This document shows positions 1 through 64,000 of a stretch of 64,000 nt of DNA, in pieces. How positions within the stretch are numbered: the first letter of the stretch is position 1; every line of letters starts with the position of its first letter. A program made the translations under genes and the position numbers. The notes under the pieces are model-generated. The model did not search any database and was not told the origin of the DNA. It saw nothing but the letters and a program-made list of their open reading frames with translations. The stretch lies in the NCBI GenBank assembly GCA_030041435.1, contig JASHNW010000015.1, positions 1 to 64,000 on the forward strand, written 5' to 3'. This DNA comes from Acidobacteriaceae bacterium. GTDB lineage: Bacteria; Acidobacteriota; Terriglobia; Terriglobales; Acidobacteriaceae.

Positions 1-111
1 GGCGAGGGGGCCGATCTGGGTGGCTTCTTCGCCGAAGTCAATGGCGCCGGGGGGGATGGCGATGTCGAAGGAGACGGGCTCACGTTCGAGATCGAGCAGC
101 GTGATCAGCAT
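1..111 (-). CDS. yceD: DUF177 (YceD-like) protein, N-terminal fragment
   Basis: Partial gene running off the left edge; only the first 37 codons are inside the window. The visible protein begins MLITLLDLEREPVSFDIAIP and continues through a PGAIDFGEE segment. This matches the start of the DUF177/YceD family, where an early PPGxIDF motif is typical. In other bacteria YceD is linked to 23S rRNA accumulation and usually precedes rpmF and fatty-acid genes, which would lie outside this window. An AAGGAG ribosome binding site sits eight bases before the ATG, which fixes the start. Family assignment is moderately secure because so little of the protein is visible. Confidence 0.6.
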   Translation of the reverse strand, partial: MLITLLDLEREPVSFDIAIPPGAIDFGEEATQIGPLA

Positions 112-279
112 GGCGGGAACTCCTTGCGCGTGGGCGGGGGATGCTTTCAGGGTACGAGGAGGGGCGGGGCAGGTCAATGGAGGGCGCGGGATGGCGGATA
201 GGGGGTACTAACCAGCTTCTTTATGGCCTTTTGGTGGGATGGCGTGGGGGTATGCGGAGGATAGAATGACCATCAAACT

Positions 280-423
280 ATGACTCATGTTTCTACCGCT
301 GGCCCACAGCTGGTTGCTGTGCTGGAAATGCACCTGCATGTGATTTGGCCGCGGTTCATCACATCCATGGTGATTCTGGGGAGTATCCTCGGGGCGCTGG
401 TCTATCTGCAGGTGCGGAAGTAG
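280..423 (+). CDS. 47-residue single-pass membrane protein, unknown function
   Basis: A small open frame encodes MTHVSTAGPQLVAVLEMHLH followed by a hydrophobic stretch at about residues 27-43 (ITSMVILGSILGALVYL) and a basic C-terminus VRK. This looks like a single membrane-spanning helix with a cytoplasmic positive tail. Its start codon overlaps the stop of a five-codon frame (ATG at 266, stop at 281-283) that carries a GGAGG site, so translation may be coupled. A strong intrinsic terminator follows 20 bases after the stop, which supports a real transcript. No family is recognised. It is divergent from the DUF177 gene. Confidence 0.45.
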   Translation: MTHVSTAGPQLVAVLEMHLHVIWPRFITSMVILGSILGALVYLQVRK

Positions 424-441
424 GGCGCGCGGGGAAACGGG

Positions 442-481
442 GCAGGCCTGAGGGATGAACCTTCAGGCCTTTCGTGTTTTT
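442..481 (+). repeat. 40-base dispersed repeat, copy A
   Basis: By hand alignment, 34 of 40 bases match copy B at 3983-4022 without gaps. Copy A contains the terminator hairpin described at 444-481. Confidence 0.55.
444..481 (+). terminator. Rho-independent terminator after the small membrane protein
   Basis: An eight-base perfect stem AGGCCTGA / TCAGGCCT (444-451 and 463-470), with two further GC pairs inside, is followed by TTTCGTGTTTTT. It lies between the rightward small gene and the convergent cytochrome gene. The same 40-base sequence recurs imperfectly at 3983-4022. Confidence 0.7.
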
Positions 482-551
482 GGGGCGGAGTGCCGTGGGT
501 TGTGCGGGGCCTGGCGCGCTGATTTTGGAGTGCTGCGAATTTCCCCCTGGT

Positions 552-1640
552 TCATTCACCGGAGGCGATGGCGGCCCGCCCGGCCCTGGGAACGCCGTGG
601 GTGTGGCAATCCGTACACCGGACCCAGTGAATGTTGTGCCTGCTGGCCGGATTGGAGTAGCTGGTGTCCATCTTCTCGACGTCGATGCCGCAGTGAGACA
701 TTTTGGGATGGCAGGTTTTGCAGGAAGCGCGGGCATTCTCGTTGTGGCCCTGGTGGCAGGAGAAGCAGCTCAGGCCTTCGTGGACGCCGAGCGGCGTGCG
801 GTCATCGCCGGATCCCGCCTGGGGTCCCCAGTGGTGGGCAGCGGCCACGGAGCCAGTGTCCGGCTGGCGCGGAGCATGGCACTGATAGCAAATGGCCTGG
901 CGCCGATCGGGGCAGACCTTCACTGGCGTCGCGCCATCGAACAGCTGCGGAAGCGGGAGCTCTGCGGCGGCGAAGTGCATGCGCTCGCGGCGGTCAAAGA
1001 AGGCCAGTGAGTCGTGGACGGGGGAACCGGCGACGGAAATGCGTTCGGCGGGTTTGGTTTCGAGCGAGCCTTCGCGATGAATCCAGTGGCAGGTGAGGCA
1101 GGGCATGGTGGGCTGATCGGCGAAGCCGGCGCGCACCACGCGCCAGGGCCCGGTTGCATTCAGAGGCTGAACCAGATCGCGCACGGAGCCGTCGTAATGC
1201 ATGCCGTGGCAGCGGAGGCAGTCGTCCATCAGCCGGCGCTGCGTATTCTGCTTCGCATCGGTGAAGATCTGACGGTAGGTTGCGCTGTGCGGGCCGGCAT
1301 GCCAGGTGGCGTACTCCTGCTGATGGCATTTTTGGCAGGCCGAGGTCATGGATACGACATCCACATCGCGCAGACGGATCGCTTCCGGACCGGTGCGGCC
1401 GAGATGGACGGCGATGTGGCGCAGCTTTGTGGCGAGGCTCGTATCGTGACAATCGAGGCAGTTCTGGCTGCGGTGCGCTGAGTCGTGCACTCCGCCGACA
1501 TAGGCGGCCATTTCATGGCAACTGGTGCAGCCTGCGCCATGCTGCGAGTCGTAGTACAGAGAAGCTCCGCTGACGCCCGCAGCACCGAGCACCACCGCCG
1601 CAGCGAGGCAGAGCGCGGCGACCCTCAGCAATGCTTTCAT
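552..1640 (-). CDS. Nine-haem c-type cytochrome, membrane-anchored
   Basis: This 362-residue protein starts with a hydrophobic signal/anchor (residues 5-26, ALLRVAALCLAAAVVLGAAG region). It carries nine CXXCH haem motifs: CTSCH (38-42), CLDCH, CQKCH, CLRCH, CLTCH, CYQCH, CFSCH, CKTCH and CTDCH. The pattern resembles NapC/NrfH- or NrfB-like multihaem electron carriers facing the periplasm. Its ATG overlaps the stop codon of the upstream GMC flavoprotein (ATGA), so it is the third gene of a translationally coupled operon and probably accepts electrons from that dehydrogenase. Classical gluconate dehydrogenases use a three-haem cytochrome subunit here, so a nine-haem partner is unusual. The exact multihaem subfamily cannot be settled by eye. 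Confidence 0.85.
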   Translation of the reverse strand: MKALLRVAALCLAAAVVLGAAGVSGASLYYDSQHGAGCTSCHEMAAYVGGVHDSAHRSQNCLDCHDTSLATKLRHIAVHLGRTGPEAIRLRDVDVVSMTSACQKCHQQEYATWHAGPHSATYRQIFTDAKQNTQRRLMDDCLRCHGMHYDGSVRDLVQPLNATGPWRVVRAGFADQPTMPCLTCHWIHREGSLETKPAERISVAGSPVHDSLAFFDRRERMHFAAAELPLPQLFDGATPVKVCPDRRQAICYQCHAPRQPDTGSVAAAHHWGPQAGSGDDRTPLGVHEGLSCFSCHQGHNENARASCKTCHPKMSHCGIDVEKMDTSYSNPASRHNIHWVRCTDCHTHGVPRAGRAAIASGE

Positions 1641-3289
1641 GACCGGAAGCTCGTGCCTTTCCAGCTGCGCAGCAGCGCATCGGAGGCAAAGTAGGCGATG
1701 GCCATGATGGTGAGCACCGGATTGAAACCGCCATTGTTGACGTGAACGCTGCCGTCGATGACGAACACGTTGTCGACGTCGTGGAGCCGGCAGTATCGGT
1801 TCACGACGGAGGCGCGGGGATCGTCGCCCATGCGGCAGGTGCCGGCCTGGTGTTGCCCCGACGATACGATCTCCGGTCTTCCGGCCATCAGCGCCGTCTG
1901 CATGGCTCCGGCCTCTTTGAGCCAGGCTGCGGCGCGTGCAGCCTGCACCTCGCCGATCTCGAAAGTATGGGGATGGCTGTTGCCCTGGAGGCGCGCAACC
2001 GGCAATCCCCATCGGTCCTTTACCCACGGATCGAGGGTCACGCGGCCCTCGGCGGTGGGGATCTGCTGGGTGGGACCCATCACGATGATGGTGCGTCTGT
2101 GCCAGGCGCGCATGGCCTGCTTGTGCCCGGGGCCCCAGCGTGGAGTGCCGGGGGGAAGGCGATCCAGAGTATGGATGGGCAGGCGGATAAACTCATTGGC
2201 CAGCAGACCGCCGCCACACAAGCCAGGAGTCCCGTGGTTGTAGTCGGTGACTGCGATGCTGGCGCCAGGCCCGATATCGTCGTAGGTGTCGAAGTCGAAG
2301 AATCCCAGCGCGCCGGTGTAGTGGTGGCCCTGCAGATTGCGTCCGACCTGGTCGTACCGATTGCCGAGCCCATTGGGGAAAAGGCGGCTCTTCGAGTTCA
2401 GGAGCAGGCGCGCGGACTCGATAGCGCAGGCCGAGACCACCACGATGTCAGACAGCTGCTCCTGGAGCCGGCCGTTCGCGTCGAAATACGAGACGCCGCG
2501 GGCGCGGCCCCGGTTGTCGGTAAGAATTTCCTTCACCATCGACCGGGTGCGCAGCTCGCAATTTCCCGTGGCCAGGGCAGCGGGAATGACCGTATTCTGC
2601 GAGCCATTCTTCGCGTCCACCTCGCAGGCAAAACCGACACACCAGCGGCAGCGCATGCAGGGGCCGCGTCCGTTATAGGGCACGCTGTTGCGGAGCATGG
2701 GAATGGGAAAGGGGTGCAGGCCGAGGCGTTTGGCCGCCGGTTCGAGGATGGCGAACTCCCGGTTGGGAGGAAGCGGAGGCATAGGCAAGCTGCGCCGGCG
2801 CGGGGAGTGAAAGGGAGTGGGGGAATCGTCGCCGGAAACGCCAATCTCGTATTCGGCCTGGTCGTAGAAGGGCTCGAGATCGTCGTAGCCGATGGGCCAG
2901 TCTTCGAGCGAGCTTCCCTCGGGCGCTCCATAGGTCGAGCGCATGCGAAAGTCCTGGGGCAGGAAGCGCCAGGCCATCGCCCCATAACTGAGCGTTCCGC
3001 CGCCCACGCAGGCGGCATTGTTCTGGTACGAGCCTTCGCTGGGCAGCACGATGTGGGCTGCGCCGCGGGCGTCGATCCAGACGCGGGGGTTGCCTTCGTC
3101 CTCCGGGCCGAAGGCGTTGCCGAGCACCGTGGTGCGCTGATTGCGGAGATCGTCTTTGCGGCAATCGGCGGCCGTGTACCACGGGCCGCGCTCCAGCAGC
3201 ACCACGGTGAGCCCGGCGGACGACAACTGCTTTGCGACGATGCCCCCGGCCGCGCCGGCGCCGACGATGACGGCATGCACGCGCTTCAC
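1637..3289 (-). CDS. GMC-family flavoprotein, gluconate dehydrogenase-like large subunit
   Basis: A 550-residue FAD-dependent alcohol/sugar oxidoreductase of the glucose-methanol-choline family. The N-terminus MKRVHAVIVGAGAAGGIVAK carries the GxGxxG dinucleotide fold. A cysteine-rich segment CMRCRWCVGFACEVDAKNGS is typical of gluconate/2-ketogluconate dehydrogenase flavoproteins. Near the C-terminus, HQAGTCRMG and NNGGFNPVLTIMAIA supply the catalytic His and Asn signature. It has no signal of its own and probably rides through the Tat system with the RR-signal-bearing subunit 3 encoded just upstream, whose stop overlaps this ATG. It is expected to oxidise a sugar or sugar acid in the periplasm and pass electrons to the downstream cytochrome. 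The substrate is not predictable. Confidence 0.88.
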   Translation of the reverse strand: MKRVHAVIVGAGAAGGIVAKQLSSAGLTVVLLERGPWYTAADCRKDDLRNQRTTVLGNAFGPEDEGNPRVWIDARGAAHIVLPSEGSYQNNAACVGGGTLSYGAMAWRFLPQDFRMRSTYGAPEGSSLEDWPIGYDDLEPFYDQAEYEIGVSGDDSPTPFHSPRRRSLPMPPLPPNREFAILEPAAKRLGLHPFPIPMLRNSVPYNGRGPCMRCRWCVGFACEVDAKNGSQNTVIPAALATGNCELRTRSMVKEILTDNRGRARGVSYFDANGRLQEQLSDIVVVSACAIESARLLLNSKSRLFPNGLGNRYDQVGRNLQGHHYTGALGFFDFDTYDDIGPGASIAVTDYNHGTPGLCGGGLLANEFIRLPIHTLDRLPPGTPRWGPGHKQAMRAWHRRTIIVMGPTQQIPTAEGRVTLDPWVKDRWGLPVARLQGNSHPHTFEIGEVQAARAAAWLKEAGAMQTALMAGRPEIVSSGQHQAGTCRMGDDPRASVVNRYCRLHDVDNVFVIDGSVHVNNGGFNPVLTIMAIAYFASDALLRSWKGTSFRS

Positions 3290-3801
3290 GAGCGCGGTCC
3301 TTTGCTGAGGTCGTACTGCGCCCTGCCCAGAAGGGGCGGCTGCGACACGCCGAGCATGCGCCAGCTGACGGCGTCGCGATTGCCGCCATGCCGCGGGGAG
3401 CCGTAATAGCCCTCGAGGGTGTGCTTCCTGACCAGATCGAAGAACGCCGCGTTCTGCTGCTCGATGGCCATGACGACCTGCAGCTGCTGCGGCGGCGAGG
3501 CCTGCGCGAGGCGCACACCGCAGCGGGTGGCGCCGATGCTGTCCGCCTGCTCGAGGCCGAGGGCGTAAGCCTTGCGATGACGGCGGTAGTGACGGGCCAG
3601 CTGGCGGTCAATATAGGTGACCACGCCTGCCTGGGAGGCGCTGGGATAGTCGTCCGCAGGAACGATCTGGTCGCAGATGGCGGCCAGGGTTTGCGCCTGG
3701 CGCTCGGTGAGGGATTCCCAGGGCCCGCGGTGCGAGGAACATCCGGCGGCCCATGCAGCGCTCGCCATCGCGCCGGCTGCCATGAACTGCCGCCGCGTCA
3801 T
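3286..3801 (-). CDS. Gluconate 2-dehydrogenase subunit 3 family protein with Tat signal
   Basis: This 171-residue protein starts MTRRQFMAAGAMASAAWAAG, a twin-arginine signal, followed by a Cys that could be lipidated (AGC). The body, LTERQAQTLAAICDQIVPAD and onward, is characteristic of the gluconate 2-dehydrogenase gamma chain, which chaperones the flavoprotein through Tat export. An in-frame ATG at 3828 would add nine residues (MKARQEPGA); neither start has a strong ribosome binding site, so the start nearest the RR motif was chosen. It is the first gene of an operon with the GMC flavoprotein and the nine-haem cytochrome, all joined by ATGA overlaps, and lies about 130 bases downstream of a CRP-type palindrome. 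Confidence 0.82.
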   Translation of the reverse strand: MTRRQFMAAGAMASAAWAAGCSSHRGPWESLTERQAQTLAAICDQIVPADDYPSASQAGVVTYIDRQLARHYRRHRKAYALGLEQADSIGATRCGVRLAQASPPQQLQVVMAIEQQNAAFFDLVRKHTLEGYYGSPRHGGNRDAVSWRMLGVSQPPLLGRAQYDLSKGPRS

Positions 3802-3927
3802 GGCGCCGGGTTCCTGCCTGGCTTTCATCAGCGCCCGCCATTCCGGACATGATTCGCGCGGAGCTTTGGTGCCTGCGCTCGTTCGCGGAGAAGCTGAGGT
3901 CATCCTCCAGCCGACGGCCACTCCTGT

Positions 3928-3945
3928 CTGTGATTCGAGTCACAG
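3928..3945. promoter_or_regulatory. CRP/FNR-type operator (perfect palindrome)
   Basis: CTGTGATTCGAGTCACAG has perfect six-base arms and contains TGTGA-N6-TCACA, identical in layout to the CRP consensus. It lies 127 bases upstream of the chosen start of the dehydrogenase subunit 3 gene, a normal distance for an activator or repressor site. The cognate regulator is not in the window. Confidence 0.6.
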
Positions 3946-3982
3946 GGTGGGGCGGCTGGATGAGGAATCGGGCAGGAAGATC

Positions 3983-4022
3983 GCAGGCCTGAGGGTTGAA
4001 CGCTCAAACCTTTGGTGTTTTT
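3983..4022 (+). repeat. 40-base dispersed repeat, copy B
   Basis: It matches copy A (442-481) at 34 of 40 positions. The changes destroy the long stem of copy A but leave a shorter hairpin, GGTTGA-ACGC-TCAAACC with one bulge, before TTTGGTGTTTTTT. No rightward gene lies upstream, so a terminator role is less obvious than for copy A. Confidence 0.5.
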
Positions 4023-4246
4023 TGCGGATCGCGGCGGCTACCTGGTGGGCGATGGCTCGACTGCATGCCAGGAAATGCGATGGGGCCTGCACGGGCGGCG
4101 CGCTCGCGATTATGGGCTCATTTCATTGACAAGCGCGACGAGCGCAGGCACGGTTGATCCCGGCCGTCCATGTGCCTGTCACGCGGCTCCCGCCTGCCGG
4201 CGGTGGCCAACAAAGGCGGGAATTGCGAGACCGATTGGGTGGGAGA

Positions 4247-4816
4247 CTACTCTGATCGCTCTTTGCGCTCTTCGCGGATGGCATCGATCCAGAGATCGAG
4301 CGTGAGATCCTCCCGCTCCGGACGCGCCATTTGCCAGCGAAGCTCAGTTTGGTAGCGCCGCCGCAGCAGGTCGAGATCGAATGGAATCGTTCGTGCCAGA
4401 TGGCGCACATCGTCGCGATCCCTCTGAATGTTCCTTTCGAGCTTCGAGAGTGCCAGATCGTAGGGATCGAGAGCCATGACGCGCAGGTGCTCGAAGACGC
4501 CCGGAAACATCTCGGTCAGCCGCCTCTCGTAGTCCTCGGGCACGCAGGCGATTCCCGGCCCGACATATTGCAGATAAACTCCGTACTTTCGATGCAGCGG
4601 GCCACCCTGAAAGGCCAGTCTGCTGATGGGCTCGGAAGATTCCGGGGGAGCGATTTCGAGCACATCGACATCTGCGGTCGGTCGTCCCATCCCGTAGAGG
4701 AGCGTCAGCACGAAACCACCTATGCAATCGAGGCGCGTTGTCGTCTCGAGGGCCTCGTCGATTGCGGCAAGAAACGAGCGCCACGGTTCGGTTACGGAGC
4801 TAAGCGGCCCAGGCAA
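4247..4816 (-). CDS. DUF6036-type nucleotidyltransferase, probable TA-module partner
   Basis: This 189-residue protein has IGGFVLTLLYGMGRPTADVD near residues 32-51, the G-[GS]-x9-D-x-D arrangement of a minimal nucleotidyltransferase active site (here T-A-D-V-D). A helical C-terminal half contains ALDPYDLALSKLERNIQRD, typical of DUF6036/AbiEii-like proteins. Its start overlaps the end of the upstream XRE regulator by 17 bases, so the two are co-translated. Paired XRE-nucleotidyltransferase genes often behave as toxin-antitoxin or abortive-infection modules, with the nucleotidyltransferase modifying tRNA or another target. That role is inferred from context only. Confidence 0.65.
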   Translation of the reverse strand: MPGPLSSVTEPWRSFLAAIDEALETTTRLDCIGGFVLTLLYGMGRPTADVDVLEIAPPESSEPISRLAFQGGPLHRKYGVYLQYVGPGIACVPEDYERRLTEMFPGVFEHLRVMALDPYDLALSKLERNIQRDRDDVRHLARTIPFDLDLLRRRYQTELRWQMARPEREDLTLDLWIDAIREERKERSE

Positions 4817-5483
4817 GATGATCCACTGTAAGGTCGGTGAGAAGGTTCCAGTACTCGGCGCTGGCCGGTCGCCTCTGGCGCAGCCACTTCCGCTCGGCCT
4901 CTGTCATCGAATCATGGCAAAGCGTGTCCTCGTTCGCAAGCCTTGAGCGCTCAAGATCTGACTCCACCGCCTCCAACAGCGAACCCGGTTCGGCGGCGGA
5001 CTGCTGTTTGGCGACCTCGCGAGCCAGATGCACGACAAAGCCCAGCCGATTCTGACGGTCATGCACCTTCGCGTGGGATACCAACCACTTCCAGTCGAGG
5101 TCCGCGAACCTGAATGCCAGCCAGGGAAGTGCTTCGACCACCCGGGAATCAAGATCCGGCTCACTCAGCGCGAGGAAGAGGAGCTCGGCCGGATTTCGCT
5201 TCCTGGAGTGGCGCAGGTAAGAAAAGCCAGGATACCCGAGAGCACCGAGCGCGGTTTGAAAATCGGGCAACGATGCGGAGGCATCCTGTGCTTCATGAAG
5301 AGGGAGCGCTGTCGGGGAAGCTTTCAAAACGGAGACGGCCCTGGCCGCAAGTTCAGGAGGGACGGAGCGCCGGCCCTTCTCCATCATGGAGAGATACGCC
5401 TGTGTGACGCCGAGCCGGGCCGCCGTCTTCTGCTGGGTCCAGCCTGCGGTTTGTCTCGCGTCTCTGAGCTCAGGGCCTGTCAT
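4800..5483 (-). CDS. XRE-family helix-turn-helix regulator paired with nucleotidyltransferase
   Basis: A 227-residue protein. Residues 3-55 form a canonical XRE/Cro helix-turn-helix (LRDARQTAGWTQQKTAARLG then VTQAYLSMMEKGRRSVP). The remaining 170 residues form an uncharacterised domain containing LEAVESDLERSRLANEDTL and a tryptophan-rich end. The gene starts 18 bases downstream of an AT-rich perfect palindrome likely bound by its own HTH, which suggests autoregulation as in toxin-antitoxin operons. It overlaps the following nucleotidyltransferase gene. The long C-terminal domain may be the surface that neutralises or recruits the partner. Function beyond DNA binding is inferred. Confidence 0.75.
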   Translation of the reverse strand: MTGPELRDARQTAGWTQQKTAARLGVTQAYLSMMEKGRRSVPPELAARAVSVLKASPTALPLHEAQDASASLPDFQTALGALGYPGFSYLRHSRKRNPAELLFLALSEPDLDSRVVEALPWLAFRFADLDWKWLVSHAKVHDRQNRLGFVVHLAREVAKQQSAAEPGSLLEAVESDLERSRLANEDTLCHDSMTEAERKWLRQRRPASAEYWNLLTDLTVDHLAWAA

Positions 5484-5500
5484 GAGTCAAATCCACAGGT

Positions 5501-5523
5501 AATATAACACATTCTGTTATATT
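5501..5523. promoter_or_regulatory. Palindromic operator of the XRE/nucleotidyltransferase operon
   Basis: AATATAACA-CATTC-TGTTATATT forms two perfect nine-base arms around a five-base spacer. It is strikingly AT-rich for this genome and lies 18-40 bases upstream of the XRE start codon, overlapping a TATATT-like -10 on the minus strand. Confidence 0.7.
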
Positions 5524-5748
5524 TCCTGGAAGCGCGAACGAACAGGCGACAGATTCCACGATTGTCACCGATCCGCCCAGGCGTTACGCAAGGAGCGATT
5601 CGAACACAATGTCGACAGCAGTCAGCCCTCGCCTAACCTCAGATATTGGCAGCAGAACAATGCGCTCATCGAGCCGATCAGCCGGTCCTTTCCGAGGCTC
5701 TGGGGCGCAGCTCTTGCGGCGCGGGCGTTGGGAGGGCTGCCGAGCCGA

Positions 5749-6723
5749 TCAGTAGATGCGGAAGTTGACCTCGATGTCGATGGCGACGGCTACGGGGCGG
5801 CCTTTGTAGAGGGCGGGCTTGAATTTGTACTGGCGGACAGCTTCGAGGGCTTTCTGGTCGAGGCCCATGCCGAGAGGGCGCACGACCCTGGCCTCGCGGG
5901 GATTGCCCTGCGCGTCGACGATGAGGCCGACCACGCAGATGCCCTGGTATTTGGCGCGGCGGGCTTCGTCGGAGAACTCGGGATCGGGCGAGTAGATGAG
6001 GACGGGTGCGGAGACGACGCCGCCGACTTTCATGAGGCCGCCGCCGTAGCCTCCGCCAATGCCGGGGCCGATGCCGTTGCCGCGGCCGTTGCCGATGCCG
6101 CCGCCGGCGCCCGTGCCGAATCCGGAGCCGGAGCCGGAGCCCTGGGCGCCCAGCGCAACCTGCTGTGACTGCGGGATGCCGAGGTTGGGCATCTGCGCAG
6201 CGTCAGGCAGCTTGACCGGCTGGGGCATGACGATCGAAGGCGCAACGGGGAGCTTGGGATGGTCGAGCCGGAGAAGCTGCGGCGGCGCGAGCTGGGTTTT
6301 GCTCATCTGCGGCAGGCGGCCTTTGGAGGCTTCGACGGGGGAGTGGTCGCCTCCGCCGCCTCCGCCGCCCATGGTGTCGCGCAGGGTGAGCGCGGGGATG
6401 GGGGACACGGCTTCGACAGTGGCCAGGGAATTGGCGCGGGTCACTCTGGTGTGCCACTGGCTGAGAGCGAAGAGCAGGAGGAGCGACGCGACCACGGCAT
6501 GGGCGCCGAGCGAGAGCAGGCTGGTCCAGCGGGACTGGGTGCGGAGGCTGAGGCCGGCGAAGGTGGGCACGTACGGCCTGGGCGCGGCGGGCTGGGCGAG
6601 TGCGACGGGCGCGACGAGCTCGCGCAGGCGGGCCTCGACGGCGGGGATCAGCGAGGCCGGGGCTGCTTCGCGGGCGAAGGCGGCCGCAAGGGCCTGTTCG
6701 AGTTCAGCGTCGGTGTCGATCAT
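5749..6723 (-). CDS. TonB-family energy transducer with glycine-rich linker
   Basis: This 324-residue protein has a cytoplasmic N-terminus of about 67 residues, one membrane segment at about 68-89 (LLSLGAHAVVASLLLLFALS) and a long Pro/Gln- and Gly-rich periplasmic linker with a seven-glycine run and GSGSGSGFGTGAGGG. A TonB C-terminal domain follows at about 235-324 (PDPEFSDEARRAKYQGICVV, ending VNFRIY). TonB-like proteins couple proton motive force to outer-membrane receptors such as the one encoded at 25891-29655. The gene follows an ECF sigma factor by 14 bases. Its N-terminal cytoplasmic segment occupies the place where an anti-sigma factor would be expected. Confidence 0.82.
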   Translation of the reverse strand: MIDTDAELEQALAAAFAREAAPASLIPAVEARLRELVAPVALAQPAAPRPYVPTFAGLSLRTQSRWTSLLSLGAHAVVASLLLLFALSQWHTRVTRANSLATVEAVSPIPALTLRDTMGGGGGGGDHSPVEASKGRLPQMSKTQLAPPQLLRLDHPKLPVAPSIVMPQPVKLPDAAQMPNLGIPQSQQVALGAQGSGSGSGFGTGAGGGIGNGRGNGIGPGIGGGYGGGLMKVGGVVSAPVLIYSPDPEFSDEARRAKYQGICVVGLIVDAQGNPREARVVRPLGMGLDQKALEAVRQYKFKPALYKGRPVAVAIDIEVNFRIY

Positions 6724-6737
6724 TGTTTGACCCTCTC

Positions 6738-7253
6738 TTAGCGCAGCACGCGCGTCAGTTTTTCCCGCAGCAGCTGCAGGGTGCGGCGCAGGTGGCTTTT
6801 CACCGTGGCGACGGGCATCCCCAGCAGCTCCGCGATTTCTTCCGGCGTTCGATCCTCCTGGTAGCGCAGCGCGATGACGGCGCGCTGGGTGGCCGGGAGC
6901 GAGGCCACCAGCTGCCGGAGCTGGCGGCTGAGCAAGGGGTCGCCGGGTGCGGCTTCGGCGGCCGGTTCGGGCAGGTCGACGGCGTCCATCGCCACTTCGG
7001 GACGGCGCTCGCGCTGGCGGAGCCGGTCGATGGAGCGGTGCACGGCGGCGCGGCGGAGCCAGTTGGCGATGTGGTCCGGCGACTCGAGTTTGGGGAGCTG
7101 CGCGTGCAGCTCCAGGAACACATCCTGTGCGGCCTCTTCGGCGAGGAAGCGGTCGTTCAGAATGCGCAGGGCGATGCTGAAGACCATGGACTGGTGGTCC
7201 AGCATGAGGTCGCGGAAGGCTTGATCGTGAGCGCTCAGGATGTTGGCCTGCAC
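6738..7253 (-). CDS. ECF-type RNA polymerase sigma factor
   Basis: A 171-residue sigma-70 family protein with region 2 at about 14-80 (FRDLMLDHQSMVFSIALRIL and AEEAAQDVFLELH) and region 4 at about 110-165 (LPATQRAVIALRYQEDRTPE, then EIAELLGMPVATVKSHLRR). It starts with GTG at 7251-7253, with AAGGAA immediately upstream; an internal ATG at 7205 would cut into region 2. It is co-directional with the TonB-like gene. No separate anti-sigma gene is adjacent. The target promoters are unknown. Confidence 0.88.
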   Translation of the reverse strand: MQANILSAHDQAFRDLMLDHQSMVFSIALRILNDRFLAEEAAQDVFLELHAQLPKLESPDHIANWLRRAAVHRSIDRLRQRERRPEVAMDAVDLPEPAAEAAPGDPLLSRQLRQLVASLPATQRAVIALRYQEDRTPEEIAELLGMPVATVKSHLRRTLQLLREKLTRVLR

Positions 7254-7481
7254 TTCCTTCTATGGACGTATACGGCGGGGAAGCGTGGGGAGGATGCAGG
7301 AAGTTGGCGCTCGGCGCAGGCCGGGTGGGAGCCGACGCGGCAGTTCCAGAAAGCTGAGGTAACTTTGCCGGTTCGGTGTGATACTGCCGTGTAGCTGATC
7401 GACCAGTTGGGGCGAGTGTGGTTCAGGGCGCATGAGGGCGGCCGGAGCGGGGCTGCGCTGCGCGCGGGAGGGGTGGATCCA

Positions 7482-9404
7482 GTGAACGATTATCTGGCTT
7501 TGCTCGATGGGTTAGACGGCCTTGACCCTGCCACGAATCTCGCGGAGAGACTGGCTGCGTTCGCTGTGGGTCCGATCCCAAGGAACGATGCTCTGGCGCT
7601 GCTGGCGCTGGCGGAGAAGGCCGCTCAGGCGAAGCAGTGGCAGGCGGCGGCGCAGCTGTATGCGCTGACCATGGTGAGCTCATTCATCGGCCCGGCGCAG
7701 GAAGCCTATCGCGTGGAGCACGCGAAGCGGATCCTTCTGCTCATGACCGGGCGCGAGGCGGAGCTGGGGTCGGCGATCGATTTGCTGCTCTACGGCCATC
7801 GCAGGATGACCGCGTCGCTGCGGGCCGACGGCATGCATGCGCCGCACATGGAGGAGTGGACCATTGCGGCGGTGGGCCGGCTGCTGCGCGATGCGCCGGC
7901 GCGGGTTGCGGCCCTGCAGACGGCGATGAGCGAGCTGCGGCTGGGCAACAACCGGGTGGGAAAGATATACCAGTCTGAGGTGAGTGCGGTGCGAAACGTG
8001 CTGACCTGCGCGCTGCGGCCGCACGTCGGCGATGCCGCTCAGGCCGGCGATGCCGCCCAGGCCGCCCAGGCCGACGCTTCCCGCAGGCGTGGCGTGAAGC
8101 ATCTCAGGTGGTTGAGAGTCGCGGTGGCGGCGGCGATTGTTGTGGGGTACGTGTGCCGGCATACGTTTCCGCTGCCGGTGAGCCCGGCGCTCGATCGACT
8201 GGGCATTGCTTCGTGGCTGCGCGGGGGACTGATCGCCTGGCCGGTGCTGCTGGTGGCGACGTGGGTCTTTGCGCGTTTCGAGAGCATCCGGACCCAGGCG
8301 TACCGCTACCTTTCACCCTGCCACCTGCTCGATTCCGACCGCATCGTTACCGGAGAGGTGGTTCCGTTCTATCAGGACGGGTTCTTCCACGTATTTCAGT
8401 GGGTGTGGCTCTTCCTGCTGGTGATTGCGTGGATGCTGTTCCGGCAATGGCAGACGCTGGAAGCATGGCTTCCGACGGTGCGGTATGAGCCGGCGCAGAA
8501 CGGCTTTGCCAGGTTCGTCGCGTCGCTGGCGGGATGGGTTGCGGTTCATGTGCCGGCGCTGGCGGGGTTCTGGACCCACCCCGTTGCATTTTTGGGCTGC
8601 GACATTCTTGCGCTGGGGGCGGGCGTTGGCCTTTGTGTTGCTGCGGTACGGAAACAGCGGAAGATTCAGAGAGACCGCATCGGGAACAACAAGGATTTCT
8701 ACTGGTGGGATTTCCGGATCAACCCCACGGAATGGTGGATTCGGCTGGCGATGGTCGGCCTGGACATGTTCCTGGTCGCATTTCTGGTGGTCAAAGTTCT
8801 GCTGATTCTGTTTGCGGCCATCGGTCTGGTGGCGATGAATACCCTGCCGGTTGCGTACTTTGCACCGGATGGAGTGGGCGGGCTGAAGAATCTGACCGAC
8901 GTGCTCATGTACCTGTCGTGGATCGTGTTCCTGTTCGGGATGTTCGTTTTCGCCAGCCTTTACATGCACTGGAACCTGCATGAATATCGAGCGTCGGATC
9001 TGCGCCTGGTCTATGCGTACATTGTGCTGGTGGCGCTGCTGGTGGTGCCGCTCACGGTTCTGGATCACAAGCTGGGGGCCGCTGGAGAGGATCAGATCCG
9101 GCAACTGGCGGCGAGCGCCGATCCTACCCTGATGAAGCCGGACGCGGCGCTGACGAAGCCGGACGAGGCAGCGCACAAGAAGCTGGACGAGGTGGCGAAG
9201 TATGTGCAGAACGTCGGTGCGCTGCGCGCCTGGAAGGTGTCGGCCGTTCATGTCGGGATCCTGGGGAATCCGGTGCTGCCGCTCGGCTTTCAGTTTGTGG
9301 TGATCCTGCTGCAGTCGCTGGGCCGGGCCGGTAAACTGCCCAGGTGGCCAGGCACGATACTGGGCGACGTGAGCGGGGCCAAAGGTGGCGATGACGCCCA
9401 TTGA
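7482..9404 (+). CDS. Large polytopic membrane protein, unknown family
   Basis: A 640-residue protein with a GTG start at 7482, preceded by GGGAGGGG. Roughly the first 210 residues are soluble and helical. A short Ala/Gln/Asp low-complexity stretch (AAQAGDAAQAAQAD) is followed by about eight to ten membrane helices, for example AVAAAIVVGYVC, GLIAWPVLLVATWVF, VWLFLLVIAWMLF and DMFLVAFLVVKVLLILFAAI. A Lys/Asp-rich segment (LMKPDAALTKPDEAAHKKLD) precedes the last hydrophobic stretch. No enzyme or transporter motif is recognised. The gene overlaps the following GDPD-like gene, so the pair probably forms one operon and may act together at the membrane. Confidence 0.75.
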   Translation: MNDYLALLDGLDGLDPATNLAERLAAFAVGPIPRNDALALLALAEKAAQAKQWQAAAQLYALTMVSSFIGPAQEAYRVEHAKRILLLMTGREAELGSAIDLLLYGHRRMTASLRADGMHAPHMEEWTIAAVGRLLRDAPARVAALQTAMSELRLGNNRVGKIYQSEVSAVRNVLTCALRPHVGDAAQAGDAAQAAQADASRRRGVKHLRWLRVAVAAAIVVGYVCRHTFPLPVSPALDRLGIASWLRGGLIAWPVLLVATWVFARFESIRTQAYRYLSPCHLLDSDRIVTGEVVPFYQDGFFHVFQWVWLFLLVIAWMLFRQWQTLEAWLPTVRYEPAQNGFARFVASLAGWVAVHVPALAGFWTHPVAFLGCDILALGAGVGLCVAAVRKQRKIQRDRIGNNKDFYWWDFRINPTEWWIRLAMVGLDMFLVAFLVVKVLLILFAAIGLVAMNTLPVAYFAPDGVGGLKNLTDVLMYLSWIVFLFGMFVFASLYMHWNLHEYRASDLRLVYAYIVLVALLVVPLTVLDHKLGAAGEDQIRQLAASADPTLMKPDAALTKPDEAAHKKLDEVAKYVQNVGALRAWKVSAVHVGILGNPVLPLGFQFVVILLQSLGRAGKLPRWPGTILGDVSGAKGGDDAH

Positions 9405-10329
9405 CGTGGACAAAGTGGGCCGCCTGCTCTCGCACCGGCTGCGCGGCTTCGATGAGTGGGACAGCACGCAGCTGGGGCTCCAGCGCGCATTGAGGGCGGG
9501 CGTGCGCAATGCCGAGTTCGATGTCCGGTTCACGCGCGACGGGCAGGCGGTTGCGTATCACAATCCGCTCTTCCGGGCGAACGACGGCGCGTGGCACTTT
9601 GTGGAGGAATGGGAGCTGGCGGCGCTGCGCACGCAGGCCGCGTTTCCGCATCTGGCCACCCTCGAAGAGATGTGCGCGTGCTTTGCGGAGTATCGCAGCG
9701 CGGATGCTGTGCTGCACGTGGATATCAAGGTGGGCGGGCAGGAAGCGGTTATCCACGACACGATCGCGCAGTTTGGATTGCTGCCGCATGTGGTGATCGT
9801 GTCGTGGCTGCCGGGCGCGCTGGTGCGCTTCCATGCGCTGTCGCCGGAGACGCGGCTGTGCTTCAGTTATCTGCCGCTGGCGCCTGGATTCTACGGGGTG
9901 GCGAAGGCGGTATGCGAGATGGTGGATCACGTGCCGCGCGTGGTGAGCCGGGCGATGCGGGAATTTGGGCCTCCCTTTCTGAAAGAGGCGTCGACGGTGT
10001 CGTTCTGTTTTCACGACCAGGGCGATCCGGCGAGCGGGGAGACGGGCGACGACGGAGCGCACCACAATCTGTGTCATGTGGTTCCAGGCCTGGTGAGGGG
10101 AGAGATGCTCGAGCTGCTGCGCAGCACGCGCGGGATGGTGTGCGTCCCGGTGCGGCTGGCGCCGCGGAGCCTGGTCGCGGGCTATCGAGCGCAGAACGTG
10201 GAGGTGGCCGTGTATGCGGTGGACGACATGCTCTGGCTCGAGCGCGTGATGGCGGCGGTGGATCCGGACATCGTTTACGTGGACAGTGCGGACGTGCTGC
10301 GCCGGGCGATGGCGACCGAGATGGCTTAG
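9391..10329 (+). CDS. Glycerophosphodiester phosphodiesterase-like protein
   Basis: This 312-residue protein has the signposts of the GDPD TIM barrel. SHRLRGFDEW near the start stands for the usual HRG motif, AEFDVRFTRDGQAVAYHN for the metal-binding E-x-D...DG...H segment, and LHVDIKV for the E-I-K strand. In this family these residues hydrolyse glycerophosphodiesters to glycerol 3-phosphate. The HRG and E-I-K motifs deviate from consensus, so the substrate may differ. The ATG at 9391 has AAAGG five bases upstream and lies inside the 3' end of the preceding membrane protein gene; an in-frame GTG at 9385 is also possible. Confidence 0.7.
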   Translation: MTPIDVDKVGRLLSHRLRGFDEWDSTQLGLQRALRAGVRNAEFDVRFTRDGQAVAYHNPLFRANDGAWHFVEEWELAALRTQAAFPHLATLEEMCACFAEYRSADAVLHVDIKVGGQEAVIHDTIAQFGLLPHVVIVSWLPGALVRFHALSPETRLCFSYLPLAPGFYGVAKAVCEMVDHVPRVVSRAMREFGPPFLKEASTVSFCFHDQGDPASGETGDDGAHHNLCHVVPGLVRGEMLELLRSTRGMVCVPVRLAPRSLVAGYRAQNVEVAVYAVDDMLWLERVMAAVDPDIVYVDSADVLRRAMATEMA

Positions 10330-10387
10330 GCGGGCAACTGCGGCGGGCGCAGGGGTGACGCATTCGCGCGTCAGATTGTTCGACACA

Positions 10388-10819
10388 TCAGGCGGCGCGG
10401 GTGAGCCAGCCTTTCATGGTGTTGGCGTCGACTACGCCGGCCTGCTGGAACTGCAGGCCGCCATGCGAGAAGACGGCGAAGTTGGGAATGCCCTGGACGT
10501 TGTAGCGCGCGGCCAGCTGCGGGTGCTGCTCGGTATCGACTTTGAGCACGACGGCCTGCCCGGCCAGATCGCGCGCGACCTGGGCTACGTGCGGGGCAGC
10601 CATGCGGCAGGGTCCGCACCATGCTGCCCAGAAATCGACGAGGACTGGCACTTTGCTGTCGCGGATAATTTCATCGAACTCGTCGGGGCCGACGGCGACG
10701 GGCTCGGCGATGGAAGGCAGCGGCGATTTGCAGGCGCCGCAGCGTCCGGTGTCGGTGAGGTGTTTCGCCGGGATGCGATTCGGTTTTCCGCAGGCGGGAC
10801 AATTTCGGATGATGGCCAT
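10388..10819 (-). CDS. trxC: Thioredoxin 2 with zinc-ribbon N-terminus
   Basis: A 143-residue protein with an N-terminal zinc-binding module, CPAC (7-10) and CGAC (27-30), followed by a thioredoxin fold with the active site WCGPC at 67-71 and the cis-proline segment GIPNFAVF. This matches TrxC, a cytoplasmic disulfide reductase associated with oxidative stress. A GAGGA ribosome binding site lies seven bases before the ATG. It is a single gene, divergent from the antiporter. Confidence 0.93.
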   Translation of the reverse strand: MAIIRNCPACGKPNRIPAKHLTDTGRCGACKSPLPSIAEPVAVGPDEFDEIIRDSKVPVLVDFWAAWCGPCRMAAPHVAQVARDLAGQAVVLKVDTEQHPQLAARYNVQGIPNFAVFSHGGLQFQQAGVVDANTMKGWLTRAA

Positions 10820-11101
10820 GGCGCAGTCCTCGGTGGCGTTGCCGCGTACTCAGTATTTCGCCGGTGAGGCGATGGGGCAAATGGCGCGCGGCGCAAAACA
10901 CGCCCCTGGGGATATGCGCATCTCACTGTGGACGGTGGTTCGGTCCATACATGCTTTGGCTAGCCGGGTTTCGAGGTCCGGACGCACCAGCGCCGATGAG
11001 AATCTGGCCATGGGTGGCGCTGTGGTCAGGTTGATGCTTCTCTGGTAAACATGAGGGAGCGCCGTACGCGGCCCTGGGCCTCCCCAAGAATTTTGCGACC
11101 C

Positions 11102-12355
11102 ATGACCCTCCTCCTGGTACAGATGGCCGCAGTGACGCTGGTGACGCTGGCGTGCGGATGGCTGGCGCGCCGCATTGGGCAGGCGCGCGTTATCGGAGAG
11201 ATCGTGGGCGGCATCCTGCTCGGTCCCTCCGTCTTTGGGCGGATGGCGCCGCATGCGTGGGGCCGGCTGTTTCCGCAATCTTCGTTTGCTTCGTTTGAAA
11301 TGCTGTCGACGGTGGGGCTGATCATATTTCTGTTTCTGATCGGCATGGAGCTGGATTACGAGCAGCTCTACCGGCAGCGGACGACCGCGGTATTTGCCAG
11401 CGGGATGAGCATTCTGCTGCCGTTTGCCATGGGTGCGATGCTGGCGCACTCTTTGCGCATTCGCTTCGCGCCGCACGGCATCGGCAGCATCCCGTTTGTG
11501 ATGTTCCTGGGAATTGCCATGAGCATCACAGCGTTTCCGGTGCTGGCGCGCATTCTGGAGGAGCGCGGCCTGCAAAGCACGACGCTGGGCACGACGGCGA
11601 TTCTGTGCGCGGCGGTGGACGATGTGGTCGGGTGGCTGCTGCTGGCGGTGGCGCTGGCATTGATCGGCGCCGGCGGCGGGCCGGCGTCGCTGCCGCTGCG
11701 GCTGCTGGGCCTGGCCGCGTATCTGGTTGTGATGCTGGGGGTCATCCGGCCGGTCGCCGCGTGGCTTGTGCGCCAGCGGCGCGATGCGGACCTGTCGTAC
11801 GAACTGCTGGGCATTGTGGTCGCCTTCATCCTGGCTTCAGCGGCGGCCACGGAGGCCATCGGCATTCACCCGCTGTTCGGAGCGTTTCTCGCGGGGGTTT
11901 GCTTTCCGCGCGTGGAGCGCTGGCAGGTATTGTTGCGCTCGCGGCTGGACATGCTGGTGTCGGTTCTTCTGCTGCCGATGTTTTTCGCGCTCACCGGCAT
12001 GCGCACGCGCCTCGATCTGCTGAACGGGAAAGCCATGTGGCTGTGGGCAGGATTGGTGCTGCTGGCGGCGGTGTTCGGCAAGATGGGCGGGGCGGCGCTG
12101 GCGGCGCGCTGGACGGGGCAGTCGTGGCGGAATGCGGCGGCGCTGGGCGCGCTGCTGAACACGCGCGGCCTGGTGGAGCTGGTGGTGCTCAACATCGCGT
12201 ACAACGTGGGCGCGTTCTCTCCCACGTTGTTCACCATGCTGGTGGTGATGGCGCTGATGACAACTGTCTGTACAACGCCGATCCTGAACCGGCTGGGCGT
12301 GGAGGATCGCAGCCTGCGCAAGCCGGTTGCGGTGGAGCGGCGCACCGCGGCGTAG
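11102..12355 (+). CDS. CPA2-family cation:proton antiporter
   Basis: A 417-residue integral membrane protein with about twelve helices. It opens with the family hallmark of a first helix, then GWLARRIGQARVIGEIVGGI and LLGPSVFGRM. Later helices contain SITAFPVLARILEERGL, VDDVVGWLLLAVALALIG (with the paired acidic residues of electrogenic exchangers) and AALGALLNTRGLVELVVLNI. It should exchange Na+ or K+ for protons. There is no RCK/TrkA-N domain, unlike KefB/C. The ATG at 11102 was preferred over the upstream ATG at 11051 because family members begin directly with the first helix. The stop lies four bases before a MITE-like element. Confidence 0.88.
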   Translation: MTLLLVQMAAVTLVTLACGWLARRIGQARVIGEIVGGILLGPSVFGRMAPHAWGRLFPQSSFASFEMLSTVGLIIFLFLIGMELDYEQLYRQRTTAVFASGMSILLPFAMGAMLAHSLRIRFAPHGIGSIPFVMFLGIAMSITAFPVLARILEERGLQSTTLGTTAILCAAVDDVVGWLLLAVALALIGAGGGPASLPLRLLGLAAYLVVMLGVIRPVAAWLVRQRRDADLSYELLGIVVAFILASAAATEAIGIHPLFGAFLAGVCFPRVERWQVLLRSRLDMLVSVLLLPMFFALTGMRTRLDLLNGKAMWLWAGLVLLAAVFGKMGGAALAARWTGQSWRNAAALGALLNTRGLVELVVLNIAYNVGAFSPTLFTMLVVMALMTTVCTTPILNRLGVEDRSLRKPVAVERRTAA

Positions 12356-12359
12356 GCCC

Positions 12360-12630
12360 TAGAGGCTGTTATTAACTTTCCCACGGCCGGCGCTGGGAGC
12401 CCATTTTTCTCAGTTCGAGGAGCGAGGAGCGACGGATACCGGGTGTATCTTAGCGACGAGCGACGACGAAATGGGGAAAATGGGCCCCAGCCCCCTGGGT
12501 TGCGGGGAAAATCGGGCCATACTTCATTCTCGCCCTCGACGGTGGACCCGCCACAGCCTTCGGGCTCGGCTTCGTCTGGCCCGATTTTCCGTCGCTACGC
12601 CGGCCGCGCGAAAGTTAATAACAGCCTCTA
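12360..12630. mobile_element. MITE-like element with 21-bp perfect terminal inverted repeats
   Basis: The ends 12360-12380 and 12610-12630 are exact inverted copies (reading TAGAGGCTGTTATTAAC inward from the left), and similarity continues imperfectly for about 14 more bases. An internal inverted pair GGAAAATCGGGCCA / TGGCCCGATTTTCC lies at 12506-12519 and 12577-12590. TA dinucleotides border both ends, as expected for TA-duplicating insertion sequences of the IS630 or IS5/IS427 type. There is no transposase frame, so it is non-autonomous. It lies between convergent genes and can fold into a long hairpin that could terminate transcription both ways. Confidence 0.75.
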
Positions 12631-13305
12631 GCCTGCAGCGAGCATATTGATGTCTTCGATTTCGAGAATGGATTTTGGATAACCGCGCTGCGCTGCGTGG
12701 ATCATGGCGCGGCCGACCTGGCGCAGGGTGCTGACGCGATTGGGCACGAGCGCGCGGGCGATGGGGTAGAGCCATGCGATGAATTTGTAATAGGGCAGGA
12801 TGTTGCGCTGGCCCTGCGTGGCGCGCATGAAGCCAGGGCGGAAGTTATAAACGTGCGCAAAGCCGAGCTTCATGAGGTCGTTTTCGGTCCGGCCTTTGAT
12901 GCGCGCCCACATCGTGCGGCCCTTCTCTGTGCTGTCGGTCATGGCGCCGGAGACGTAGATGAAAGTCATGCCGGGATTGAGGCTCGCGAGCGTCTGCGCG
13001 AAGTGCACGGTCAGGTCGTGGGTGACGCGGGTGTAGCCGGCCTCGCTCATGCCGACCGAGCTGACGCCGGCACAAAAGAAGCAGGCGTCGTAGCCGGCGA
13101 GCTGCGGGGCAACGGCGTCGAGCGAGAAGAAGTCGGGGACGATGAGTTCCTGGAGCTTTCGGTGCCGCAGCGGCGATGGGCGGCGGTTGACCATGAGGAC
13201 GTGGCTGACGGCGGGGTCGTCGAGGCATTCGAGAAGCACGCCTTCGCCGACCATGCCGGTGGCGCCGGTGAGGATAACGCGTAGATTTGCTGCGGTGGCA
13301 GACAT
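12628..13305 (-). CDS. NAD(P)-binding epimerase/dehydratase-like protein
   Basis: A 225-residue short-chain dehydrogenase/epimerase-type protein. The N-terminus [20 protein letters not shown] contains the GxxGxxG cofactor loop. [29 protein letters not shown] carries YVSG and a later WARIKGR in place of the classical YxxxK, as in atypical NAD-binding proteins of this group. No substrate can be predicted. The stop codon (complement of 12628-12630) lies inside the right terminal repeat of the MITE-like element, so the insertion appears to define the C-terminus (MLAAG). Confidence 0.75.
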
Positions 13306-13406
13306 GCGGCTGGCTCATCGATTGGAGCGGATTTCGATGGAAAAGGATTCAGGGGAATCGGCGGGAGACGCGGCGGAGAGCCGCGCCGGGCGCCGCACAG
13401 AATCCG

Positions 13407-13435
13407 TTGACGGTGGGGTGCCGGCGACCTATCAT
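13407..13435 (+). promoter_or_regulatory. Sigma-70 promoter of the first Ser/Thr kinase gene
   Basis: TTGACG (13407-13412), a 17-base spacer and TATCAT (13430-13435), followed by CAG. It predicts a transcript start near 13442, about 20 bases before the ATG. The second kinase gene has the same -10, spacer length and distance. Confidence 0.65.
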
Positions 13436-13462
13436 CAGGCATTCCCGCCAGCACCTGTTCTG

Positions 13463-16366
13463 ATGATCGATACGACCATCTCTCATTACCGGATCGTAGC
13501 CAAACTGGGCGGCGGCGGCATGGGTGTCGTCTACAAGGCGGAGGACACGCGCCTGGGACGATTCGTGGCGCTGAAGTTTCTGCCCGACGCGATGGCTCGC
13601 GACCGCGCTGCGCTGGATCGCTTTGGGCGCGAGGCGCGGGCGGCCTCGGCGCTGAACCATCCAAACATCTGCACCATTTACGACATCGGCGAGGAAGACG
13701 GACGCGTCTTCATGGTCATGGAGTTTCTGGACGGCGAGACGCTCAAGCACCGCATCGGAGGGCGAGCGCTGAGCACGGAAGACGTGCTGGGGCTGGGCGT
13801 GGAGATTGCCGATGCGCTGGACGCGGCGCACGGGCAGGGCATCGTGCATCGCGACATCAAGCCGGCGAACATTTTTGTCACGCGCAGAGGCCATGCCAAG
13901 GTGCTCGACTTTGGGCTGGCGAAGGTGCCGGTGAAGCCGGCGGCGGGCGCCGAAGAGTGCGATTCGGCGACGGTGACTTCGGATGCGATGGCCGAGCACC
14001 TGACCAGTCCCGGCGCGATGCTGGGGACGGTCGCGTACATGTCGCCGGAGCAGGTGCGGGCGCTGGAGCTGGATACGCGCACGGATCTGTTCTCGTTCGG
14101 CACGGTGCTGTATGAGATGGCGACGGGGAAGATGGCCTTCGACGGGTCGAGCCCTGGAGACATCTGCGGAGCGATTCTGCACCAGGAACCGGAACCGGCG
14201 ACGCAGGTGAACGCGGAAGTGCTGCCGGGGCTGGAGACGGTGATCGCGAAGGCGCTCGAAAAGGACCGGAATTTGCGCTACCAGCATGCGTCGGACATGC
14301 GCGCCGACCTGCAGCGGCTGAAGCGGGACTCGGATACGGGGCGCTACAGCGCGGTCCGGTCGAGCGTGATCGCGGAGCCCCCGGAGCCGGTGAAGACGAA
14401 GAAGAGCCGGTCGAAAATAGTTGCCGCAGCGGTGGTTGTGGCGGCGGTGCTGGCTGTGGCCGGCCTCTGGTATGTTGCGCGGCCGCGTCATCGGCTGACG
14501 GACAAGGACATCGTCGTCGTCGCGGATTTCGCCAACAGCACGGGCGATCCGGTGTTCGACAACACGCTGAAGACGGCGCTGACGGTGGCGCTGAACCAGT
14601 CGCCGTTTCTCAACGTGATGTCGGACACGCAGGTGCAGGCGACGCTGAAGCTGATGACGCTCGAGCCGGATGCGAAGCTGACGCCAGATGTGGCGCGGGA
14701 GCTGTGCGAACGGGCGGGAGCGAAGGCGTATATCGGGGGATCGATCGCCAGCCTGGGCAACGAATATGTAATCGGGCTGAAGGCGGTGAACTGCCAGAGC
14801 GGCGACGCGCTGGTGCAGGAGCAGGTGACGGCGGAGGGCAAGGAGAAGGTGCTGAACGCGGTGGGCGACGCGGCGGCGAAGCTGCGCGGCGAGCTGGGCG
14901 AGAGCATGAGCACGGTGCAGAAGCTGGACGTGCCGCTGGCGCAGGCGACCACCTCGTCGCTGGAGGCGCTGCAGGCCTACAGCCTGGGCAGAAAAGTGCT
15001 GACGCAGCAAGGGCCGGAGGCGGCGCTGGCGTACCATCAGCGCGCCATTCAGCTGGATCCGAACTTCGCCATGGGCTATGAGGCGCTGGGCATCGATTAC
15101 GGCAATCTGGGGCAGCCCGGCCGTGCGACGGAGTATTACGAAAAGGCTTTCGCGCTGCGCGACCACGCGAGCGAGCTGGAAAAGCTGACCATCAGCGCCG
15201 AGTATTACCTGAGCGTGACCGGCCAGGTGGAAACGGGAGCTGCGACGTTTCAGGAAACGATCAACGAGTACCCGCGCTACTCTCCCGGATACAACAATCT
15301 GGGTTTGTCGGATTCCGAACTGGGAGAATACGAAAAAGCCGTGGAGGTGACGTCAACGGAGAGGCAACTTTCGCCGGAGCTGCTGACGTCCTACGGCAAT
15401 CTCACCAACTATTATCTGGCGCTGGGGCAATTCGACAAGGCGCAGCAGATGATCGACGAGGCGCATTCCCGGCACCTCGACTCCTTTCTCTTTCACGTTG
15501 CGCAGTATGCCCTGGGATTTCTGAATAACGACGCGCAGGCCATGACGGAACAACAGCAATGGCTGGCGGGGGTTCCGGCAATCGTGAACTTCGGAATCTC
15601 GCTCGAGTCGGACACGGAGGCGTACGGCGGACATCTGAATCGCGCGCGGGATCTCACCCGCCAGGCAGTGGAGTCGGCCATGCAGAATGACAGCCGGGAG
15701 AACGGCGCCATCTGGTGGGAGAACGACGCCGTGCGCGAAGCGGCCTTTGGCAATGTGGCCGAAGCGCGCCAGGCGAACGCTGCCGGCCTGAAACTCACGC
15801 CGGCGAGCCAGGGCGTGGATGTGGAAGCGGCGCTGTCCGACGCCATGATCGGCGACACCGCGGCTGCTCAGGCGCTGGCCGACGACCTGAACAAACGCTT
15901 TCCGCTCGATACGCAGATGCAGGCACTGTGGCTGCCGGCCATCCGGGCACAGATCGCAGTGGACAGGAAGGACCCCGCGGCGGCCATTGCCGATCTGCAA
16001 AGCGCGCTGCCGCCCATCGAATACGGTTCCATCAGCTGGATGGCCAATATCTCCTGCCTTTACCCCAGCTGGGTGCGCGGCGACGCGTACCTGGCCGCCG
16101 GGCAGGGAACGCAGGCGGCGGCGGAATTCCAGAAGATCGTGGACCATCGCGGCATCGTGTGGAACTGCTGGACGGGGGCGCTGGCGCATTTGGGCGTGGC
16201 GCGGGCAAATGCGCTGGAGGCGAAGAGCGCCAGCGGCGCCGATGCGGATGCGGCGCGAGTGCGGGCGCTGGCCGCATACAAGGACTTCCTCGCGCTGTGG
16301 AAAGATGCCGACGCGGACATTCCGATTTATCGGCAGGCCAAAGCGGAGTACGCGAAGCTGCAGTGA
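13463..16366 (+). CDS. Membrane Ser/Thr protein kinase with C-terminal TPR sensor region
   Basis: This 967-residue protein begins [20 protein letters not shown]. The PknB-type kinase domain (about 8-270) has Lys38 in VALKF, catalytic Asp131 in [12 protein letters not shown] and Asp149 in DFGLAK, so it should be active. One membrane helix near 320-340 ([20 protein letters not shown]) places the remainder outside. That part has a TolB-like segment ([20 protein letters not shown]) and a series of TPR repeats. The ATG at 13463 is chosen because it begins the kinase fold and lies just after a near-consensus promoter; no ribosome binding site is evident. It is paralogous to the kinase at 17730. Confidence 0.9.
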
Positions 16367-16404
16367 GGCGGACGGGGAGCTGGGGGCTGGGAGTCGGCGA
16401 GCCC

Positions 16405-17634
16405 TCAGAGTCCGTGGCGATGCTGGACCGCTCCCTCCTTCATCACAAGGCGCAGGTTCTTCTCCGGATGCGCGAGCACCGTGATGTCGTCGAGCGGGTT
16501 GCCGTCGACAACGAGAAGATCGGCGATGGCGCCTTCCGCGACGACGCCGAGGCGGCCCTCCATGCCGATGAGTTTTGCAGCTACCGTCGTAGCGCTGGCC
16601 AGGATTTCGCGTGCCGGCAGGACGCGGGCGCGGATGGCGAACTCTTCGCACTGGCGGACGTGCGTGGGGCCGAGCAGATCGGTGCCGAAGGCCATGGGAA
16701 CGCCGGCGTCGCGCAGGATGGAGAGGCTGGCGAGACCGGCCTTGCGCACGGCTTCGATTTTTGCGATCGACGCTTTGGGGAAGCCGAAGGAGGGGCCGTC
16801 TTCGGCGAGGGCTTCGTAGGTGACGAGGGTGGGGACGGCGACACAGCCGGCTCCGGCGGCAAGGCGCGCGGCGGGGGCATCGATGAGGTTGCAGTGTTCG
16901 AGCGAGTGCACGCCGCACTCGATGGCGCGCGTGATGCCCTCGGCGGTGTAGAGGTGCGCAGCGACGTAGGCGCGCGCGTCGCGGGCTTCTTCGACGGCGG
17001 CGCGGATCTCATCGGGCGTGTAGCCATACCAGTTCACCGGATCGGTGGGGCTGGCGACGCCGCCATTGCCCATGATCTTGATGAAGGACGCGCCCTGGCG
17101 CAGCTCCTGACGGCAGGCGCGGCGGACTTCGTCGACGCCATCGGCGACGCGGCCCAGCGCGCCGGGGTTCGCGGACCATGGATTGGGATCGTCGGCGGCG
17201 TAGCGCGGACGCATGTCCGAGTGGCCGCCGGTTTTTGAAAGCGCTTTGCCGCAGACAAAGAGGCGCGGGCCAGGCGTGAGCCCCTGAGCGATGGCTTCGG
17301 CCAGCGCATACGAGGCGCCGGCGACGTCACGCACCGTGGTGAATCCGCGCGCGAGCATGCCTTGAAGGATGGGCACGGCGCGGAGGACGGCGGTCGCGGC
17401 GGGCAGCTGGGCGTTGGCGGCGAGGTCCATCATGCTGGCCATCACGTGGACGTGGCAGTCGATGAGGCCGGGCATGACGGTGCGGCCGCGGAGGTCGATG
17501 ACCTCGCGATTGGGCGCAGCGTGAGCTTCCGCGTTCAGGTCGCGGATGACGCCGTCTTCGACGAGAATGTGGCCCTGGCGCGGCTCGGTGGCGGCGGCGT
17601 CGACCAGGGTGGCGTTGGCCAGCAGGGTTTGCAT
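16405..17634 (-). CDS. Metal-dependent amidohydrolase (imidazolonepropionase/prolidase-like)
   Basis: A 409-residue amidohydrolase-superfamily enzyme starting MQTLLANATLVDAAATEPRQ. Metal and catalytic residues are visible in PGLIDCHVHVM (first His pair), SFIKIMGNGG (Lys expected to be carboxylated), VAAHLYT, HSLEHCN and FGTDLLG (terminal Asp). These proteins cleave C-N bonds in cyclic or acyl-amino substrates, and this subgroup includes Xaa-Pro dipeptidase-like and lactonase-like enzymes. There is no signal peptide. The gene lies between the two kinase genes on the opposite strand and shares a divergent promoter region with the second. The substrate is unknown. Confidence 0.85.
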   Translation of the reverse strand: MQTLLANATLVDAAATEPRQGHILVEDGVIRDLNAEAHAAPNREVIDLRGRTVMPGLIDCHVHVMASMMDLAANAQLPAATAVLRAVPILQGMLARGFTTVRDVAGASYALAEAIAQGLTPGPRLFVCGKALSKTGGHSDMRPRYAADDPNPWSANPGALGRVADGVDEVRRACRQELRQGASFIKIMGNGGVASPTDPVNWYGYTPDEIRAAVEEARDARAYVAAHLYTAEGITRAIECGVHSLEHCNLIDAPAARLAAGAGCVAVPTLVTYEALAEDGPSFGFPKASIAKIEAVRKAGLASLSILRDAGVPMAFGTDLLGPTHVRQCEEFAIRARVLPAREILASATTVAAKLIGMEGRLGVVAEGAIADLLVVDGNPLDDITVLAHPEKNLRLVMKEGAVQHRHGL

Positions 17635-17677
17635 GATGAGCCATGGTAATTCCGCGGTTGATGCTGCGCGTTGTGCG

Positions 17678-17706
17678 TTGACTGCGGCGCGACCGCGCCC
17701 TATCAT
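17678..17706 (+). promoter_or_regulatory. Sigma-70 promoter of the second Ser/Thr kinase gene
   Basis: TTGACT (17678-17683), a 17-base spacer and TATCAT (17701-17706), again followed by CAG. The predicted start near 17713 leaves a leader of about 17 bases with no ribosome binding site. The arrangement matches the promoter at 13407-13435. Confidence 0.65.
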
Positions 17707-17729
17707 CAGCCAACTCTGCTACCGGTTCG

Positions 17730-20402
17730 ATGATCGACTCGAACATATCCCACTACCGGATCGTGACCAGGCTGGGCGGCGGCGGGATGGGCGTGGTTTA
17801 CAAGGCCGAGGACCTGCGGCTGGGCCGATTTGTCGCGCTCAAATTCCTGCCTGACGATCTGGCGAAGGACAGTTCTGCGCTGGAGCGGTTTCGCCGCGAG
17901 GCGCGGGCTGCGTCGGCGCTGAACCACCCGAACATCTGCACCCTGTACGACATTGGCGAGGAAGACGGCCGCGTCTTCATGGCGATGGAGTTTCTGGATG
18001 GCAGGACGCTCACGCACCAGATCGCGGGGCACGCGCTCGCCACAGACGAAGTGCTGAGTCTGGGAGTCGAGATCGCCGACGCGCTCGACGCGGCGCACAG
18101 CCAGGGCATCGTGCACCGGGACATCAAGCCGGCGAACATTTTTATTACGCAGCGCGGACACGCGAAGATTCTGGATTTCGGGCTGGCGAAGGTGGCCGCG
18201 CCGGCCGCGAGAATCGATGCCGCCACCATGAGCGTGGACACCCCGCCTGAGCACCTCACCAGCCCCGGTTCGATGCTGGGCACCGTGGCGTATATGTCGC
18301 CCGAGCAGGTGCGGTCGCAGGACCTGGACGTCCGGACGGATTTGTTCTCGTTCGGCTCGGTGCTGTACGAGATGGCCACCGGGCGGATGGCTTTCGACGG
18401 CGGCAGCTCCGGCGAGATTTGCGGGGCCATCCTGCACCGGGAGCCGGATCTGCCCTCGCAGGTAAACCGCGCGCTGCCATCGGGGCTGGAAGGGGTAATA
18501 CGGAAAGCGCTCGAGAAGGACCGGAACCTGCGCTATCAGCACGCGTCGGAGATGCGCGCAGACCTGCAGCGGCTGAAGCGTGACACGGAATCGAACAGCG
18601 CGGTGCGCGTCGCCGTCAACCCTCCAGCGGCGCAGAAGGGGAGGATCTGGCTGGCTGCCCGGCCCGGTCCCACTGTACTGATCCTTGCGAGCCTGGCGCT
18701 CGTCCTGATTGGGATCGGCGTTTATGCCTGGCTGGGGCGAAAAAAACCTTTCAGCCCCTTCCAGTCGATGAACATCGAGCGCCTCACCACCGGCGGCATC
18801 GCCCGCTGGGTCGCCATCTCGCCGGATGGCAACTATGTCGCTTACGTTACCGATAACGTGGGGAAGCAGAGCCTTTGGGTGCGACAGACCGTCACTCGCA
18901 GCGATATCCAGATTATTTCCCCGAGCGAGGAGCATTATGGCGGGCTCACCTTCTCGCCGGACGGGAACTACGTTTTCTATGTCGGAAGAGCGACTGCCTG
19001 GGGGCCGGGTACGTTGTATCAAATTCCTACTTTGGGCGGTGCGTCACGCAAGCTGGCAGATCACGTCGCGTCTCCGGTGGCGTTCTCTCCGGATGGCAGG
19101 CGCCTGGCCTTCGTAAGAGACAAACCCGGGTCGGAGACTGCTTTGATGGTGATGGAAGCCGATGGCAGTGGCGAGCAGCAACTCTCCGCACGGAGAATTC
19201 CCGATCCGTTCAGTGAAGCAGGCATGTCCTGGTCCCACGACGGCAAGCGCATCGCCATCGGGGCGTATTCCGGCGGTGAATGCTACGTGATGACCGTTCA
19301 GACAGCAGACGGATCTGTGAAGCGCGTCGGCTCTCAGGGATGGCGTCACGTCCTGAGGGTGGCCTGGCTGGCGGATTCGAGCGGGTTAGTTCTCGGGGCT
19401 CAGGATTCGGCGAACGGGCCGCTTCAGCTGTGGGAACTTTCCTACCCCGACGGCCGGGCGCGAAGAGTCACCAACGATTTGAACGATTACGTGGACCTGG
19501 ATATGACAGCAGATTCGCGCGCGCTGGTGACGGTTCTGCGCGAGGTCCGCTCCAACCTCTGGATTGCTCCCGCGGGTACGCCCGGTCAGGCCGCTCAGAT
19601 CGGTTTTGGCGTGGCCACCCAGGACGGCCTGTTCGGTCTCACATGGACGCCGGAGGGGCGTCTTGCTTATGCCTCGCTGGCGAGCGGCCGCCGCGAGCTT
19701 TGGGTTATGGACGCCGACGGCGCTCACCCGCGGCAGCTGACCTCTGCTGCCGACCTCCAGTTTTTTTCTTCGCCTTCATCCTGCCCCGATGGCAGCATCC
19801 TGTACGGGTCCGGCGTGTACGGCGCAGCCGACATCTGGCGGATCGATTCAGATGGCGGTAACCGGAGACAGTTGACGCACGAAGGCACCAATGGTGTCCC
19901 TTCCTGTTCGCCGGACGGGAAATGGGCGGTTTTCAACTCTTCGCGCGGCAGCGATTACTCGCTGTGGAGAGTTCCCGTTCAGGGTGGCGCCTCCGAGCAA
20001 CTCACCAGTTTCCCTTCAGCGTTTCCCTCCGTTTCGCCCGACGGCAAGTGGATTGCCTTCGAAGACGAGCGGCTTTCTCAGTCCCAGCGGTTCGGCGTGA
20101 TTCCCTTCGCAGGCGGTCAGCCGGTTCGGTCCTTCGACTATTTGCCCTCTGGCGCGGTCGGCTACCCCATCATCCAATGGACCCGGGACAGCCGTAACCT
20201 CACCTACATTCAGGACAGGCAGGGTGTCTCCAATATCTGGTCGCAGCCGCTCGATGGCGGCTCACCCAGACAACTCACCGATTTTCCCGCCGGCGTTATC
20301 TACAATTTTGCGTGGTCCCAGGATGGCCGACGACTCGCTCTCGCGCGTGGCTCTCAGACGAACGACGTAGTCCTCATCCGCAGCGTCGTCACCAGTCAGT
20401 AG
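17730..20402 (+). CDS. Membrane Ser/Thr protein kinase with beta-propeller sensor region
   Basis: This 890-residue protein has a kinase domain (about 8-270) nearly identical in layout to that of the gene at 13463: Lys38, [10 protein letters not shown] Asp131 and DFGLAK Asp149, all intact. A single membrane helix near 312-333 (TVLILASLALVLIGIGVYAW) is followed by about 540 residues of TolB/PD40 beta-propeller blades marked by repeated SPDG motifs (ISPDGNYV, FSPDGNYV, FSPDGRRL, CSPDGKW, VSPDGKW). The propeller probably senses a ligand or envelope component. The kinase half is a recent-looking paralogue of the other locus, while the sensor half is different. Confidence 0.9.
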   Translation: MIDSNISHYRIVTRLGGGGMGVVYKAEDLRLGRFVALKFLPDDLAKDSSALERFRREARAASALNHPNICTLYDIGEEDGRVFMAMEFLDGRTLTHQIAGHALATDEVLSLGVEIADALDAAHSQGIVHRDIKPANIFITQRGHAKILDFGLAKVAAPAARIDAATMSVDTPPEHLTSPGSMLGTVAYMSPEQVRSQDLDVRTDLFSFGSVLYEMATGRMAFDGGSSGEICGAILHREPDLPSQVNRALPSGLEGVIRKALEKDRNLRYQHASEMRADLQRLKRDTESNSAVRVAVNPPAAQKGRIWLAARPGPTVLILASLALVLIGIGVYAWLGRKKPFSPFQSMNIERLTTGGIARWVAISPDGNYVAYVTDNVGKQSLWVRQTVTRSDIQIISPSEEHYGGLTFSPDGNYVFYVGRATAWGPGTLYQIPTLGGASRKLADHVASPVAFSPDGRRLAFVRDKPGSETALMVMEADGSGEQQLSARRIPDPFSEAGMSWSHDGKRIAIGAYSGGECYVMTVQTADGSVKRVGSQGWRHVLRVAWLADSSGLVLGAQDSANGPLQLWELSYPDGRARRVTNDLNDYVDLDMTADSRALVTVLREVRSNLWIAPAGTPGQAAQIGFGVATQDGLFGLTWTPEGRLAYASLASGRRELWVMDADGAHPRQLTSAADLQFFSSPSSCPDGSILYGSGVYGAADIWRIDSDGGNRRQLTHEGTNGVPSCSPDGKWAVFNSSRGSDYSLWRVPVQGGASEQLTSFPSAFPSVSPDGKWIAFEDERLSQSQRFGVIPFAGGQPVRSFDYLPSGAVGYPIIQWTRDSRNLTYIQDRQGVSNIWSQPLDGGSPRQLTDFPAGVIYNFAWSQDGRRLALARGSQTNDVVLIRSVVTSQ

Positions 20403-20561
20403 AGTGGCGCGGTGCCCGGCGAAGCCGATGCGGTCAGCGAAGAGCTGTAAGCAGAAAACGGTAAGCAGGAAGGCTCTGAGCGTAGAACTACAAACGAAAA
20501 GCAGGTATCGGGAACCGGCACGGGGCGAGCTTCGTATCGCTCAGGAGAGGTTCGCGTTCCC

Positions 20562-23117
20562 ATGCAAACCCTTCGCCAGGACATCGCCTATGCCCTGCGA
20601 CAGATGCGCCTGTCGCCTGTGTTCACGCTGACGGCCATGCTGACGCTCGCGCTTGGGATTGGCGCGACAACGGCTATCTTCTCGCTGATCGACACGGTGA
20701 TGCTGAAGTCGCTGCCGGTGGCCGATCCGGCGAGCCTGTATCGCATTGGCGACGGCGGGGACTGCTGCGTGGAGGGATCGACGCAGGGCAACTGGGGGAT
20801 GTTCTCGTACCCGTTCTACCAGGTAATGCGGAAGAACGCGCCGGAGTTCGCGCAACTGGCGGCGTTCCAGGCGGGACGCTGGCCGATCAGCGTGCGGCGC
20901 GGCGAGGCGGACCGTATGGCCAGGCCGCTGACCGAGGAATATGTCAGCGGCAATTATTTCTCGACCTTCGGACTGGGCGCGTTTGCGGGGCGCACGCTGA
21001 GGCCGGCCGACGATCAGGCGTCAGCCCCGCCGGCGGCCATGCTGAGCTATCGGACCTGGCAGCAGCAGTACGGATCGGACCCGAGCGTCGTGGGTTCGAC
21101 CTTCATCCTGAATGGGCATCCGTTCACGATTGTGGGCATTACGCCTCCGGGGTTTTTCGGCGAGACGCTCCGCAGCGATCCGCCGGATGTGTGGATTCCC
21201 CTGAACCAGGAGCCGATGCTGGCCGGGAGCAACTCAATCCTGCCTCATTTTGAGGCGTGGCTGCGGGTGATCGGGCGCGTGAAGCCGGGAGCCAGCGTGA
21301 GCGCAGTTCCGGCGCGGATGACGACACTGCTGCGGCAATGGCTGGTGAATGACAGCGGCATGCCGGCGGAGTGGATGGGCGACATCAAGGCATCGCTGCC
21401 GAAGCAGCAGATTCATGTGGTGCCGGGGGGGACGGGCGTGGGCGAGATGAAGGCCGACTACGCAGACAGCCTGCACATCCTGCTGGCGGTGTGCTCGCTG
21501 GTGCTGCTGATTGCCTGCGCGAACATCGCGAACCTGCTGCTGGCGCGAGGTGCATCGCGGCGCACGCAGACGTCGGTGCGGCTGGCGCTGGGCGCGTCGC
21601 GAATGCGGCTGATGCGACAATCGCTGACGGAGAGCGTGGTGCTGAGCGTGATGGGCGGCGTTGCGGGACTGGCGGTGGCCTATTTGGGCGTGAAGGCGAT
21701 TGTGGCGCTGGCGTTCCACGGAGCCAGGTACGTGCCCGTCGACGCCGCGCCGTCATTGGCGGTGCTGGCCTTTGCGTTCGCGTTGTCGCTGGTAACGGGC
21801 GCGTTGTTCGGGATTGCGCCCGCGTGGCTGGCCACGCACGCCGACCCGGCGGAAGCGCTGCGAGGCGCAAACCGGAGCACGCGCGACCGCGCGTCGTGGT
21901 CGCAGAAATCGCTGGTCGTCGTGCAGGCCGCGCTCTCGGTCGTGCTGCTGACCGGCGCCGGGCTGCTGACGCGCAGCCTGACCAACCTGCAGCACCAGGA
22001 TTTCGGCTACGAAACCGACCATCGCGTGACGCTGAGCCTGGGCGCGCCGTGGGCGACGTATTCGACGGCTCAGATCGACGCCATGTATCGCGAGCTGGAG
22101 CAGCGGCTGGGTGCGATTCCGGGGGTGGAACGCGCGGTGCTGGCGCACTACACACCGCTCACCGATAACTGGGGCGAGCTCGTGATCCGCCAGGGCCACG
22201 GAATGCCGGACACGAATGGGCCGGTAGGAACATCGTGGGACCACGTAAGCGCCGGCTATCTGGAGACGCTCGGCGAGAAGATCGTGCGCGGGCGCTCGCT
22301 CACCGAAGACGACACGAACGCGACGCAGAAAGTGGCCGTGGTGGACGAGGCGTTTGTGAAGCGGTTCTTCAAGCCCGGCGAAGATCCGATCGGGCAGTAC
22401 TTCGGCCTCGATCTGCCGCGCTACAGCAGCACGTACGAGATTGTCGGCGTGGTGCACAACGCGAAGTACAACGATCCGGCGAATACGGATCCGCCGCGGC
22501 CGATGTTTTTTGCGCCGCTTGCGCAGCGCATCCACTACGACAACCCGATGATGCAGCAACTGGACAACGAGACGCACCAGATCGAGGGGGCCGTGCTCGA
22601 ACTGCACGGCAGCATGGAGGGTTTGGAGCCGCAGGTGCGCCGCGTGCTGAGCGACGTGGATCCCAACCTGACGCTCCTGAGCGTGCAGACACTCGAGGAG
22701 CAGGTGGACCTGAGCTTCGATCAGCAGCGCGTCGTGGCGCAGATGACGGGACTGTTCGGGATACTCGCGCTGATTCTGGCCGCCGTCGGCCTGTATGGGG
22801 TAACCGCGTACGGCGTGGAGCGGCGCACCAGCGAGATCGGCGTGCGCATGGCGCTGGGAGCCGATCGCGCCAGCGTCATCGGGCTGGTGCTGCGGGGAGC
22901 GTTCCTGCAGATTCTCATCGGTCTGGGCGTCGGTATCCCCGCCTCCATCGGCTGCGCGCATCTCATCCGGACGCAACTGTACCAGGTGAAGGGATGGGAC
23001 CCGATCGTGCTGGTTGGTTCCGTCGTGACGCTGGGCGTGTGCGCGCTGATCGCCAGCATGATCCCTGCGCAGCGCGCCGCCTCCATCAACCCCGTGCAGG
23101 CCCTGCGCACGGAGTGA
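20562..23117 (+). CDS. ADOP-type ABC transporter permease (MacB-like)
   Basis: This 851-residue protein consists of two MacB-like halves. It begins MQTLRQDIAYALRQMRLSPV, then a first membrane helix (FTLTAMLTLALGIGATTAIF), an extracytoplasmic MacB periplasmic core, and a FtsX-like cluster (SLVLLIACANIANLLLARGA). The layout repeats and ends RAASINPVQALRTE, the classic C-terminus of this family. These duplicated permeases of Acidobacteria occur without an adjacent ATPase gene, as here. Export of peptides or lipid-linked compounds is plausible but not shown. The ribosome binding site AGGAGAGG is 11 bases upstream. It lacks the N-terminal prefix domain found in the permease at 35350. Confidence 0.9.
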   Translation: MQTLRQDIAYALRQMRLSPVFTLTAMLTLALGIGATTAIFSLIDTVMLKSLPVADPASLYRIGDGGDCCVEGSTQGNWGMFSYPFYQVMRKNAPEFAQLAAFQAGRWPISVRRGEADRMARPLTEEYVSGNYFSTFGLGAFAGRTLRPADDQASAPPAAMLSYRTWQQQYGSDPSVVGSTFILNGHPFTIVGITPPGFFGETLRSDPPDVWIPLNQEPMLAGSNSILPHFEAWLRVIGRVKPGASVSAVPARMTTLLRQWLVNDSGMPAEWMGDIKASLPKQQIHVVPGGTGVGEMKADYADSLHILLAVCSLVLLIACANIANLLLARGASRRTQTSVRLALGASRMRLMRQSLTESVVLSVMGGVAGLAVAYLGVKAIVALAFHGARYVPVDAAPSLAVLAFAFALSLVTGALFGIAPAWLATHADPAEALRGANRSTRDRASWSQKSLVVVQAALSVVLLTGAGLLTRSLTNLQHQDFGYETDHRVTLSLGAPWATYSTAQIDAMYRELEQRLGAIPGVERAVLAHYTPLTDNWGELVIRQGHGMPDTNGPVGTSWDHVSAGYLETLGEKIVRGRSLTEDDTNATQKVAVVDEAFVKRFFKPGEDPIGQYFGLDLPRYSSTYEIVGVVHNAKYNDPANTDPPRPMFFAPLAQRIHYDNPMMQQLDNETHQIEGAVLELHGSMEGLEPQVRRVLSDVDPNLTLLSVQTLEEQVDLSFDQQRVVAQMTGLFGILALILAAVGLYGVTAYGVERRTSEIGVRMALGADRASVIGLVLRGAFLQILIGLGVGIPASIGCAHLIRTQLYQVKGWDPIVLVGSVVTLGVCALIASMIPAQRAASINPVQALRTE

Positions 23118-23368
23118 AAAGCCAGTGAGGGGGCGGTCGGCGACGAGCCCTGGAGCGCTCTGCGCAGGAAGGAACCGTTCGAGCGCAAATCGCAGAATAC
23201 GCCAGGTGTTCGGATTCGGACACGTGTGATCGGTTGCGGACGAGCTGTGGACAGGTCTCCCTTCCGGCGATGGGCTTAAGTTCTGACTCATGAAGCGAGA
23301 CATCGCGCCGGGAAGTGGCCGATAACGTGTATCCATAAGCTCCTCACTTTTGTGTCCGGAGGACTGAG

Positions 23369-25807
23369 ATGGAAACGGTGCTTCAGGATGTGCGGTATGC
23401 GGTGCGGCAGCTGCGGAAGTCGCCGGGATTTGCCCTGATTGCGGTGCTGACGCTGGCGCTGGGGGTGGGCGCGGCGACGGCCATCTTCAGCGTGGTGGAT
23501 GCGGTGCTGCTGCAGCCGCTGCCCTACAGCCAGCCGGACCGGATCTACGCGCCGGTGACGCTGGCGAAGGAAGGCTATACGCAGCCCTTCTCGTGGCAGA
23601 GCTTCGAGGACACGCGCGCGCAGAATCATGTTTTCGCGGCGCTGTCGGGAGAATCGGACTACACCAGCGCGAACCTGGAGACGCCGTCGGGGCCGGTGGC
23701 GCTCAAGTGGGTGCAGGGGTCGGACGATTTCTTCGACGTCTTCGGCGTGGCGCCGCTGCTGGGGCGGACCTACCGGCCGGGCGAAGACGAGGCGGGCAGG
23801 AACAACGTCGCCGTGCTGAGCTACGAGGTGTGGCAGACGAACTTCGGCGGGCGGGCGGACGTGGTGGGCAGCGCAATCGAGCTGAACGGCCAGCCATACA
23901 CCTGCATCGGCGTCATGCCGGCGGGCTTCCGCTATCCGCTGAGCGCGGAACACGCGATCTATACGCCGCTGCATCCGGATCCGATCCTGATGAAAACCCG
24001 CGGCGACCACTGGCTGCGCACGGTGGGGCGCCTGAAGGCGGGAGTGACGCGGCAGCAGGCGGAAGCCGATATGAACGCGGTGCTGGCGAACCTGGGGCGG
24101 GCGTATCCCAGCACCGACGCGGGCCGCAGACTGCAGATGGTGAGCCTCGCAGACAACGTGAACGGGCAGACCAACGGTCCGCTGGCGGATTTGTCGCTGG
24201 CGGTGCTGGCGCTGCTGCTGATCGGGTGCGTGAATGTGGCCGGGCTGCTGCTGGCCCGGGGCGTGAAGCGCGAGCGCGAAATGGCGCTGCGTGCTGCCGT
24301 GGGTGCGAGCCGGCAGCGGCTGGTGCGGCAGGTTCTGACGGAAAGCCTGCTGCTGGCGGCGATGGGCGCGGCGGGCGGCGTGGGACTGGCATCGCTGCTG
24401 CTCGAGGCGATGCGGACCTTCCTGGTGCATGCGCTGGCGCGGGGCACCGAAGTGCAGATGGACGGGACGGTGCTGGCGGCGGCGCTGGGGCTGAGCGCGG
24501 CCACCAGCGTGGCGGCGTCGCTGTTTCCGGCCATGCGGCTTTCCGGGACGGACCCGAACCAGGCGCTGCGCAGCGGCGGCTCAGCGGGCACGGCGCGGAG
24601 GCATCACCGGCTGCGGTCGGTATTCATCGTGAGCCAGGTGGCGCTGTCGCTGGTGCTGCTGGTGGTGGCCGGGGTGCTGCTGCGCGCGGTTTCGGGTTTC
24701 CGGAACGAGGATCTGGGCTTCGACGCCCGGCACATTCTGGCGGCGGAGATCGACTTGTCGCCGGGGACGTATGCGAATCGCGATTCGTGGACCGCCTTCT
24801 ACCAGCCGATGCTGGAGCGGGTGAACCACCTGCCGGGCGTGGTGGCCGCCGGAGTGAATGACCTGGTGCCGATCGCGAACTGGGGCTCGAACAGCGAAGT
24901 GCACGTGACCGGACAGCCGCCGGCTCCGCCGCATACCGAAACGCTGGCGGAAATCCGCTTCGTGTCGCCGGGGTACTTCGACGCGATGGGGATTCGGCTG
25001 CTGCGCGGGCGGGAACTCTCGGAGTCGATCGATCTTTCCACGAACAAGTTCGGAACGATGGTGGTGAATCAGGCGTTCGTGAAGAAATTCATGCCGAACG
25101 TGGCGGACCCGGCGGGCCAGCATCTGGACGACAACGACAAGCCGGCGGAGAGGACGGAGATCGTGGGTGAGGTGACCAACATCCGGCAGAGCCTGTTCGA
25201 TCCGCCGATGGCGGAGATGGATTACCTGGCCACGGAAGTGCCGCCGGAGCAGCGGACCGGCATGCTGATGTCGCTGAACCTGCTGGTGCGCACGAAGGGC
25301 GATCCGAAAGCGGTGATTCCGGAGCTGCGCGAGGTGTTCCACCAGATCGATCCGACGCTGCCCTTCCGCATGCCCTTGACGATGGATGAGATCGTGAGCG
25401 AACAGCTGACGATGCAGCGCATGGAGAGCTGGCTGTTCGGCATCTTCGCGGCGCTGGCGGTGCTGCTGGCGGTGGTGGGTTTGTATGGGCTCATCAGTCA
25501 CGAAGTGGAGATGGGGACGCGGGATATCGGCGTGCGCATGGCTCTGGGAGCAACACGCGGCAGCGTGTTTCAGATGGTGCTGCGGCGCGTGTCGTTGCTG
25601 CTGGCGGTGGGCATTGCGGTGGGCCTGGTGCTGACGCTGGCGGCGAAAAAGCTGATTGCATCGGTGGTGGCTTTTCAGATTGCCCACCAGGCAGGGCTGC
25701 TGGCGCTGCTGGCGCTGACTATGGCCGTGGCGGGACTGCTGGCGGCCGCGATCCCGATGCGGCGTGCGGCTTCGATCGAGCCGATGCAGGCATTGAGGAC
25801 GGAGTAA
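23369..25807 (+). CDS. ADOP-type ABC transporter permease (MacB-like), second copy
   Basis: An 812-residue paralogue of the preceding gene. It begins METVLQDVRYAVRQLRKSPG, with ALIAVLTLALGVGAATAIFS as the first helix, FtsX-like helical clusters in each half (for example ALLLIGCVNVAGLLLARGVK) and the terminal RAASIEPMQALRTE. A GGAGGA ribosome binding site precedes the ATG. No ATPase gene is nearby. It is separated from the first copy by 251 bases, so it may have its own promoter. A strong hairpin terminator follows. Confidence 0.9.
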   Translation: METVLQDVRYAVRQLRKSPGFALIAVLTLALGVGAATAIFSVVDAVLLQPLPYSQPDRIYAPVTLAKEGYTQPFSWQSFEDTRAQNHVFAALSGESDYTSANLETPSGPVALKWVQGSDDFFDVFGVAPLLGRTYRPGEDEAGRNNVAVLSYEVWQTNFGGRADVVGSAIELNGQPYTCIGVMPAGFRYPLSAEHAIYTPLHPDPILMKTRGDHWLRTVGRLKAGVTRQQAEADMNAVLANLGRAYPSTDAGRRLQMVSLADNVNGQTNGPLADLSLAVLALLLIGCVNVAGLLLARGVKREREMALRAAVGASRQRLVRQVLTESLLLAAMGAAGGVGLASLLLEAMRTFLVHALARGTEVQMDGTVLAAALGLSAATSVAASLFPAMRLSGTDPNQALRSGGSAGTARRHHRLRSVFIVSQVALSLVLLVVAGVLLRAVSGFRNEDLGFDARHILAAEIDLSPGTYANRDSWTAFYQPMLERVNHLPGVVAAGVNDLVPIANWGSNSEVHVTGQPPAPPHTETLAEIRFVSPGYFDAMGIRLLRGRELSESIDLSTNKFGTMVVNQAFVKKFMPNVADPAGQHLDDNDKPAERTEIVGEVTNIRQSLFDPPMAEMDYLATEVPPEQRTGMLMSLNLLVRTKGDPKAVIPELREVFHQIDPTLPFRMPLTMDEIVSEQLTMQRMESWLFGIFAALAVLLAVVGLYGLISHEVEMGTRDIGVRMALGATRGSVFQMVLRRVSLLLAVGIAVGLVLTLAAKKLIASVVAFQIAHQAGLLALLALTMAVAGLLAAAIPMRRAASIEPMQALRTE

Positions 25808-25841
25808 GGCGGCGAAGCAGACGGCAGTGAAGCAACAGAGA

Positions 25842-25869
25842 AAAGGCCGGAGCCAGAGCTCCGGCCTTT
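25842..25869. terminator. Bidirectional intrinsic terminator
   Basis: A perfect 12-base stem AAAGGCCGGAGC / GCTCCGGCCTTT with a four-base loop, flanked by A and T runs. It separates the rightward permease gene from the leftward TonB-receptor gene and can serve both. Confidence 0.8.
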
Positions 25870-25890
25870 GTGCCGATGGGTGGAAAGTGC

Positions 25891-28800
25891 TTAGAAGTCG
25901 AGCCGCAGGCCGAACTGCATGCGGCGATAGGTGCTGAGGGTTGCTCGGTAGGCGCCCAGACCGGGCTCAGTCAACTGCGGGTCGAGCCCGGCGGGACTGA
26001 CGTCGAAGCGGTTGGAGTTGGTGATGTTGTACGCCTCGGCGGAGAACTTGAGGTTCATCAGCTCGGCGATGTTCCAGTTCTTGGTCAGCGAGCTGTCGAT
26101 GTCAAAGTAGCCGTCGCCGCGGAAGAAGTTTCGCTCCCCGGCCTCGCCGGCGTAGGGATAGCGGATGGGGCCGACGCCGGTGAAGACGCCGTTGTTGATG
26201 GCGTTTACGGTGGCCTGATTCATCACGAAGGGCGCCCCGTTAATGAAGGTTTTCTTCAATGAGATGGGCTGGGTCTCAATGCCCCAGCCGGGATTTTCGT
26301 AATTGGTCGGGTAGCCCTGGGACAGCATGCTGAACGGCAGTCCGCTGGTGGCGCGTGCCAGCCCAGCCCACTGCCATCCGCCGACGAAGGCATCGGCAAA
26401 GCGGTTTTCCCCGCCCCACACGGAGCGGCCGCGCCCCACGGGCAGGGCGTAGACCCAGTCGGTGGTGAACAGGCTGTGGGTGTCGAAGTCGGAGACCGCC
26501 TTGTTGAGTTTGGGGTTCCAGGTGTTCTGGATGCCGAAGTCGACGTAACCGTCGTCTCCGTTGGTGAAGACGTCGCCGCGCTCGGTTTCCGATTCGAGAT
26601 CGAGCGATTTGGAGAAGGTGTAGCCGAAGTCCAGCGTCAGTCCGTGGTAGGGCGGATGGCGGAGGGTGAACTGCAGCGCGTTGTAGGAGCTGTTGCCGAT
26701 CGTGGACAGGGCGTAGAGCGAGGAGAACTGATCGGTCCAGAAGGTGGACTGCGTAGCGCTGCCGTAGCCATAGACCACGGGGAAGGCGTCCAGGATCGCG
26801 AGGCCCAAAGTCTCGCCGCCGTAATAGCGGGTGGGCGCCCAGGCATCGTTAAAGATGGCCTGCGTGGCGCTCTCGCCGGCGTAATCCGTGTTCTTCCAGG
26901 TGGGAAACACATCCTCGAAATAAGGAATGGCGGGCACGTTGTTGTTCACCTTCTGCCCGGCGCTGTTGAAGGGGGCGGCATCGACTGCTTTCGAAAGGAC
27001 TCTGGCCGCGCTGAAGTAGTCGCCGCCGCCCTTGGGATCCACGTAATCCACCGGCTCAGCCAGATCGATCTGCTGCAGCAGATGACGGCCGAGGCGGCCG
27101 ACGTAGGCCTGCTCAAAGACAAAACCTCCGGGGAACTGGTGTTGGAAGGAGAGGTTGAATTCCTCGGAGTAGGGGGTCTTCATGACGTTGTCGATGCCCC
27201 AGTAAATCTGGAAGCCATCCGGAGGCGGGGTGTAAGGGAAGGTCGTGGTCGGGGTGGATGCAGGCAGAGGAATATCGGGGAGGTTGTGCACCCCGGTGAA
27301 GCGCGGCGCGTTCTCGAAGCCCAGGACATCCGGGGGGTCGGTAATGGCGGTGGCCAGCCCGGCGGAGCCGTACTCGTCATAGTCGTTGACGAGCGCCTCG
27401 CCGAAGTGATCGTAGAAGATACCGAAGCTGGCGCGGAAGGAGCTGTTCGGGTCGGGGGCCCAGGCCACGCCGACGCGCGGCGCGAAGTTGTCTTTCTGCT
27501 TGGGCCAGTAGCCGGGCCGGCCGTTGGCTTTGCCGGAGGGCGCAAGCGTCAGGGCCGGCTCGTAAATCTGGCTGTGCAGCGCCGCGGTCTCGCGCTTCCT
27601 GAACCAGGTGTCCATATTGATGGTGGGCGAAATCTGCTGGCCGTTGGTCTCATACGGCGTCTGCAAATTGGTGTAACGGACGCCGAGGATCACGTTCAGA
27701 TTGCTGCGGGCGTGCCAGGTGTCCTGCACGAAGCCTTCGTACTCGTTGGCATGGTAGTTGCGGGTGACGAACGCGCCGTCGGGCAGCGCCGTGCCGGTGG
27801 TGGCGGAGGTGATCTTGTAGTTGTAAATGTTCGTCAGCTCGGGGATGACCCCCATGAGGTTGGCCCAGGAGTCCGCCCAGGAAGTGGTGTAGAAGCTGTT
27901 GGTAATGGGGGCATTGCCATTGGCCGGGCCGGGCGCCGGCAGATCGGCTTCGTTGGCGTAGAGCGGGTTGGTGGAGGCGGTGGCGAAGGAGTTCGAGTCG
28001 GTGCCGAAGTAGTTGGTGACGCCGCGCCAGTTGCCGCCGAGGGCGAAGGTGTGGTCGCCGCGCGTCCAGGTGAGCGTGTCGGTGATCTCGTTGACCGGGA
28101 CGTGCCGCAGGGTGCCGCAGTCGCAGATTTCAATGGGCTGCGTGATCCCGTAGAGGCCGACGAAATTGCTCTGTCCGGGGCCATTGATCTGGAAACCCTG
28201 GCGGATATATCCGTAGCGCAGGTCGTTGACAATCCGGCTGGCGGGCATCCACGTGTAGCCGGCCGCCAGACCCTTGGTATTGTCGTCGTAGAAACTGCCG
28301 GCTGGCTCCCCGGGGAGATTTTCCGCACCCGCCGTGGTGTCTTTCTGCAGGTTGCCGCGGACAAAGAACCGGTTTTTGCTGTTCATGCTGTAGTCGAGCT
28401 TGAGGATGCTGGTGTTGAGCGTGGCCGGCGCGGGCGAAGTAAAGAAGTAAGCGCCGGTGTTAATGCCGTCGCCGAGGATTGGGGGCCCGCTGATGGGCGC
28501 TACCTTCGGTATGTTCGCGTAGTAGGCGAGAACGGCGGCGTTGGCGCCTGGCCCGTTGGGACAAACCGGCTGGCCGTTGAAGGTGTTGGTCGTGCAGGGC
28601 ATATCGAGCTTCGCCACGTCCTGCGCGGAAAGAAGATCCGTATTGCCGTTGGTGTCCGGATACTGTAATTCGCCGGCCATGAACGTGGTGGTGGGCAAAG
28701 TGGCTCCGACCACCTGATGGGTGCCGACGCGCTGGCCTTCATAGTTGCCGAAATAGAAGAGTTTGTCTTTTTTGATGGGCCCGCCGAAGGCGCCGCCAAA

Positions 28801-29655
28801 GGTATTCACGAGATAGAACTGCGGATTGTTCGGCTTGCTGCCGGAGAGTTGGCTGTACTTGTTGAAAAAGCTGTTGGCGACGACGTTGTCCGGGCGGTAG
28901 TACTCGTAGACCGAACCGTGATAGTGGTTGGTGCCGCTCCGGGTGACGAGCTCGATCTGCGCGCCCGAGGAGCGGCCCGCTTCCGCAGTGCCGTTGGAGG
29001 TGACGACGCGGAACTCCTCCGTGGAATCGAGCGTGGAACGGAGGATGCCGGTGAAGGCGGTGCCGAAGATCTGGTCGTTGTCGTCGAGCCCGTCGAGGGT
29101 GACGTTGCCCTGGTCGGAGCGGCCGCCGGCCACGGCTCCCTGGCGGCTGTCGGAAACCTCGTTACCGATGTAGAGTACGCCGGGCTCAAGGGTGAGCAGA
29201 GAGATGGGGTTGCGCCCGTCCATGGGCAGGGACTGAATCACGGCGTTGCCCACGGCGTTGCCTTCGGTGGCGTCGGTCTGGTTCAGCTCCTCGGCGGCGG
29301 AGCTGACGTTCACCGTGACGTTGGCGCGGCTGACGGTGAGCGCGAAGTCGAGAGTAGCCGGCTCACTGACCAGCAGCTCGATCGAACTGGTTTCCGCTGC
29401 AAAGCCCTGGGCGGCGATGGCGATGCTGTAGCGGGCCGGCACGACGACCGGAAAGATATAGAAGCCTGAAGAGTTGGAGACGGCATGGTAAGCCGCGCCG
29501 GTGCCCGGACTGGTCAGGGTGACGGTAGCGCCGGGAACGAGCGCCCCGCTGGGATCGCGGATGACGCCGCGCAGGGATGTGGTGGCGTTCTGGCAGAAAG
29601 CGACAGTGGCGGCGGCGAGGATGCAGAGCACCCCGGCCCGCAGAAAACGCTTCAT
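25891..29655 (-). CDS. TonB-dependent receptor, Oar-like, with carboxypeptidase-regulatory domain
   Basis: A 1254-residue outer-membrane protein. It has a signal peptide (MKRFLRAGVLCILAAATVAF), a carboxypeptidase-regulatory-like beta-sandwich at about 25-110 (LRGVIRDPSGALVPGATVTL), a plug domain (LPMDGRNPISLLTLEPGVLY) and a long beta-barrel ending in GLRLDF with the C-terminal Phe expected for BAM insertion. Such Oar/SusC-related receptors are abundant in Acidobacteria and import large substrates using TonB energy, possibly from the TonB-like protein at 5749. The ATG at 29655 is preceded by GGAGGT at five bases, which excludes the longer upstream frame. No SusD-like partner is present. Confidence 0.92.
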   Translation of the reverse strand: MKRFLRAGVLCILAAATVAFCQNATTSLRGVIRDPSGALVPGATVTLTSPGTGAAYHAVSNSSGFYIFPVVVPARYSIAIAAQGFAAETSSIELLVSEPATLDFALTVSRANVTVNVSSAAEELNQTDATEGNAVGNAVIQSLPMDGRNPISLLTLEPGVLYIGNEVSDSRQGAVAGGRSDQGNVTLDGLDDNDQIFGTAFTGILRSTLDSTEEFRVVTSNGTAEAGRSSGAQIELVTRSGTNHYHGSVYEYYRPDNVVANSFFNKYSQLSGSKPNNPQFYLVNTFGGAFGGPIKKDKLFYFGNYEGQRVGTHQVVGATLPTTTFMAGELQYPDTNGNTDLLSAQDVAKLDMPCTTNTFNGQPVCPNGPGANAAVLAYYANIPKVAPISGPPILGDGINTGAYFFTSPAPATLNTSILKLDYSMNSKNRFFVRGNLQKDTTAGAENLPGEPAGSFYDDNTKGLAAGYTWMPASRIVNDLRYGYIRQGFQINGPGQSNFVGLYGITQPIEICDCGTLRHVPVNEITDTLTWTRGDHTFALGGNWRGVTNYFGTDSNSFATASTNPLYANEADLPAPGPANGNAPITNSFYTTSWADSWANLMGVIPELTNIYNYKITSATTGTALPDGAFVTRNYHANEYEGFVQDTWHARSNLNVILGVRYTNLQTPYETNGQQISPTINMDTWFRKRETAALHSQIYEPALTLAPSGKANGRPGYWPKQKDNFAPRVGVAWAPDPNSSFRASFGIFYDHFGEALVNDYDEYGSAGLATAITDPPDVLGFENAPRFTGVHNLPDIPLPASTPTTTFPYTPPPDGFQIYWGIDNVMKTPYSEEFNLSFQHQFPGGFVFEQAYVGRLGRHLLQQIDLAEPVDYVDPKGGGDYFSAARVLSKAVDAAPFNSAGQKVNNNVPAIPYFEDVFPTWKNTDYAGESATQAIFNDAWAPTRYYGGETLGLAILDAFPVVYGYGSATQSTFWTDQFSSLYALSTIGNSSYNALQFTLRHPPYHGLTLDFGYTFSKSLDLESETERGDVFTNGDDGYVDFGIQNTWNPKLNKAVSDFDTHSLFTTDWVYALPVGRGRSVWGGENRFADAFVGGWQWAGLARATSGLPFSMLSQGYPTNYENPGWGIETQPISLKKTFINGAPFVMNQATVNAINNGVFTGVGPIRYPYAGEAGERNFFRGDGYFDIDSSLTKNWNIAELMNLKFSAEAYNITNSNRFDVSPAGLDPQLTEPGLGAYRATLSTYRRMQFGLRLDF

Positions 29656-30068
29656 AGCTGACCTCCAAAAAGTCGTGCGGCGCGCGCTTCGATGATTGAG
29701 CAACGCTTCGGTGACGGTTGACCTGTGGCCTGGCAATGGTCCAGCAGGGCTGTTTTCTATGTTCCTGCGACCGCTCGGCGCCTGGGGTTCACGCGCACGG
29801 AGCTCAGCACAGTCTGCAGCAGCAACTTCCTGAAGCCTCTCGAAAATTGGAGAGACGGCAAGGGGCAGCAATTCGAGATGAAATATCCTAACCGAATCTC
29901 GACTTCCAAAGAAAGAGACGCGGAGCTGCGGAAAAAAAAATTGCCCCTGGCATGGTTGCAAAGGCCGGGGAGCGAAGGGCTTCAGCCGGTTGACGGATCG
30001 GATGCGGGGCGGCGCATCTCACCTTCTATTCACACCGAGGCGGTAGCGCCGGTCATAATCTGACCTCA
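29656..30068. other. Intergenic region between divergent receptor and lipid-kinase genes
   Basis: About 410 bases hold the leader of the leftward receptor gene and the start region of the rightward kinase. A nine-base adenine run lies at 29932-29940. No convincing promoter pair, RNA or coding sequence was found; the open frame at 29725-30063 lacks coding features. Confidence 0.4.
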
Positions 30069-31037
30069 ATGCGCCGCGTGGTTTTGTTCCTGAACCCGAT
30101 TCTGATCCATTCGGCGAAGCGCCGCGCCACGGTGGAGCAAATCGCCGAGCTGCTGAGCGCGCACGGCTGCGATGTGCACCTGCAGGAAACGCTCTCCGCG
30201 CACTCCGCGGGGCAGCAGGCGCGCGATGCTGTGGCGGAGGGGTTCGACACCTTCCTGGTGTGCGGCGGCGACGGCACCGTGTTTCAGGTGATGCAGGGGG
30301 TGGCGGGGTCGGACGCGATGCTGGGCGTGCTGCCGTTCGGGACCGGCAACGTGATCGCGCAGAACCTGCGGCTGCCCAGGAATCCGACGGCGGCGGCGAA
30401 GCTGCTGCTGCACGCCGAGGCGCGGCCGGTGAGCCTGGGCAGGATCCGGCTGAACCCGGTAGGACACCGCAGGATGCAGAGCTGGTATTTCTTCATCGCG
30501 GCGGGGATGGGCGTGCACGCGGCGCTGATGAACCTGGCGCCGACCGGCCAGGGCAAACGGCGCGGGGGGCGGCTGGCGTATTTTGTGGGCGGCCTGAAGG
30601 TGCTGCTGGAGCATCCGGTGCAGACCTTTCAGGCCGACTTCACCTGCGCAGACGGCAGCACGCGCACCGAACAGGTGTGCGAGGCGATCGCGACGCACGT
30701 GCCGGAGATCAACCGATGGAAATCCGGCGGGGACATGTTCGGCTCGACCCTGCAGGTGGCGTGGGTTCCTCCCACGGGGCGGCTGGGCCTGGGGCATGCC
30801 AGCTTTCACGCCCTCACGACGGGCCGGGGCAACGGCCGCAGCGAGGGATGGGGCAAGCTGCCCTATCCGCAATATGTAACCGTGACGAAGATGATTTGCC
30901 GGCCGGTGAATGGCAACCATTACGATCCACCATTGCTGGTGGAGGCCGACGGCGAAGTGCTGGGCGCGCAGTACACGGAGATCGGCATGGCGGAGGCCAC
31001 GCTGCGCCTGCTGTGGCCGAACGGCATGAAGAAATAG
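30069..31037 (+). CDS. Diacylglycerol/sphingosine kinase-family lipid kinase
   Basis: A 322-residue protein of the diacylglycerol kinase catalytic family (YegS/DgkB/LCB5-like). It starts RRVVLFLNPILIHSAKRRAT, has the nucleotide-binding GGDGT at 66-70, then LPFGTGNVIAQNLRLP (the GTxNDFA-like motif), and ends with an LLVEADGEVL strand typical of the beta-sandwich domain. It should phosphorylate a lipid hydroxyl at the cytoplasmic membrane face. The exact lipid is unknown. It appears monocistronic. Confidence 0.88.
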   Translation: MRRVVLFLNPILIHSAKRRATVEQIAELLSAHGCDVHLQETLSAHSAGQQARDAVAEGFDTFLVCGGDGTVFQVMQGVAGSDAMLGVLPFGTGNVIAQNLRLPRNPTAAAKLLLHAEARPVSLGRIRLNPVGHRRMQSWYFFIAAGMGVHAALMNLAPTGQGKRRGGRLAYFVGGLKVLLEHPVQTFQADFTCADGSTRTEQVCEAIATHVPEINRWKSGGDMFGSTLQVAWVPPTGRLGLGHASFHALTTGRGNGRSEGWGKLPYPQYVTVTKMICRPVNGNHYDPPLLVEADGEVLGAQYTEIGMAEATLRLLWPNGMKK

Positions 31038-31357
31038 AAGGCGGATTTCAGCGGCGGATCGTCTTTTTCTTCTTTCCCACTGCGGCCGGCAGCGTCGATC
31101 TTCGCCATCGCCATCCGAAGATGAACGCAACGGGCCGTGTGCCGCCTTGGCCTCCAGCGCCTATTCGGGCAGGCAACCCTTTCGAGATCGGGCCGGCAGG
31201 AATTTTGCAGGCTCGCGCGCGCGCCGCCGGTTGACCAGATAGTAACTACAGGCATCTTACCGAAAGATTCCGCCAGGTCCTCCCGCGCACGAAAGCAGGG
31301 AGCAGCTGGACGGATCAGGTGTTTGAGGAACGGCGAATCTCTTCAAGGGAGTAGTGC
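31038..31357. other. Intergenic region upstream of an outer-membrane barrel gene
   Basis: No gene is seen. A possible promoter for the following gene is TTGACC (31231-31236), 17 bases, then ATCTTA (31254-31259), which is a weak match to the -10 consensus and would give a leader of about 95 bases. Confidence 0.3.
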
Positions 31358-31999
31358 ATGAAACGAATTGGATTCTTTGCCTCGATCGTGGGGCTGGGCC
31401 TGTTTGCATCCATGCCTTCGCTGGCGGCGGCCCAGGCCACGCCACCGGCGGCGTCGGGCGCACTGAACCACGCGGAGGTAGGCGTCTACGGCGACTATCT
31501 GCGCTACGAGCCAAACACTTCGCAGATCGACTTCGTGGGAGTGGGCGGGCGGCTGGGCATCAATATGTCGCCGCATCTGGCGCTGGAGGGCGAGATCAAC
31601 TACGACTTTGCCCGAAACTACACCAACACGTACACCACGGGCACCAGCAGCACCACAACGACGACCTTCGTGACCACGCGCCTGCGGCCGCTGACGGGGT
31701 TGTTCGGGCCCAAACTGCAGTTCGGGACCAGCGGGCCGCTGCGGGCGTTTGTGACCGGCAAGCTGGGGTTCATCAACTTTACCGAGAGCAACCCGAACAA
31801 CGTATCCACCGGCACGTTCAGCAGCGCGGTGAGCGGCGTGGGCGGACCGGGAACGCACCTGGCGTTTTATCCGGGCGGCGGACTCGAGGCGTTTGCCGGG
31901 CCGTTCGGGCTGCGCGCGGAAGTGGGCGACGAAATCTACCTGGACAACGGAACGTACAACAATCTGCGCGTGACGTTCGGTCCGACGCTCCGGTTCTGA
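31358..31999 (+). CDS. Outer-membrane beta-barrel protein, OmpA/OprF-barrel-like
   Basis: This 213-residue protein has a clear signal peptide (MKRIGFFASIVGLGLFASMP, cleavage after AAAQA) and about eight amphipathic strands (for example EVGVYGDYLRYEP, HLALEGEINYDFAR, RAFVTGKLGFINF). The terminal strand LRVTFGPTLRF ends in Phe, the BAM recognition signal. A Thr/Ser-rich loop (TTGTSSTTTTTFV) is present. It is probably a small porin-like or structural barrel. The ribosome binding site AAGGGAG is upstream. No specific function is recognised. Confidence 0.8.
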   Translation: MKRIGFFASIVGLGLFASMPSLAAAQATPPAASGALNHAEVGVYGDYLRYEPNTSQIDFVGVGGRLGINMSPHLALEGEINYDFARNYTNTYTTGTSSTTTTTFVTTRLRPLTGLFGPKLQFGTSGPLRAFVTGKLGFINFTESNPNNVSTGTFSSAVSGVGGPGTHLAFYPGGGLEAFAGPFGLRAEVGDEIYLDNGTYNNLRVTFGPTLRF

Positions 32000-32033
32000 C
32001 CATGCGGCGGGCAGGAATGCGGCGGCTTTTCAG

Positions 32034-32073
32034 CGCGGCCGGCGGGGCTGGTGGTCTCGCCTCGCCGGCCGCG
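32034..32073. terminator. Strong GC hairpin between convergent genes
   Basis: CGCGGCCGGCG (32034-32044) pairs perfectly with CGCCGGCCGCG (32063-32073), and further GC pairs lie inside. There is no clear T-run, so termination is inferred from position between the convergent barrel and methyltransferase genes. Confidence 0.5.
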
Positions 32074-32111
32074 TTCCGTGGGTAACTTGCAGGGTCGCTC
32101 GCCGGTGCGGG

Positions 32112-33185
32112 CTACGGCCGAGCTTCGTAAACGATGTTGAACGGCGTTTCGGCGGCGCGCCGGAAGCGTTTGAATCCGGCCGTGGTCACCACATCGCGAA
32201 TGCGGTTCTCTCCAGCCTGCGCGCCCAGGCAGAGCCCCACTTCCTGGGAGCGGGAGCAGGGCGTGCAGAGCAGCGTGGAGAAGGAATAGTAGACGCGGCC
32301 TACGGGGTTCAGATTGTCCTTGAGCTGATCGTGGGCGAAAGGCTCGACAATCATCCACGTGCCGTCCGGGGCCAGCGACTCGCGGACGTGCGCGGCCGCT
32401 CCGACGGGATCGCCCATATCGTGGAGGCAGTCGAAGACGGCGACAAAGTCGTAGTTTTTTCCGGGAAATTCCCCGGCTTTGGAGACGGCAAAGCTCACGC
32501 GATCGGCGAGCCCGTCGCGCTGGGCGCCGGCCGCCGCCGCCGCAATCGACTTGTCGTGGTAATCGAAGCCGTGAAATCGGGAGTTTGGGAAGGCTTTGGC
32601 CATCAGGAGCGTCGACGCGCCCTTGCCGCAGCCGACGTCGGCCACTTTGCCGCCCGCCTCCAGCTTCTCCCTCACTCCGTGCAGAGCCGGAATCCATGAA
32701 CTGACGAGGTTGGCGGCATAGCCTGGGCGAAAGAATTTCTCGCACCCGTGGAAGACGCCGTCGTCATGCTCATGCCAACCCATTCCGGCTCCGCTGCGGA
32801 AGGACTCGGCGATCCGGGGAACGGAGGCGAGCGAGCCCAGGGCGAGTTCAAAAGCTCCCGGCAAATACGCGGGACTGTCTTCGTTGGCGAGGGCGAAGGC
32901 CTGTTCCTCGCTCAGGCTGAATTTGTGGGTCGTTTCGTTGTAGGTGACGTACCCGCCCGCGGCCTGCGAGGCCAGCCACTCGCGTAGGTAGCGCTCATCG
33001 GTCTGGGTTTTGGCGGCCAGTTCCGCCGAGCTCATCGGCCCGGCGGCCAGCGCTTTGTACAATCCCAGTTTTTCCCCGATGACGACCATCCCGGCATGCA
33101 CGGCGGCGCCTAGATCGGTCACAAAACGGCCGATAAAGGCGTTCAGTTTGTCCATGTCGAGGACGGGCATTGCCGCTGTTGTCAT
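32112..33185 (-). CDS. Class I SAM-dependent methyltransferase with winged-helix N-domain
   Basis: A 357-residue protein related to the Rv2258c-type methyltransferases. The N-terminal dimerisation/winged-helix region (about 10-100: FIGRFVTDLGAAVHAGMVVI, then SSAELAAKTQTDERYLREWL) is followed by a Rossmann-like domain with motif I VADVGCGKGAS, acidic motif II GFDYHDKS and DFVAVFDCLHDM. It should methylate a small molecule. The ATG at 33185 has AGGAG seven bases upstream; the open frame continues upstream but lacks family similarity. The substrate is unknown. Confidence 0.85.
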   Translation of the reverse strand: MTTAAMPVLDMDKLNAFIGRFVTDLGAAVHAGMVVIGEKLGLYKALAAGPMSSAELAAKTQTDERYLREWLASQAAGGYVTYNETTHKFSLSEEQAFALANEDSPAYLPGAFELALGSLASVPRIAESFRSGAGMGWHEHDDGVFHGCEKFFRPGYAANLVSSWIPALHGVREKLEAGGKVADVGCGKGASTLLMAKAFPNSRFHGFDYHDKSIAAAAAGAQRDGLADRVSFAVSKAGEFPGKNYDFVAVFDCLHDMGDPVGAAAHVRESLAPDGTWMIVEPFAHDQLKDNLNPVGRVYYSFSTLLCTPCSRSQEVGLCLGAQAGENRIRDVVTTAGFKRFRRAAETPFNIVYEARP

Positions 33186-33359
33186 GCGCTTCTCCTGCTG
33201 GTGGAGGGCATAGTGAACCCCGGCAGCACCGGGGCTCAATAGCGCGGCCCTGTCGAATTTCTTAATTCTTCTGTTCCCGCAAGCGGCTGGCAGCACGGGG
33301 CTTATCGCAGGAGGCAGGAATTGCTCTAGAATGCAGCCATTCTCCAAGGGGGTAGAGCC

Positions 33360-35345
33360 TTGGGGCCGGAAGCCGCCAAACCCCTGCAGACGATCCGGTT
33401 CGGCAAGGAATTCGAACTCGATCCGGGACTCTTCGAGCTGCGCCGCTCAGGCCGCGCGGTCAAGCTGGAACGCGTGCCGATGGAAGTGTTGCTGCTGCTG
33501 GTGAACGAACGGGGCCGGGTGGTCAGCCGCCAGGAAATCGCCGATGCGGTGTGGGGCGAGGGCATTTCCCTGGACACCGACAACAGCATCAACGGCGCGA
33601 TCCGGAAGATCCGCCAGGCGCTGAAAGACGACCCGGAGCGCCCCCGCTGCATCCAGACGATAACCGGGCGCGGGTATCGATTCATTGCGCCGGTCGCCAC
33701 GCAGGAAGCTGAGGGCGAAGAGCCCGCCGGGGCTGAGCCGCCGGCGATGGCAGCGCCGGGCGAGGAGTCCGTCGAGGCGCCGATGCAGCCCGAACTGCAG
33801 GCAGCAGCAGTGCGGGCGCCGGCCGCAGAATCTCCGGCCCGTGCGTCGCGTCGCTGGCGGCTCGTTCTGGTTGCCGCCGCCGTGGTGGCGATCGCTGCTG
33901 TGAGCCTCGTGGTGTGGTGGCGCCGGTCAGAGGCCCGCATCGCCTCGGAGCGGACGGTGCGGCTGGCGGTGCTGCCCTTCCAGAACCTGACCGGCGACCC
34001 CGGCCAGGATTACCTCAGCGACGGATTCACGGAAGAGCTGATCACGCAGCTGGGCAGCCTCGATCCCCAGCGCCTGGCGGTGATCGCCCGGACGTCGGTG
34101 ATGTACTACAAGGGCGCGCGGACGCCGCTGCGGCGGATCGCCCAGGACCTGGGCGTCCAGTATGTGCTGGAGGGCAGCGTGCGGCGCGACGCCGAGAGAG
34201 TGCGCATCACGGCGCAGCTGATCCAGGTGCGCGACCAGACGCACCTGTGGGCTCAGGAATACGACCGCTCGCCGGAGGATATGCTGGCCATCCAGAGCGA
34301 AATCGCCCGGGAGATCGCCGGCGAGATCCAGCTGGCGCTGGACAAGCGCGCGACCGGCAGCCGGGCGGAACAGGCCGCGCTGTCGCCGCAGGAATACGAA
34401 GCCTGGGACGCTTATCTGAGAGGGCGCTACCTGTGGAGCAAACGCAGCGAGGACGGGCTCGAGGGAGGTGTGGACTGGTTCCGGAAGGCGATCGCCAAAG
34501 ACCCGAACTTCGCGCCCGCGTGGGCGGGGCTGGCGGACTCGTGGACGATCATGAGCAGCTACGGCTACGTGCCTGCCAGCGTCTACATGCCGCAGGCGCG
34601 GGAGGCCGCGCTCAAGGCGCTGCAACTGGACGGCTCGCTGGCGGAGGCGCACGCGTCGCTGGCGCTGATTGCCGAGAACTACGACTGGGACTGGCAGACG
34701 GCCGAGAAGGAATATCGCCGCGCCATCCAGCTGAACGGGAACTACGCGACCGGACACCAGTGGTTTGCGGAGTGCCTGGCCTTCGAGGGACGCTTCGACG
34801 ACGCGCTGGCGGAGAGCGAACGAGCGCGCTCGCTCGATCCGTTGTCGACGATTATTGCCGCCGACAATGGTGCAATTTACTACTTTGCGCGCCAGTACGA
34901 CCGCGCTGCAGCCCGCTTCCAGAGCGTCCTCGATGTGGATCCGGCGAACGGGCGCGCCCATCTGATCATCGACGTTTATGTGCAGCAGGGCCGGTACGCG
35001 GAGGCGCTGGCGGCGATCCAGCAGTGGCGCCGCCAGGGCGACGGCCCCTGGATCTGGGCGAAGGAGGCTCTGGTGTACGGGCGGTCGGGCGATATGGCGC
35101 GGGCCAGGCAGGCGCTCGAGAAGGTCAGGAAGGCGCATCGGAGCATGGGTCTGGATCCCGATCCGCTGCTCGACGTTGCCTACGCCGGGGTGGACGACCG
35201 GGAAGAGCGGCTGGCGACGCTGGAAGACGCATTTCGACGGCGCAGCAACCTGCCCACGGCGCTGAAAGTCGACCCGCTGTACGATCCTCTGCGCGGCGAT
35301 CCGCGCTTCGCGGCCATGCTGCACCGGGCCGGGCTGGATCGATAG
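33360..35345 (+). CDS. CadC-like winged-helix regulator fused to TolB-like and TPR domains
   Basis: This 661-residue one-component membrane regulator has an OmpR/CadC-type winged helix at about 12-112 (MEVLLLLVNERGRVVSRQEI and NGAIRKIRQALKDDPERPR), an acidic Pro/Ala linker and a membrane helix at about 168-187. A TolB-like domain follows (LAVLPFQNLTGDPGQDYLSD), then TPR repeats to the end. Proteins of this design are numerous in Acidobacteria and convert an extracytoplasmic signal into DNA binding. It starts with TTG at 33360-33362, eight bases after AAGGGGG; no other start upstream fits. The target genes are unknown. Confidence 0.85.
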   Translation: MGPEAAKPLQTIRFGKEFELDPGLFELRRSGRAVKLERVPMEVLLLLVNERGRVVSRQEIADAVWGEGISLDTDNSINGAIRKIRQALKDDPERPRCIQTITGRGYRFIAPVATQEAEGEEPAGAEPPAMAAPGEESVEAPMQPELQAAAVRAPAAESPARASRRWRLVLVAAAVVAIAAVSLVVWWRRSEARIASERTVRLAVLPFQNLTGDPGQDYLSDGFTEELITQLGSLDPQRLAVIARTSVMYYKGARTPLRRIAQDLGVQYVLEGSVRRDAERVRITAQLIQVRDQTHLWAQEYDRSPEDMLAIQSEIAREIAGEIQLALDKRATGSRAEQAALSPQEYEAWDAYLRGRYLWSKRSEDGLEGGVDWFRKAIAKDPNFAPAWAGLADSWTIMSSYGYVPASVYMPQAREAALKALQLDGSLAEAHASLALIAENYDWDWQTAEKEYRRAIQLNGNYATGHQWFAECLAFEGRFDDALAESERARSLDPLSTIIAADNGAIYYFARQYDRAAARFQSVLDVDPANGRAHLIIDVYVQQGRYAEALAAIQQWRRQGDGPWIWAKEALVYGRSGDMARARQALEKVRKAHRSMGLDPDPLLDVAYAGVDDREERLATLEDAFRRRSNLPTALKVDPLYDPLRGDPRFAAMLHRAGLDR

Positions 35346-35349
35346 AGCG

Positions 35350-37998
35350 CTACTCGGTGCGCAGGGCGCGCAGCGGATCGATGCTGGCGGCGCGCGCGGC
35401 GGGCACGGCGCTGGCGGCCAGCGCCACGGCTGCAACGCCGGCGACTCCCAGCAGATAGCTCAGCGCATCCAGGGGCTGAACGCCATAGAGCGACGAGGTG
35501 AGCCCGCGCCCTGCCAGCATGGCGAGGGGCACGCCCACCGCTACGCCCACAGCCGTCAGCCACAGACTGTCGCGCAGGATCATCCACACCACCTGCCCGC
35601 GCCGCGCGCCTACGGCCATGCGGACACCGATCTCGGCGGTGCGCAGATTCACCCGATAAGCGAGCGTTCCATAGAGCCCGGTGGCCACCAGCACAACCGC
35701 CAGCAGGCCGAAGAATTCCGCGAGGCGCGCGAAGAGAATCTGCTGCGAGATGGTCTGCTCAAACTGCGTCCGCTGCAGCGTTGGGCGGATGAGCGGGGCA
35801 TTGGGATCCATCTGTGCGACCACCTTGCGCACCGTCGGCAGAATCGCCAAAGCATCGTCGCGGACGCGCATCTCCACATTCATTCCGCCTTCGCCGGGGG
35901 CCTGCGCGTAGTCCCACCAGGCCATGGGGATGGGCGCTTCATCCATGCTGCGGTACTTGTGATTTTGCACCACGCCGACGATGGTGAGGCCGTTGACCTG
36001 ATGCCCCAGCGGATTCTGGTTGGGCAGGAAGGTTTTAGCAAAGAGCTCGCTGACAATGGCGACTTTCTGCGAGCCGGCGTTATCGGCGTCGGTAAATTCG
36101 CGGCCGAGAAGAACGGGAACCTGCAGGGTGTGGAAGAAATCGGGCCCAATATCGTTCTCGCGGACCAGGTTCTCTGCGCCCGCCGGCAGGACGGGGTCGT
36201 GGCCGTCCACCATGACATTCGAATTGTTGGACCACCAGGAACCGATGCGTTCCTGCATGACGGCTGCGGATTCGACGCCGGGCAGCAGGCGCAGGCGGCG
36301 CTGCAATTCCTGGTAGAAGCGCACCAGCGCAGGCTCCGAGTGCAGGCTTTGCGGATTGAGCCCGAAGACGACCAGGCCGTCGGTATTCATGCCCAGCGGA
36401 ATGTTCTCGAGATTGCGCAGGGAGCGCGTCAGCAGCGCGGCGCCCACCAGGAGCACGACGCAGAGGGCCATCTGCAGCGAAACGATGGCTTTGCCGAAGC
36501 GGGTTTTGCCGGCATCGGTGCGGGCCGCGGCGGCCGAGGTGCGCAGGGAGAGCTCGGCTCCGCCCGCGGTGGCCGCGCGCAGCGGAGCCAGACCGAAGAG
36601 CAGCGCCGCGAGGGCCAGAACCGCCAGAGCGAAGAGCAGGACGGTGCGATCCGGGGCAAGGCTGGATTCGATCAGGGCCCAGCGGGCCAGCGTGCGCGTT
36701 GCTCCCAAAGCGAAACACCAGGCGAGGGCGCCGCCGGCGGCCACCAGCAGCAGGCTTTCGGTCAGCAGCTGGCGCAGGAGTTTCACGCGGCCCGCGCCGA
36801 GGGCGAGACGCAGAGAGAATTCCGTTTGCCGGGCTGCGTTCCGCGCCACCAGCAGCATCGCCACGTTGGTGAGCGCAATCACCAGCACCAGGGCCACCAG
36901 GGCCATCAGCGCGTGCAGCGGTTTGCCGTACTGCTCTTCAAAGCCGGGAAAGTCTCGGGCGTCTGCAAAGCTGAGCACGGGTATGCGCTCGTGCGGCATG
37001 GGGGCGCCGAGACCCACATACGCGGCGCGCTGGAACAGCGGCTGGACGCTGGCCAGAGCCTGCGCACGGGTGCGCCCCGGCGCGATGCGCGCGATCAGCT
37101 GCAGGCACCACCAGGTCGGGTCCTGCTGGTACAGCTTGCCGTTTTCCGGCGGATTGCCGAGGACGTTGAACTCGACGCGATTCTGCAGCGGGATCCAGAA
37201 GTCCATGGAACGGCCGGCTTCCGTTCCTTCAAAGCCGGGCCCCGCGACGCCCACGATCGTGAATGGCACGCCCTTGATGAACATAGTCGTGCCCAGCACG
37301 TCGGGTGAACGCGAGAAGCGCCGCGTCCAGTAGTTGTAGCTGAGGACCGCGGTTTGCGTGTGATCCTGTTCGTCCTGGGCGGTGAAACCGCGTCCGCGCG
37401 CCAGCGGCACGCCCAGGCCGCTGAAGAAATTGCCGCTCACCATGTCGCCTTCGGCGGTTTCCGGTTCCGCGTCGATGCGGACGCCCACCTTATCGGAGGA
37501 GAGGTCGCCGGTCGCGATCACCTGGCTGAGCGCATCGCCGCGGTGGCGCAGCGCGTCGTAGACGGGCCAGGAGAACGTCGCGTTGGAATCGATCGTGCCG
37601 GTGTTGTTGGGCGAGCGCGAGGTCCGCAGCAGGACAACGCGCTGCGGATCGGAAACCGGCAGCGATCGCAGCAGGACGGCATCCATCACGCTGAAGACCG
37701 CCGTATTCGCGCCGACGCCGAGGGCCAGGGTCAGGATCGCGGCCGCGGCGAAGCCCGGGCTCTGGCGGAGCCCGCGCAGGCCGAAGCGCAGATCGCGCAA
37801 CAGCCGGTCCAGGCCGATCCAGCGGCCGCTCGTGTAGAAGCGCTCCTGCGCGGCGCGGACGTTGCCGAATGCGCGGCGAGCTTTCCAGCGCGCCTCCTCC
37901 TCGTTCAGGCCCTCCTGGCGCAGATCGTCGGCTTCCAGTTCCAGATGAGTCCGGATCTCTTCGGCAAAGTCGTCTTCGCTGCGTTTGCGCCGGAACAT
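35350..37998 (-). CDS. ADOP-type permease with N-terminal prefix domain
   Basis: An 882-residue MacB-like duplicated permease. Unlike the other two copies in the window it carries a cytoplasmic prefix of about 75 residues (EEIRTHLELEADDLRQEGLN, then EEARWKARRAFGN) before the usual DLRFGLRGLRQSPGFAAAAI entry to helix 1. It ends RAASIDPLRALRTE. The prefix is characteristic of ADOPs whose gene follows a PadR regulator, as here: padR ends two bases upstream and the GGAGGT ribosome binding site lies inside padR. No ATPase gene is adjacent. Substrate and energy source are unknown. Confidence 0.9.
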   Translation of the reverse strand: MFRRKRSEDDFAEEIRTHLELEADDLRQEGLNEEEARWKARRAFGNVRAAQERFYTSGRWIGLDRLLRDLRFGLRGLRQSPGFAAAAILTLALGVGANTAVFSVMDAVLLRSLPVSDPQRVVLLRTSRSPNNTGTIDSNATFSWPVYDALRHRGDALSQVIATGDLSSDKVGVRIDAEPETAEGDMVSGNFFSGLGVPLARGRGFTAQDEQDHTQTAVLSYNYWTRRFSRSPDVLGTTMFIKGVPFTIVGVAGPGFEGTEAGRSMDFWIPLQNRVEFNVLGNPPENGKLYQQDPTWWCLQLIARIAPGRTRAQALASVQPLFQRAAYVGLGAPMPHERIPVLSFADARDFPGFEEQYGKPLHALMALVALVLVIALTNVAMLLVARNAARQTEFSLRLALGAGRVKLLRQLLTESLLLVAAGGALAWCFALGATRTLARWALIESSLAPDRTVLLFALAVLALAALLFGLAPLRAATAGGAELSLRTSAAAARTDAGKTRFGKAIVSLQMALCVVLLVGAALLTRSLRNLENIPLGMNTDGLVVFGLNPQSLHSEPALVRFYQELQRRLRLLPGVESAAVMQERIGSWWSNNSNVMVDGHDPVLPAGAENLVRENDIGPDFFHTLQVPVLLGREFTDADNAGSQKVAIVSELFAKTFLPNQNPLGHQVNGLTIVGVVQNHKYRSMDEAPIPMAWWDYAQAPGEGGMNVEMRVRDDALAILPTVRKVVAQMDPNAPLIRPTLQRTQFEQTISQQILFARLAEFFGLLAVVLVATGLYGTLAYRVNLRTAEIGVRMAVGARRGQVVWMILRDSLWLTAVGVAVGVPLAMLAGRGLTSSLYGVQPLDALSYLLGVAGVAAVALAASAVPAARAASIDPLRALRTE

Positions 37999-38000
37999 GC

Positions 38001-38372
38001 TTACACCTCCTCGCCCTGCGGTTTGCCGCCGGAGTCAAGAATCAGGCCCACGGCGCGGGTGAGCCGCTGCCACTCCGTGGTCTTGTCGCTCAGCTGCTCG
38101 CGCCCTTTGGGCGTGAGGTAGTAGAAGCGCGCGCGGCGGTTGTTCTCGCTGACGCCCCATTTCGCGCGGATCCATTTCTTGTCCTCGAGGCGCTGCAGCG
38201 CGATGTAGAGCGAGCCGTGATCGACGAAGAAGACCTCTTCGGACTGGCGCTGGATGGAGCGGGCTACGCCCTGCCCGTGGCAGGGGCCGAGGAGGAGGGT
38301 GCGCAGAATGAGCAGGTCGAGAGTGCCCTGCAGCAGCGCGATGCGGTCGGGGTTGCTGTCCTGGGTTGACAT
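38001..38372 (-). CDS. PadR-family transcriptional regulator
   Basis: This 123-residue winged-helix regulator has the PadR core at about 8-85: [20 protein letters not shown] followed by [20 protein letters not shown], the [20 protein letters not shown] recognition/wing region, and [15 protein letters not shown]. It forms an operon with the downstream ADOP permease and probably represses it in response to a small molecule. The ATG at 38372 lies within a large inverted repeat, the probable operator. A TTG three codons upstream is a less likely start. Confidence 0.9.
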
Positions 38373-38413
38373 TCGACCCAAGTATGGGCGCAGCTTGGGT
38401 AGAATGTCAACCC
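38363..38413. promoter_or_regulatory. PadR operator with 20-bp arms, overlapping a probable leaderless promoter
   Basis: GGGTTGACATTCGACCCAAG (38363-38382) and its inverted partner at 38394-38413 match at 19 of 20 positions around an 11-base spacer. On the minus strand the right arm contains TTGACA, followed after 18 bases by CATACT. That places the transcript start within a few bases of the padR ATG (38370-38372), where no ribosome binding site is visible. PadR binding here would block its own promoter. Confidence 0.7.
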
Positions 38414-38660
38414 GAACGCTGCAGGAGCGTATCGGTCAACGGGAGGGTTGAGCGGGCGCGCCGGGAGGCGGACGGCCGGGGGAAGTCCCGGCGGCGGGTC
38501 GCGGCGACCGTGCACTCGATCCGGAAGGCCACGGGAACTCAGGACTTGCGATTAATGCGCGGTTGCCTGCCGCCGATAGAGTTCAATACAGGCGCATCGG
38601 CCGCCCGGCCGGGCCGGGAAACCGGAGCTGCGCCTGAACGACAGCGGGAAACGAGCAGGC

Positions 38661-40373
38661 ATGTCGCGAGAGCAGAGACGCGAGAGCGGTGAGGAGTGGT
38701 ACCGGTACGCGCTGACGCTGGAGGCCTCGCAGGAGGGCTTCTGGGACTGGGATCTGGCGACGGGCCGGCTGTGGGGATCGAACCGGTGGCAGTCGATTAC
38801 CGGGGTGGACGAGCCGTGCACGCGGCTGGAGACCTGGATGGAGCGGGTGCATCCGTTCGACAAGCCGCGGCTGGAGGCGGATCTGCGGGCGATACGGGCG
38901 GGCAAGTGCAGCAAGCTGCGCAACGAGCATCGCATCCGGCACCGCAACGGGCAGTGGCGCTGGGTGCTGGCGCATGGCGTGGCGGCCCAGGACGGCGGGG
39001 GGCGGGTGACGCGTGTGGCCGGCTCGCTGACCGACATGACCGAGTGCCGCACGGCGGATGCGCTGACCGGGCTGCCCAATCGCATCTTCTTTCTGGATTA
39101 TCTCGAGCACCGCATGGACCGGGGACGCCAGCGCGGAGACTGGGATTTCGCGGTGCTGGCGGTGGCGCTGGATCGCTTCGACCGGGTGAACGAGGTGCTG
39201 GGCGCGAGCGGCGGCGATCGCCTGCTGATGGAAACGGCCATGCGCATGCAGGCCATGTTGCCGGAAGGCTCGATCGCAGCGCGGCTGAACGGGGCGGAGT
39301 TCCTGGTGTGTCTCGAATCGGTGCAGAACGATGCCGAGGCGGTGGAGTTTGCGGCGCAGACGGCGGGAGCGGTGGGCGAGCCGTTTGTGTGGCGCGGCCA
39401 TCGCATGACGCCGCAGCTGGCGATCGGCATTGCCAGGGCGGAGGCGACCTATGCGCATCCTGAAGACCTGATGAGCGACGCGGAGAGCGCACTGGCCCAT
39501 GCGCGCAGGGGCGAGCCCTCCGGCGTGGTGTGCTATTCGCGCGGCATGCGGGAGCAGGCGCTGGAGCGGCTGGAGCTGGAGGCCGATCTGGAGCGGGCCA
39601 TCCGCCAGGGCGAGCTGACCATGTTCTACCAGCCGGAAGTGGACCTGCGGACGGGACGCATCATCGGCTTCGAGGCGCTGGTGCGCTGGAAGCACGCGCG
39701 CCGCGGGCTGCTGCCGCCGGCCGAGTTTATTCCGCTGGCCGAGGAGACGGGGCTGATTTTGCCGCTGGGCGACTGGGGCATGGCGGAAGCGTGCAGGCAG
39801 CTGGTGGAGTGGCGGACCAGGGGCCATGCGGAGCTGAAGAGCGCGCGCATGAGCGTCAACCTCTCCGCGCGGCAGTTCGAGCGGCCCGATCTGGTGGAAC
39901 GGGTGCGCCAGGTGCTGGACCAGACCGGGCTGAACGACGGCGCGCTGCGGCTGGAGGTGACGGAGAGCAGCCTCATCGCCGATGCGGCGGCGGCGGCGAA
40001 GACCATGCGCGAGCTGGGCGCGCTGGGCGTGGGCCTGCACATGGACGATTTCGGCGTGGGCTACAGCTCGCTGCATTATCTGCAGCGGTTTCCCTTCGAC
40101 ACGCTGAAGATCGACCGCTCGTTTGTGCGCGGGGTGGTCCACGACCGGGAGTCGCGGCAGATCGTGCGCAGCATCCTCGATTTGGCGAAATCGTTCGGCA
40201 TGGACGTGGTGGCGGAAGGAATCGAGGACGCGGAGCAGCTGCGGGAGCTCCAGTCGATGGGCTGCCCCTGCGGTCAGGGATACTACTTCGCGCGGCCCAT
40301 GGATCCTGGGGCCATTAGCGAGCTGGTGGCGGCGCGGGGATTCACCCATGAAGCGATTCCTTTGCCCGTGTGA
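38661..40373 (+). CDS. PAS-GGDEF-EAL protein, probable c-di-GMP phosphodiesterase
   Basis: A 570-residue cytoplasmic signalling protein. A PAS/PAC sensor spans about 15-130 (GFWDWDLATGRLWGS, then WRWVLAHGVAAQDG). A GGDEF-like domain at about 131-290 has its signature changed to NGAEF (210-214), so cyclase activity is unlikely. An EAL domain at about 305-555 keeps the key residues: EAL at 338-340, the NLSARQF strand, EVTES, MDDFGVGYSS, KIDRSFV and QGYYFARP. It probably hydrolyses c-di-GMP in response to a signal bound by the PAS domain, with the degenerate GGDEF perhaps binding GTP as an allosteric module. No target is evident from the neighbours. Confidence 0.88.
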   Translation: MSREQRRESGEEWYRYALTLEASQEGFWDWDLATGRLWGSNRWQSITGVDEPCTRLETWMERVHPFDKPRLEADLRAIRAGKCSKLRNEHRIRHRNGQWRWVLAHGVAAQDGGGRVTRVAGSLTDMTECRTADALTGLPNRIFFLDYLEHRMDRGRQRGDWDFAVLAVALDRFDRVNEVLGASGGDRLLMETAMRMQAMLPEGSIAARLNGAEFLVCLESVQNDAEAVEFAAQTAGAVGEPFVWRGHRMTPQLAIGIARAEATYAHPEDLMSDAESALAHARRGEPSGVVCYSRGMREQALERLELEADLERAIRQGELTMFYQPEVDLRTGRIIGFEALVRWKHARRGLLPPAEFIPLAEETGLILPLGDWGMAEACRQLVEWRTRGHAELKSARMSVNLSARQFERPDLVERVRQVLDQTGLNDGALRLEVTESSLIADAAAAAKTMRELGALGVGLHMDDFGVGYSSLHYLQRFPFDTLKIDRSFVRGVVHDRESRQIVRSILDLAKSFGMDVVAEGIEDAEQLRELQSMGCPCGQGYYFARPMDPGAISELVAARGFTHEAIPLPV

Positions 40374-40581
40374 GCGCGGCCTGGGGAGCCGGAAAGTCAA
40401 AATTCGGACCTGTGCCGCGCGTGCTACCTTGAAATGCAGGTTGCCGGGCGCCCTGCGATCGCCCAGCCCAGCGACCGGAACTCGTTCAGCCGGGCAGGTG
40501 GATCTCTCCATGGGTCAGCGCAGGTGCGCAGGTTTATTCGCAACGGTGCGGCGCGCGGTCCCCCGGGCTCGTCTGTTTCGC

Positions 40582-41322
40582 ATGCGTCGATTCTTCCCGG
40601 TGGCCGCCTTCCTGGCCGTCGCGTGTCTGCTTGGCTGTGCCGCAGTCGCCACGGCGCAGGATAACAGCGCATCCGTCATCGCCTCACAATCCAGCGTAGC
40701 CCCCGGCGCCACTTCCGCCGTCAGCCGGGCCCCCGTGCCCAGCGAGGCTCCGGCCCAGGACCTGGTCTTCGAGGGGATGGGCTCGTACGGCAACTACAGG
40801 ATTTTCGCCGGGGGCGAAAACGCCCATCTGTATACGGGTGGCCTTGAATACGACCGCAATTCGTGGGGCACCTTCCTCAAGGCGCGCATGGATTACTCGG
40901 CGGAAGTCCTGCCGGTGATGATCCTGAACGAGCCGGCGGTTACGGACATCTGGGGTGACACCAAAGGCCCGGGCCGCAAGATCCTCTACGGCATTGGCCT
41001 TACACCCGCCGGCCTGCGCATGACGTGGCGAGAGAAGCGGGCGATCAAGCCCTGGTTCGCGGTTAAAGGGGGCGTGCTGGCCTTCGATCAGAAAGTGCTC
41101 ACGAGGGCGAGCACCTATGAGGACTTCACCCTGCAGGAATCGGCGGGCATGATGGTGCGCGTGTCGCCGCGCTACGATCTGCGCCTGGGTTTGTTCGGCG
41201 ACTTCCACTTTTCGAATGGATTTGCGACCAACGTGAATCCGGGCCTCGACGTGATGAATTACAACGTCGGAATCGTCTACCACCTGGGCAGCCGCCGGAG
41301 CGAGGTTGCGCGCGCGCGCTGA
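40582..41322 (+). CDS. Acyloxyacyl hydrolase (PagL-like lipid A deacylase)
   Basis: A 246-residue exported protein with a signal peptide MRRFFPVAAFLAVACLLGCA, probably cleaved near ATAQ. The rest is a beta-barrel whose C-terminal part carries FHFSNGF...NPGLD. PagL enzymes use a His-x-Ser-Asn segment and a downstream NPG[E/N] region to remove the 3-O acyl chain of lipid A in the outer membrane; here the His and Ser are present and Asp occupies the place usually held by Glu. The ATG at 40582 starts a good signal peptide; an in-frame ATG at 40510 would add 24 residues. Assignment rests on the motif and topology. Confidence 0.65.
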   Translation: MRRFFPVAAFLAVACLLGCAAVATAQDNSASVIASQSSVAPGATSAVSRAPVPSEAPAQDLVFEGMGSYGNYRIFAGGENAHLYTGGLEYDRNSWGTFLKARMDYSAEVLPVMILNEPAVTDIWGDTKGPGRKILYGIGLTPAGLRMTWREKRAIKPWFAVKGGVLAFDQKVLTRASTYEDFTLQESAGMMVRVSPRYDLRLGLFGDFHFSNGFATNVNPGLDVMNYNVGIVYHLGSRRSEVARAR

Positions 41323-41402
41323 CGGCGCATACGGCAGACTGCAATTCCGCGCATGGAAGCGCCGACTGCAACCCCGCATCGGCAAGCCAGGATGTCCGGC
41401 CC

Positions 41403-43217
41403 TCAGAAGCCGGACGGGCGTTCGCCCATTACATTGAATGCGCGTTCGAGCGCGATGCCCGCCGAGCCCAGCGTTCCCTCTTCAAACAGCCGCCCAATCA
41501 GCGTAACCCCATGCGGCACGCGGCGGGGCGGCGAGAACTTCGGCAACGGGTGCGCGGGATCGGGCGCCCAGTCGCTGCGCGCCTCTGAGATTTCGACGAA
41601 GCCCGCCCGCAGCGTGAGGCTGGGCTGTCCGGTGAAGTTGGTGATGGTGAGCGTCTCGTCGCGCAGCGAGGGGACGAGCAGCAGATCCACCTGAGAGAAA
41701 ATGCGCGCCATCTCGTTGGCCACTTTGCGGCGAAAGCGGTCGCACTGCACAAAATCCACGGCGGAGAGGAAGCGCGACTGGCGGAAGGTATTAGGCCATG
41801 CATCGGGTACCTGCTCGCGCAGTTCGTCTGCCTGATGGCTGAGCGTCAGCTCTTCGAAGGCCGCGGCCGATTCGGCAAACAGGATGATCTGCAGGTCGTC
41901 GTAGGGCCAGTCGGGCAGCGAAACCTCGACCGGCGTCATGCCCAGCTGTGCCACTGTCTCGAGGGCGGCGCGGTCGACCGGAGTCGCCGGGTCCTCGTGC
42001 ATCCATTTGGGAAAGTACCCAACCCGCAGACCGCGGATGGAAGCCGCCGCGTCGAAATCCAGGTGGCTGGGCACGCTGCCGGTGTCGCCGGGGTCGGGAC
42101 CGGTGATGGCCTCGAGCACCAGTATGGCGTCCTCTACGCCGCGCGTCATGGGGCCGAGCTTGTCGAGCGACCAGCACAGGGTCATCGCCCCGGTGCGGGC
42201 CACGCGCCCATAGGTGGGGCGCAGGCCGGTCACGCCGCAGCGCATGGAGGGGCTGACGATGCTGCCTCCGGTCTCGCTGCCGATGGCGAAGGCCACCAGC
42301 CCGGCCCCGGTGGCCGCGCCCGGACCCGCGCTCGAGCCCGACGAGCCTTCGTCGAGATTCCACGGATTCATGGTCTGCCCGCCGAACCAGATGTCGTTGA
42401 GCGCGAGCGCCCCCATACTCAGCTTGGCCACGAGCACCGCACCGGCGTTGTTCAGCCGTTCCACGACCACGCAGTCTTTTGTGGGGACGCGGTTGCGGAA
42501 AGGCTCCGCACCATAGGTGGTCGCGATGCCGGCGGTGTCGAGCAGATCTTTGCCGCCCCAGGGAATGCCGTGCAGCGGCCCGCGATAACGGCCGGCAGCG
42601 ATTTCGGTATCGGCGCGCCGGGCCTGATCGAGTGCGTGCTCCGGCGTGAGCGTGATGACGCAGCGCAGCTGGGGATTGAAGCGCTGGAGGCGGGCAAGAT
42701 AAATGCGCGTCAGCCGCTCGGAAGTGAGCCGGCGGTGCTCGATCCAGCGCGAGAGCTTCGTAATGGGCGCCCAGGCGATCTCCTCGTCGCTGGCGGGCAG
42801 CGGGCCTGGATCGGCGTTCGACCGCACGAAGCGGTCGTGCGCGGGACCGCTGGGCCAGCCGGGCTGCGCAGCGCGCACACGCGACCAGGGAGCCAGTTCG
42901 GGCTCCAGCGCCACCGTGCGCGGACCGGTGCGGCGTTCGTACAGCGGAGCCATCGCCTGGCGCCAGCTTTCGGCGGCCTCGGCGCGATCGGCATCGGTCA
43001 TCTCCACGCGGACCAGCTTCTCGGCCTCGGCGAAGGTTGCAGGGGAAACTTCCGGTCCGGCTGCCGGGGCGGTGGCGAAGGCGGGCGGCTGGCCGGGTGG
43101 CGGCGCGGCGGGGGGCGTCTGTTGCGCCGCGGCGGAAGCGTCCAGCGTGCCGGCGACGGCCGCGCCGAGCAGACCAAGAGAAGAATGCACCAGGAATTGC
43201 CTGCGGGCTCGATTCAT
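41403..43217 (-). CDS. Exported amidase (amidase-signature family) with Tat signal
   Basis: This 604-residue protein begins MNRARRQFLVHSSLGLLGAA, a twin-arginine signal, followed by a Pro/Ala-rich linker. The amidase-signature core contains GIPWGGKDLLD (Lys223), EGSSGSSAGPG (cis-Ser near 295) and GSETGGSIVSP (nucleophile Ser319), the full Ser-Ser-Lys triad. It should hydrolyse amide bonds in the periplasm, for example in peptides or xenobiotic amides. The core contains the residues needed for activity. The LacI regulator gene lies 37 bases upstream on the same strand and could be co-transcribed with it. Confidence 0.88.
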   Translation of the reverse strand: MNRARRQFLVHSSLGLLGAAVAGTLDASAAAQQTPPAAPPPGQPPAFATAPAAGPEVSPATFAEAEKLVRVEMTDADRAEAAESWRQAMAPLYERRTGPRTVALEPELAPWSRVRAAQPGWPSGPAHDRFVRSNADPGPLPASDEEIAWAPITKLSRWIEHRRLTSERLTRIYLARLQRFNPQLRCVITLTPEHALDQARRADTEIAAGRYRGPLHGIPWGGKDLLDTAGIATTYGAEPFRNRVPTKDCVVVERLNNAGAVLVAKLSMGALALNDIWFGGQTMNPWNLDEGSSGSSAGPGAATGAGLVAFAIGSETGGSIVSPSMRCGVTGLRPTYGRVARTGAMTLCWSLDKLGPMTRGVEDAILVLEAITGPDPGDTGSVPSHLDFDAAASIRGLRVGYFPKWMHEDPATPVDRAALETVAQLGMTPVEVSLPDWPYDDLQIILFAESAAAFEELTLSHQADELREQVPDAWPNTFRQSRFLSAVDFVQCDRFRRKVANEMARIFSQVDLLLVPSLRDETLTITNFTGQPSLTLRAGFVEISEARSDWAPDPAHPLPKFSPPRRVPHGVTLIGRLFEEGTLGSAGIALERAFNVMGERPSGF

Positions 43218-43254
43218 GCGTGCCTCAGAGAGATGCAGGGAGTGGGAAGCAAAC

Positions 43255-44340
43255 TCAGTCTGGAATATACGGCAAGAGCGCGTCGCGGGCCGCTTCCGGC
43301 AGCCGCGGAGAGCAGCCGCACGAGGCGCGAGGGACGAGACGCGTTTCCAGCTTAATTTGCAGCGCTTTGTCCGGCCTGCCGGCGCGGGCGGGTCGCTCCG
43401 AACCAGGAAGTTGATCGAACAGCGCCTCCCCGGCCAGTCTGGCGATCTCCTCGATGGGCTGCTCTACGACGCTGATGGAGGGGCGCACCGTGGAGGCAAG
43501 CTCAAAATCGTCGTAGCCGAGCAGGGCGACCGACCCCGGAATCGGCACATTGAGCTTCTGCAGAGCCTCAAACGCGTAGACGGTGGTGCTGTTCTTCAGG
43601 GTAAAGATCGCGCCGGGGGGATTGGCTCCGGAGAGCAGGCTTTCGATGGCGTACTCGGCCGATTTGTAGTCCTTGACCGACGTATCCAGCAGCACTTCGA
43701 GCCCGGCCTTCTCCATCGTGATGCAGTAAGCGCGGATGCGCTCGCGAATGGTGAACAGGGTGCTCTCGCCGGTCAGACACAGGATCCTGCGGTAGCCGTG
43801 TCCGATCAGATGTTCGGTCGCCATCGCGGCCCCGCGGAAGTTATCGGCCACGATCGACGGAATGCAGCTATGCGCTACCGGCCGATCGATGGCGACGATC
43901 GGGACGTGAATTGACTCCAGCAGCTGGCGCAGCATCACGCTGTGCGAATTCGCCGGCGCCAGGATCAGGCCGTCCACCTGGTGGTGCATCAGAACATTGA
44001 TGTTGTCGATTTCGGTGCGCGGGTCGTTTTGCGTCGTGGTGACAATCAGCAGGGAGTCGTTCGCGCGGGCCACGGCCTGGATAGCTTCGGCGCACTCGGA
44101 GAAAAAGGGGTCGGCAATGCTGGGGATAACGAGGCCGATGGTCCTGGTCCTGTAGCCCTTCAGGATGCGCGCCGCCTGGTTCGGCACATAGCCGAGCGCA
44201 TCGATGGCGCGCCGCACGCGCTGCAGAGTCTCCGGGCTCACCCGGTGGCCGCCGTTGATGACGCGGGAAACCGTCGTGGTGCCCACACCAGCGCGTCTGG
44301 CCACTTCGCTCAGTGTTGGGGGCGCCGTTCTCCTGGGCAT
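43255..44340 (-). CDS. LacI-family transcriptional regulator
   Basis: A 361-residue repressor-type protein. The LacI helix-turn-helix and hinge are at about 8-60 (TLSEVARRAGVGTTTVSRVI, then NGGHRVSPETLQRVRRAIDA). The periplasmic-binding-like ligand domain follows from TIGLVIPSIADPFFSECAEA to GYDDFELASTVRPSISVVEQ. It is divergently transcribed from the GH38 alpha-mannosidase, with a LacI-type operator between them, so it probably controls mannoside use and its own operon, which includes the exported amidase. The C-terminal 40 residues are rich in Arg, Ala and Cys and look like an extension. Confidence 0.88.
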   Translation of the reverse strand: MPRRTAPPTLSEVARRAGVGTTTVSRVINGGHRVSPETLQRVRRAIDALGYVPNQAARILKGYRTRTIGLVIPSIADPFFSECAEAIQAVARANDSLLIVTTTQNDPRTEIDNINVLMHHQVDGLILAPANSHSVMLRQLLESIHVPIVAIDRPVAHSCIPSIVADNFRGAAMATEHLIGHGYRRILCLTGESTLFTIRERIRAYCITMEKAGLEVLLDTSVKDYKSAEYAIESLLSGANPPGAIFTLKNSTTVYAFEALQKLNVPIPGSVALLGYDDFELASTVRPSISVVEQPIEEIARLAGEALFDQLPGSERPARAGRPDKALQIKLETRLVPRASCGCSPRLPEAARDALLPYIPD

Positions 44341-44489
44341 GGCCCAAAGACTACCAGAGGAGTTTGAAGGCAGTCGCGCGATCCGGCACCGCGCCGATGG
44401 CGCGAGCGCGAGAGCCAGGCGCGTGCCGCAGAGCCGGTCCGCCAGCCGTGGCACGGAGAGGTTGCTGAGCGCTGCGCGGGTGGGCTGCC

Positions 44490-44544
44490 TTGACAAGGAA
44501 AGCCTTGCCCGCTTAGTTTTGGGCGAGGCGTGGAAACGATACCA
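44490..44544 (+). promoter_or_regulatory. Promoter with LacI-type operator for the mannosidase gene
   Basis: TTGACA (44490-44495) is a consensus -35; the -10 is weak (TTAGTT at 44513-44518 after 17 bases). TGGAAACGATACCA at 44531-44544 is a 14-base imperfect palindrome with the central CG typical of LacI-family operators and lies just past the expected transcript start, where a repressor would block. The rest of the 44341-44676 intergenic region shows no further structure. Confidence 0.5.
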
Positions 44545-44676
44545 TTGCCCCATGCACCTTCCTGTCCGGCCCCTGGCGGATACTGAACTGAATCCTGCCG
44601 TAAGCCCCTTCGCAACGGCGTCATCGCCCTCGCTGGAGCGATTCCAGCAACTCAATCAGAGATCCGGAGCATGAAC

Positions 44677-47600
44677 ATGTCAGGAAAGCCGGCTGGCCGG
44701 GTGGCATTATTTCTCTTCTGCTGCGCCGCAGTGTGCGCCGCTCAAACGCAAACGTCGGAAAAGCCCGATCTGACGAAACAGCCCACTCTGTATGTTGTGG
44801 GCTACGCGCATCTGGATACCGAGTGGCGCTGGGAGTACCCGCAGGTCATCGACGAATACATCCCGAAGACGATGGAGAACAACTTCGCGCTCTTTCAGAA
44901 GTATCCCCATTACATCTTCAACTTCACGGGAACCAATCGCTATCGCTTCATGAAGGAGTATTACCCGGCGGACTTCGCGAAACTCAAGCAATACGTCGCG
45001 GAAGGCCGCTGGTATCCTGCCGGATCGTCGGTGGAGGAGGGCGACGTCAATGCGCCCAGCGCGGAGTCCATCATCCGCCAGGTTCTCTACGGCAACGACT
45101 GGTTCCGCAAGGAATTCGGCAAGGCCAGCGCGGAATACATGCTGCCCGACTGCTTCGGTTTCCCCGCATCGCTGCCGACTATCCTGGCGCACGCGGGCGT
45201 GAAGGGCTTCTCCACGCAAAAGCTGACGTGGGGATCTTCGGCCCCCGGCGGCGGTCCTGACTCGCCGGAGAGAACACCGGAAGGGACGCCGTTCAACGTG
45301 GGCGTGTGGGTGGGGCCGGACGGGGAGAGCGTGCTGGCCGCGCTCAATCCGGGATCGTATTCGGGCGGCATCGACACCGATCTGAGCAAGCCGCTGCCGC
45401 CCGCGCCGCCGGACCCGGCGATCGCCTCGGTGCAGGACCAGATAAAGGCGCTGCGCGCCAAAGGCGAAGCCGCGCAGGCGAGCGGCCAGCCGATACCGCC
45501 GAATCTTTTCCAGCAATTCATGGCGTTGCGGAACGAACTGAACGGCCTCGAACAGGCTCAGCAGGATGAGGAACTGGACCGCTATCAGCGCGACTGGGCG
45601 GCGCGCGTGGAAAACAATGGCAAGCTGACCGGCGTCTACACCGACTACCACTATTACGGCACCGGCGACACGGGCGGATCGCCCGACGAGGAGTCGGTGA
45701 AGCGGCTGGAGGCGATTGTCACGCAGGGCGAGGCGAGCCTGCCGCCGCCGGACTACATGGGATTTCGCGGCGAATCGCATCCGAACTGGCCGGACGTTCC
45801 GGTGGGCGATGGCCCCGTCCACGTGATTTCCGCCACCGCCGATCAGATGTTTCTGAACATTACGCCGAATGAGGCCGCGGCGCTTCCGGAATACACCGGG
45901 GAGATGGAGCTGACCAATCACTCCGCGGGATCGCTGACGTCCGAGGGATACCAGAAGCGATGGCTGCGCAAGGAGGAAGTGCTTGCCGATGCGGCCGAGA
46001 AGGCTTCGGTGGCAGCGGCGTGGCTGGGCGGGCGCACCTATCCCCTCGATCGCCTGAATGACGCCTGGACGCTGGTGATGGGCGGACAATTCCACGATCT
46101 CGCCGCGGGCACCGCCACGCCAAAGGCCTACGAATTCGCGTGGAACGACGACGTGATCGCCATGAACCAGTTTGCCGGCGTGCTGGGCAGCGCCACGGAA
46201 GCGGTATCGGCTGCGATGAATACGGCGACGGATGGCATCCCCATCGTCGTCTATAACCCGCTCAACATCGAGCGGCAGGATGCGGTTGACGCCGATGTGA
46301 AGTTCCCCGGCGGCACGCCCTCCAGCGTTGTCGTCACGGGACCCGATGGACGTGAGGCTCCGGCGCAAATCGCAGACGGCAAAGTGCTGTTTCTTGCCAG
46401 GGTGCCGTCAGCAGGATTTGCCGTGTATAGCGTGCGCGCAGGCCACGCATCCTCTGCAACATCCGAGCTGCACGTGACGCAGGATTCGCTCGAGAACCGC
46501 TACTATCGCGTCCGCATCGACAGCAATGGCGACATCGCCAGCATTTACGACAAGGAAATCGACAAAGAACTGCTGAGTGCGCCGATGCGGCTCGCCATCT
46601 CCTACGACAATCCCGAACAGTGGCCGGCATGGAATATGGACTGGGACCAGGAGCAGGCCAAACCCAAAGAGTATGTGAGCGGACCGGCCACGGTGCGCAT
46701 CGTCGAGAACGGACCGGCGCGGGTTGCGCTGGAGGTAACGCGCGAGACTGCGGGATCCAAATTCGTTCAGACCATCATGCTGGCAGCGGGCGACGCGGGA
46801 AAGCGCGTCGAAATCGCGAATGCCGTCGACTGGAACACGCGCGAATCGAACCTGAAAGCGGTGTTTCCGCTGACCGCGCACAACCAGGAGGCGACCTATA
46901 ACCTGGGCATTGGAACCATTCAGCGGCCCAACGAACAGCCGAAGAAGTTCGAGGTTCTCTCGCACCAGTGGATCGATCTGACCGACGCGACCGGCACCTA
47001 TGGCGCCACCATCCTTACCGACTGCAAGAACGGATCGGACAAGCCGAACGACAACACCATCCGCCTCACGCTGCTGCGCACACCGGGCACGCGCGGCGGT
47101 TATGCCGATCAGGGAACGCAGGACCTCGGCCATCACGAGTTCGTCTACGGCATTGCCGGGCATGCGGGCGACTGGCGTCAGGGCGAAACAGACTGGCAGG
47201 GGCAGCGGCTCAACGATCCGCTGGTTGCCTTTGCGACGGAGAAGCACGCCGGCAGCCTGGGCCGCGAGTTTTCGCTGGTCAAGGTCAGCAATCCCAGCGT
47301 GCGCATCATGGCGCTCAAAAAGGCCGAGCTCAGCAATGAGATTGTGCTGCGCCTGGTCGAGCAGGACGGCAAGCCGGAGCCGGATGTGCGCATCTCGTTT
47401 GCGTCGCCCATCCGGGCGGCTCGCGAAGTGAATGGGCAGGAGCAGCCCGTGGGCCCGGTTGTCGTGAAAGACGGTGCGCTGGTCACATCGTTCACGGCCT
47501 ATCAGCCGCGCACGTTTGCGCTCACCCTCGATGCGCCTTCTGCGCACGCAGCGGCGGTGCGCTCGCAGCCGGTGGCGCTCGACTACGATCTCGCGGGAGC

Positions 47601-48315
47601 CAGCAACGACGGCGCTCCTGTTTCCGGCGGGTTCGACGGGCAGGGCAACGCGCTTCCCGCGGAGATGCTGCCTTCCACGGTGCACTTCCACGGCGTGGAT
47701 TTTCATCTGGCTCCGGCCCAGACCGGCACGCCCAATGCGGTCGTCGCCAACGGCCAGACCATTTCCCTTCCCCCAGGCGACTATAACCGCGTCTACGTGC
47801 TGGCAGCCGCCATTGACGGCGACCAGGACGCGGTGTTCCGCGTGGGTGACCACGATGTGCCGCTGACGATCGAAGACTGGGGCGGATTCATCGGCCAGTG
47901 GGACGATCGCCAGTGGCAGGGGAAAGACGTCACGCGCCCCGCGCGCCCCGGCCGTCCCGCTGAAACGGAGCATGACGATTACGCGGTGATGACCGGGATC
48001 CGTCCCGGATACATCAAGCGCGCGCAGCTGGCCTGGTACTGCTCCCACCACCACGACGCAGCCGGCAAAAACGTCGCCTACTCCTACTCCTACCTCTTCG
48101 GCTATTCTCTCGACCTGCCTGCCGGCGCGCACAGCATCACTCTGCCGAAGAATGACAAGGTGCGCGTGCTGGCCATCAGCGTCGCGCAGGAGAACCCGGC
48201 CATCGATCCTGTCCAGCCGCTGGTTGACACGCTGGGCCGCTCCGAACCGGGCCCGGTCGAGTCAGGCCCGTTCGCGCCTGGCCCTTCCGAATCGAGCCCG
48301 GCAGAGCAGCCATGA
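44677..48315 (+). CDS. Secreted GH38 alpha-mannosidase
   Basis: A glycoside hydrolase family 38 enzyme of about 1212 residues with an N-terminal signal (VALFLFCCAAVCAAQ). The catalytic domain opens with YVVGYAHLDTEWRWEYPQ, whose His and Asp bind zinc, and the nucleophile is Asp158 in LPDCFGFPASLP. A C-terminal mannosidase beta-sandwich domain and extra domains follow, ending in a Pro/Glu/Ser-rich tail. It should release alpha-mannose from mannans or glycoprotein glycans in the periplasm or outside. The ATG at 44677 is favoured over the ATG at 44671 because the GGAG site is then seven bases away. It lies opposite the LacI regulator, its probable controller. Confidence 0.9.
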   Translation: MSGKPAGRVALFLFCCAAVCAAQTQTSEKPDLTKQPTLYVVGYAHLDTEWRWEYPQVIDEYIPKTMENNFALFQKYPHYIFNFTGTNRYRFMKEYYPADFAKLKQYVAEGRWYPAGSSVEEGDVNAPSAESIIRQVLYGNDWFRKEFGKASAEYMLPDCFGFPASLPTILAHAGVKGFSTQKLTWGSSAPGGGPDSPERTPEGTPFNVGVWVGPDGESVLAALNPGSYSGGIDTDLSKPLPPAPPDPAIASVQDQIKALRAKGEAAQASGQPIPPNLFQQFMALRNELNGLEQAQQDEELDRYQRDWAARVENNGKLTGVYTDYHYYGTGDTGGSPDEESVKRLEAIVTQGEASLPPPDYMGFRGESHPNWPDVPVGDGPVHVISATADQMFLNITPNEAAALPEYTGEMELTNHSAGSLTSEGYQKRWLRKEEVLADAAEKASVAAAWLGGRTYPLDRLNDAWTLVMGGQFHDLAAGTATPKAYEFAWNDDVIAMNQFAGVLGSATEAVSAAMNTATDGIPIVVYNPLNIERQDAVDADVKFPGGTPSSVVVTGPDGREAPAQIADGKVLFLARVPSAGFAVYSVRAGHASSATSELHVTQDSLENRYYRVRIDSNGDIASIYDKEIDKELLSAPMRLAISYDNPEQWPAWNMDWDQEQAKPKEYVSGPATVRIVENGPARVALEVTRETAGSKFVQTIMLAAGDAGKRVEIANAVDWNTRESNLKAVFPLTAHNQEATYNLGIGTIQRPNEQPKKFEVLSHQWIDLTDATGTYGATILTDCKNGSDKPNDNTIRLTLLRTPGTRGGYADQGTQDLGHHEFVYGIAGHAGDWRQGETDWQGQRLNDPLVAFATEKHAGSLGREFSLVKVSNPSVRIMALKKAELSNEIVLRLVEQDGKPEPDVRISFASPIRAAREVNGQEQPVGPVVVKDGALVTSFTAYQPRTFALTLDAPSAHAAAVRSQPVALDYDLAGASNDGAPVSGGFDGQGNALPAEMLPSTVHFHGVDFHLAPAQTGTPNAVVANGQTISLPPGDYNRVYVLAAAIDGDQDAVFRVGDHDVPLTIEDWGGFIGQWDDRQWQGKDVTRPARPGRPAETEHDDYAVMTGIRPGYIKRAQLAWYCSHHHDAAGKNVAYSYSYLFGYSLDLPAGAHSITLPKNDKVRVLAISVAQENPAIDPVQPLVDTLGRSEPGPVESGPFAPGPSESSPAEQP

Positions 48316-48418
48316 CCGAGACTCGTCGTTCTACTATGAATGAATCAGTCTCTCGCCTCGGGCGCTGAGCCGAGCGCATGACGGCGCGGCGCAGCGCCTG
48401 GCGGGACCAGGGTTGCCG

Positions 48419-49477
48419 ATGAAATGCGGGACGAGTCGGACGACGGGATTTCTGTTGCTGGCGGTTGCGGCGGTCTGGAGCTTTGCCGCCGCCGGCCAGC
48501 AGCCGGCTCCACCTCCGGCGGCGCCCGCGCCCGAAGCAATGCCGGACGCGCCAGCCGCGCACGAACCGGCCATCGAGTCGCCGCAGCCCAGCGACCAGGT
48601 TCCGGCGGAGTATCTGGCGCTGATCGCCCAGCGCCGCTATTCCGACGCCGAAGTGAAGATCCAGGCTTATCTTCGCGATCATCCCGGCGCGGCGGCGGCG
48701 CACTTTCTCCTCGGCTACACCCTTTATCGCGAGAACAAGCCTCGCGAGTCGCTGGCCGAATACACCAGCGGCGCTCGCCTGCAAACACCTGGCGCCAACG
48801 ATCTCGCGGTTGTCGCCATGGATTACATCCTGCTGCACGATTACGCCGACGCGGACAAATGGCTCACCCAGGCGACGGCGTGGAGCCCCGGCAACGAACT
48901 CTACTGGTATTACCTGGGGCGCACGAAGTACGCTGAGAATCGCTTTCAGGAGGCGATCGGAGTTTTCAATAAATGCCTGGTGCTGAAGCCGCGCGATCTG
49001 CGCGCCGAGTACAACCTGGGCCTGGCCTACGCCGGCCTCAACCGCGACGACGAAGCCATCGCAGCCTATCGAACCGCCATGGGCTGGGAGCAGGACGCCG
49101 CGGCGCAGGATCCGCAGCCGTATCTCGATCTCGGCGTGCTGATGCTGCAGGAATCGAAGCCGGACCAGGCGCTGCAGCCCCTCGAAAAGGCCGTGGCCCT
49201 CGATCCGCAGAATCCCCGCGCCCGCGAGCAACTCGGACGAGCCTGGGAGCAGCTGCGGAATTTGCCGAAGGCCGACGCGGAGATGCAGGCTGCTGTGTCG
49301 CTGGCCCCCGACATTCCCTCCCTGCATTTCGAACTGGGGCGCATTTTTCAGCAGGAGGGGCTGCGCGCGAAAGCGAAGCAGGAGTTTGACCGCTGTGCGG
49401 CCCTGAACGCGACCCACTCCAGCGATTCCGCGGAGACACCGAATCCCCCTCCAGCCAGCCAGCGCGCTCACAACTGA
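48419..49477 (+). CDS. Exported tetratricopeptide-repeat protein
   Basis: This 352-residue protein has a hydrophobic signal or anchor (TTGFLLLAVAAVWSFAAAG), a Pro/Ala-rich linker and at least six TPR units between about residues 60 and 330 (for example EYNLGLAYAGLNRDDEAIAA and PYLDLGVLMLQESKPDQALQ). TPR domains mediate protein-protein contacts. It follows the mannosidase by about 100 bases on the same strand and may be co-transcribed. The ATG at 48419 is used; a TTG two codons upstream is possible. No specific role is evident. Confidence 0.8.
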   Translation: MKCGTSRTTGFLLLAVAAVWSFAAAGQQPAPPPAAPAPEAMPDAPAAHEPAIESPQPSDQVPAEYLALIAQRRYSDAEVKIQAYLRDHPGAAAAHFLLGYTLYRENKPRESLAEYTSGARLQTPGANDLAVVAMDYILLHDYADADKWLTQATAWSPGNELYWYYLGRTKYAENRFQEAIGVFNKCLVLKPRDLRAEYNLGLAYAGLNRDDEAIAAYRTAMGWEQDAAAQDPQPYLDLGVLMLQESKPDQALQPLEKAVALDPQNPRAREQLGRAWEQLRNLPKADAEMQAAVSLAPDIPSLHFELGRIFQQEGLRAKAKQEFDRCAALNATHSSDSAETPNPPPASQRAHN

Positions 49478-49727
49478 CCGGCAGGCCGGCGCGTGGCGTT
49501 GCAGGCTTGCGGAACCCTTCGCATCGCAGATAACCATTTGCTAAATAGGCATCGGCTGCTTCAATCCGTCGCAGGCCGGGCAGAACTCGTATTACCTGCT
49601 GATTAGCCCAATCAGCCCGGTCTAATGAGTTTCAATGCCATTGCACTCGAGGGCGTGGGCATAAGGTGGATTTGGCGCCAGGCCAGAATTTCCCAGCCCA
49701 GTCCACAAGCGGTATCGTGTTCTGCAA

Positions 49728-50807
49728 GTGGCCGATCCGCAACAACTCGAAGTGGTAAAGCGAGGTGCAGAGGCGTGGAATCAATGGAGGATAGAGAATC
49801 CAGGGATAATACCGGACCTTCGCTGGGCGCATCTCCACGGCGCAGACCTCGCTGGGGCGAACCTTCACGGGACGAATCTCCAGGGGGCGGTCCTGACCGG
49901 GGCGAACCTCTGCCGGGCTGACCTCCGCGTGGCGGACCTGCGCGGGGCGTACCTCGAGGAGGCGGACCTGAGCGACGCGGACCTTCGCTATGCGAATCTT
50001 GCGAGCGCGGATCTCAGCAAGGCAGATCTTCTCGCGGCATACCTCAGCGGAGCAAACTTCAGCAATGCGAACCTCAGCGAAGCGAACCTCCGCGGCGCGT
50101 ACCTCTTCCGGGCAGACCTCCGCGGGGCGAATCTGACCGCCACGCGGCTGATCGAATGCAAACTGGAAGGTTCGGATTTCACCGGCAGCCGGGTCTATGG
50201 GGCGTCGGTCTGGGACGCATCGTTGGCAGGCGCGACGCAGCGGGATTTGATCATCACTCCATCCGGTCAGCCCACCATTACGGTAGACAACCTTGAGGTG
50301 GCGCAGTTCGTATACCTGTTGCTGAACAACGCCAGGATCCGCGAGGTGATCGATACCATCACTTCGAAGGTGGTGCTGATCCTGGGACGATTCACCCCGG
50401 AACGTAAACGAACGCTCGACGCTCTGCGCGAAGCACTGCGTGCCCGGAACTATCTGCCCATCGTTTTTGATTTCGAACCGCCAGCGAATCGCGACTTCAC
50501 GGAGACAGTCTCAACCCTTGCCCACCTTTCACGGTTTGTCATCGCCGATCTCACCGATCCCCGCAGCATCCCGCAGGAGTTGACCGCGATCGTCCCTCGC
50601 CTGCTGTCGGTTCCCGTCCGGCCGCTGCTGCTGGGCGGGCAGAGGGAGTGGGCGATGTTCCGCGATCTGGCTCGCTATCCTCAGGTCGTTGAACCGTTTC
50701 ACTACAAGGATGACGAAATGCTCCTCAGCCATCTCGAGACCCGGATCATCGAGCCCGCCGAGCAGAGGGCGCGAGAACTCAGCGCCAGATACCCGCATGC
50801 ACCATGA
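49728..50807 (+). CDS. Pentapeptide-repeat protein with TIR-like C-terminal domain
   Basis: A 359-residue protein. After a short leader (VADPQQLEVVKRGAEAWNQW), residues about 30-165 form some 26 pentapeptide repeats of the A(D/N)LxX type, a right-handed quadrilateral beta-helix. The C-terminal half (about 200-355: VVLILGRFTPERKRTLDALR, RFVIADLTDPRSIPQELTAI, VPVRPLLLGG) is a conserved alpha/beta domain resembling TIR or nucleoside-processing folds. This architecture recurs in soil bacteria and cyanobacteria, and its function is not established to my knowledge. It starts with GTG at 49728, chosen because homologues begin with the same motif. The next gene starts in an ATGA overlap, so the two are coupled. 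Confidence 0.8.
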   Translation: MADPQQLEVVKRGAEAWNQWRIENPGIIPDLRWAHLHGADLAGANLHGTNLQGAVLTGANLCRADLRVADLRGAYLEEADLSDADLRYANLASADLSKADLLAAYLSGANFSNANLSEANLRGAYLFRADLRGANLTATRLIECKLEGSDFTGSRVYGASVWDASLAGATQRDLIITPSGQPTITVDNLEVAQFVYLLLNNARIREVIDTITSKVVLILGRFTPERKRTLDALREALRARNYLPIVFDFEPPANRDFTETVSTLAHLSRFVIADLTDPRSIPQELTAIVPRLLSVPVRPLLLGGQREWAMFRDLARYPQVVEPFHYKDDEMLLSHLETRIIEPAEQRARELSARYPHAP

Positions 50808-51052
50808 AGCGGATGGCTGTGCATCGAAATGGAAGGCGGATCGCTCCTGTTGACGAAGCGCGATTGGCGAGACATGCTTGTGGCATGGATGTCGTTGATC
50901 GCCACCCCGTGATCCTGCAACCGGTGCTGCTGATTGTCGGCGCGATCATCCTGGGAGCCGGGCTGTTAGCCACGGCTCTTCTGGTCGCGGGCGCTGCAGC
51001 AGCGTACCTTGTTGAGCGGACGAGAGATCATAGGCTGCTCGCCAGGGAGTGA
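50804..51052 (+). CDS. Small membrane protein coupled to the pentapeptide/TIR-like gene
   Basis: This 82-residue frame starts in an ATGA overlap with the preceding stop codon. Residues about 37-70 form a long hydrophobic stretch (ILQPVLLIVGAIILGAGLLA, then TALLVAGAAAAYLV), enough for one long or two short membrane helices, followed by a charged tail. No family is recognised. Coupled translation suggests a joint function with the upstream protein, possibly as membrane anchor or effector. A shorter form starting at ATG 50885 (MDVVDRHPV) is possible. Coding status is uncertain because of its size. Confidence 0.45.
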   Translation: MKRMAVHRNGRRIAPVDEARLARHACGMDVVDRHPVILQPVLLIVGAIILGAGLLATALLVAGAAAAYLVERTRDHRLLARE

Positions 51053-51213
51053 GGTTACGTGCCTCTGCATCGACCGGGAAGAGGAGCCGATGATTGCGTG
51101 GAAATCACAAAATGCAACCGGCATCAGAACCGGCACCAGTGCAGAAGCGGGAATTAGAGAGCCATTTTGAAACCAAAGTAACTTATTATTTTACAGTAAT
51201 ATAGATCTAGAAT

Positions 51214-51289
51214 GGGCCTGTAGCTCAATGGTCAGAGCAGGGGACTCATAATCCCTTGGTTGGGGGTTCGAATCCCTCCGGGCCCACCA
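51214..51289 (+). tRNA. tRNA with CAT anticodon (Met, or Ile2 with lysidine)
   Basis: A full 76-base cloverleaf including encoded CCA: acceptor GGGCCTG / CGGGCCC (with one T-G pair), D-arm GCTC/GAGC, anticodon stem GGGGA/TCCCT with loop CTCATAA, T-arm loop TTCGAAT. CAT may decode Met, or Ile AUA if the C is changed to lysidine. The acceptor pairs C4-G69 and C5-G68 match those required by TilS on tRNA-Ile2 in E. coli, which favours the Ile2 reading. The sequence just upstream is very AT-rich. Confidence 0.95.
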
Positions 51290-51648
51290 TTGACCGCGTT
51301 TCTGCCGGATCGCCAACGTACCCTAAAGTAACGTCCGCCCCTGCGTCCTCGTTGCCTGCTCCAACTCCTTGCAGCACCGCAACCTAACCGGCTCTCCCTG
51401 AATAACTATGAAGGCTGGCGCGGGGCGAATACCCCAAAAGTGTCAGAGGCGTCCTTACCGAAGTAATATCCAGAAGCGCATCGACATGCTATTGTTTCGG
51501 CAGTTCTCAGCAACCGGGCCGACTCGCTGGATCGCAGTACGGAGCGAATGGGCCATTTTCTGCGCCGCATGCGCCTGGTGCTGGCACACTGAATCCCTCC
51601 ATCGCTGACCGGTGCGGATTCGGGAAAGTCTTGCCAAGGAAGTGCCGC
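51290..51648. other. Intergenic region between tRNA and NHL/Ig-like gene
   Basis: About 360 bases without a convincing gene or RNA. The only clear element is the AAGGAA ribosome binding site at 51636-51641 of the following gene. No terminator hairpin for the tRNA was found. Confidence 0.4.
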
Positions 51649-54600
51649 ATGTCCATCCGTACGTCCCCCGCGTTCGTGTCTGCCGATCCGTCGCTCCACT
51701 CCGGTTTCTGCGCGCGTCTGCTCCGCTTCCTGCAACGTACCCGGCTGTTCGCTGTCGCCCTGGTGGCGGCGCTCGCCCTGCCCTGCGCGGGGCACGCACA
51801 GACGACGTTTCCGCTGACGGCAGTCGGCACATCGGCAACCGCGCAAAACGTCTCGGTCACGGTGACCGGAACGGGTACCGTCCAGTCGGTCGCGGTGCTG
51901 ACCATGGGCGCTCCCGGCCTTGACTACACCGAACCCAGCGGAGGCGACAACTGCTCGGGCATCAGCTCCGGCAGCTGCACGGTCAGCGTAGTCTTTGGGC
52001 CGAAGTTCCCCGGGCCCCGCAACGGCGCGGTAGTGTTGCTGGGCGCCGGCAGCGTGGTTCTGGGCACGACCTACATCACCGGCATCGGCCAGGGACCGCT
52101 GGCCGTCATGTCGCCGGGAACCATCGGCATCGCTGCCGGCCAGGTGGGCCAGTGGACCCAGCTGGGGGATGGCGGCCCGGCAACCCAGGCGGATCTCTAT
52201 TTGCCCGCCGGGGTGGCGATGGATGGGGCCGGCGATCTTTTCATCGCCGACTCGAACCATAACCGTGTGCGCGAAGTGCTGGCTGCGGCGCAGGGAGCGA
52301 TTCCTGCCGGCAGCATGATCACGGTCGCGGGCGACGGCAACGCCGGCTACGATCCCACCGCCACCGTTGCGGTGAAGACCTCGCTGAATGTTCCTAACTC
52401 CGTGGCCATCGATGGCGCAGGCAACCTGATCATTGCGGACACCAACAATAACGTCATCCGCGAAGTGAATCTGACTCTGGGAACGATTGCGACGGTGGCG
52501 GGAACCGGTGTGCCGGGCTACGCGGGCGACGGCGCAGCCGCCACGTCGGCCCAGTTGAATTCGCCTAAGGGCATCGCGATCGACACAGCCGGCAATTTGT
52601 ACATCGCCGATACCGGCAATAACGTGGTCCGCGAAGTCAGCGGCGGCAAGATCTCCACCATCGTCGGATTTTATCCGGGCAATCCCGGCTTTGCCGGCGA
52701 CGGCGCCGCAGCCACCACGGCGGAACTCGATGCGCCCTACAGCGTGGCCTTCGATCCGGCCGGCAACCTCTACATTGCGGACTCCGCGAACGAGCGGGTG
52801 CGCATGGTCAGCGAGTCGAACCGGCAAATCAGCACCTTCGCCGGCGACGGCACGGCCGGATATGCCGGCGACAACGGACAGGCAACCCTGGCCGAACTGA
52901 ATTCACCGCTGGGCGTGGCATGCGACCCGGCCGGCAACGTCTATATCGCCGATGCCCGCAACTACGTGGTTCGCAAAGTCGATTCCACGGCGCATAACAT
53001 CCATACGGTTGCAGGCAACAACGCCAGCGGCCAGTTTAACGACGGCAAGGGCGGCTACACCTACGGCAACGGGCAGTCCGGCGAGAATTTCACCGGCAAT
53101 GGAATCGCCGCCGGAGCGCCGCCGACGATTGCCGGCGCGGGCATCTACGCGCCCTACGCCGTTACTGTCGACGCATCCGGCAACCTCTTCGTGGCCGAGT
53201 ACTTCGACCACATCATCCGCGAAATCTACGCAGACCAGGCCACGCTCTTCTTCTCGCCGGAGCTGTGGGAGAACCAGGTGAGCGCGCCGCAGTCGCAGAG
53301 CGTGGTGAACATCGGCAATGCCGCCCTGACGTTCAGCAATCTTGCCCACGATGCGAATGCTGCTTACGACACCGCCAGCACCACCTGCACCACGTCGGCC
53401 AGCATCAACGTCAATTCGGACTGCACCGTCGGCGCTGAATTTGCGCCCACCACCGCCGGCAATCCCGACGTTGGCAACGTCACCCTGACCGCCAATCCCT
53501 CCGCGACAGCGCTCGATATTCAAACTGTCGGCCAGTCGCTGGCCCAGAATCAGGTCAGCGTGACGCTCACCTCCACGCCCAACCCGTCGAATTTCGGGCA
53601 GAACGTCAACTTCTCGGTCGTGGTCGCCGCGGCGCCCGGTTCGAAGTCGGGCACTCCCACCGGGACGGTCACCTTTACCGACACCTTTGGCGGCGCCACC
53701 AATCCCATCGGGACACCGCAAACCCTGAACTCCGGCGCCGCGACGCTGCAGCTTAACAATCTGGCTGTAGGCACGCACGTCATCACGGCGACCTACGGCG
53801 GCAACACGTACTACCTGTCAGCTACATCCAACCCGCTCTCCCAGGTGGTGACCGAGCAGGTCACAGTCGCCCTGGTGAACTCCAGCGGCAATAACCCATC
53901 TATTCTCGGCGCGAACGTGACGTTCCAGGCGACCGTGACCATCTCCGGCGGCATTGCGGTAACGAACGCCGTCAGCTTCTACAACGGAGCGACGTTCATC
54001 GGCAGCGCACCGGCCAATGCCGGCGGCGTGGCCACGTTCACCACGGCGACCCTGCCGCTGGGCAGCAATTCCATCACGGCAACCTACACCGATTCCAACA
54101 ATGTGACGGGAACCTCAGCGCCGCTCATCCAGAGGGTGCAGCAGCAGACCGCCACCACGCTCACATCCACCCCGAACCCGTCGCTGCATGGCAATTCCGT
54201 CACGTTTACGGCCACCGTTGTGGCAACCGGCACAGTAACGCCCACGGGCTCCGTAACCTTCTACGATGGAACGACGAAAATCGGAACCGGCGCGCTGGCC
54301 GCGGCGGGCGCCAGTACGGCCGTCGCGACCTTTGCGACCACCACGCTCGCGGTGGGCACCCACAGCATCACGGCGACCTACGGCGGCGATACCGACGACT
54401 TCGGCAGCACTTCCGCCGCCCTCCAGCAGGTGGTGCAGACCGCCACCACCAGCACGGCTCTCGCTGCCAGCGCCAATCCTTCGATCGCCGGCACGAAGCT
54501 CACGCTGACGGCTACCGTAACCGTCACGAATGGCGGAGGCGTCCCCACCGGGACAGTGAATTTCCTGAGCGGGACAAACCTGCTGGGCGCCGGAACGCTG

Positions 54601-55836
54601 AACGCATCCGGAGTCGCCACCTTCTCCACATCGTCGCTCGCGGTCGGCGCCTACTCCCTCACCGCGGTCTACGTGGGCGACAACAACAATGCCGGCAGCA
54701 CCTCATCGGTTCTCACGCTGACCGTCATCCAGGCCACAACCAGCGTCAAGCTGGCGGCCAGCGCGGCCTCCGTGACTGTCACCACGCCGGTTACCTTCAC
54801 GGCTACGGTGACGGGAACCGGCGCCGTGCCCACCGGGACCGTGACCTTCATGGACGGCGTGAACACGCTCGGCACCGGCGCGCTCAACACCGCCGGCGTG
54901 GCCACGTTCACGACCTCTTCGCTGGCCGTGGGGTCGCACAGCGTTACAGCGGTCTACGGAGGCGACACGAATAACGTCGGCGCCACTTCCTCCACGGTTA
55001 CGGTCACCGTCAGCGCCTTTGTCTCGAAGACGGTGCTTGCCACGTCGGCCACGACAGTCAGCGCCAGCCTGCCGCTCTCGCTGCTCACCACGACGACATC
55101 GGCCAGCGCCACGCCGCCTACGGGAACCGTGACCTTCAACACCGGGAGCACGACGCTGGGCACAGCCACCCTGGACGCAAACGGCGCCGGCACCCTCACC
55201 GTTACGCTCACCGCCGGCACCTACCCCATCGTCGCGCAATACAGCGGCGACTCGCTGAACGCGCCGTCGACCTCCAACACCGTCACGGTGACCGTAGGTC
55301 CGACGACGCAGTTCACCATCCAGCTGAGCCCAACCACGCTCACCATTCCAACCACGCAATACGGCACCACCAACATCACGCTCACCTCAGAGAACGGCTA
55401 CACCGACACCATGGCGCTGGGCTGCTCTTCCCTGCCGTTCTCGGTCACCTGCAGCTTCTCTCAGAACGACGTGACCCTGAACGCCAACGGCACCGCCACG
55501 GTGGCGCTGACCGTCGACACCAACTCGCCGCTGGTGGGCGGCGGGCAGGCGAAGAACGAGATGCCGGGACCGCACGGCGGGGTCCTCGCGGCATTCGTTC
55601 TGCCCGGCAGCGCGCTCTTCGGATTCGGCTTCTGGCGCTTCCGCAAACGCCATGCGGTTCTCAGAGTTCTGGCGATCGTGGCCATGCTGGCAGGCACCAC
55701 TCTGCTGATGAACGGATGCGGCGGCCTCTCGCTCAACAGCGCGAAAGCCGGCACCTATGTAATCCAGATCACGGCCACCGGGGAGAAAACCAGCGTGTCG
55801 CATGTGGCTGATCTGACGGTGCAGGTCACCCAGTGA
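51649..55836 (+). CDS. Giant secreted NHL-repeat / Ig-like domain protein
   Basis: A 1395-residue exported protein. After a signal region (RTRLFAVALVAALALPCAGH) comes an ASPM/choice-of-anchor-like beta domain. A six-bladed NHL propeller spans about 175-545, with blades marked by repeated GNLYIADTGNNVVRE-type motifs. A second anchor-type domain and about seven tandem bacterial Ig-like domains of roughly 90-95 residues follow (repeating PTGTVTF, GTAT/VATFTTSSLAVG, HSITATYGGD). The C-terminus has a membrane helix (ALFGFGFWRFRKR) and a second hydrophobic stretch with a lipobox-like LLMNGCGG. It is probably a surface adhesin or carbohydrate-contact protein. The ATG at 51649 has AAGGAAG upstream. 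It is closely followed by a beta-barrel gene. Confidence 0.85.
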   Translation: MSIRTSPAFVSADPSLHSGFCARLLRFLQRTRLFAVALVAALALPCAGHAQTTFPLTAVGTSATAQNVSVTVTGTGTVQSVAVLTMGAPGLDYTEPSGGDNCSGISSGSCTVSVVFGPKFPGPRNGAVVLLGAGSVVLGTTYITGIGQGPLAVMSPGTIGIAAGQVGQWTQLGDGGPATQADLYLPAGVAMDGAGDLFIADSNHNRVREVLAAAQGAIPAGSMITVAGDGNAGYDPTATVAVKTSLNVPNSVAIDGAGNLIIADTNNNVIREVNLTLGTIATVAGTGVPGYAGDGAAATSAQLNSPKGIAIDTAGNLYIADTGNNVVREVSGGKISTIVGFYPGNPGFAGDGAAATTAELDAPYSVAFDPAGNLYIADSANERVRMVSESNRQISTFAGDGTAGYAGDNGQATLAELNSPLGVACDPAGNVYIADARNYVVRKVDSTAHNIHTVAGNNASGQFNDGKGGYTYGNGQSGENFTGNGIAAGAPPTIAGAGIYAPYAVTVDASGNLFVAEYFDHIIREIYADQATLFFSPELWENQVSAPQSQSVVNIGNAALTFSNLAHDANAAYDTASTTCTTSASINVNSDCTVGAEFAPTTAGNPDVGNVTLTANPSATALDIQTVGQSLAQNQVSVTLTSTPNPSNFGQNVNFSVVVAAAPGSKSGTPTGTVTFTDTFGGATNPIGTPQTLNSGAATLQLNNLAVGTHVITATYGGNTYYLSATSNPLSQVVTEQVTVALVNSSGNNPSILGANVTFQATVTISGGIAVTNAVSFYNGATFIGSAPANAGGVATFTTATLPLGSNSITATYTDSNNVTGTSAPLIQRVQQQTATTLTSTPNPSLHGNSVTFTATVVATGTVTPTGSVTFYDGTTKIGTGALAAAGASTAVATFATTTLAVGTHSITATYGGDTDDFGSTSAALQQVVQTATTSTALAASANPSIAGTKLTLTATVTVTNGGGVPTGTVNFLSGTNLLGAGTLNASGVATFSTSSLAVGAYSLTAVYVGDNNNAGSTSSVLTLTVIQATTSVKLAASAASVTVTTPVTFTATVTGTGAVPTGTVTFMDGVNTLGTGALNTAGVATFTTSSLAVGSHSVTAVYGGDTNNVGATSSTVTVTVSAFVSKTVLATSATTVSASLPLSLLTTTTSASATPPTGTVTFNTGSTTLGTATLDANGAGTLTVTLTAGTYPIVAQYSGDSLNAPSTSNTVTVTVGPTTQFTIQLSPTTLTIPTTQYGTTNITLTSENGYTDTMALGCSSLPFSVTCSFSQNDVTLNANGTATVALTVDTNSPLVGGGQAKNEMPGPHGGVLAAFVLPGSALFGFGFWRFRKRHAVLRVLAIVAMLAGTTLLMNGCGGLSLNSAKAGTYVIQITATGEKTSVSHVADLTVQVTQ

Positions 55837-55850
55837 GCGGAGCGCGAGCC

Positions 55851-56408
55851 ATGATGAAACGCACCTGGATTCTCTGCGCCCTGCTGCTGGGCGGCCTGTT
55901 CGGCGGCCTGCTCCCGGCACGCGCCCAGTCGCCGGAGGCGGCCATCGGCGGCGATCAGCGGCTGACCGTGGGCGGCGACGTGAACGCCACCTACCTGGGC
56001 TACGGCAAGCGCTGGATCGGCGGCGCCGGCGCCAGCGTCGACGCCAACTTCAACTGGCGTCTGGGCGTCGAGGGCGAGGCGAATTTCACCTTCTACCGCG
56101 AGCAGGCAGATACCCACGCCACCACCTATCTGGTGGGCCCGCGCTACCAGCTGAATGCGCTGGGCAGCAGGTACCGCTACCGGCCTTATGTGAAGTTCCT
56201 GGTTGGCGACGGCGAGTTCAACTTCCCCTATAACTACGGCCACGGCAGTTACTTCGTCATGGCTCCGGGCGCGGGCATCGACTATCGCCTCGGCTACCAC
56301 TGGCGCCTGCGCCTGGTCGACTTCGAATACCAGTACTGGCCGCAGTTCAGCTTCGGCGCAGTGTCGAACTACAGCTTCACCACCGGCGTCCGCTACAACA
56401 TCCCCTGA
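55851..56408 (+). CDS. Outer-membrane beta-barrel protein coupled to the NHL/Ig-like gene
   Basis: This 185-residue barrel protein has a signal peptide (RTWILCALLLGGLFGGLLPA, cleaved near ARAQS), about eight beta strands (for example RWIGGAGASVDANFNWRLGV and RYRYRPYVKFLVGDGEFNF) and a C-terminal strand FTTGVRYNIP. It resembles small OmpX/OprF-type barrels. The ATG at 55851 lies 14 bases after the stop of the surface protein and has GGAG eight bases upstream; a GTG at 55833 would overlap that stop. The arrangement suggests that the two proteins are made together and perhaps work as a surface unit. Confidence 0.78.
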   Translation: MMKRTWILCALLLGGLFGGLLPARAQSPEAAIGGDQRLTVGGDVNATYLGYGKRWIGGAGASVDANFNWRLGVEGEANFTFYREQADTHATTYLVGPRYQLNALGSRYRYRPYVKFLVGDGEFNFPYNYGHGSYFVMAPGAGIDYRLGYHWRLRLVDFEYQYWPQFSFGAVSNYSFTTGVRYNIP

Positions 56409-56414
56409 GCCTCG

Positions 56415-57521
56415 TCAGGAAGCTTCCGGCGCCGGCGGTTCTTCGTCGGGCAGAGCCGGGGACGGTTCCTCGTGCGCGAGGCCCGATGCAGCGCGCCCCT
56501 CGCCATCCACCGTCTGCGCACCAGGCTCCGCGCCCTGTCTTGCCAGGGGCACGCCAGGCTGCGCCGCCAGAATCTGCACCAGCTGCGGCTCGGCGGGTTG
56601 TGCCGCGCCCATCGCCGCTTCATGCTGGGCGCGCGCCGCAGCGTCAATGTCCACCGGAATGCCCCCCGGCACAATTTCCGCATAGCCGTATTTATGCTTC
56701 AGATCGGCGGTGACGCGGACGATGGCAATCAGCAGCAGAAATCCGACCGCCACTCCGAAGGCGCTGCCCTCCGGGCCCTGCGTGCCGCCGGTGAGCCAGG
56801 TGGGGCCGGCCGCGTTGGTGACGAAAATCGGCGAGTAATTCATGCCGCCCGCCATCGGCAGGCCGAAGAGCAGGCTGGTGACCGCGGCCCAGGCAAAGTG
56901 GAAGCCCCAGCTCACCCACAGCGCGCGCGTGCGCAGCGCGGCGAGCGCCAGCGCCCAGCCCAGCAGGAACGAGACCACCACCGCGGCCGTCGAGGTGGGC
57001 GCGGCGTGGGTGCGCCAGATGGCATAAATCGCCGCCATGAACAGCGTGGCCAAACCCGGGCCCAGGGCCTCCGCAAGCCGAAAGAAGCCGTAGCCGCGGA
57101 AGGCCACTTCCACCGCCAGCGTGCCCGCGGCCAGCGCGATCAGGTCAAGGAATGCAACCACGAGCTGATGGCTGTTGGTGAAGACCGTGAAGACCAGTCC
57201 GCCGATGAGCGCCGTCGGCAGCACGCAGGCCACCACGCCTGCCCAGCCCACGGCCGCACCCAGCGCCCACTCGCGAAGCCGTCCGGGCCGCGGATCGACG
57301 CCGATGTTCTTCAGGGGCCGCACGCGCCGCTGGCTCAGCATGCTCAGCAGCGCGTAGCCCAGCAGCAGCAAAAACACCAGGAAGATGCGGTACAGCGGCT
57401 CGAAATAGTCGCCGAAAGTCAGGCCGCTGGCGGCGCGCATGGCCGCCAGGTCGCTGAACAGGTACCACGCGGCGGCCAGCAGAAACCAGCCCAGCGCGCT
57501 CAGGCGCCCCAGAAAGCTCAC
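56415..57521 (-). CDS. CPBP-family intramembrane protease-like protein, motif 1 degenerate
   Basis: A 368-residue membrane protein with about eight helices and a long Glu/Pro/Ala-rich tail. It resembles CAAX-protease/bacteriocin-processing (CPBP) proteins: VEVAFRGYGFF stands for the EExxxRG motif but has Val in place of the first Glu, IWRTH may represent the second motif and WGFHFAW the third (HxxxW/N). Loss of the first Glu may reduce catalysis, so a non-enzymatic role is possible. It starts with GTG at 57519-57521, with GGGAG eight bases upstream, and lies 71 bases downstream of accA. Its role is unknown. Confidence 0.75.
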   Translation of the reverse strand: MSFLGRLSALGWFLLAAAWYLFSDLAAMRAASGLTFGDYFEPLYRIFLVFLLLLGYALLSMLSQRRVRPLKNIGVDPRPGRLREWALGAAVGWAGVVACVLPTALIGGLVFTVFTNSHQLVVAFLDLIALAAGTLAVEVAFRGYGFFRLAEALGPGLATLFMAAIYAIWRTHAAPTSTAAVVVSFLLGWALALAALRTRALWVSWGFHFAWAAVTSLLFGLPMAGGMNYSPIFVTNAAGPTWLTGGTQGPEGSAFGVAVGFLLLIAIVRVTADLKHKYGYAEIVPGGIPVDIDAAARAQHEAAMGAAQPAEPQLVQILAAQPGVPLARQGAEPGAQTVDGEGRAASGLAHEEPSPALPDEEPPAPEAS

Positions 57522-57592
57522 GCTGTTGCTCCCCAAAAAGTAGCGGCAACGCCGGGAATGAAATTCATCAGGTGTTCGATGCCTGCCTGCGC

Positions 57593-58462
57593 TCAGACGG
57601 TGTAGAACTGCGCGATGTTGCGAAACTTGTCGTAGCGGCGGCGCAGCATCTCGCCGGTGGGCAGCGCCTGCAGCTCGCTCAGGTGGCAGCGCAGCTTCTC
57701 CGCCAGCAGCTCCGCAGCCGCGACCGGGTCGGCGTGCGCGCCCCCTTCCGGCTCGGGCACGATGTCGTCGACGCAGCCGAATCCGAACACATCGTCGGCT
57801 GTGGCCTTCAGCGCCACGGCAGCTTCCGCGCGCTTCGCGGCGTCGCGCCACATGATGGAGGCGCAGGCTTCGGGCGAGATGACCGAATAGATGGCCTTCT
57901 CCAGCATCAGCACGCGGTCGGCCATGGCCAGGCCCAGTGCGCCGCCCGATCCGCCCTCGCCGGTGATGGTGGCGATGGTGGGAATGCGCAGCCGCGACAT
58001 CTCCCGCAGGTTGCGCGCGATGGCTTCGGCCTGGCCGCGCTCTTCGGCGCCGATGCCGGGATTCGCGCCCATCAGGTCGATCAGCGTGAAGACCGGGCGG
58101 TTGAACTTCTCGGCGAACTTCATGGCGCGCAGCGCCTTGCGGTAGCCTTCCGGATCGGGCATGCCGAAGCGGCGGTGCACCTTTTCCTTGGTCGAGCGGC
58201 CCTTGAGGTTGGCGATCACCAGCACCTCCTGGCCCTCGAAGCGGGCCATGCCGCAGGTCATGGCCGGGTCGTCGCCAAAGGCGCGGTCGCCGTGGATCTC
58301 CGAGTAGTCGGTGAAGATGCGCTCCATAAAGGCCAGCGGATCGGGGCGCTGCGGATGGCGCGCCAGCTCGGTCCTGGCCCACGCCGGAGGAACCGGCTGC
58401 GCGGGTTCCACGGCGGGCCGCTTTGGCTCGTCGAGGTGTTTCGTGCCTGGCTGTTCGCTCAT
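57593..58462 (-). CDS. accA: Acetyl-CoA carboxylase carboxyltransferase subunit alpha
   Basis: A 289-residue carboxyltransferase alpha chain. Recognisable segments are RTELARHPQRPDPLAFMERI, the DRAFGDDPAMTCGMARFEGQ strand, IDLMGANPGIGAEERGQAEA, and the oxyanion-hole glycine loop GEGGSGGALGLAMADRVLM with SPEACASIMWRDAAKRAEAA. Together with AccD it transfers carboxyl from biotin-AccB to acetyl-CoA, the first step of fatty-acid synthesis. It is slightly short for the family, with a truncated N-terminal helix. The other subunits are not in the window. No ribosome binding site is evident before the ATG. Confidence 0.95.
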   Translation of the reverse strand: MSEQPGTKHLDEPKRPAVEPAQPVPPAWARTELARHPQRPDPLAFMERIFTDYSEIHGDRAFGDDPAMTCGMARFEGQEVLVIANLKGRSTKEKVHRRFGMPDPEGYRKALRAMKFAEKFNRPVFTLIDLMGANPGIGAEERGQAEAIARNLREMSRLRIPTIATITGEGGSGGALGLAMADRVLMLEKAIYSVISPEACASIMWRDAAKRAEAAVALKATADDVFGFGCVDDIVPEPEGGAHADPVAAAELLAEKLRCHLSELQALPTGEMLRRRYDKFRNIAQFYTV

Positions 58463-58514
58463 AGAGGGAGAACGCTCGAATCTCGATTGTATGGGCGGGG
58501 GGAAACGGGGGCAA

Positions 58515-59435
58515 ATGGCGATCTTCTACGAGAGAGCCCAAGTAGCTGAAATAAATGCTCTGGGGAGTATCATTCCAATCGAACACAAGATGACACCAGC
58601 AACAATCAAACTCTTCCTTCAGCGGGGAGACGCGAAGAGTCTCCGCACGGCGGAGATCATCAATTGGACCGGCAAAGCCATCGCGGCTCCGCGAACGGAA
58701 CTCGACGAACTACTCAATCGAGAAGAACTCAACAAGGCGGGAGTCTATATCCTCACCGGGTTCGATCCCCAAACTAATACTCCTAACGCCTATATCGGGG
58801 AAGCGGAGGTCATACGCGAGCGACTCAAGCAGCACAAGACCAAGGAGTGGATCTCTGCCATCGTATTTACCAGCAAAGACGAGAATCTCACGAAGGCGCA
58901 TGTGCGGCATTTGGAATCTCGTCTTCTCGCCGAGGCCGCTCGTGTCAACCGATTCAAGCTTGATCAGGTCCAAGCTGGAGGATCGAAGCTCCCCGAGTCT
59001 GACCGGGAGGATATGGAAGCATTCCTGGCGCGCATTCAGCTACTCCTACCAGTTTTGGGCTCGGATATTCTCGCGCCTATCGCCCAGCCACCGTCATCCG
59101 GGCCCAGTGGCGGCAGGCTTTTCTGTCGCATAAAGCGCGCAGAAGCGCAGGGTCAACGCACTGCAAATGGGTTTGTTGTCTTCCGGAACTCTACTGCTGT
59201 TCTGGAAGAGCGCCCCTCCGCCGAAACCTACCCGTGGGTCGTGGCTCAGCGAAAACAGCTTATTGCCGACGGCACGCTTGTCGAAAAGGATGGGCTTTTC
59301 GTCTTCACAAAGGACACAGAGTTTTCCAGCGCGTCGGCGGCAGCGGTTGTGATCCACGGCGGCAGTGCAAACGGACTCACTGCCTGGAAGACAGAAGGCG
59401 GGAAGACGCTCAAAGAACTGGACGCCCAGTCATAG
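58515..59435 (+). CDS. GIY-YIG nuclease-fold protein with DUF4357 domain
   Basis: This 306-residue protein has a GIY-YIG domain at about 65-165 (GVYILTGFDPQTNTPNAYIG, RERLKQHKTKEW and HLESRLLAEAARVN, with the Glu of the active site) and a DUF4357 domain at about 215-305 (GFVVFRNSTAVLEERPSAET, AQRKQLIADGTLVEKDGLFV). GIY-YIG folds cut DNA; in these two-domain proteins the biological role is unknown and they are often found in variable genome regions. By eye its base composition is less GC-rich than its neighbours, consistent with acquisition. The ATG at 58515 follows a G-rich leader. It diverges from accA. Confidence 0.82.
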   Translation: MAIFYERAQVAEINALGSIIPIEHKMTPATIKLFLQRGDAKSLRTAEIINWTGKAIAAPRTELDELLNREELNKAGVYILTGFDPQTNTPNAYIGEAEVIRERLKQHKTKEWISAIVFTSKDENLTKAHVRHLESRLLAEAARVNRFKLDQVQAGGSKLPESDREDMEAFLARIQLLLPVLGSDILAPIAQPPSSGPSGGRLFCRIKRAEAQGQRTANGFVVFRNSTAVLEERPSAETYPWVVAQRKQLIADGTLVEKDGLFVFTKDTEFSSASAAAVVIHGGSANGLTAWKTEGGKTLKELDAQS

Positions 59436-59514
59436 CATCCGCAGGTCCCGAACGTTGCACGCGCCCGGACCGGAAGGAAGCACAGCGCACCGCCGAGCTG
59501 GGGCGAGCCTTGAT

Positions 59515-59877
59515 CTACCCCTGAAGGGCCCCCGGCACCGCCAGCGGATGCTTTGGCTGGTACAGACCCACCGCGCCTCCGCCGGGGAGCTGAATCTTTG
59601 CCACCGAGCCCCAGCGCGCCTCCTCGACCTTCGAACACCGCACGCCCTTTTTGCCCAGAGCCAGCATTTCGGCTTGCAGGTCGTCGCACAGCAGGAAGTA
59701 GAGCTCGTGGCGGCCGCCGTCGGCGGCGGGATGCACCGCGGCTTCAGCGGGCGGCAGGGCGAAGATCAGCCAGCCGCGGCCCGCATCGACAGACCGGAAT
59801 CCCAGCACATCGCGCAGAAAGGCGCGATCCGCCTCCGCGTCCTTGCTGTAGACGATCACATGCGCTCCAAAGATCAT
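59515..59877 (-). CDS. VOC-superfamily (glyoxalase-like) protein
   Basis: A 120-residue protein with the two beta-alpha-beta-beta-beta units of the vicinal oxygen chelate fold: MIFGAHVIVYSKDAEADRAF, LGFRSVDAGRGWLIFALPP, HELYFLLCDDLQAEMLALGK and GGGAVGLYQPKHPLA. Members include glyoxalases, dioxygenases and antibiotic-binding proteins, and the metal ligands cannot be assigned with confidence here. A strong AAGGAGGG ribosome binding site sets the ATG at 59877. Function unknown. Confidence 0.78.
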   Translation of the reverse strand: MIFGAHVIVYSKDAEADRAFLRDVLGFRSVDAGRGWLIFALPPAEAAVHPAADGGRHELYFLLCDDLQAEMLALGKKGVRCSKVEEARWGSVAKIQLPGGGAVGLYQPKHPLAVPGALQG

Positions 59878-60137
59878 GGCGGTTCCCTCCTTCTGTGGTT
59901 TTTCACCCGGTGGTGGCTTCCTGACCGGCTGGCGGGCAGGGGACCGCATCGCGCCCTGGTCGAAGGTAATACCCGGCGGATATTACTATGGATCTTCAAC
60001 AAAACAAAGTCCCATTTTCAATAGCACCCCAAAAATCGATGGGTTTTTGCAGCCTTTGCGGCCCGCTTCGTCGCCCCGCCGAAGCCCCACCATGTACCCT
60101 GATACCCGACTCCCATTGACGCGATGAGGACGATGGA

Positions 60138-61835
60138 TTGACGGATGCCAGACTGGACAGCGGCAAGGGTCGCGAGCCGATCGGCGCGGTGCCTTGTGGG
60201 TCGGCGGTCCCGGTTCGCTGGCTGCGGCTGGGCCTGTGGATCGCGCTCCTCGCCTGCTCGGCGCTCTATGTCGTCTGGACGTGGCGCTGGCCGTTGCTCG
60301 GCGACTCGTCGCTCATCCACTACATCTGCTTCCTGATGGAGCGCGGCTGGGCGCCCTACCGCACCCTTGTCGACATGAACATGCCAGGCTCGTTCCTGAT
60401 CGAGTGGGCGGCGATGCACGTCTTCGGCGGCGGATCGATGGGGTGGCGGCTCTTCGACCTGACCGTCCTGGCAGCGGCTGCGGCGGGCCTGGTGGCCATC
60501 GCCTGGCCGTATGATCGGCTGGCCGGCGTTTTCGCCGCCGTCGTCTTCATGGTGGTGCACGGGCGCGACGGCCTCAACGACACCGGCCAGCGCGACCTGA
60601 CGATGGCTGCCCTGCTGGTGCTGGCCTACGCGGGCCTGTTCCTGGTTTGGCGGCACGGCTCGGGCCGCAGCTCGAGCCTGGGTTCGCGTGGGGGTTCCAC
60701 GCTGCCTGCGTTCCTGTTCGGCTTCTGCATTGCGGCCGCGGGGACCATCAAACCCACGGCTCTGCCGCTGGGGATCGTGCTGCTGGCGGCGATGGCGGTG
60801 GTTCTGCGCGGGCAGGGAAAACCCGCTGCGCAGGCAGTGCTGGCGGGGACGGTGGGTTTTCTGCTGCCTCCTGCAGTCTGCTTCGTGTTCCTGGTTCGCG
60901 AGCAGGCGCTCGGGGCATTCGCGCACAACCTGACGACGGTGGTGCCCTACTTCGCCAGCCTGGGACGCAGGCCGCCAGGCTTTCTGCTGCTGCACAGCGT
61001 CTCGCCGCTGCTGCCGCTGGCGATCGTGTGGGTGGTGCTGGCGGCCGGCCAGCCGGTTGCGAACGGCGCCTGGCGGAAGTGGAAGCACGGCTGGACGGAA
61101 GAGCGATGGGAACGCGCGGCGCTGCTGCTGGGCGCAGCCGCGATGCTGGCCGGTTTCATGCTCCAGGGCAAAGGATTTCCCTACCATCGCTATCCTTTTT
61201 TGGTGCTGCTGCTGGCGCTGATTGGAATCGAGCTGACGCGGGCGCTGCGGCAGCGGGGAGTGTGGCTGCTGCTGGGCGCGGCGGGGCTGGCTTACGGGGC
61301 GTTCGTGCTGGCGCCGCAGTCGGTGATGGCGGTGCGGAAGTACGACTGGCGCAACCAGGGCTCGATTGCCATGATGCAGGCTGACCTGACGCGGCTGGGG
61401 GGCTCGGCTCTCTCCGGGCGCGTGCAGTGCATCGACACCATCTCCGGGTGCACGGACACGCTCTACCGGATGCGTCTGGAGCCGACGACGGGACTGCTGT
61501 CGGACTTCCTCGTCTTCGGGCCAGAACAGGATCCAGCGGTGCACGAAGCGCGGGCGCAGTTCCTGGGGGCTGTCGAAGCACGGCCACCGGAAGTGATCGT
61601 TGTCGTGAGTTCTCTGTTCCCCACCGGGCCGGGCGAGTATCGGAAGCTGGCGCGCTGGCCGGAGTTCGCCACCTGGCTGGCGGCACGGTATCGTCTCTGC
61701 GCTCAAAGGACACCGCCGCCGGTGCGCTGGTGGGGCCGTGTGGAACAGCCGCCAGGCTACCGGGTCTATGTGCTGGCGCAGTGCTCGAACGGGACATGCG
61801 GGGACGCGATCCCGGCGGGTTGCGGAGATCTCTAA
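60138..61835 (+). CDS. Polytopic membrane glycosyltransferase-like protein (GT-C type)
   Basis: A 565-residue protein with about ten membrane helices and an N-proximal loop MERGWAPYRTLVDMNMPGSF that resembles the first periplasmic loop of GT-C/PMT-type transferases, which contains an essential acidic residue. The soluble C-terminal part (VQCIDTISGCTDTLYRMRLE and EVIVVVSSLFPTGPGEYRKL) is also family-like. It may transfer sugars from polyprenyl carriers to envelope components. It starts with TTG at 60138 after GAGGA; a five-codon frame (ATG at 60124, MRTMD) ends in overlap with it. Its stop overlaps the stop of the convergent yihY gene by three bases. Confidence 0.72.
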   Translation: MTDARLDSGKGREPIGAVPCGSAVPVRWLRLGLWIALLACSALYVVWTWRWPLLGDSSLIHYICFLMERGWAPYRTLVDMNMPGSFLIEWAAMHVFGGGSMGWRLFDLTVLAAAAAGLVAIAWPYDRLAGVFAAVVFMVVHGRDGLNDTGQRDLTMAALLVLAYAGLFLVWRHGSGRSSSLGSRGGSTLPAFLFGFCIAAAGTIKPTALPLGIVLLAAMAVVLRGQGKPAAQAVLAGTVGFLLPPAVCFVFLVREQALGAFAHNLTTVVPYFASLGRRPPGFLLLHSVSPLLPLAIVWVVLAAGQPVANGAWRKWKHGWTEERWERAALLLGAAAMLAGFMLQGKGFPYHRYPFLVLLLALIGIELTRALRQRGVWLLLGAAGLAYGAFVLAPQSVMAVRKYDWRNQGSIAMMQADLTRLGGSALSGRVQCIDTISGCTDTLYRMRLEPTTGLLSDFLVFGPEQDPAVHEARAQFLGAVEARPPEVIVVVSSLFPTGPGEYRKLARWPEFATWLAARYRLCAQRTPPPVRWWGRVEQPPGYRVYVLAQCSNGTCGDAIPAGCGDL

Positions 61836-62848
61836 CCGAGTTTGGAACTGGATCGTGCGTCAGACCCGGCAGCGGGTTCTGCGACCGCCATTTTGCGTCC
61901 GGCTTCGAGGTCTGCCTCATGCGCCAGGCGCAGAGCATGGCGCGTCGCCGAATATTGCGCTCCGGCGAGCAGCAGAAGTCCCGTGAGGAAAGCCCAGATC
62001 ATCAGCGTAACGGAGACCTCGAAGGGGCCGTACACGGAGTGAAAATCGAGGTGCGGCAGCGCCAGGATATAGAGAAGGCGGCCGAAGTCCCACAGCAGGC
62101 CGGTGACCACGGCCGTGGGCAGGACGGCGCGGATGGGCAGGCGGCGGTGGGGCAGGATCCAGTAGATGGCGAAGAACATGCTCATGCTGAGGAACGCGAC
62201 CGTGATCTGCAGGAACAGATGGTGGATGAAGCCGAAGACGGCGTTTTCGGTGTGGCCGAAAAAGACGAAGGTCAGGATGCCGGTCTGTGCCGTGTCGACA
62301 AGGACGGCGAACATGGCCAGCAGGCCGATGGCGAATGCCAGGCCGAGCGAGACCATTTGATTCATCACGTAGGAGCGGTTCTTCCGTACGCCCCAGACCT
62401 GGTTGAGTGCGACCTCCAGCGGCAGAAAGACGCCCGTGGATGAGATGAGCAGCATGACCACCGACGCCGCCTGTACGCTGCCGCGGGGATGGACGAGCAA
62501 CGCCATGTTGCGAACGACAAAGTCCTGGTTGGAGGGCAGAAGGTCGTGGAGCATGCCGCTGATGGAGTTGGTCATGGCGGCGGAGTGGAAGACGTCGCGG
62601 GCGACCGTGAACATCATCACGATGAAGGGAAACAGGGACAGGATCGAGTTGGCGGCGACGCTGAAGGCGTAGGTGTGGACCTCGGTTTGGCCCAGGTAGC
62701 GGGCCAGCGAGACGACGGCCGGCCACACGCCATGCTGCGCCGAACGGACCCTCGGGGGAGCCGGCTGGGGCAGGGGCGGCGGGTTCGGAGACACGGGAGC
62801 GTTTGCCTGGCCGGATGGGGCAGGCTGCAGCGCGTCGTTGGTCACCAT
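61832..62848 (-). CDS. YihY/BrkB-family inner-membrane protein
   Basis: This 338-residue protein has a Pro/Ala-rich cytoplasmic leader, then six membrane helices with family markers FSVAANSILSLFPFIVMMFT, FLPLEVALNQVWGVRKNRSY and YGPFEVSVTLMIWAFLTGLL. The YihY/BrkB family was once called ribonuclease BN in error; its real function is uncertain, though transport roles are suspected. The ATG at 62848 has AGGGA nine bases upstream, and the reading frame upstream has no family similarity. It converges with the glycosyltransferase-like gene. Confidence 0.88.
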   Translation of the reverse strand: MVTNDALQPAPSGQANAPVSPNPPPLPQPAPPRVRSAQHGVWPAVVSLARYLGQTEVHTYAFSVAANSILSLFPFIVMMFTVARDVFHSAAMTNSISGMLHDLLPSNQDFVVRNMALLVHPRGSVQAASVVMLLISSTGVFLPLEVALNQVWGVRKNRSYVMNQMVSLGLAFAIGLLAMFAVLVDTAQTGILTFVFFGHTENAVFGFIHHLFLQITVAFLSMSMFFAIYWILPHRRLPIRAVLPTAVVTGLLWDFGRLLYILALPHLDFHSVYGPFEVSVTLMIWAFLTGLLLLAGAQYSATRHALRLAHEADLEAGRKMAVAEPAAGSDARSSSKLG

Positions 62849-62988
62849 GTGGGGAGTCCCTGAAGAAATCGTAGCAGACGGGAATCGGAGACCTGAGGCA
62901 GGGCAATCCGGAACCGGCCGAGAGGCACCAACGTAGAGGATACTTTCGTAACCAGGCTCATGGCCGATGACTTCTTTGCAAATTTTGC

Positions 62989-63017
62989 TTGATTTCAAAA
63001 CCATTTCCTGCCATAAC
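62989..63017 (+). promoter_or_regulatory. Candidate promoter of the cold-shock gene
   Basis: TTGATT (62989-62994), a 17-base spacer and CATAAC (63012-63017). The predicted transcript starts near 63024 and has a leader of about 205 bases, a length typical of cold-shock mRNAs. The rest of the 62849-63228 gap shows no coding sequence. Confidence 0.4.
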
Positions 63018-63141
63018 AGGAGGACGTTGCAGAACGAATCGGAAGGCCATTTTTGATGTACCTGCATTATCGTTTCCGTGACTGCCCGCAATCCCACTAA
63101 GCTGCCCGAACCGCCACGCCGGCGGGTAATGGCAGCTTTCG

Positions 63142-63181
63142 GTGTCTCTAAGCCCGGTTACGCGAGTAACGGGCCGGACAC
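63142..63181 (+). promoter_or_regulatory. Structured 5' leader element of the cold-shock gene
   Basis: GTGTC (63142-63146) pairs with GACAC (63177-63181) as an outer stem. Inside, GCCCG-G-TTAC (63152-63161) pairs with GTAACGGGC (63166-63174), nine pairs with one bulged G and a GCGA tetraloop. It ends 34 bases before the ribosome binding site. Confidence 0.55.
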
Positions 63182-63228
63182 AAGGTGGTTACGGCCGCTT
63201 ACAAGGACAAACAACGGAGGAGTATCCG

Positions 63229-63438
63229 GTGAAAGAGCATGGCGTAGTGAAGTGGTTTAACGGAGCGAAGGGTTACGGGTTCATCCAGCGGTCGAGCGGC
63301 GAAGACGTCTTCGTCCATTTTTCCGCGATTCAGGATTCGGGCTACCGGACTTTGAATGAAGGCGAAGCGGTAGAGTTCGAGTGCCAGCAGGGTCCGAAGG
63401 GGCTGAGCGCGGCCAACGTCGTGCGGAACAGCGCCTAG
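63229..63438 (+). CDS. csp: Cold-shock domain protein
   Basis: A 69-residue single cold-shock domain with RNP1 (KGYGFI) and RNP2 (VFVHFSAI), starting [20 protein letters not shown] and ending [12 protein letters not shown]. It binds single-stranded RNA or DNA and probably acts as an RNA chaperone. GTG at 63229 is the start, seven bases after GGAGGAG. A long structured leader precedes it. It is a single gene, convergent with queG. Confidence 0.95.
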
Positions 63439-63562
63439 CTTTGACGCGAAGCGCGGCGTCCTGGAGCGCCGGAGCCGGTCCCAGCCAACCTGCGGGTGGG
63501 ACGGGACGTCCTGCGGCAAACTGACACAGAACGACGAGCATGCTGCAATTGCGCTCCGGTCG

Positions 63563-64000
63563 TTAACCGGCCGCGCGGTTCGTGTCGCCGTGCTCGAGCT
63601 GCTGCGCGGCCCAGCGAGCCGATTCGGCGAGGACCGGGTCGGGATCGCCGGCCCACGCGCGCAGGATGGGCAGGAATTTGTGCTGGCCGCTGTTCCCTAT
63701 GGCGATGGCCAGATTCCGCCGGAAACCGGAAAACTTTGCGCGGCGAACGGGTGAGCCGTTGAACCAGCGTTCCCAGGTGCGCTCGTCCATGGAAGCGAGC
63801 CATTCGAGGTCGGGGTTGACGAGCGCCGCACGGGGCGCCAGTTGCGGATCGGCAGCGACGGGCGCGCGGCGGTTCCAGGGGCAAACGTCCTGGCAGATGT
63901 CGCAGCCGAAAATTTGGCGGCCCACCAGCGGGCGCAGGTTTTCGGGGATGGGCCCGCGGTTCTCGATGGTCAGGTAAGAGATGCAGAGGGTTGCGTTCAT
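63563..64000 (-). CDS. queG: Epoxyqueuosine reductase, C-terminal part
   Basis: Partial gene entering from the right edge; 145 residues are visible. The sequence CISYLTIENRGPIPENLRPL followed by FGCDICQDVCPWNR carries the second 4Fe-4S cluster cysteines of QueG. A helical HEAT-like tail (RRNLAIAIGNSGQHKFLPIL) completes the family's C-terminus. QueG removes the epoxide of epoxyqueuosine in the last step of queuosine tRNA modification, using cobalamin. The ATG at 64000 is an internal Met, not the start, because the preceding family domains are missing. Confidence 0.92.
   Translation of the reverse strand: MNATLCISYLTIENRGPIPENLRPLVGRQIFGCDICQDVCPWNRRAPVAADPQLAPRAALVNPDLEWLASMDERTWERWFNGSPVRRAKFSGFRRNLAIAIGNSGQHKFLPILRAWAGDPDPVLAESARWAAQQLEHGDTNRAAG

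Follow-up and report, generated by a model that had tools for sequence, protein, structure and literature searches.

What does a palindrome laid over the start codon of a small padR gene do for the permease gene that follows it? This question is raised by a 64,000-nucleotide stretch of an Acidobacteriaceae genome (assembly GCA_030041435.1, contig JASHNW010000015.1), hereafter the window. A first-pass annotation had proposed a very large PadR operator enclosing a probable leaderless promoter between positions 38001 and 38413, a range that corresponds to padR plus the operator. A search of the open-licence literature in PubMed Central found no described operator or transcript start for acidobacterial PadR (TIGR03433) or ADOP (TIGR03434) proteins, and passages of PMC3174227 mention neither PadR nor ADOP.

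Results

The padR-ADOP locus

In the window, padR is followed by the ADOP gene, with 2 nt between them (Table 1). The PadR protein scored 56.9 bits against the PF03551 profile (cut-off 27) and 138.9 bits against TIGR03433 padR_acidobact (cut-off 101.8), and the ADOP protein scored 791.9 bits against TIGR03434 (cut-off 622.3). Both gene products belong to the respective TIGR families, which are protein models only. No in-frame ATG, GTG or TTG was found between the annotated padR ATG (38372-38370, minus strand) and the PadR domain, and an in-frame TTG lies three codons 5' of this ATG. Divergent from padR, with 288 bp between the two start codons, is a gene for a PAS-GGDEF-EAL protein (38661-40373, plus strand). 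At the other end of the locus, a gene for a winged-helix Trans_reg_C protein with TPR repeats (33360-35345, plus strand) points towards the ADOP gene.

Table 1. Features of the padR-ADOP region (positions in the window)
Feature	Position	Strand	Basis or remark
padR, 123 aa	38001..38372	-	PF03551 and TIGR03433 profile matches
ADOP permease, 882 aa	35350..37998	-	TIGR03434 profile match
Shine-Dalgarno GAGGAGG for ADOP, strong, in the last codons of padR	38006..38012	-	sequence reading
Whole 51-bp inverted repeat, arms 38363-38382 / 38394-38413	38363..38413	.	repeat search and chance test
-35 box TTGACA	38405..38410	-	promoter scan
-10 box CATACT	38381..38386	-	promoter scan; 8 nt before ATG
Predicted transcript start, 0-2 nt leader	38372..38374	-	inferred from -10 spacing
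Operator site 1, dyad GGGT-N9-ACCC (core 38397-38413), centred on the -35 word TTGACAT	38394..38416	-	putative; conserved in 51 padR genes
Operator site 2, same dyad (core 38363-38379), centred on ATG, into codons 2-4	38360..38382	-	putative; wobble constraint in codons 3-4

The inverted repeat and the promoter

Read on the minus strand, positions 38413-38363 are GGGTTGACATTCTACCC - AAGCTGCGCCCATACTT - GGGTCGAATGTCAACCC. A repeat finder returned the two 20-nt arms that the first-pass annotation had described, with 19 of 20 positions paired (95% complementary) and an 11-nt gap. The padR start codon lies inside the downstream arm and not between the arms. Repeats of this quality (at least 19/20 paired, gap of at most 30) occur once in the 64-kb window and in none of 12 first-order Markov windows; at a threshold of 16/20, there were 15 in the window versus 43 summed over the 12 Markov windows. 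The proposed promoter, TTGACA-N18-CATACT, was also recovered just before the padR ATG. It agrees with the consensus at 10 of 12 positions and is the sole sigma-70-like site on either strand between 37900 and 38700, the mean for shuffled sequences being 0.0. The palindrome and the promoter are real, and a chance origin is unlikely.

The -10 box is weak (4/6), and its 8-nt gap to the ATG would permit a 2-nt leader. In leaderless genes, the -10 box has been reported to precede the start by about 12 nt, and the predicted share of such genes averages 13.3% over three genomes of acidobacteria (PMC3160421). At 14 nt from the ATG, the first base of CATACT is slightly beyond this typical distance. As had also been claimed, padR lacks a ribosome binding site, in that no GGAG-type or Shine-Dalgarno word precedes its ATG in the window.

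Conservation in related padR genes

The upstream region was compared in 51 padR genes, namely that of the window and 50 relatives with 61-85% identity, whose phylogenetic independence is limited. This set comprises 48 of the 69 rows of the listing of relatives (the window included) plus L032, L033 and L035. The second tandem copy of G002:C485, with a decayed promoter and the start ATA, was left out, and each region was read from the aligned ATG. We found TTGAC(A) 37 nt before the ATG in 35 of the 51 genes, 38 nt in 12, 36 nt in two, and 39 and 40 nt in one each. A simple scorer placed the end of a -10-like hexamer 7-9 nt ahead of the ATG in 48/51 genes, with 8 nt in 42/51. Invariant throughout are T(-9), which is the last -10 base, G(-5), the ATG itself and C(+7 to +9; A=0), that is, CCC at codons 3-4. 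Upstream of about -44, no conservation was seen in the 51 genes. A GGAG, GAGG, AGGA or GGGG word occurs between -20 and -3 of padR in 7/51, and a GGAG/GAGG-type word is present at the padR stop in 48/51. In 50 cases ADOP lies directly downstream, and in 42 of these its start, as placed by script, is at most 6 nt from the padR stop; L083 has no ADOP within 1.5 kb.

The outer arms pair in 74.5% of cells across the 51 genes, a share that drops to 34.8% or less once they are shifted by 1-4 bases. Per gene, 12-19 of the 20 positions are paired: 14-16 in 35 genes, 12-13 in nine, and 19 in four including the window. The first-pass annotation had named conservation of the palindrome in other PadR-ADOP loci as a check, and this is borne out by the promoter-to-ATG geometry (51/51, with ADOP next in 50); the 19/20 pairing is limited to the four. 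One arm pair is complementary in all 50 distinct rows (C-G in 30, T-A in 20). On the tree, one double change, with one change on each side, accounts for this fully covarying pair, which therefore counts as one event; two other pairs have too few independent cases. Covariation as a proof is weakened accordingly. In G002:C485, the tandem padR copies (L033/L093) are 77% and 72% identical to that of the window, and the upstream copy has lost its -35 box and starts with ATA.

In a set of named genomes, the arrangement is kept in 41 of 44 loci, or in 29 of the 32 new ones, as 12 of the 44 repeat sequences among the 51; a 45th locus, L193 (29% identity), was left out. Cultured relatives with the element include Terracidiphilus gabretensis S55, Edaphobacter aggregans DSM 19364 and Granulicella sp. 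S156. The exceptions are L172, with a TTTACA variant, L191, a frameshifted relic, and L192, which codes for a 46%-identical protein. The operator region of L179, in a record named Planctomycetota, is identical over 52 nt to an acidobacterial one, and this contig may be mis-binned.

Two dyads within the palindrome

Although the palindrome is real, a pair of similar dyads, spaced by about 33 bp, describes it better than one very large operator does. Taken singly, either arm forms an imperfect dyad, with the consensus TTGGGT-N9-ACCCAA in the 51 padR genes. In the window, GGGT-N9-ACCC is present in full at both sites, and only this GGGT/ACCC part is complete. The distance from centre to centre is 33 bp in 35/51 genes, 34 bp in 12/51, 32 bp in 2/51, and 35 and 36 bp in 1/51 each; the window has 34 bp. 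In site 1, the bases at +-5 pair in 51 genes and those at +-6 in 50; in site 2, they do so in 40 and 51, respectively. The +-10 bases pair in 39 (site 1) and 49 (site 2) of the 51, those at +-9 in only 23 and 25, and those at +-4 in 1 and 8. The reverse complement of TTGACAT is ATGTCAA, so that the inverted operator copy supplies the start codon.

Two conserved tyrosines, which the curated family definition does not include, have been proposed as a signature of the PadR DNA-binding domain (PMC6457526). By our own reading of the signature positions, the second tyrosine is kept in the window PadR (GSLY / GALY) and the first is replaced by Q, where the aligned 1xma and 5dym have Y. All 51 padR rows have HGQG where 1xma and 5dym carry this tyrosine. 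The glutamine of HGQG is perhaps linked to the unusual half-site.

Constraint on the first codons of padR

Codon 3 is ACC, TCC or CCC; it ends in C in 51/51 genes, versus 33-34% elsewhere in these genes. At codon 4, CAA is found in 40, CGA in nine and CAG in two, against a background in the rest of the padR genes of 28% CAA among Gln codons and 9% CGA among CGN codons. Judged from these codons, the wobble bases are explained by the putative operator, and the constraint acts at the level of DNA. Apparently, it is the operator written into these codons that makes PadR start with M-x-[T/S/P]-[Q/R]. When the window PadR is aligned with solved PadR structures, most of the matches start at about residue 13, which leaves the N-terminal residues outside the aligned domain.

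The same palindrome could be read as an RNA hairpin on a longer transcript started upstream, which would hide the start codon and act by translational control or attenuation. Folded as RNA, the 51 nt reach -30.1 kcal/mol (z -7.65), as is expected of any such repeat. However, a single promoter-like site was found in the region, and transcription from it would begin within the repeat, so that the upstream arm would not be transcribed, and the 51 genes show no conservation upstream of the element. Moreover, G-U makes up 32 of the 255 mismatched cells (12.5%), below all 300 shuffles (15.3-20.3%). This depletion speaks against an RNA stem, which should tolerate G-U, and an Rfam search of the element gave no match at the gathering thresholds. 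Given the G-U depletion and the position of the promoter inside the repeat, we rejected the hairpin as highly improbable. Next to no credence can be given to the reading that dispenses with an operator and ascribes the conservation to the promoter and the protein N-terminus only. The -35 box, the -10 box and the ATG do explain part of the conserved columns, whereas the ACCC of the spacer, the GGT before the ATG and the wobble bases of codons 3-4 are conserved without a promoter or protein reason, and the structure matches mostly begin past the residues that the operator encodes.

Occurrence of the element across genomes

The pattern TTGACATNNNACCC-N14-20-GGTNNNATGNCNNCCC, which is blind to the protein, matched 36 of the 399 class genomes and 7 of the 396 genomes of a phylum sample, two overlapping samples with the window genome included. 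The reversed pattern was absent among the matches listed. Surroundings were available for 34 distinct sites, and 33 of them begin a padR (that of L123 on the other strand), PadR being judged here by N-terminal signature words and not by profile. At the remaining site, in G767, the element ends about 54 nt before an ADOP-like gene, with no padR between them. This gene (L142, G767:C27 1504-3046) scores 382.6 bits in the available stretch versus the cut-off of 622.3, and is apparently shortened inside. Elsewhere, G767 has a padR with the same arrangement (L145).

The genome of the window contains only three exact GGGTNGANNNTCNACCC sites, two at this locus and one at a padR relic, and six single sites with one mismatch. 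A candidate trans target, G000:C10:8451, proved to be a padR relic that stops early, and was rejected. In L089 (G000:C10, about 4923-5021), the relic of a second padR, the right half of the operator is intact and reading stops after about 20 codons. We also discarded a regulon of single sites in this genome: with at most two mismatches, the count of GGGTNGANNNTCNACCC is 182 per strand, below the 266 of the reversed control.

Other PadR paralogues

By PF03551 matches, the genome of the window has 30 PadR genes; another genome has 51 matches to the window PadR. Upstream of the 30 genes, the core TNGANNNTCNA occurs exactly 18 times in 3600 positions at a background of 4.6e-5 per position, a count that is partly circular because the motif was read off those sequences. 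Eleven of the 30 genes have at least one exact TNGANNNTCNA box, and 11 lack a box even when one mismatch is tolerated. With the same tolerance, eight carry a pair of boxes spaced by 31-34 bp, the first box being on TTGAC in five, and pairs spaced by 15, 44 or 47 bp occur in some paralogues. We also searched 23 of the 25 loci from relatives numbered L036 to L060 (L059 and L060 were left out); none of them belongs to the first set, although relatives of the paralogues in the window genome are among them. Here, TNGANNNTCNA occurs exactly 24 times in 2760 positions and is present in 15/23 loci, compared with none for the reversed box and 2 in 29887 for the downstream background.

A box centred on the start codon (at most two mismatches) with TTGAC 25-50 nt upstream is found in 2/30 genes of the window genome, the window padR and G000:C90:40942, and, by this loose criterion, in 7/23 of the other loci. 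Among these seven, three have a spacing of 36-40 nt, one is centred on GTG, and L044 and L046 have a second possible start downstream. Many of the remaining PadR loci have a Shine-Dalgarno-like word before the start instead. The flanks around the common core differ between different PadR genes. In two PadR genes, L038 (about 1418-1470) and L041, CCCATAGTCATTCGAG is present twice in direct, not inverted, orientation at a spacing of 32-33 bp.

Discussion

Our analysis indicates that the 51-bp element very probably combines the promoter, a double operator and the translation start of an autoregulated padR-ADOP operon. The first-pass annotation is right in substance. From the sequence, the geometry, the conservation and the DNA-level constraint of the element, we infer that PadR itself is most likely the binder. 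One PadR dimer would sit on each dyad, about three helical turns apart, with one over the -35 box and the other over the ATG. Bound there, the two dimers would keep RNA polymerase from either end of the core promoter, with the result that the output of the operon, PadR included, would drop as PadR rises. The transcript is predicted to begin 0-2 nt before the ATG, and hence padR would be translated leaderlessly and probably poorly. ADOP would be translated well from its own Shine-Dalgarno site at the padR stop codon, and in this way a small repressor pool would control a well-translated permease. Repression would be lifted by a putative PadR ligand.

It is quite unlikely that the operator serves a regulator other than the PadR that it precedes, or a paralogue among the 30 PadR genes. 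The paralogues share the core box, which makes cross-binding possible, and the ADOP-like gene of G767 keeps the element without a padR, implying either a regulator that acts from elsewhere or a decaying locus. However, the exact element goes with this padR subgroup at 33 of the 34 sites, the padR relic is the only further exact site in the same genome, and the flanks around the core are not those of the other PadR genes. As to how PadR would bind, a tetramer or a loop could occupy the 51 bp as a single unit, as opposed to two independent dimer sites. The narrow range of the dyad spacing (32-36 bp) and the better fit of inverted over slid arms would be in keeping with this. We nevertheless regard it as unlikely: taken alone, either arm is a dyad of 17 bp or slightly more, near the size of known PadR sites, the box pairs of some paralogues are spaced 15, 44 or 47 bp apart, and cdPadR1 was found to bind its own promoter at two separate inverted repeats (PMC5050560).

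On the sequence, the padR-ADOP element is a well-conserved and compact form of an operon type that is already known, the autoregulated leaderless operon. In the acuR-acuI-dddL operon of Rhodobacter sphaeroides, the transcript was mapped to start exactly at the acuR AUG, and an acuR translational fusion gave about 7.5% of acuI (PMC3017554). As in the padR-ADOP locus, the repressor gene comes first and has no Shine-Dalgarno site, an inverted-repeat operator lies over the promoter, and the downstream genes have Shine-Dalgarno sites; in the acuR system these genes are better translated (PMC3017554). Unlike PadR, AcuR belongs to the TetR family, and its operator has, in place of two dyads, one inverted repeat of 8 bp with a gap of 6 bp. 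Moreover, the acuR operator is described as overlapping the promoter, whereas here one dyad is centred on the start codon (PMC3017554).

Within the PadR family, the motif ATGT-N8-10-ACAT has been described in palindromes in the regulators' own promoters (PMC3506622, PMC4534193). The locus resembles the LmrR and PadR systems in that a PadR-family gene has palindromic sites in its own promoter, and LmrR promoters are described as binding more than one dimer. It differs from them in its GGGT/ACCC half-sites (consensus TTGGGT/ACCCAA), the N9 spacer and the presence of two dyads (PMC3506622, PMC4534193). The canonical motif is absent from the window element, where ACAT and ATGT are both present but 31 nt apart. 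The cdPadR1 system of Clostridium difficile also has two inverted repeats in its own promoter, and autoregulation has been proposed; its sites, however, are TACT-N11/12-AGTA with an AT-rich core, and one repeat is reported to lie 25 bp upstream of the reading frame (PMC5050560).

We lean, if only slightly, towards a wider reading of these data. A PadR dyad on the -35 box would be repeated in inverted orientation on the ATG, with the operator copy creating both the ATG and the first residues M-x-[T/S/P]-[Q/R], and paralogues that combine the core TNGANNNTCNA with private flanks would provide several insulated, self-limiting switches per cell. The N-terminal residues of a protein are here apparently dictated by a putative DNA-binding site. 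Acidobacteria are frequent members of soil communities, and a single genome can contain dozens of PadR genes. An element that fixes promoter, operator and start codon together would allow targets to be predicted from sequence and start-codon annotation to be corrected. It would also offer a clean test of how the regulator-to-transporter ratio is set by a repressor that sits on a leaderless start codon. Altogether, a compact arrangement kept in dozens of related bacteria would make a poorly studied class of switches predictable and testable.
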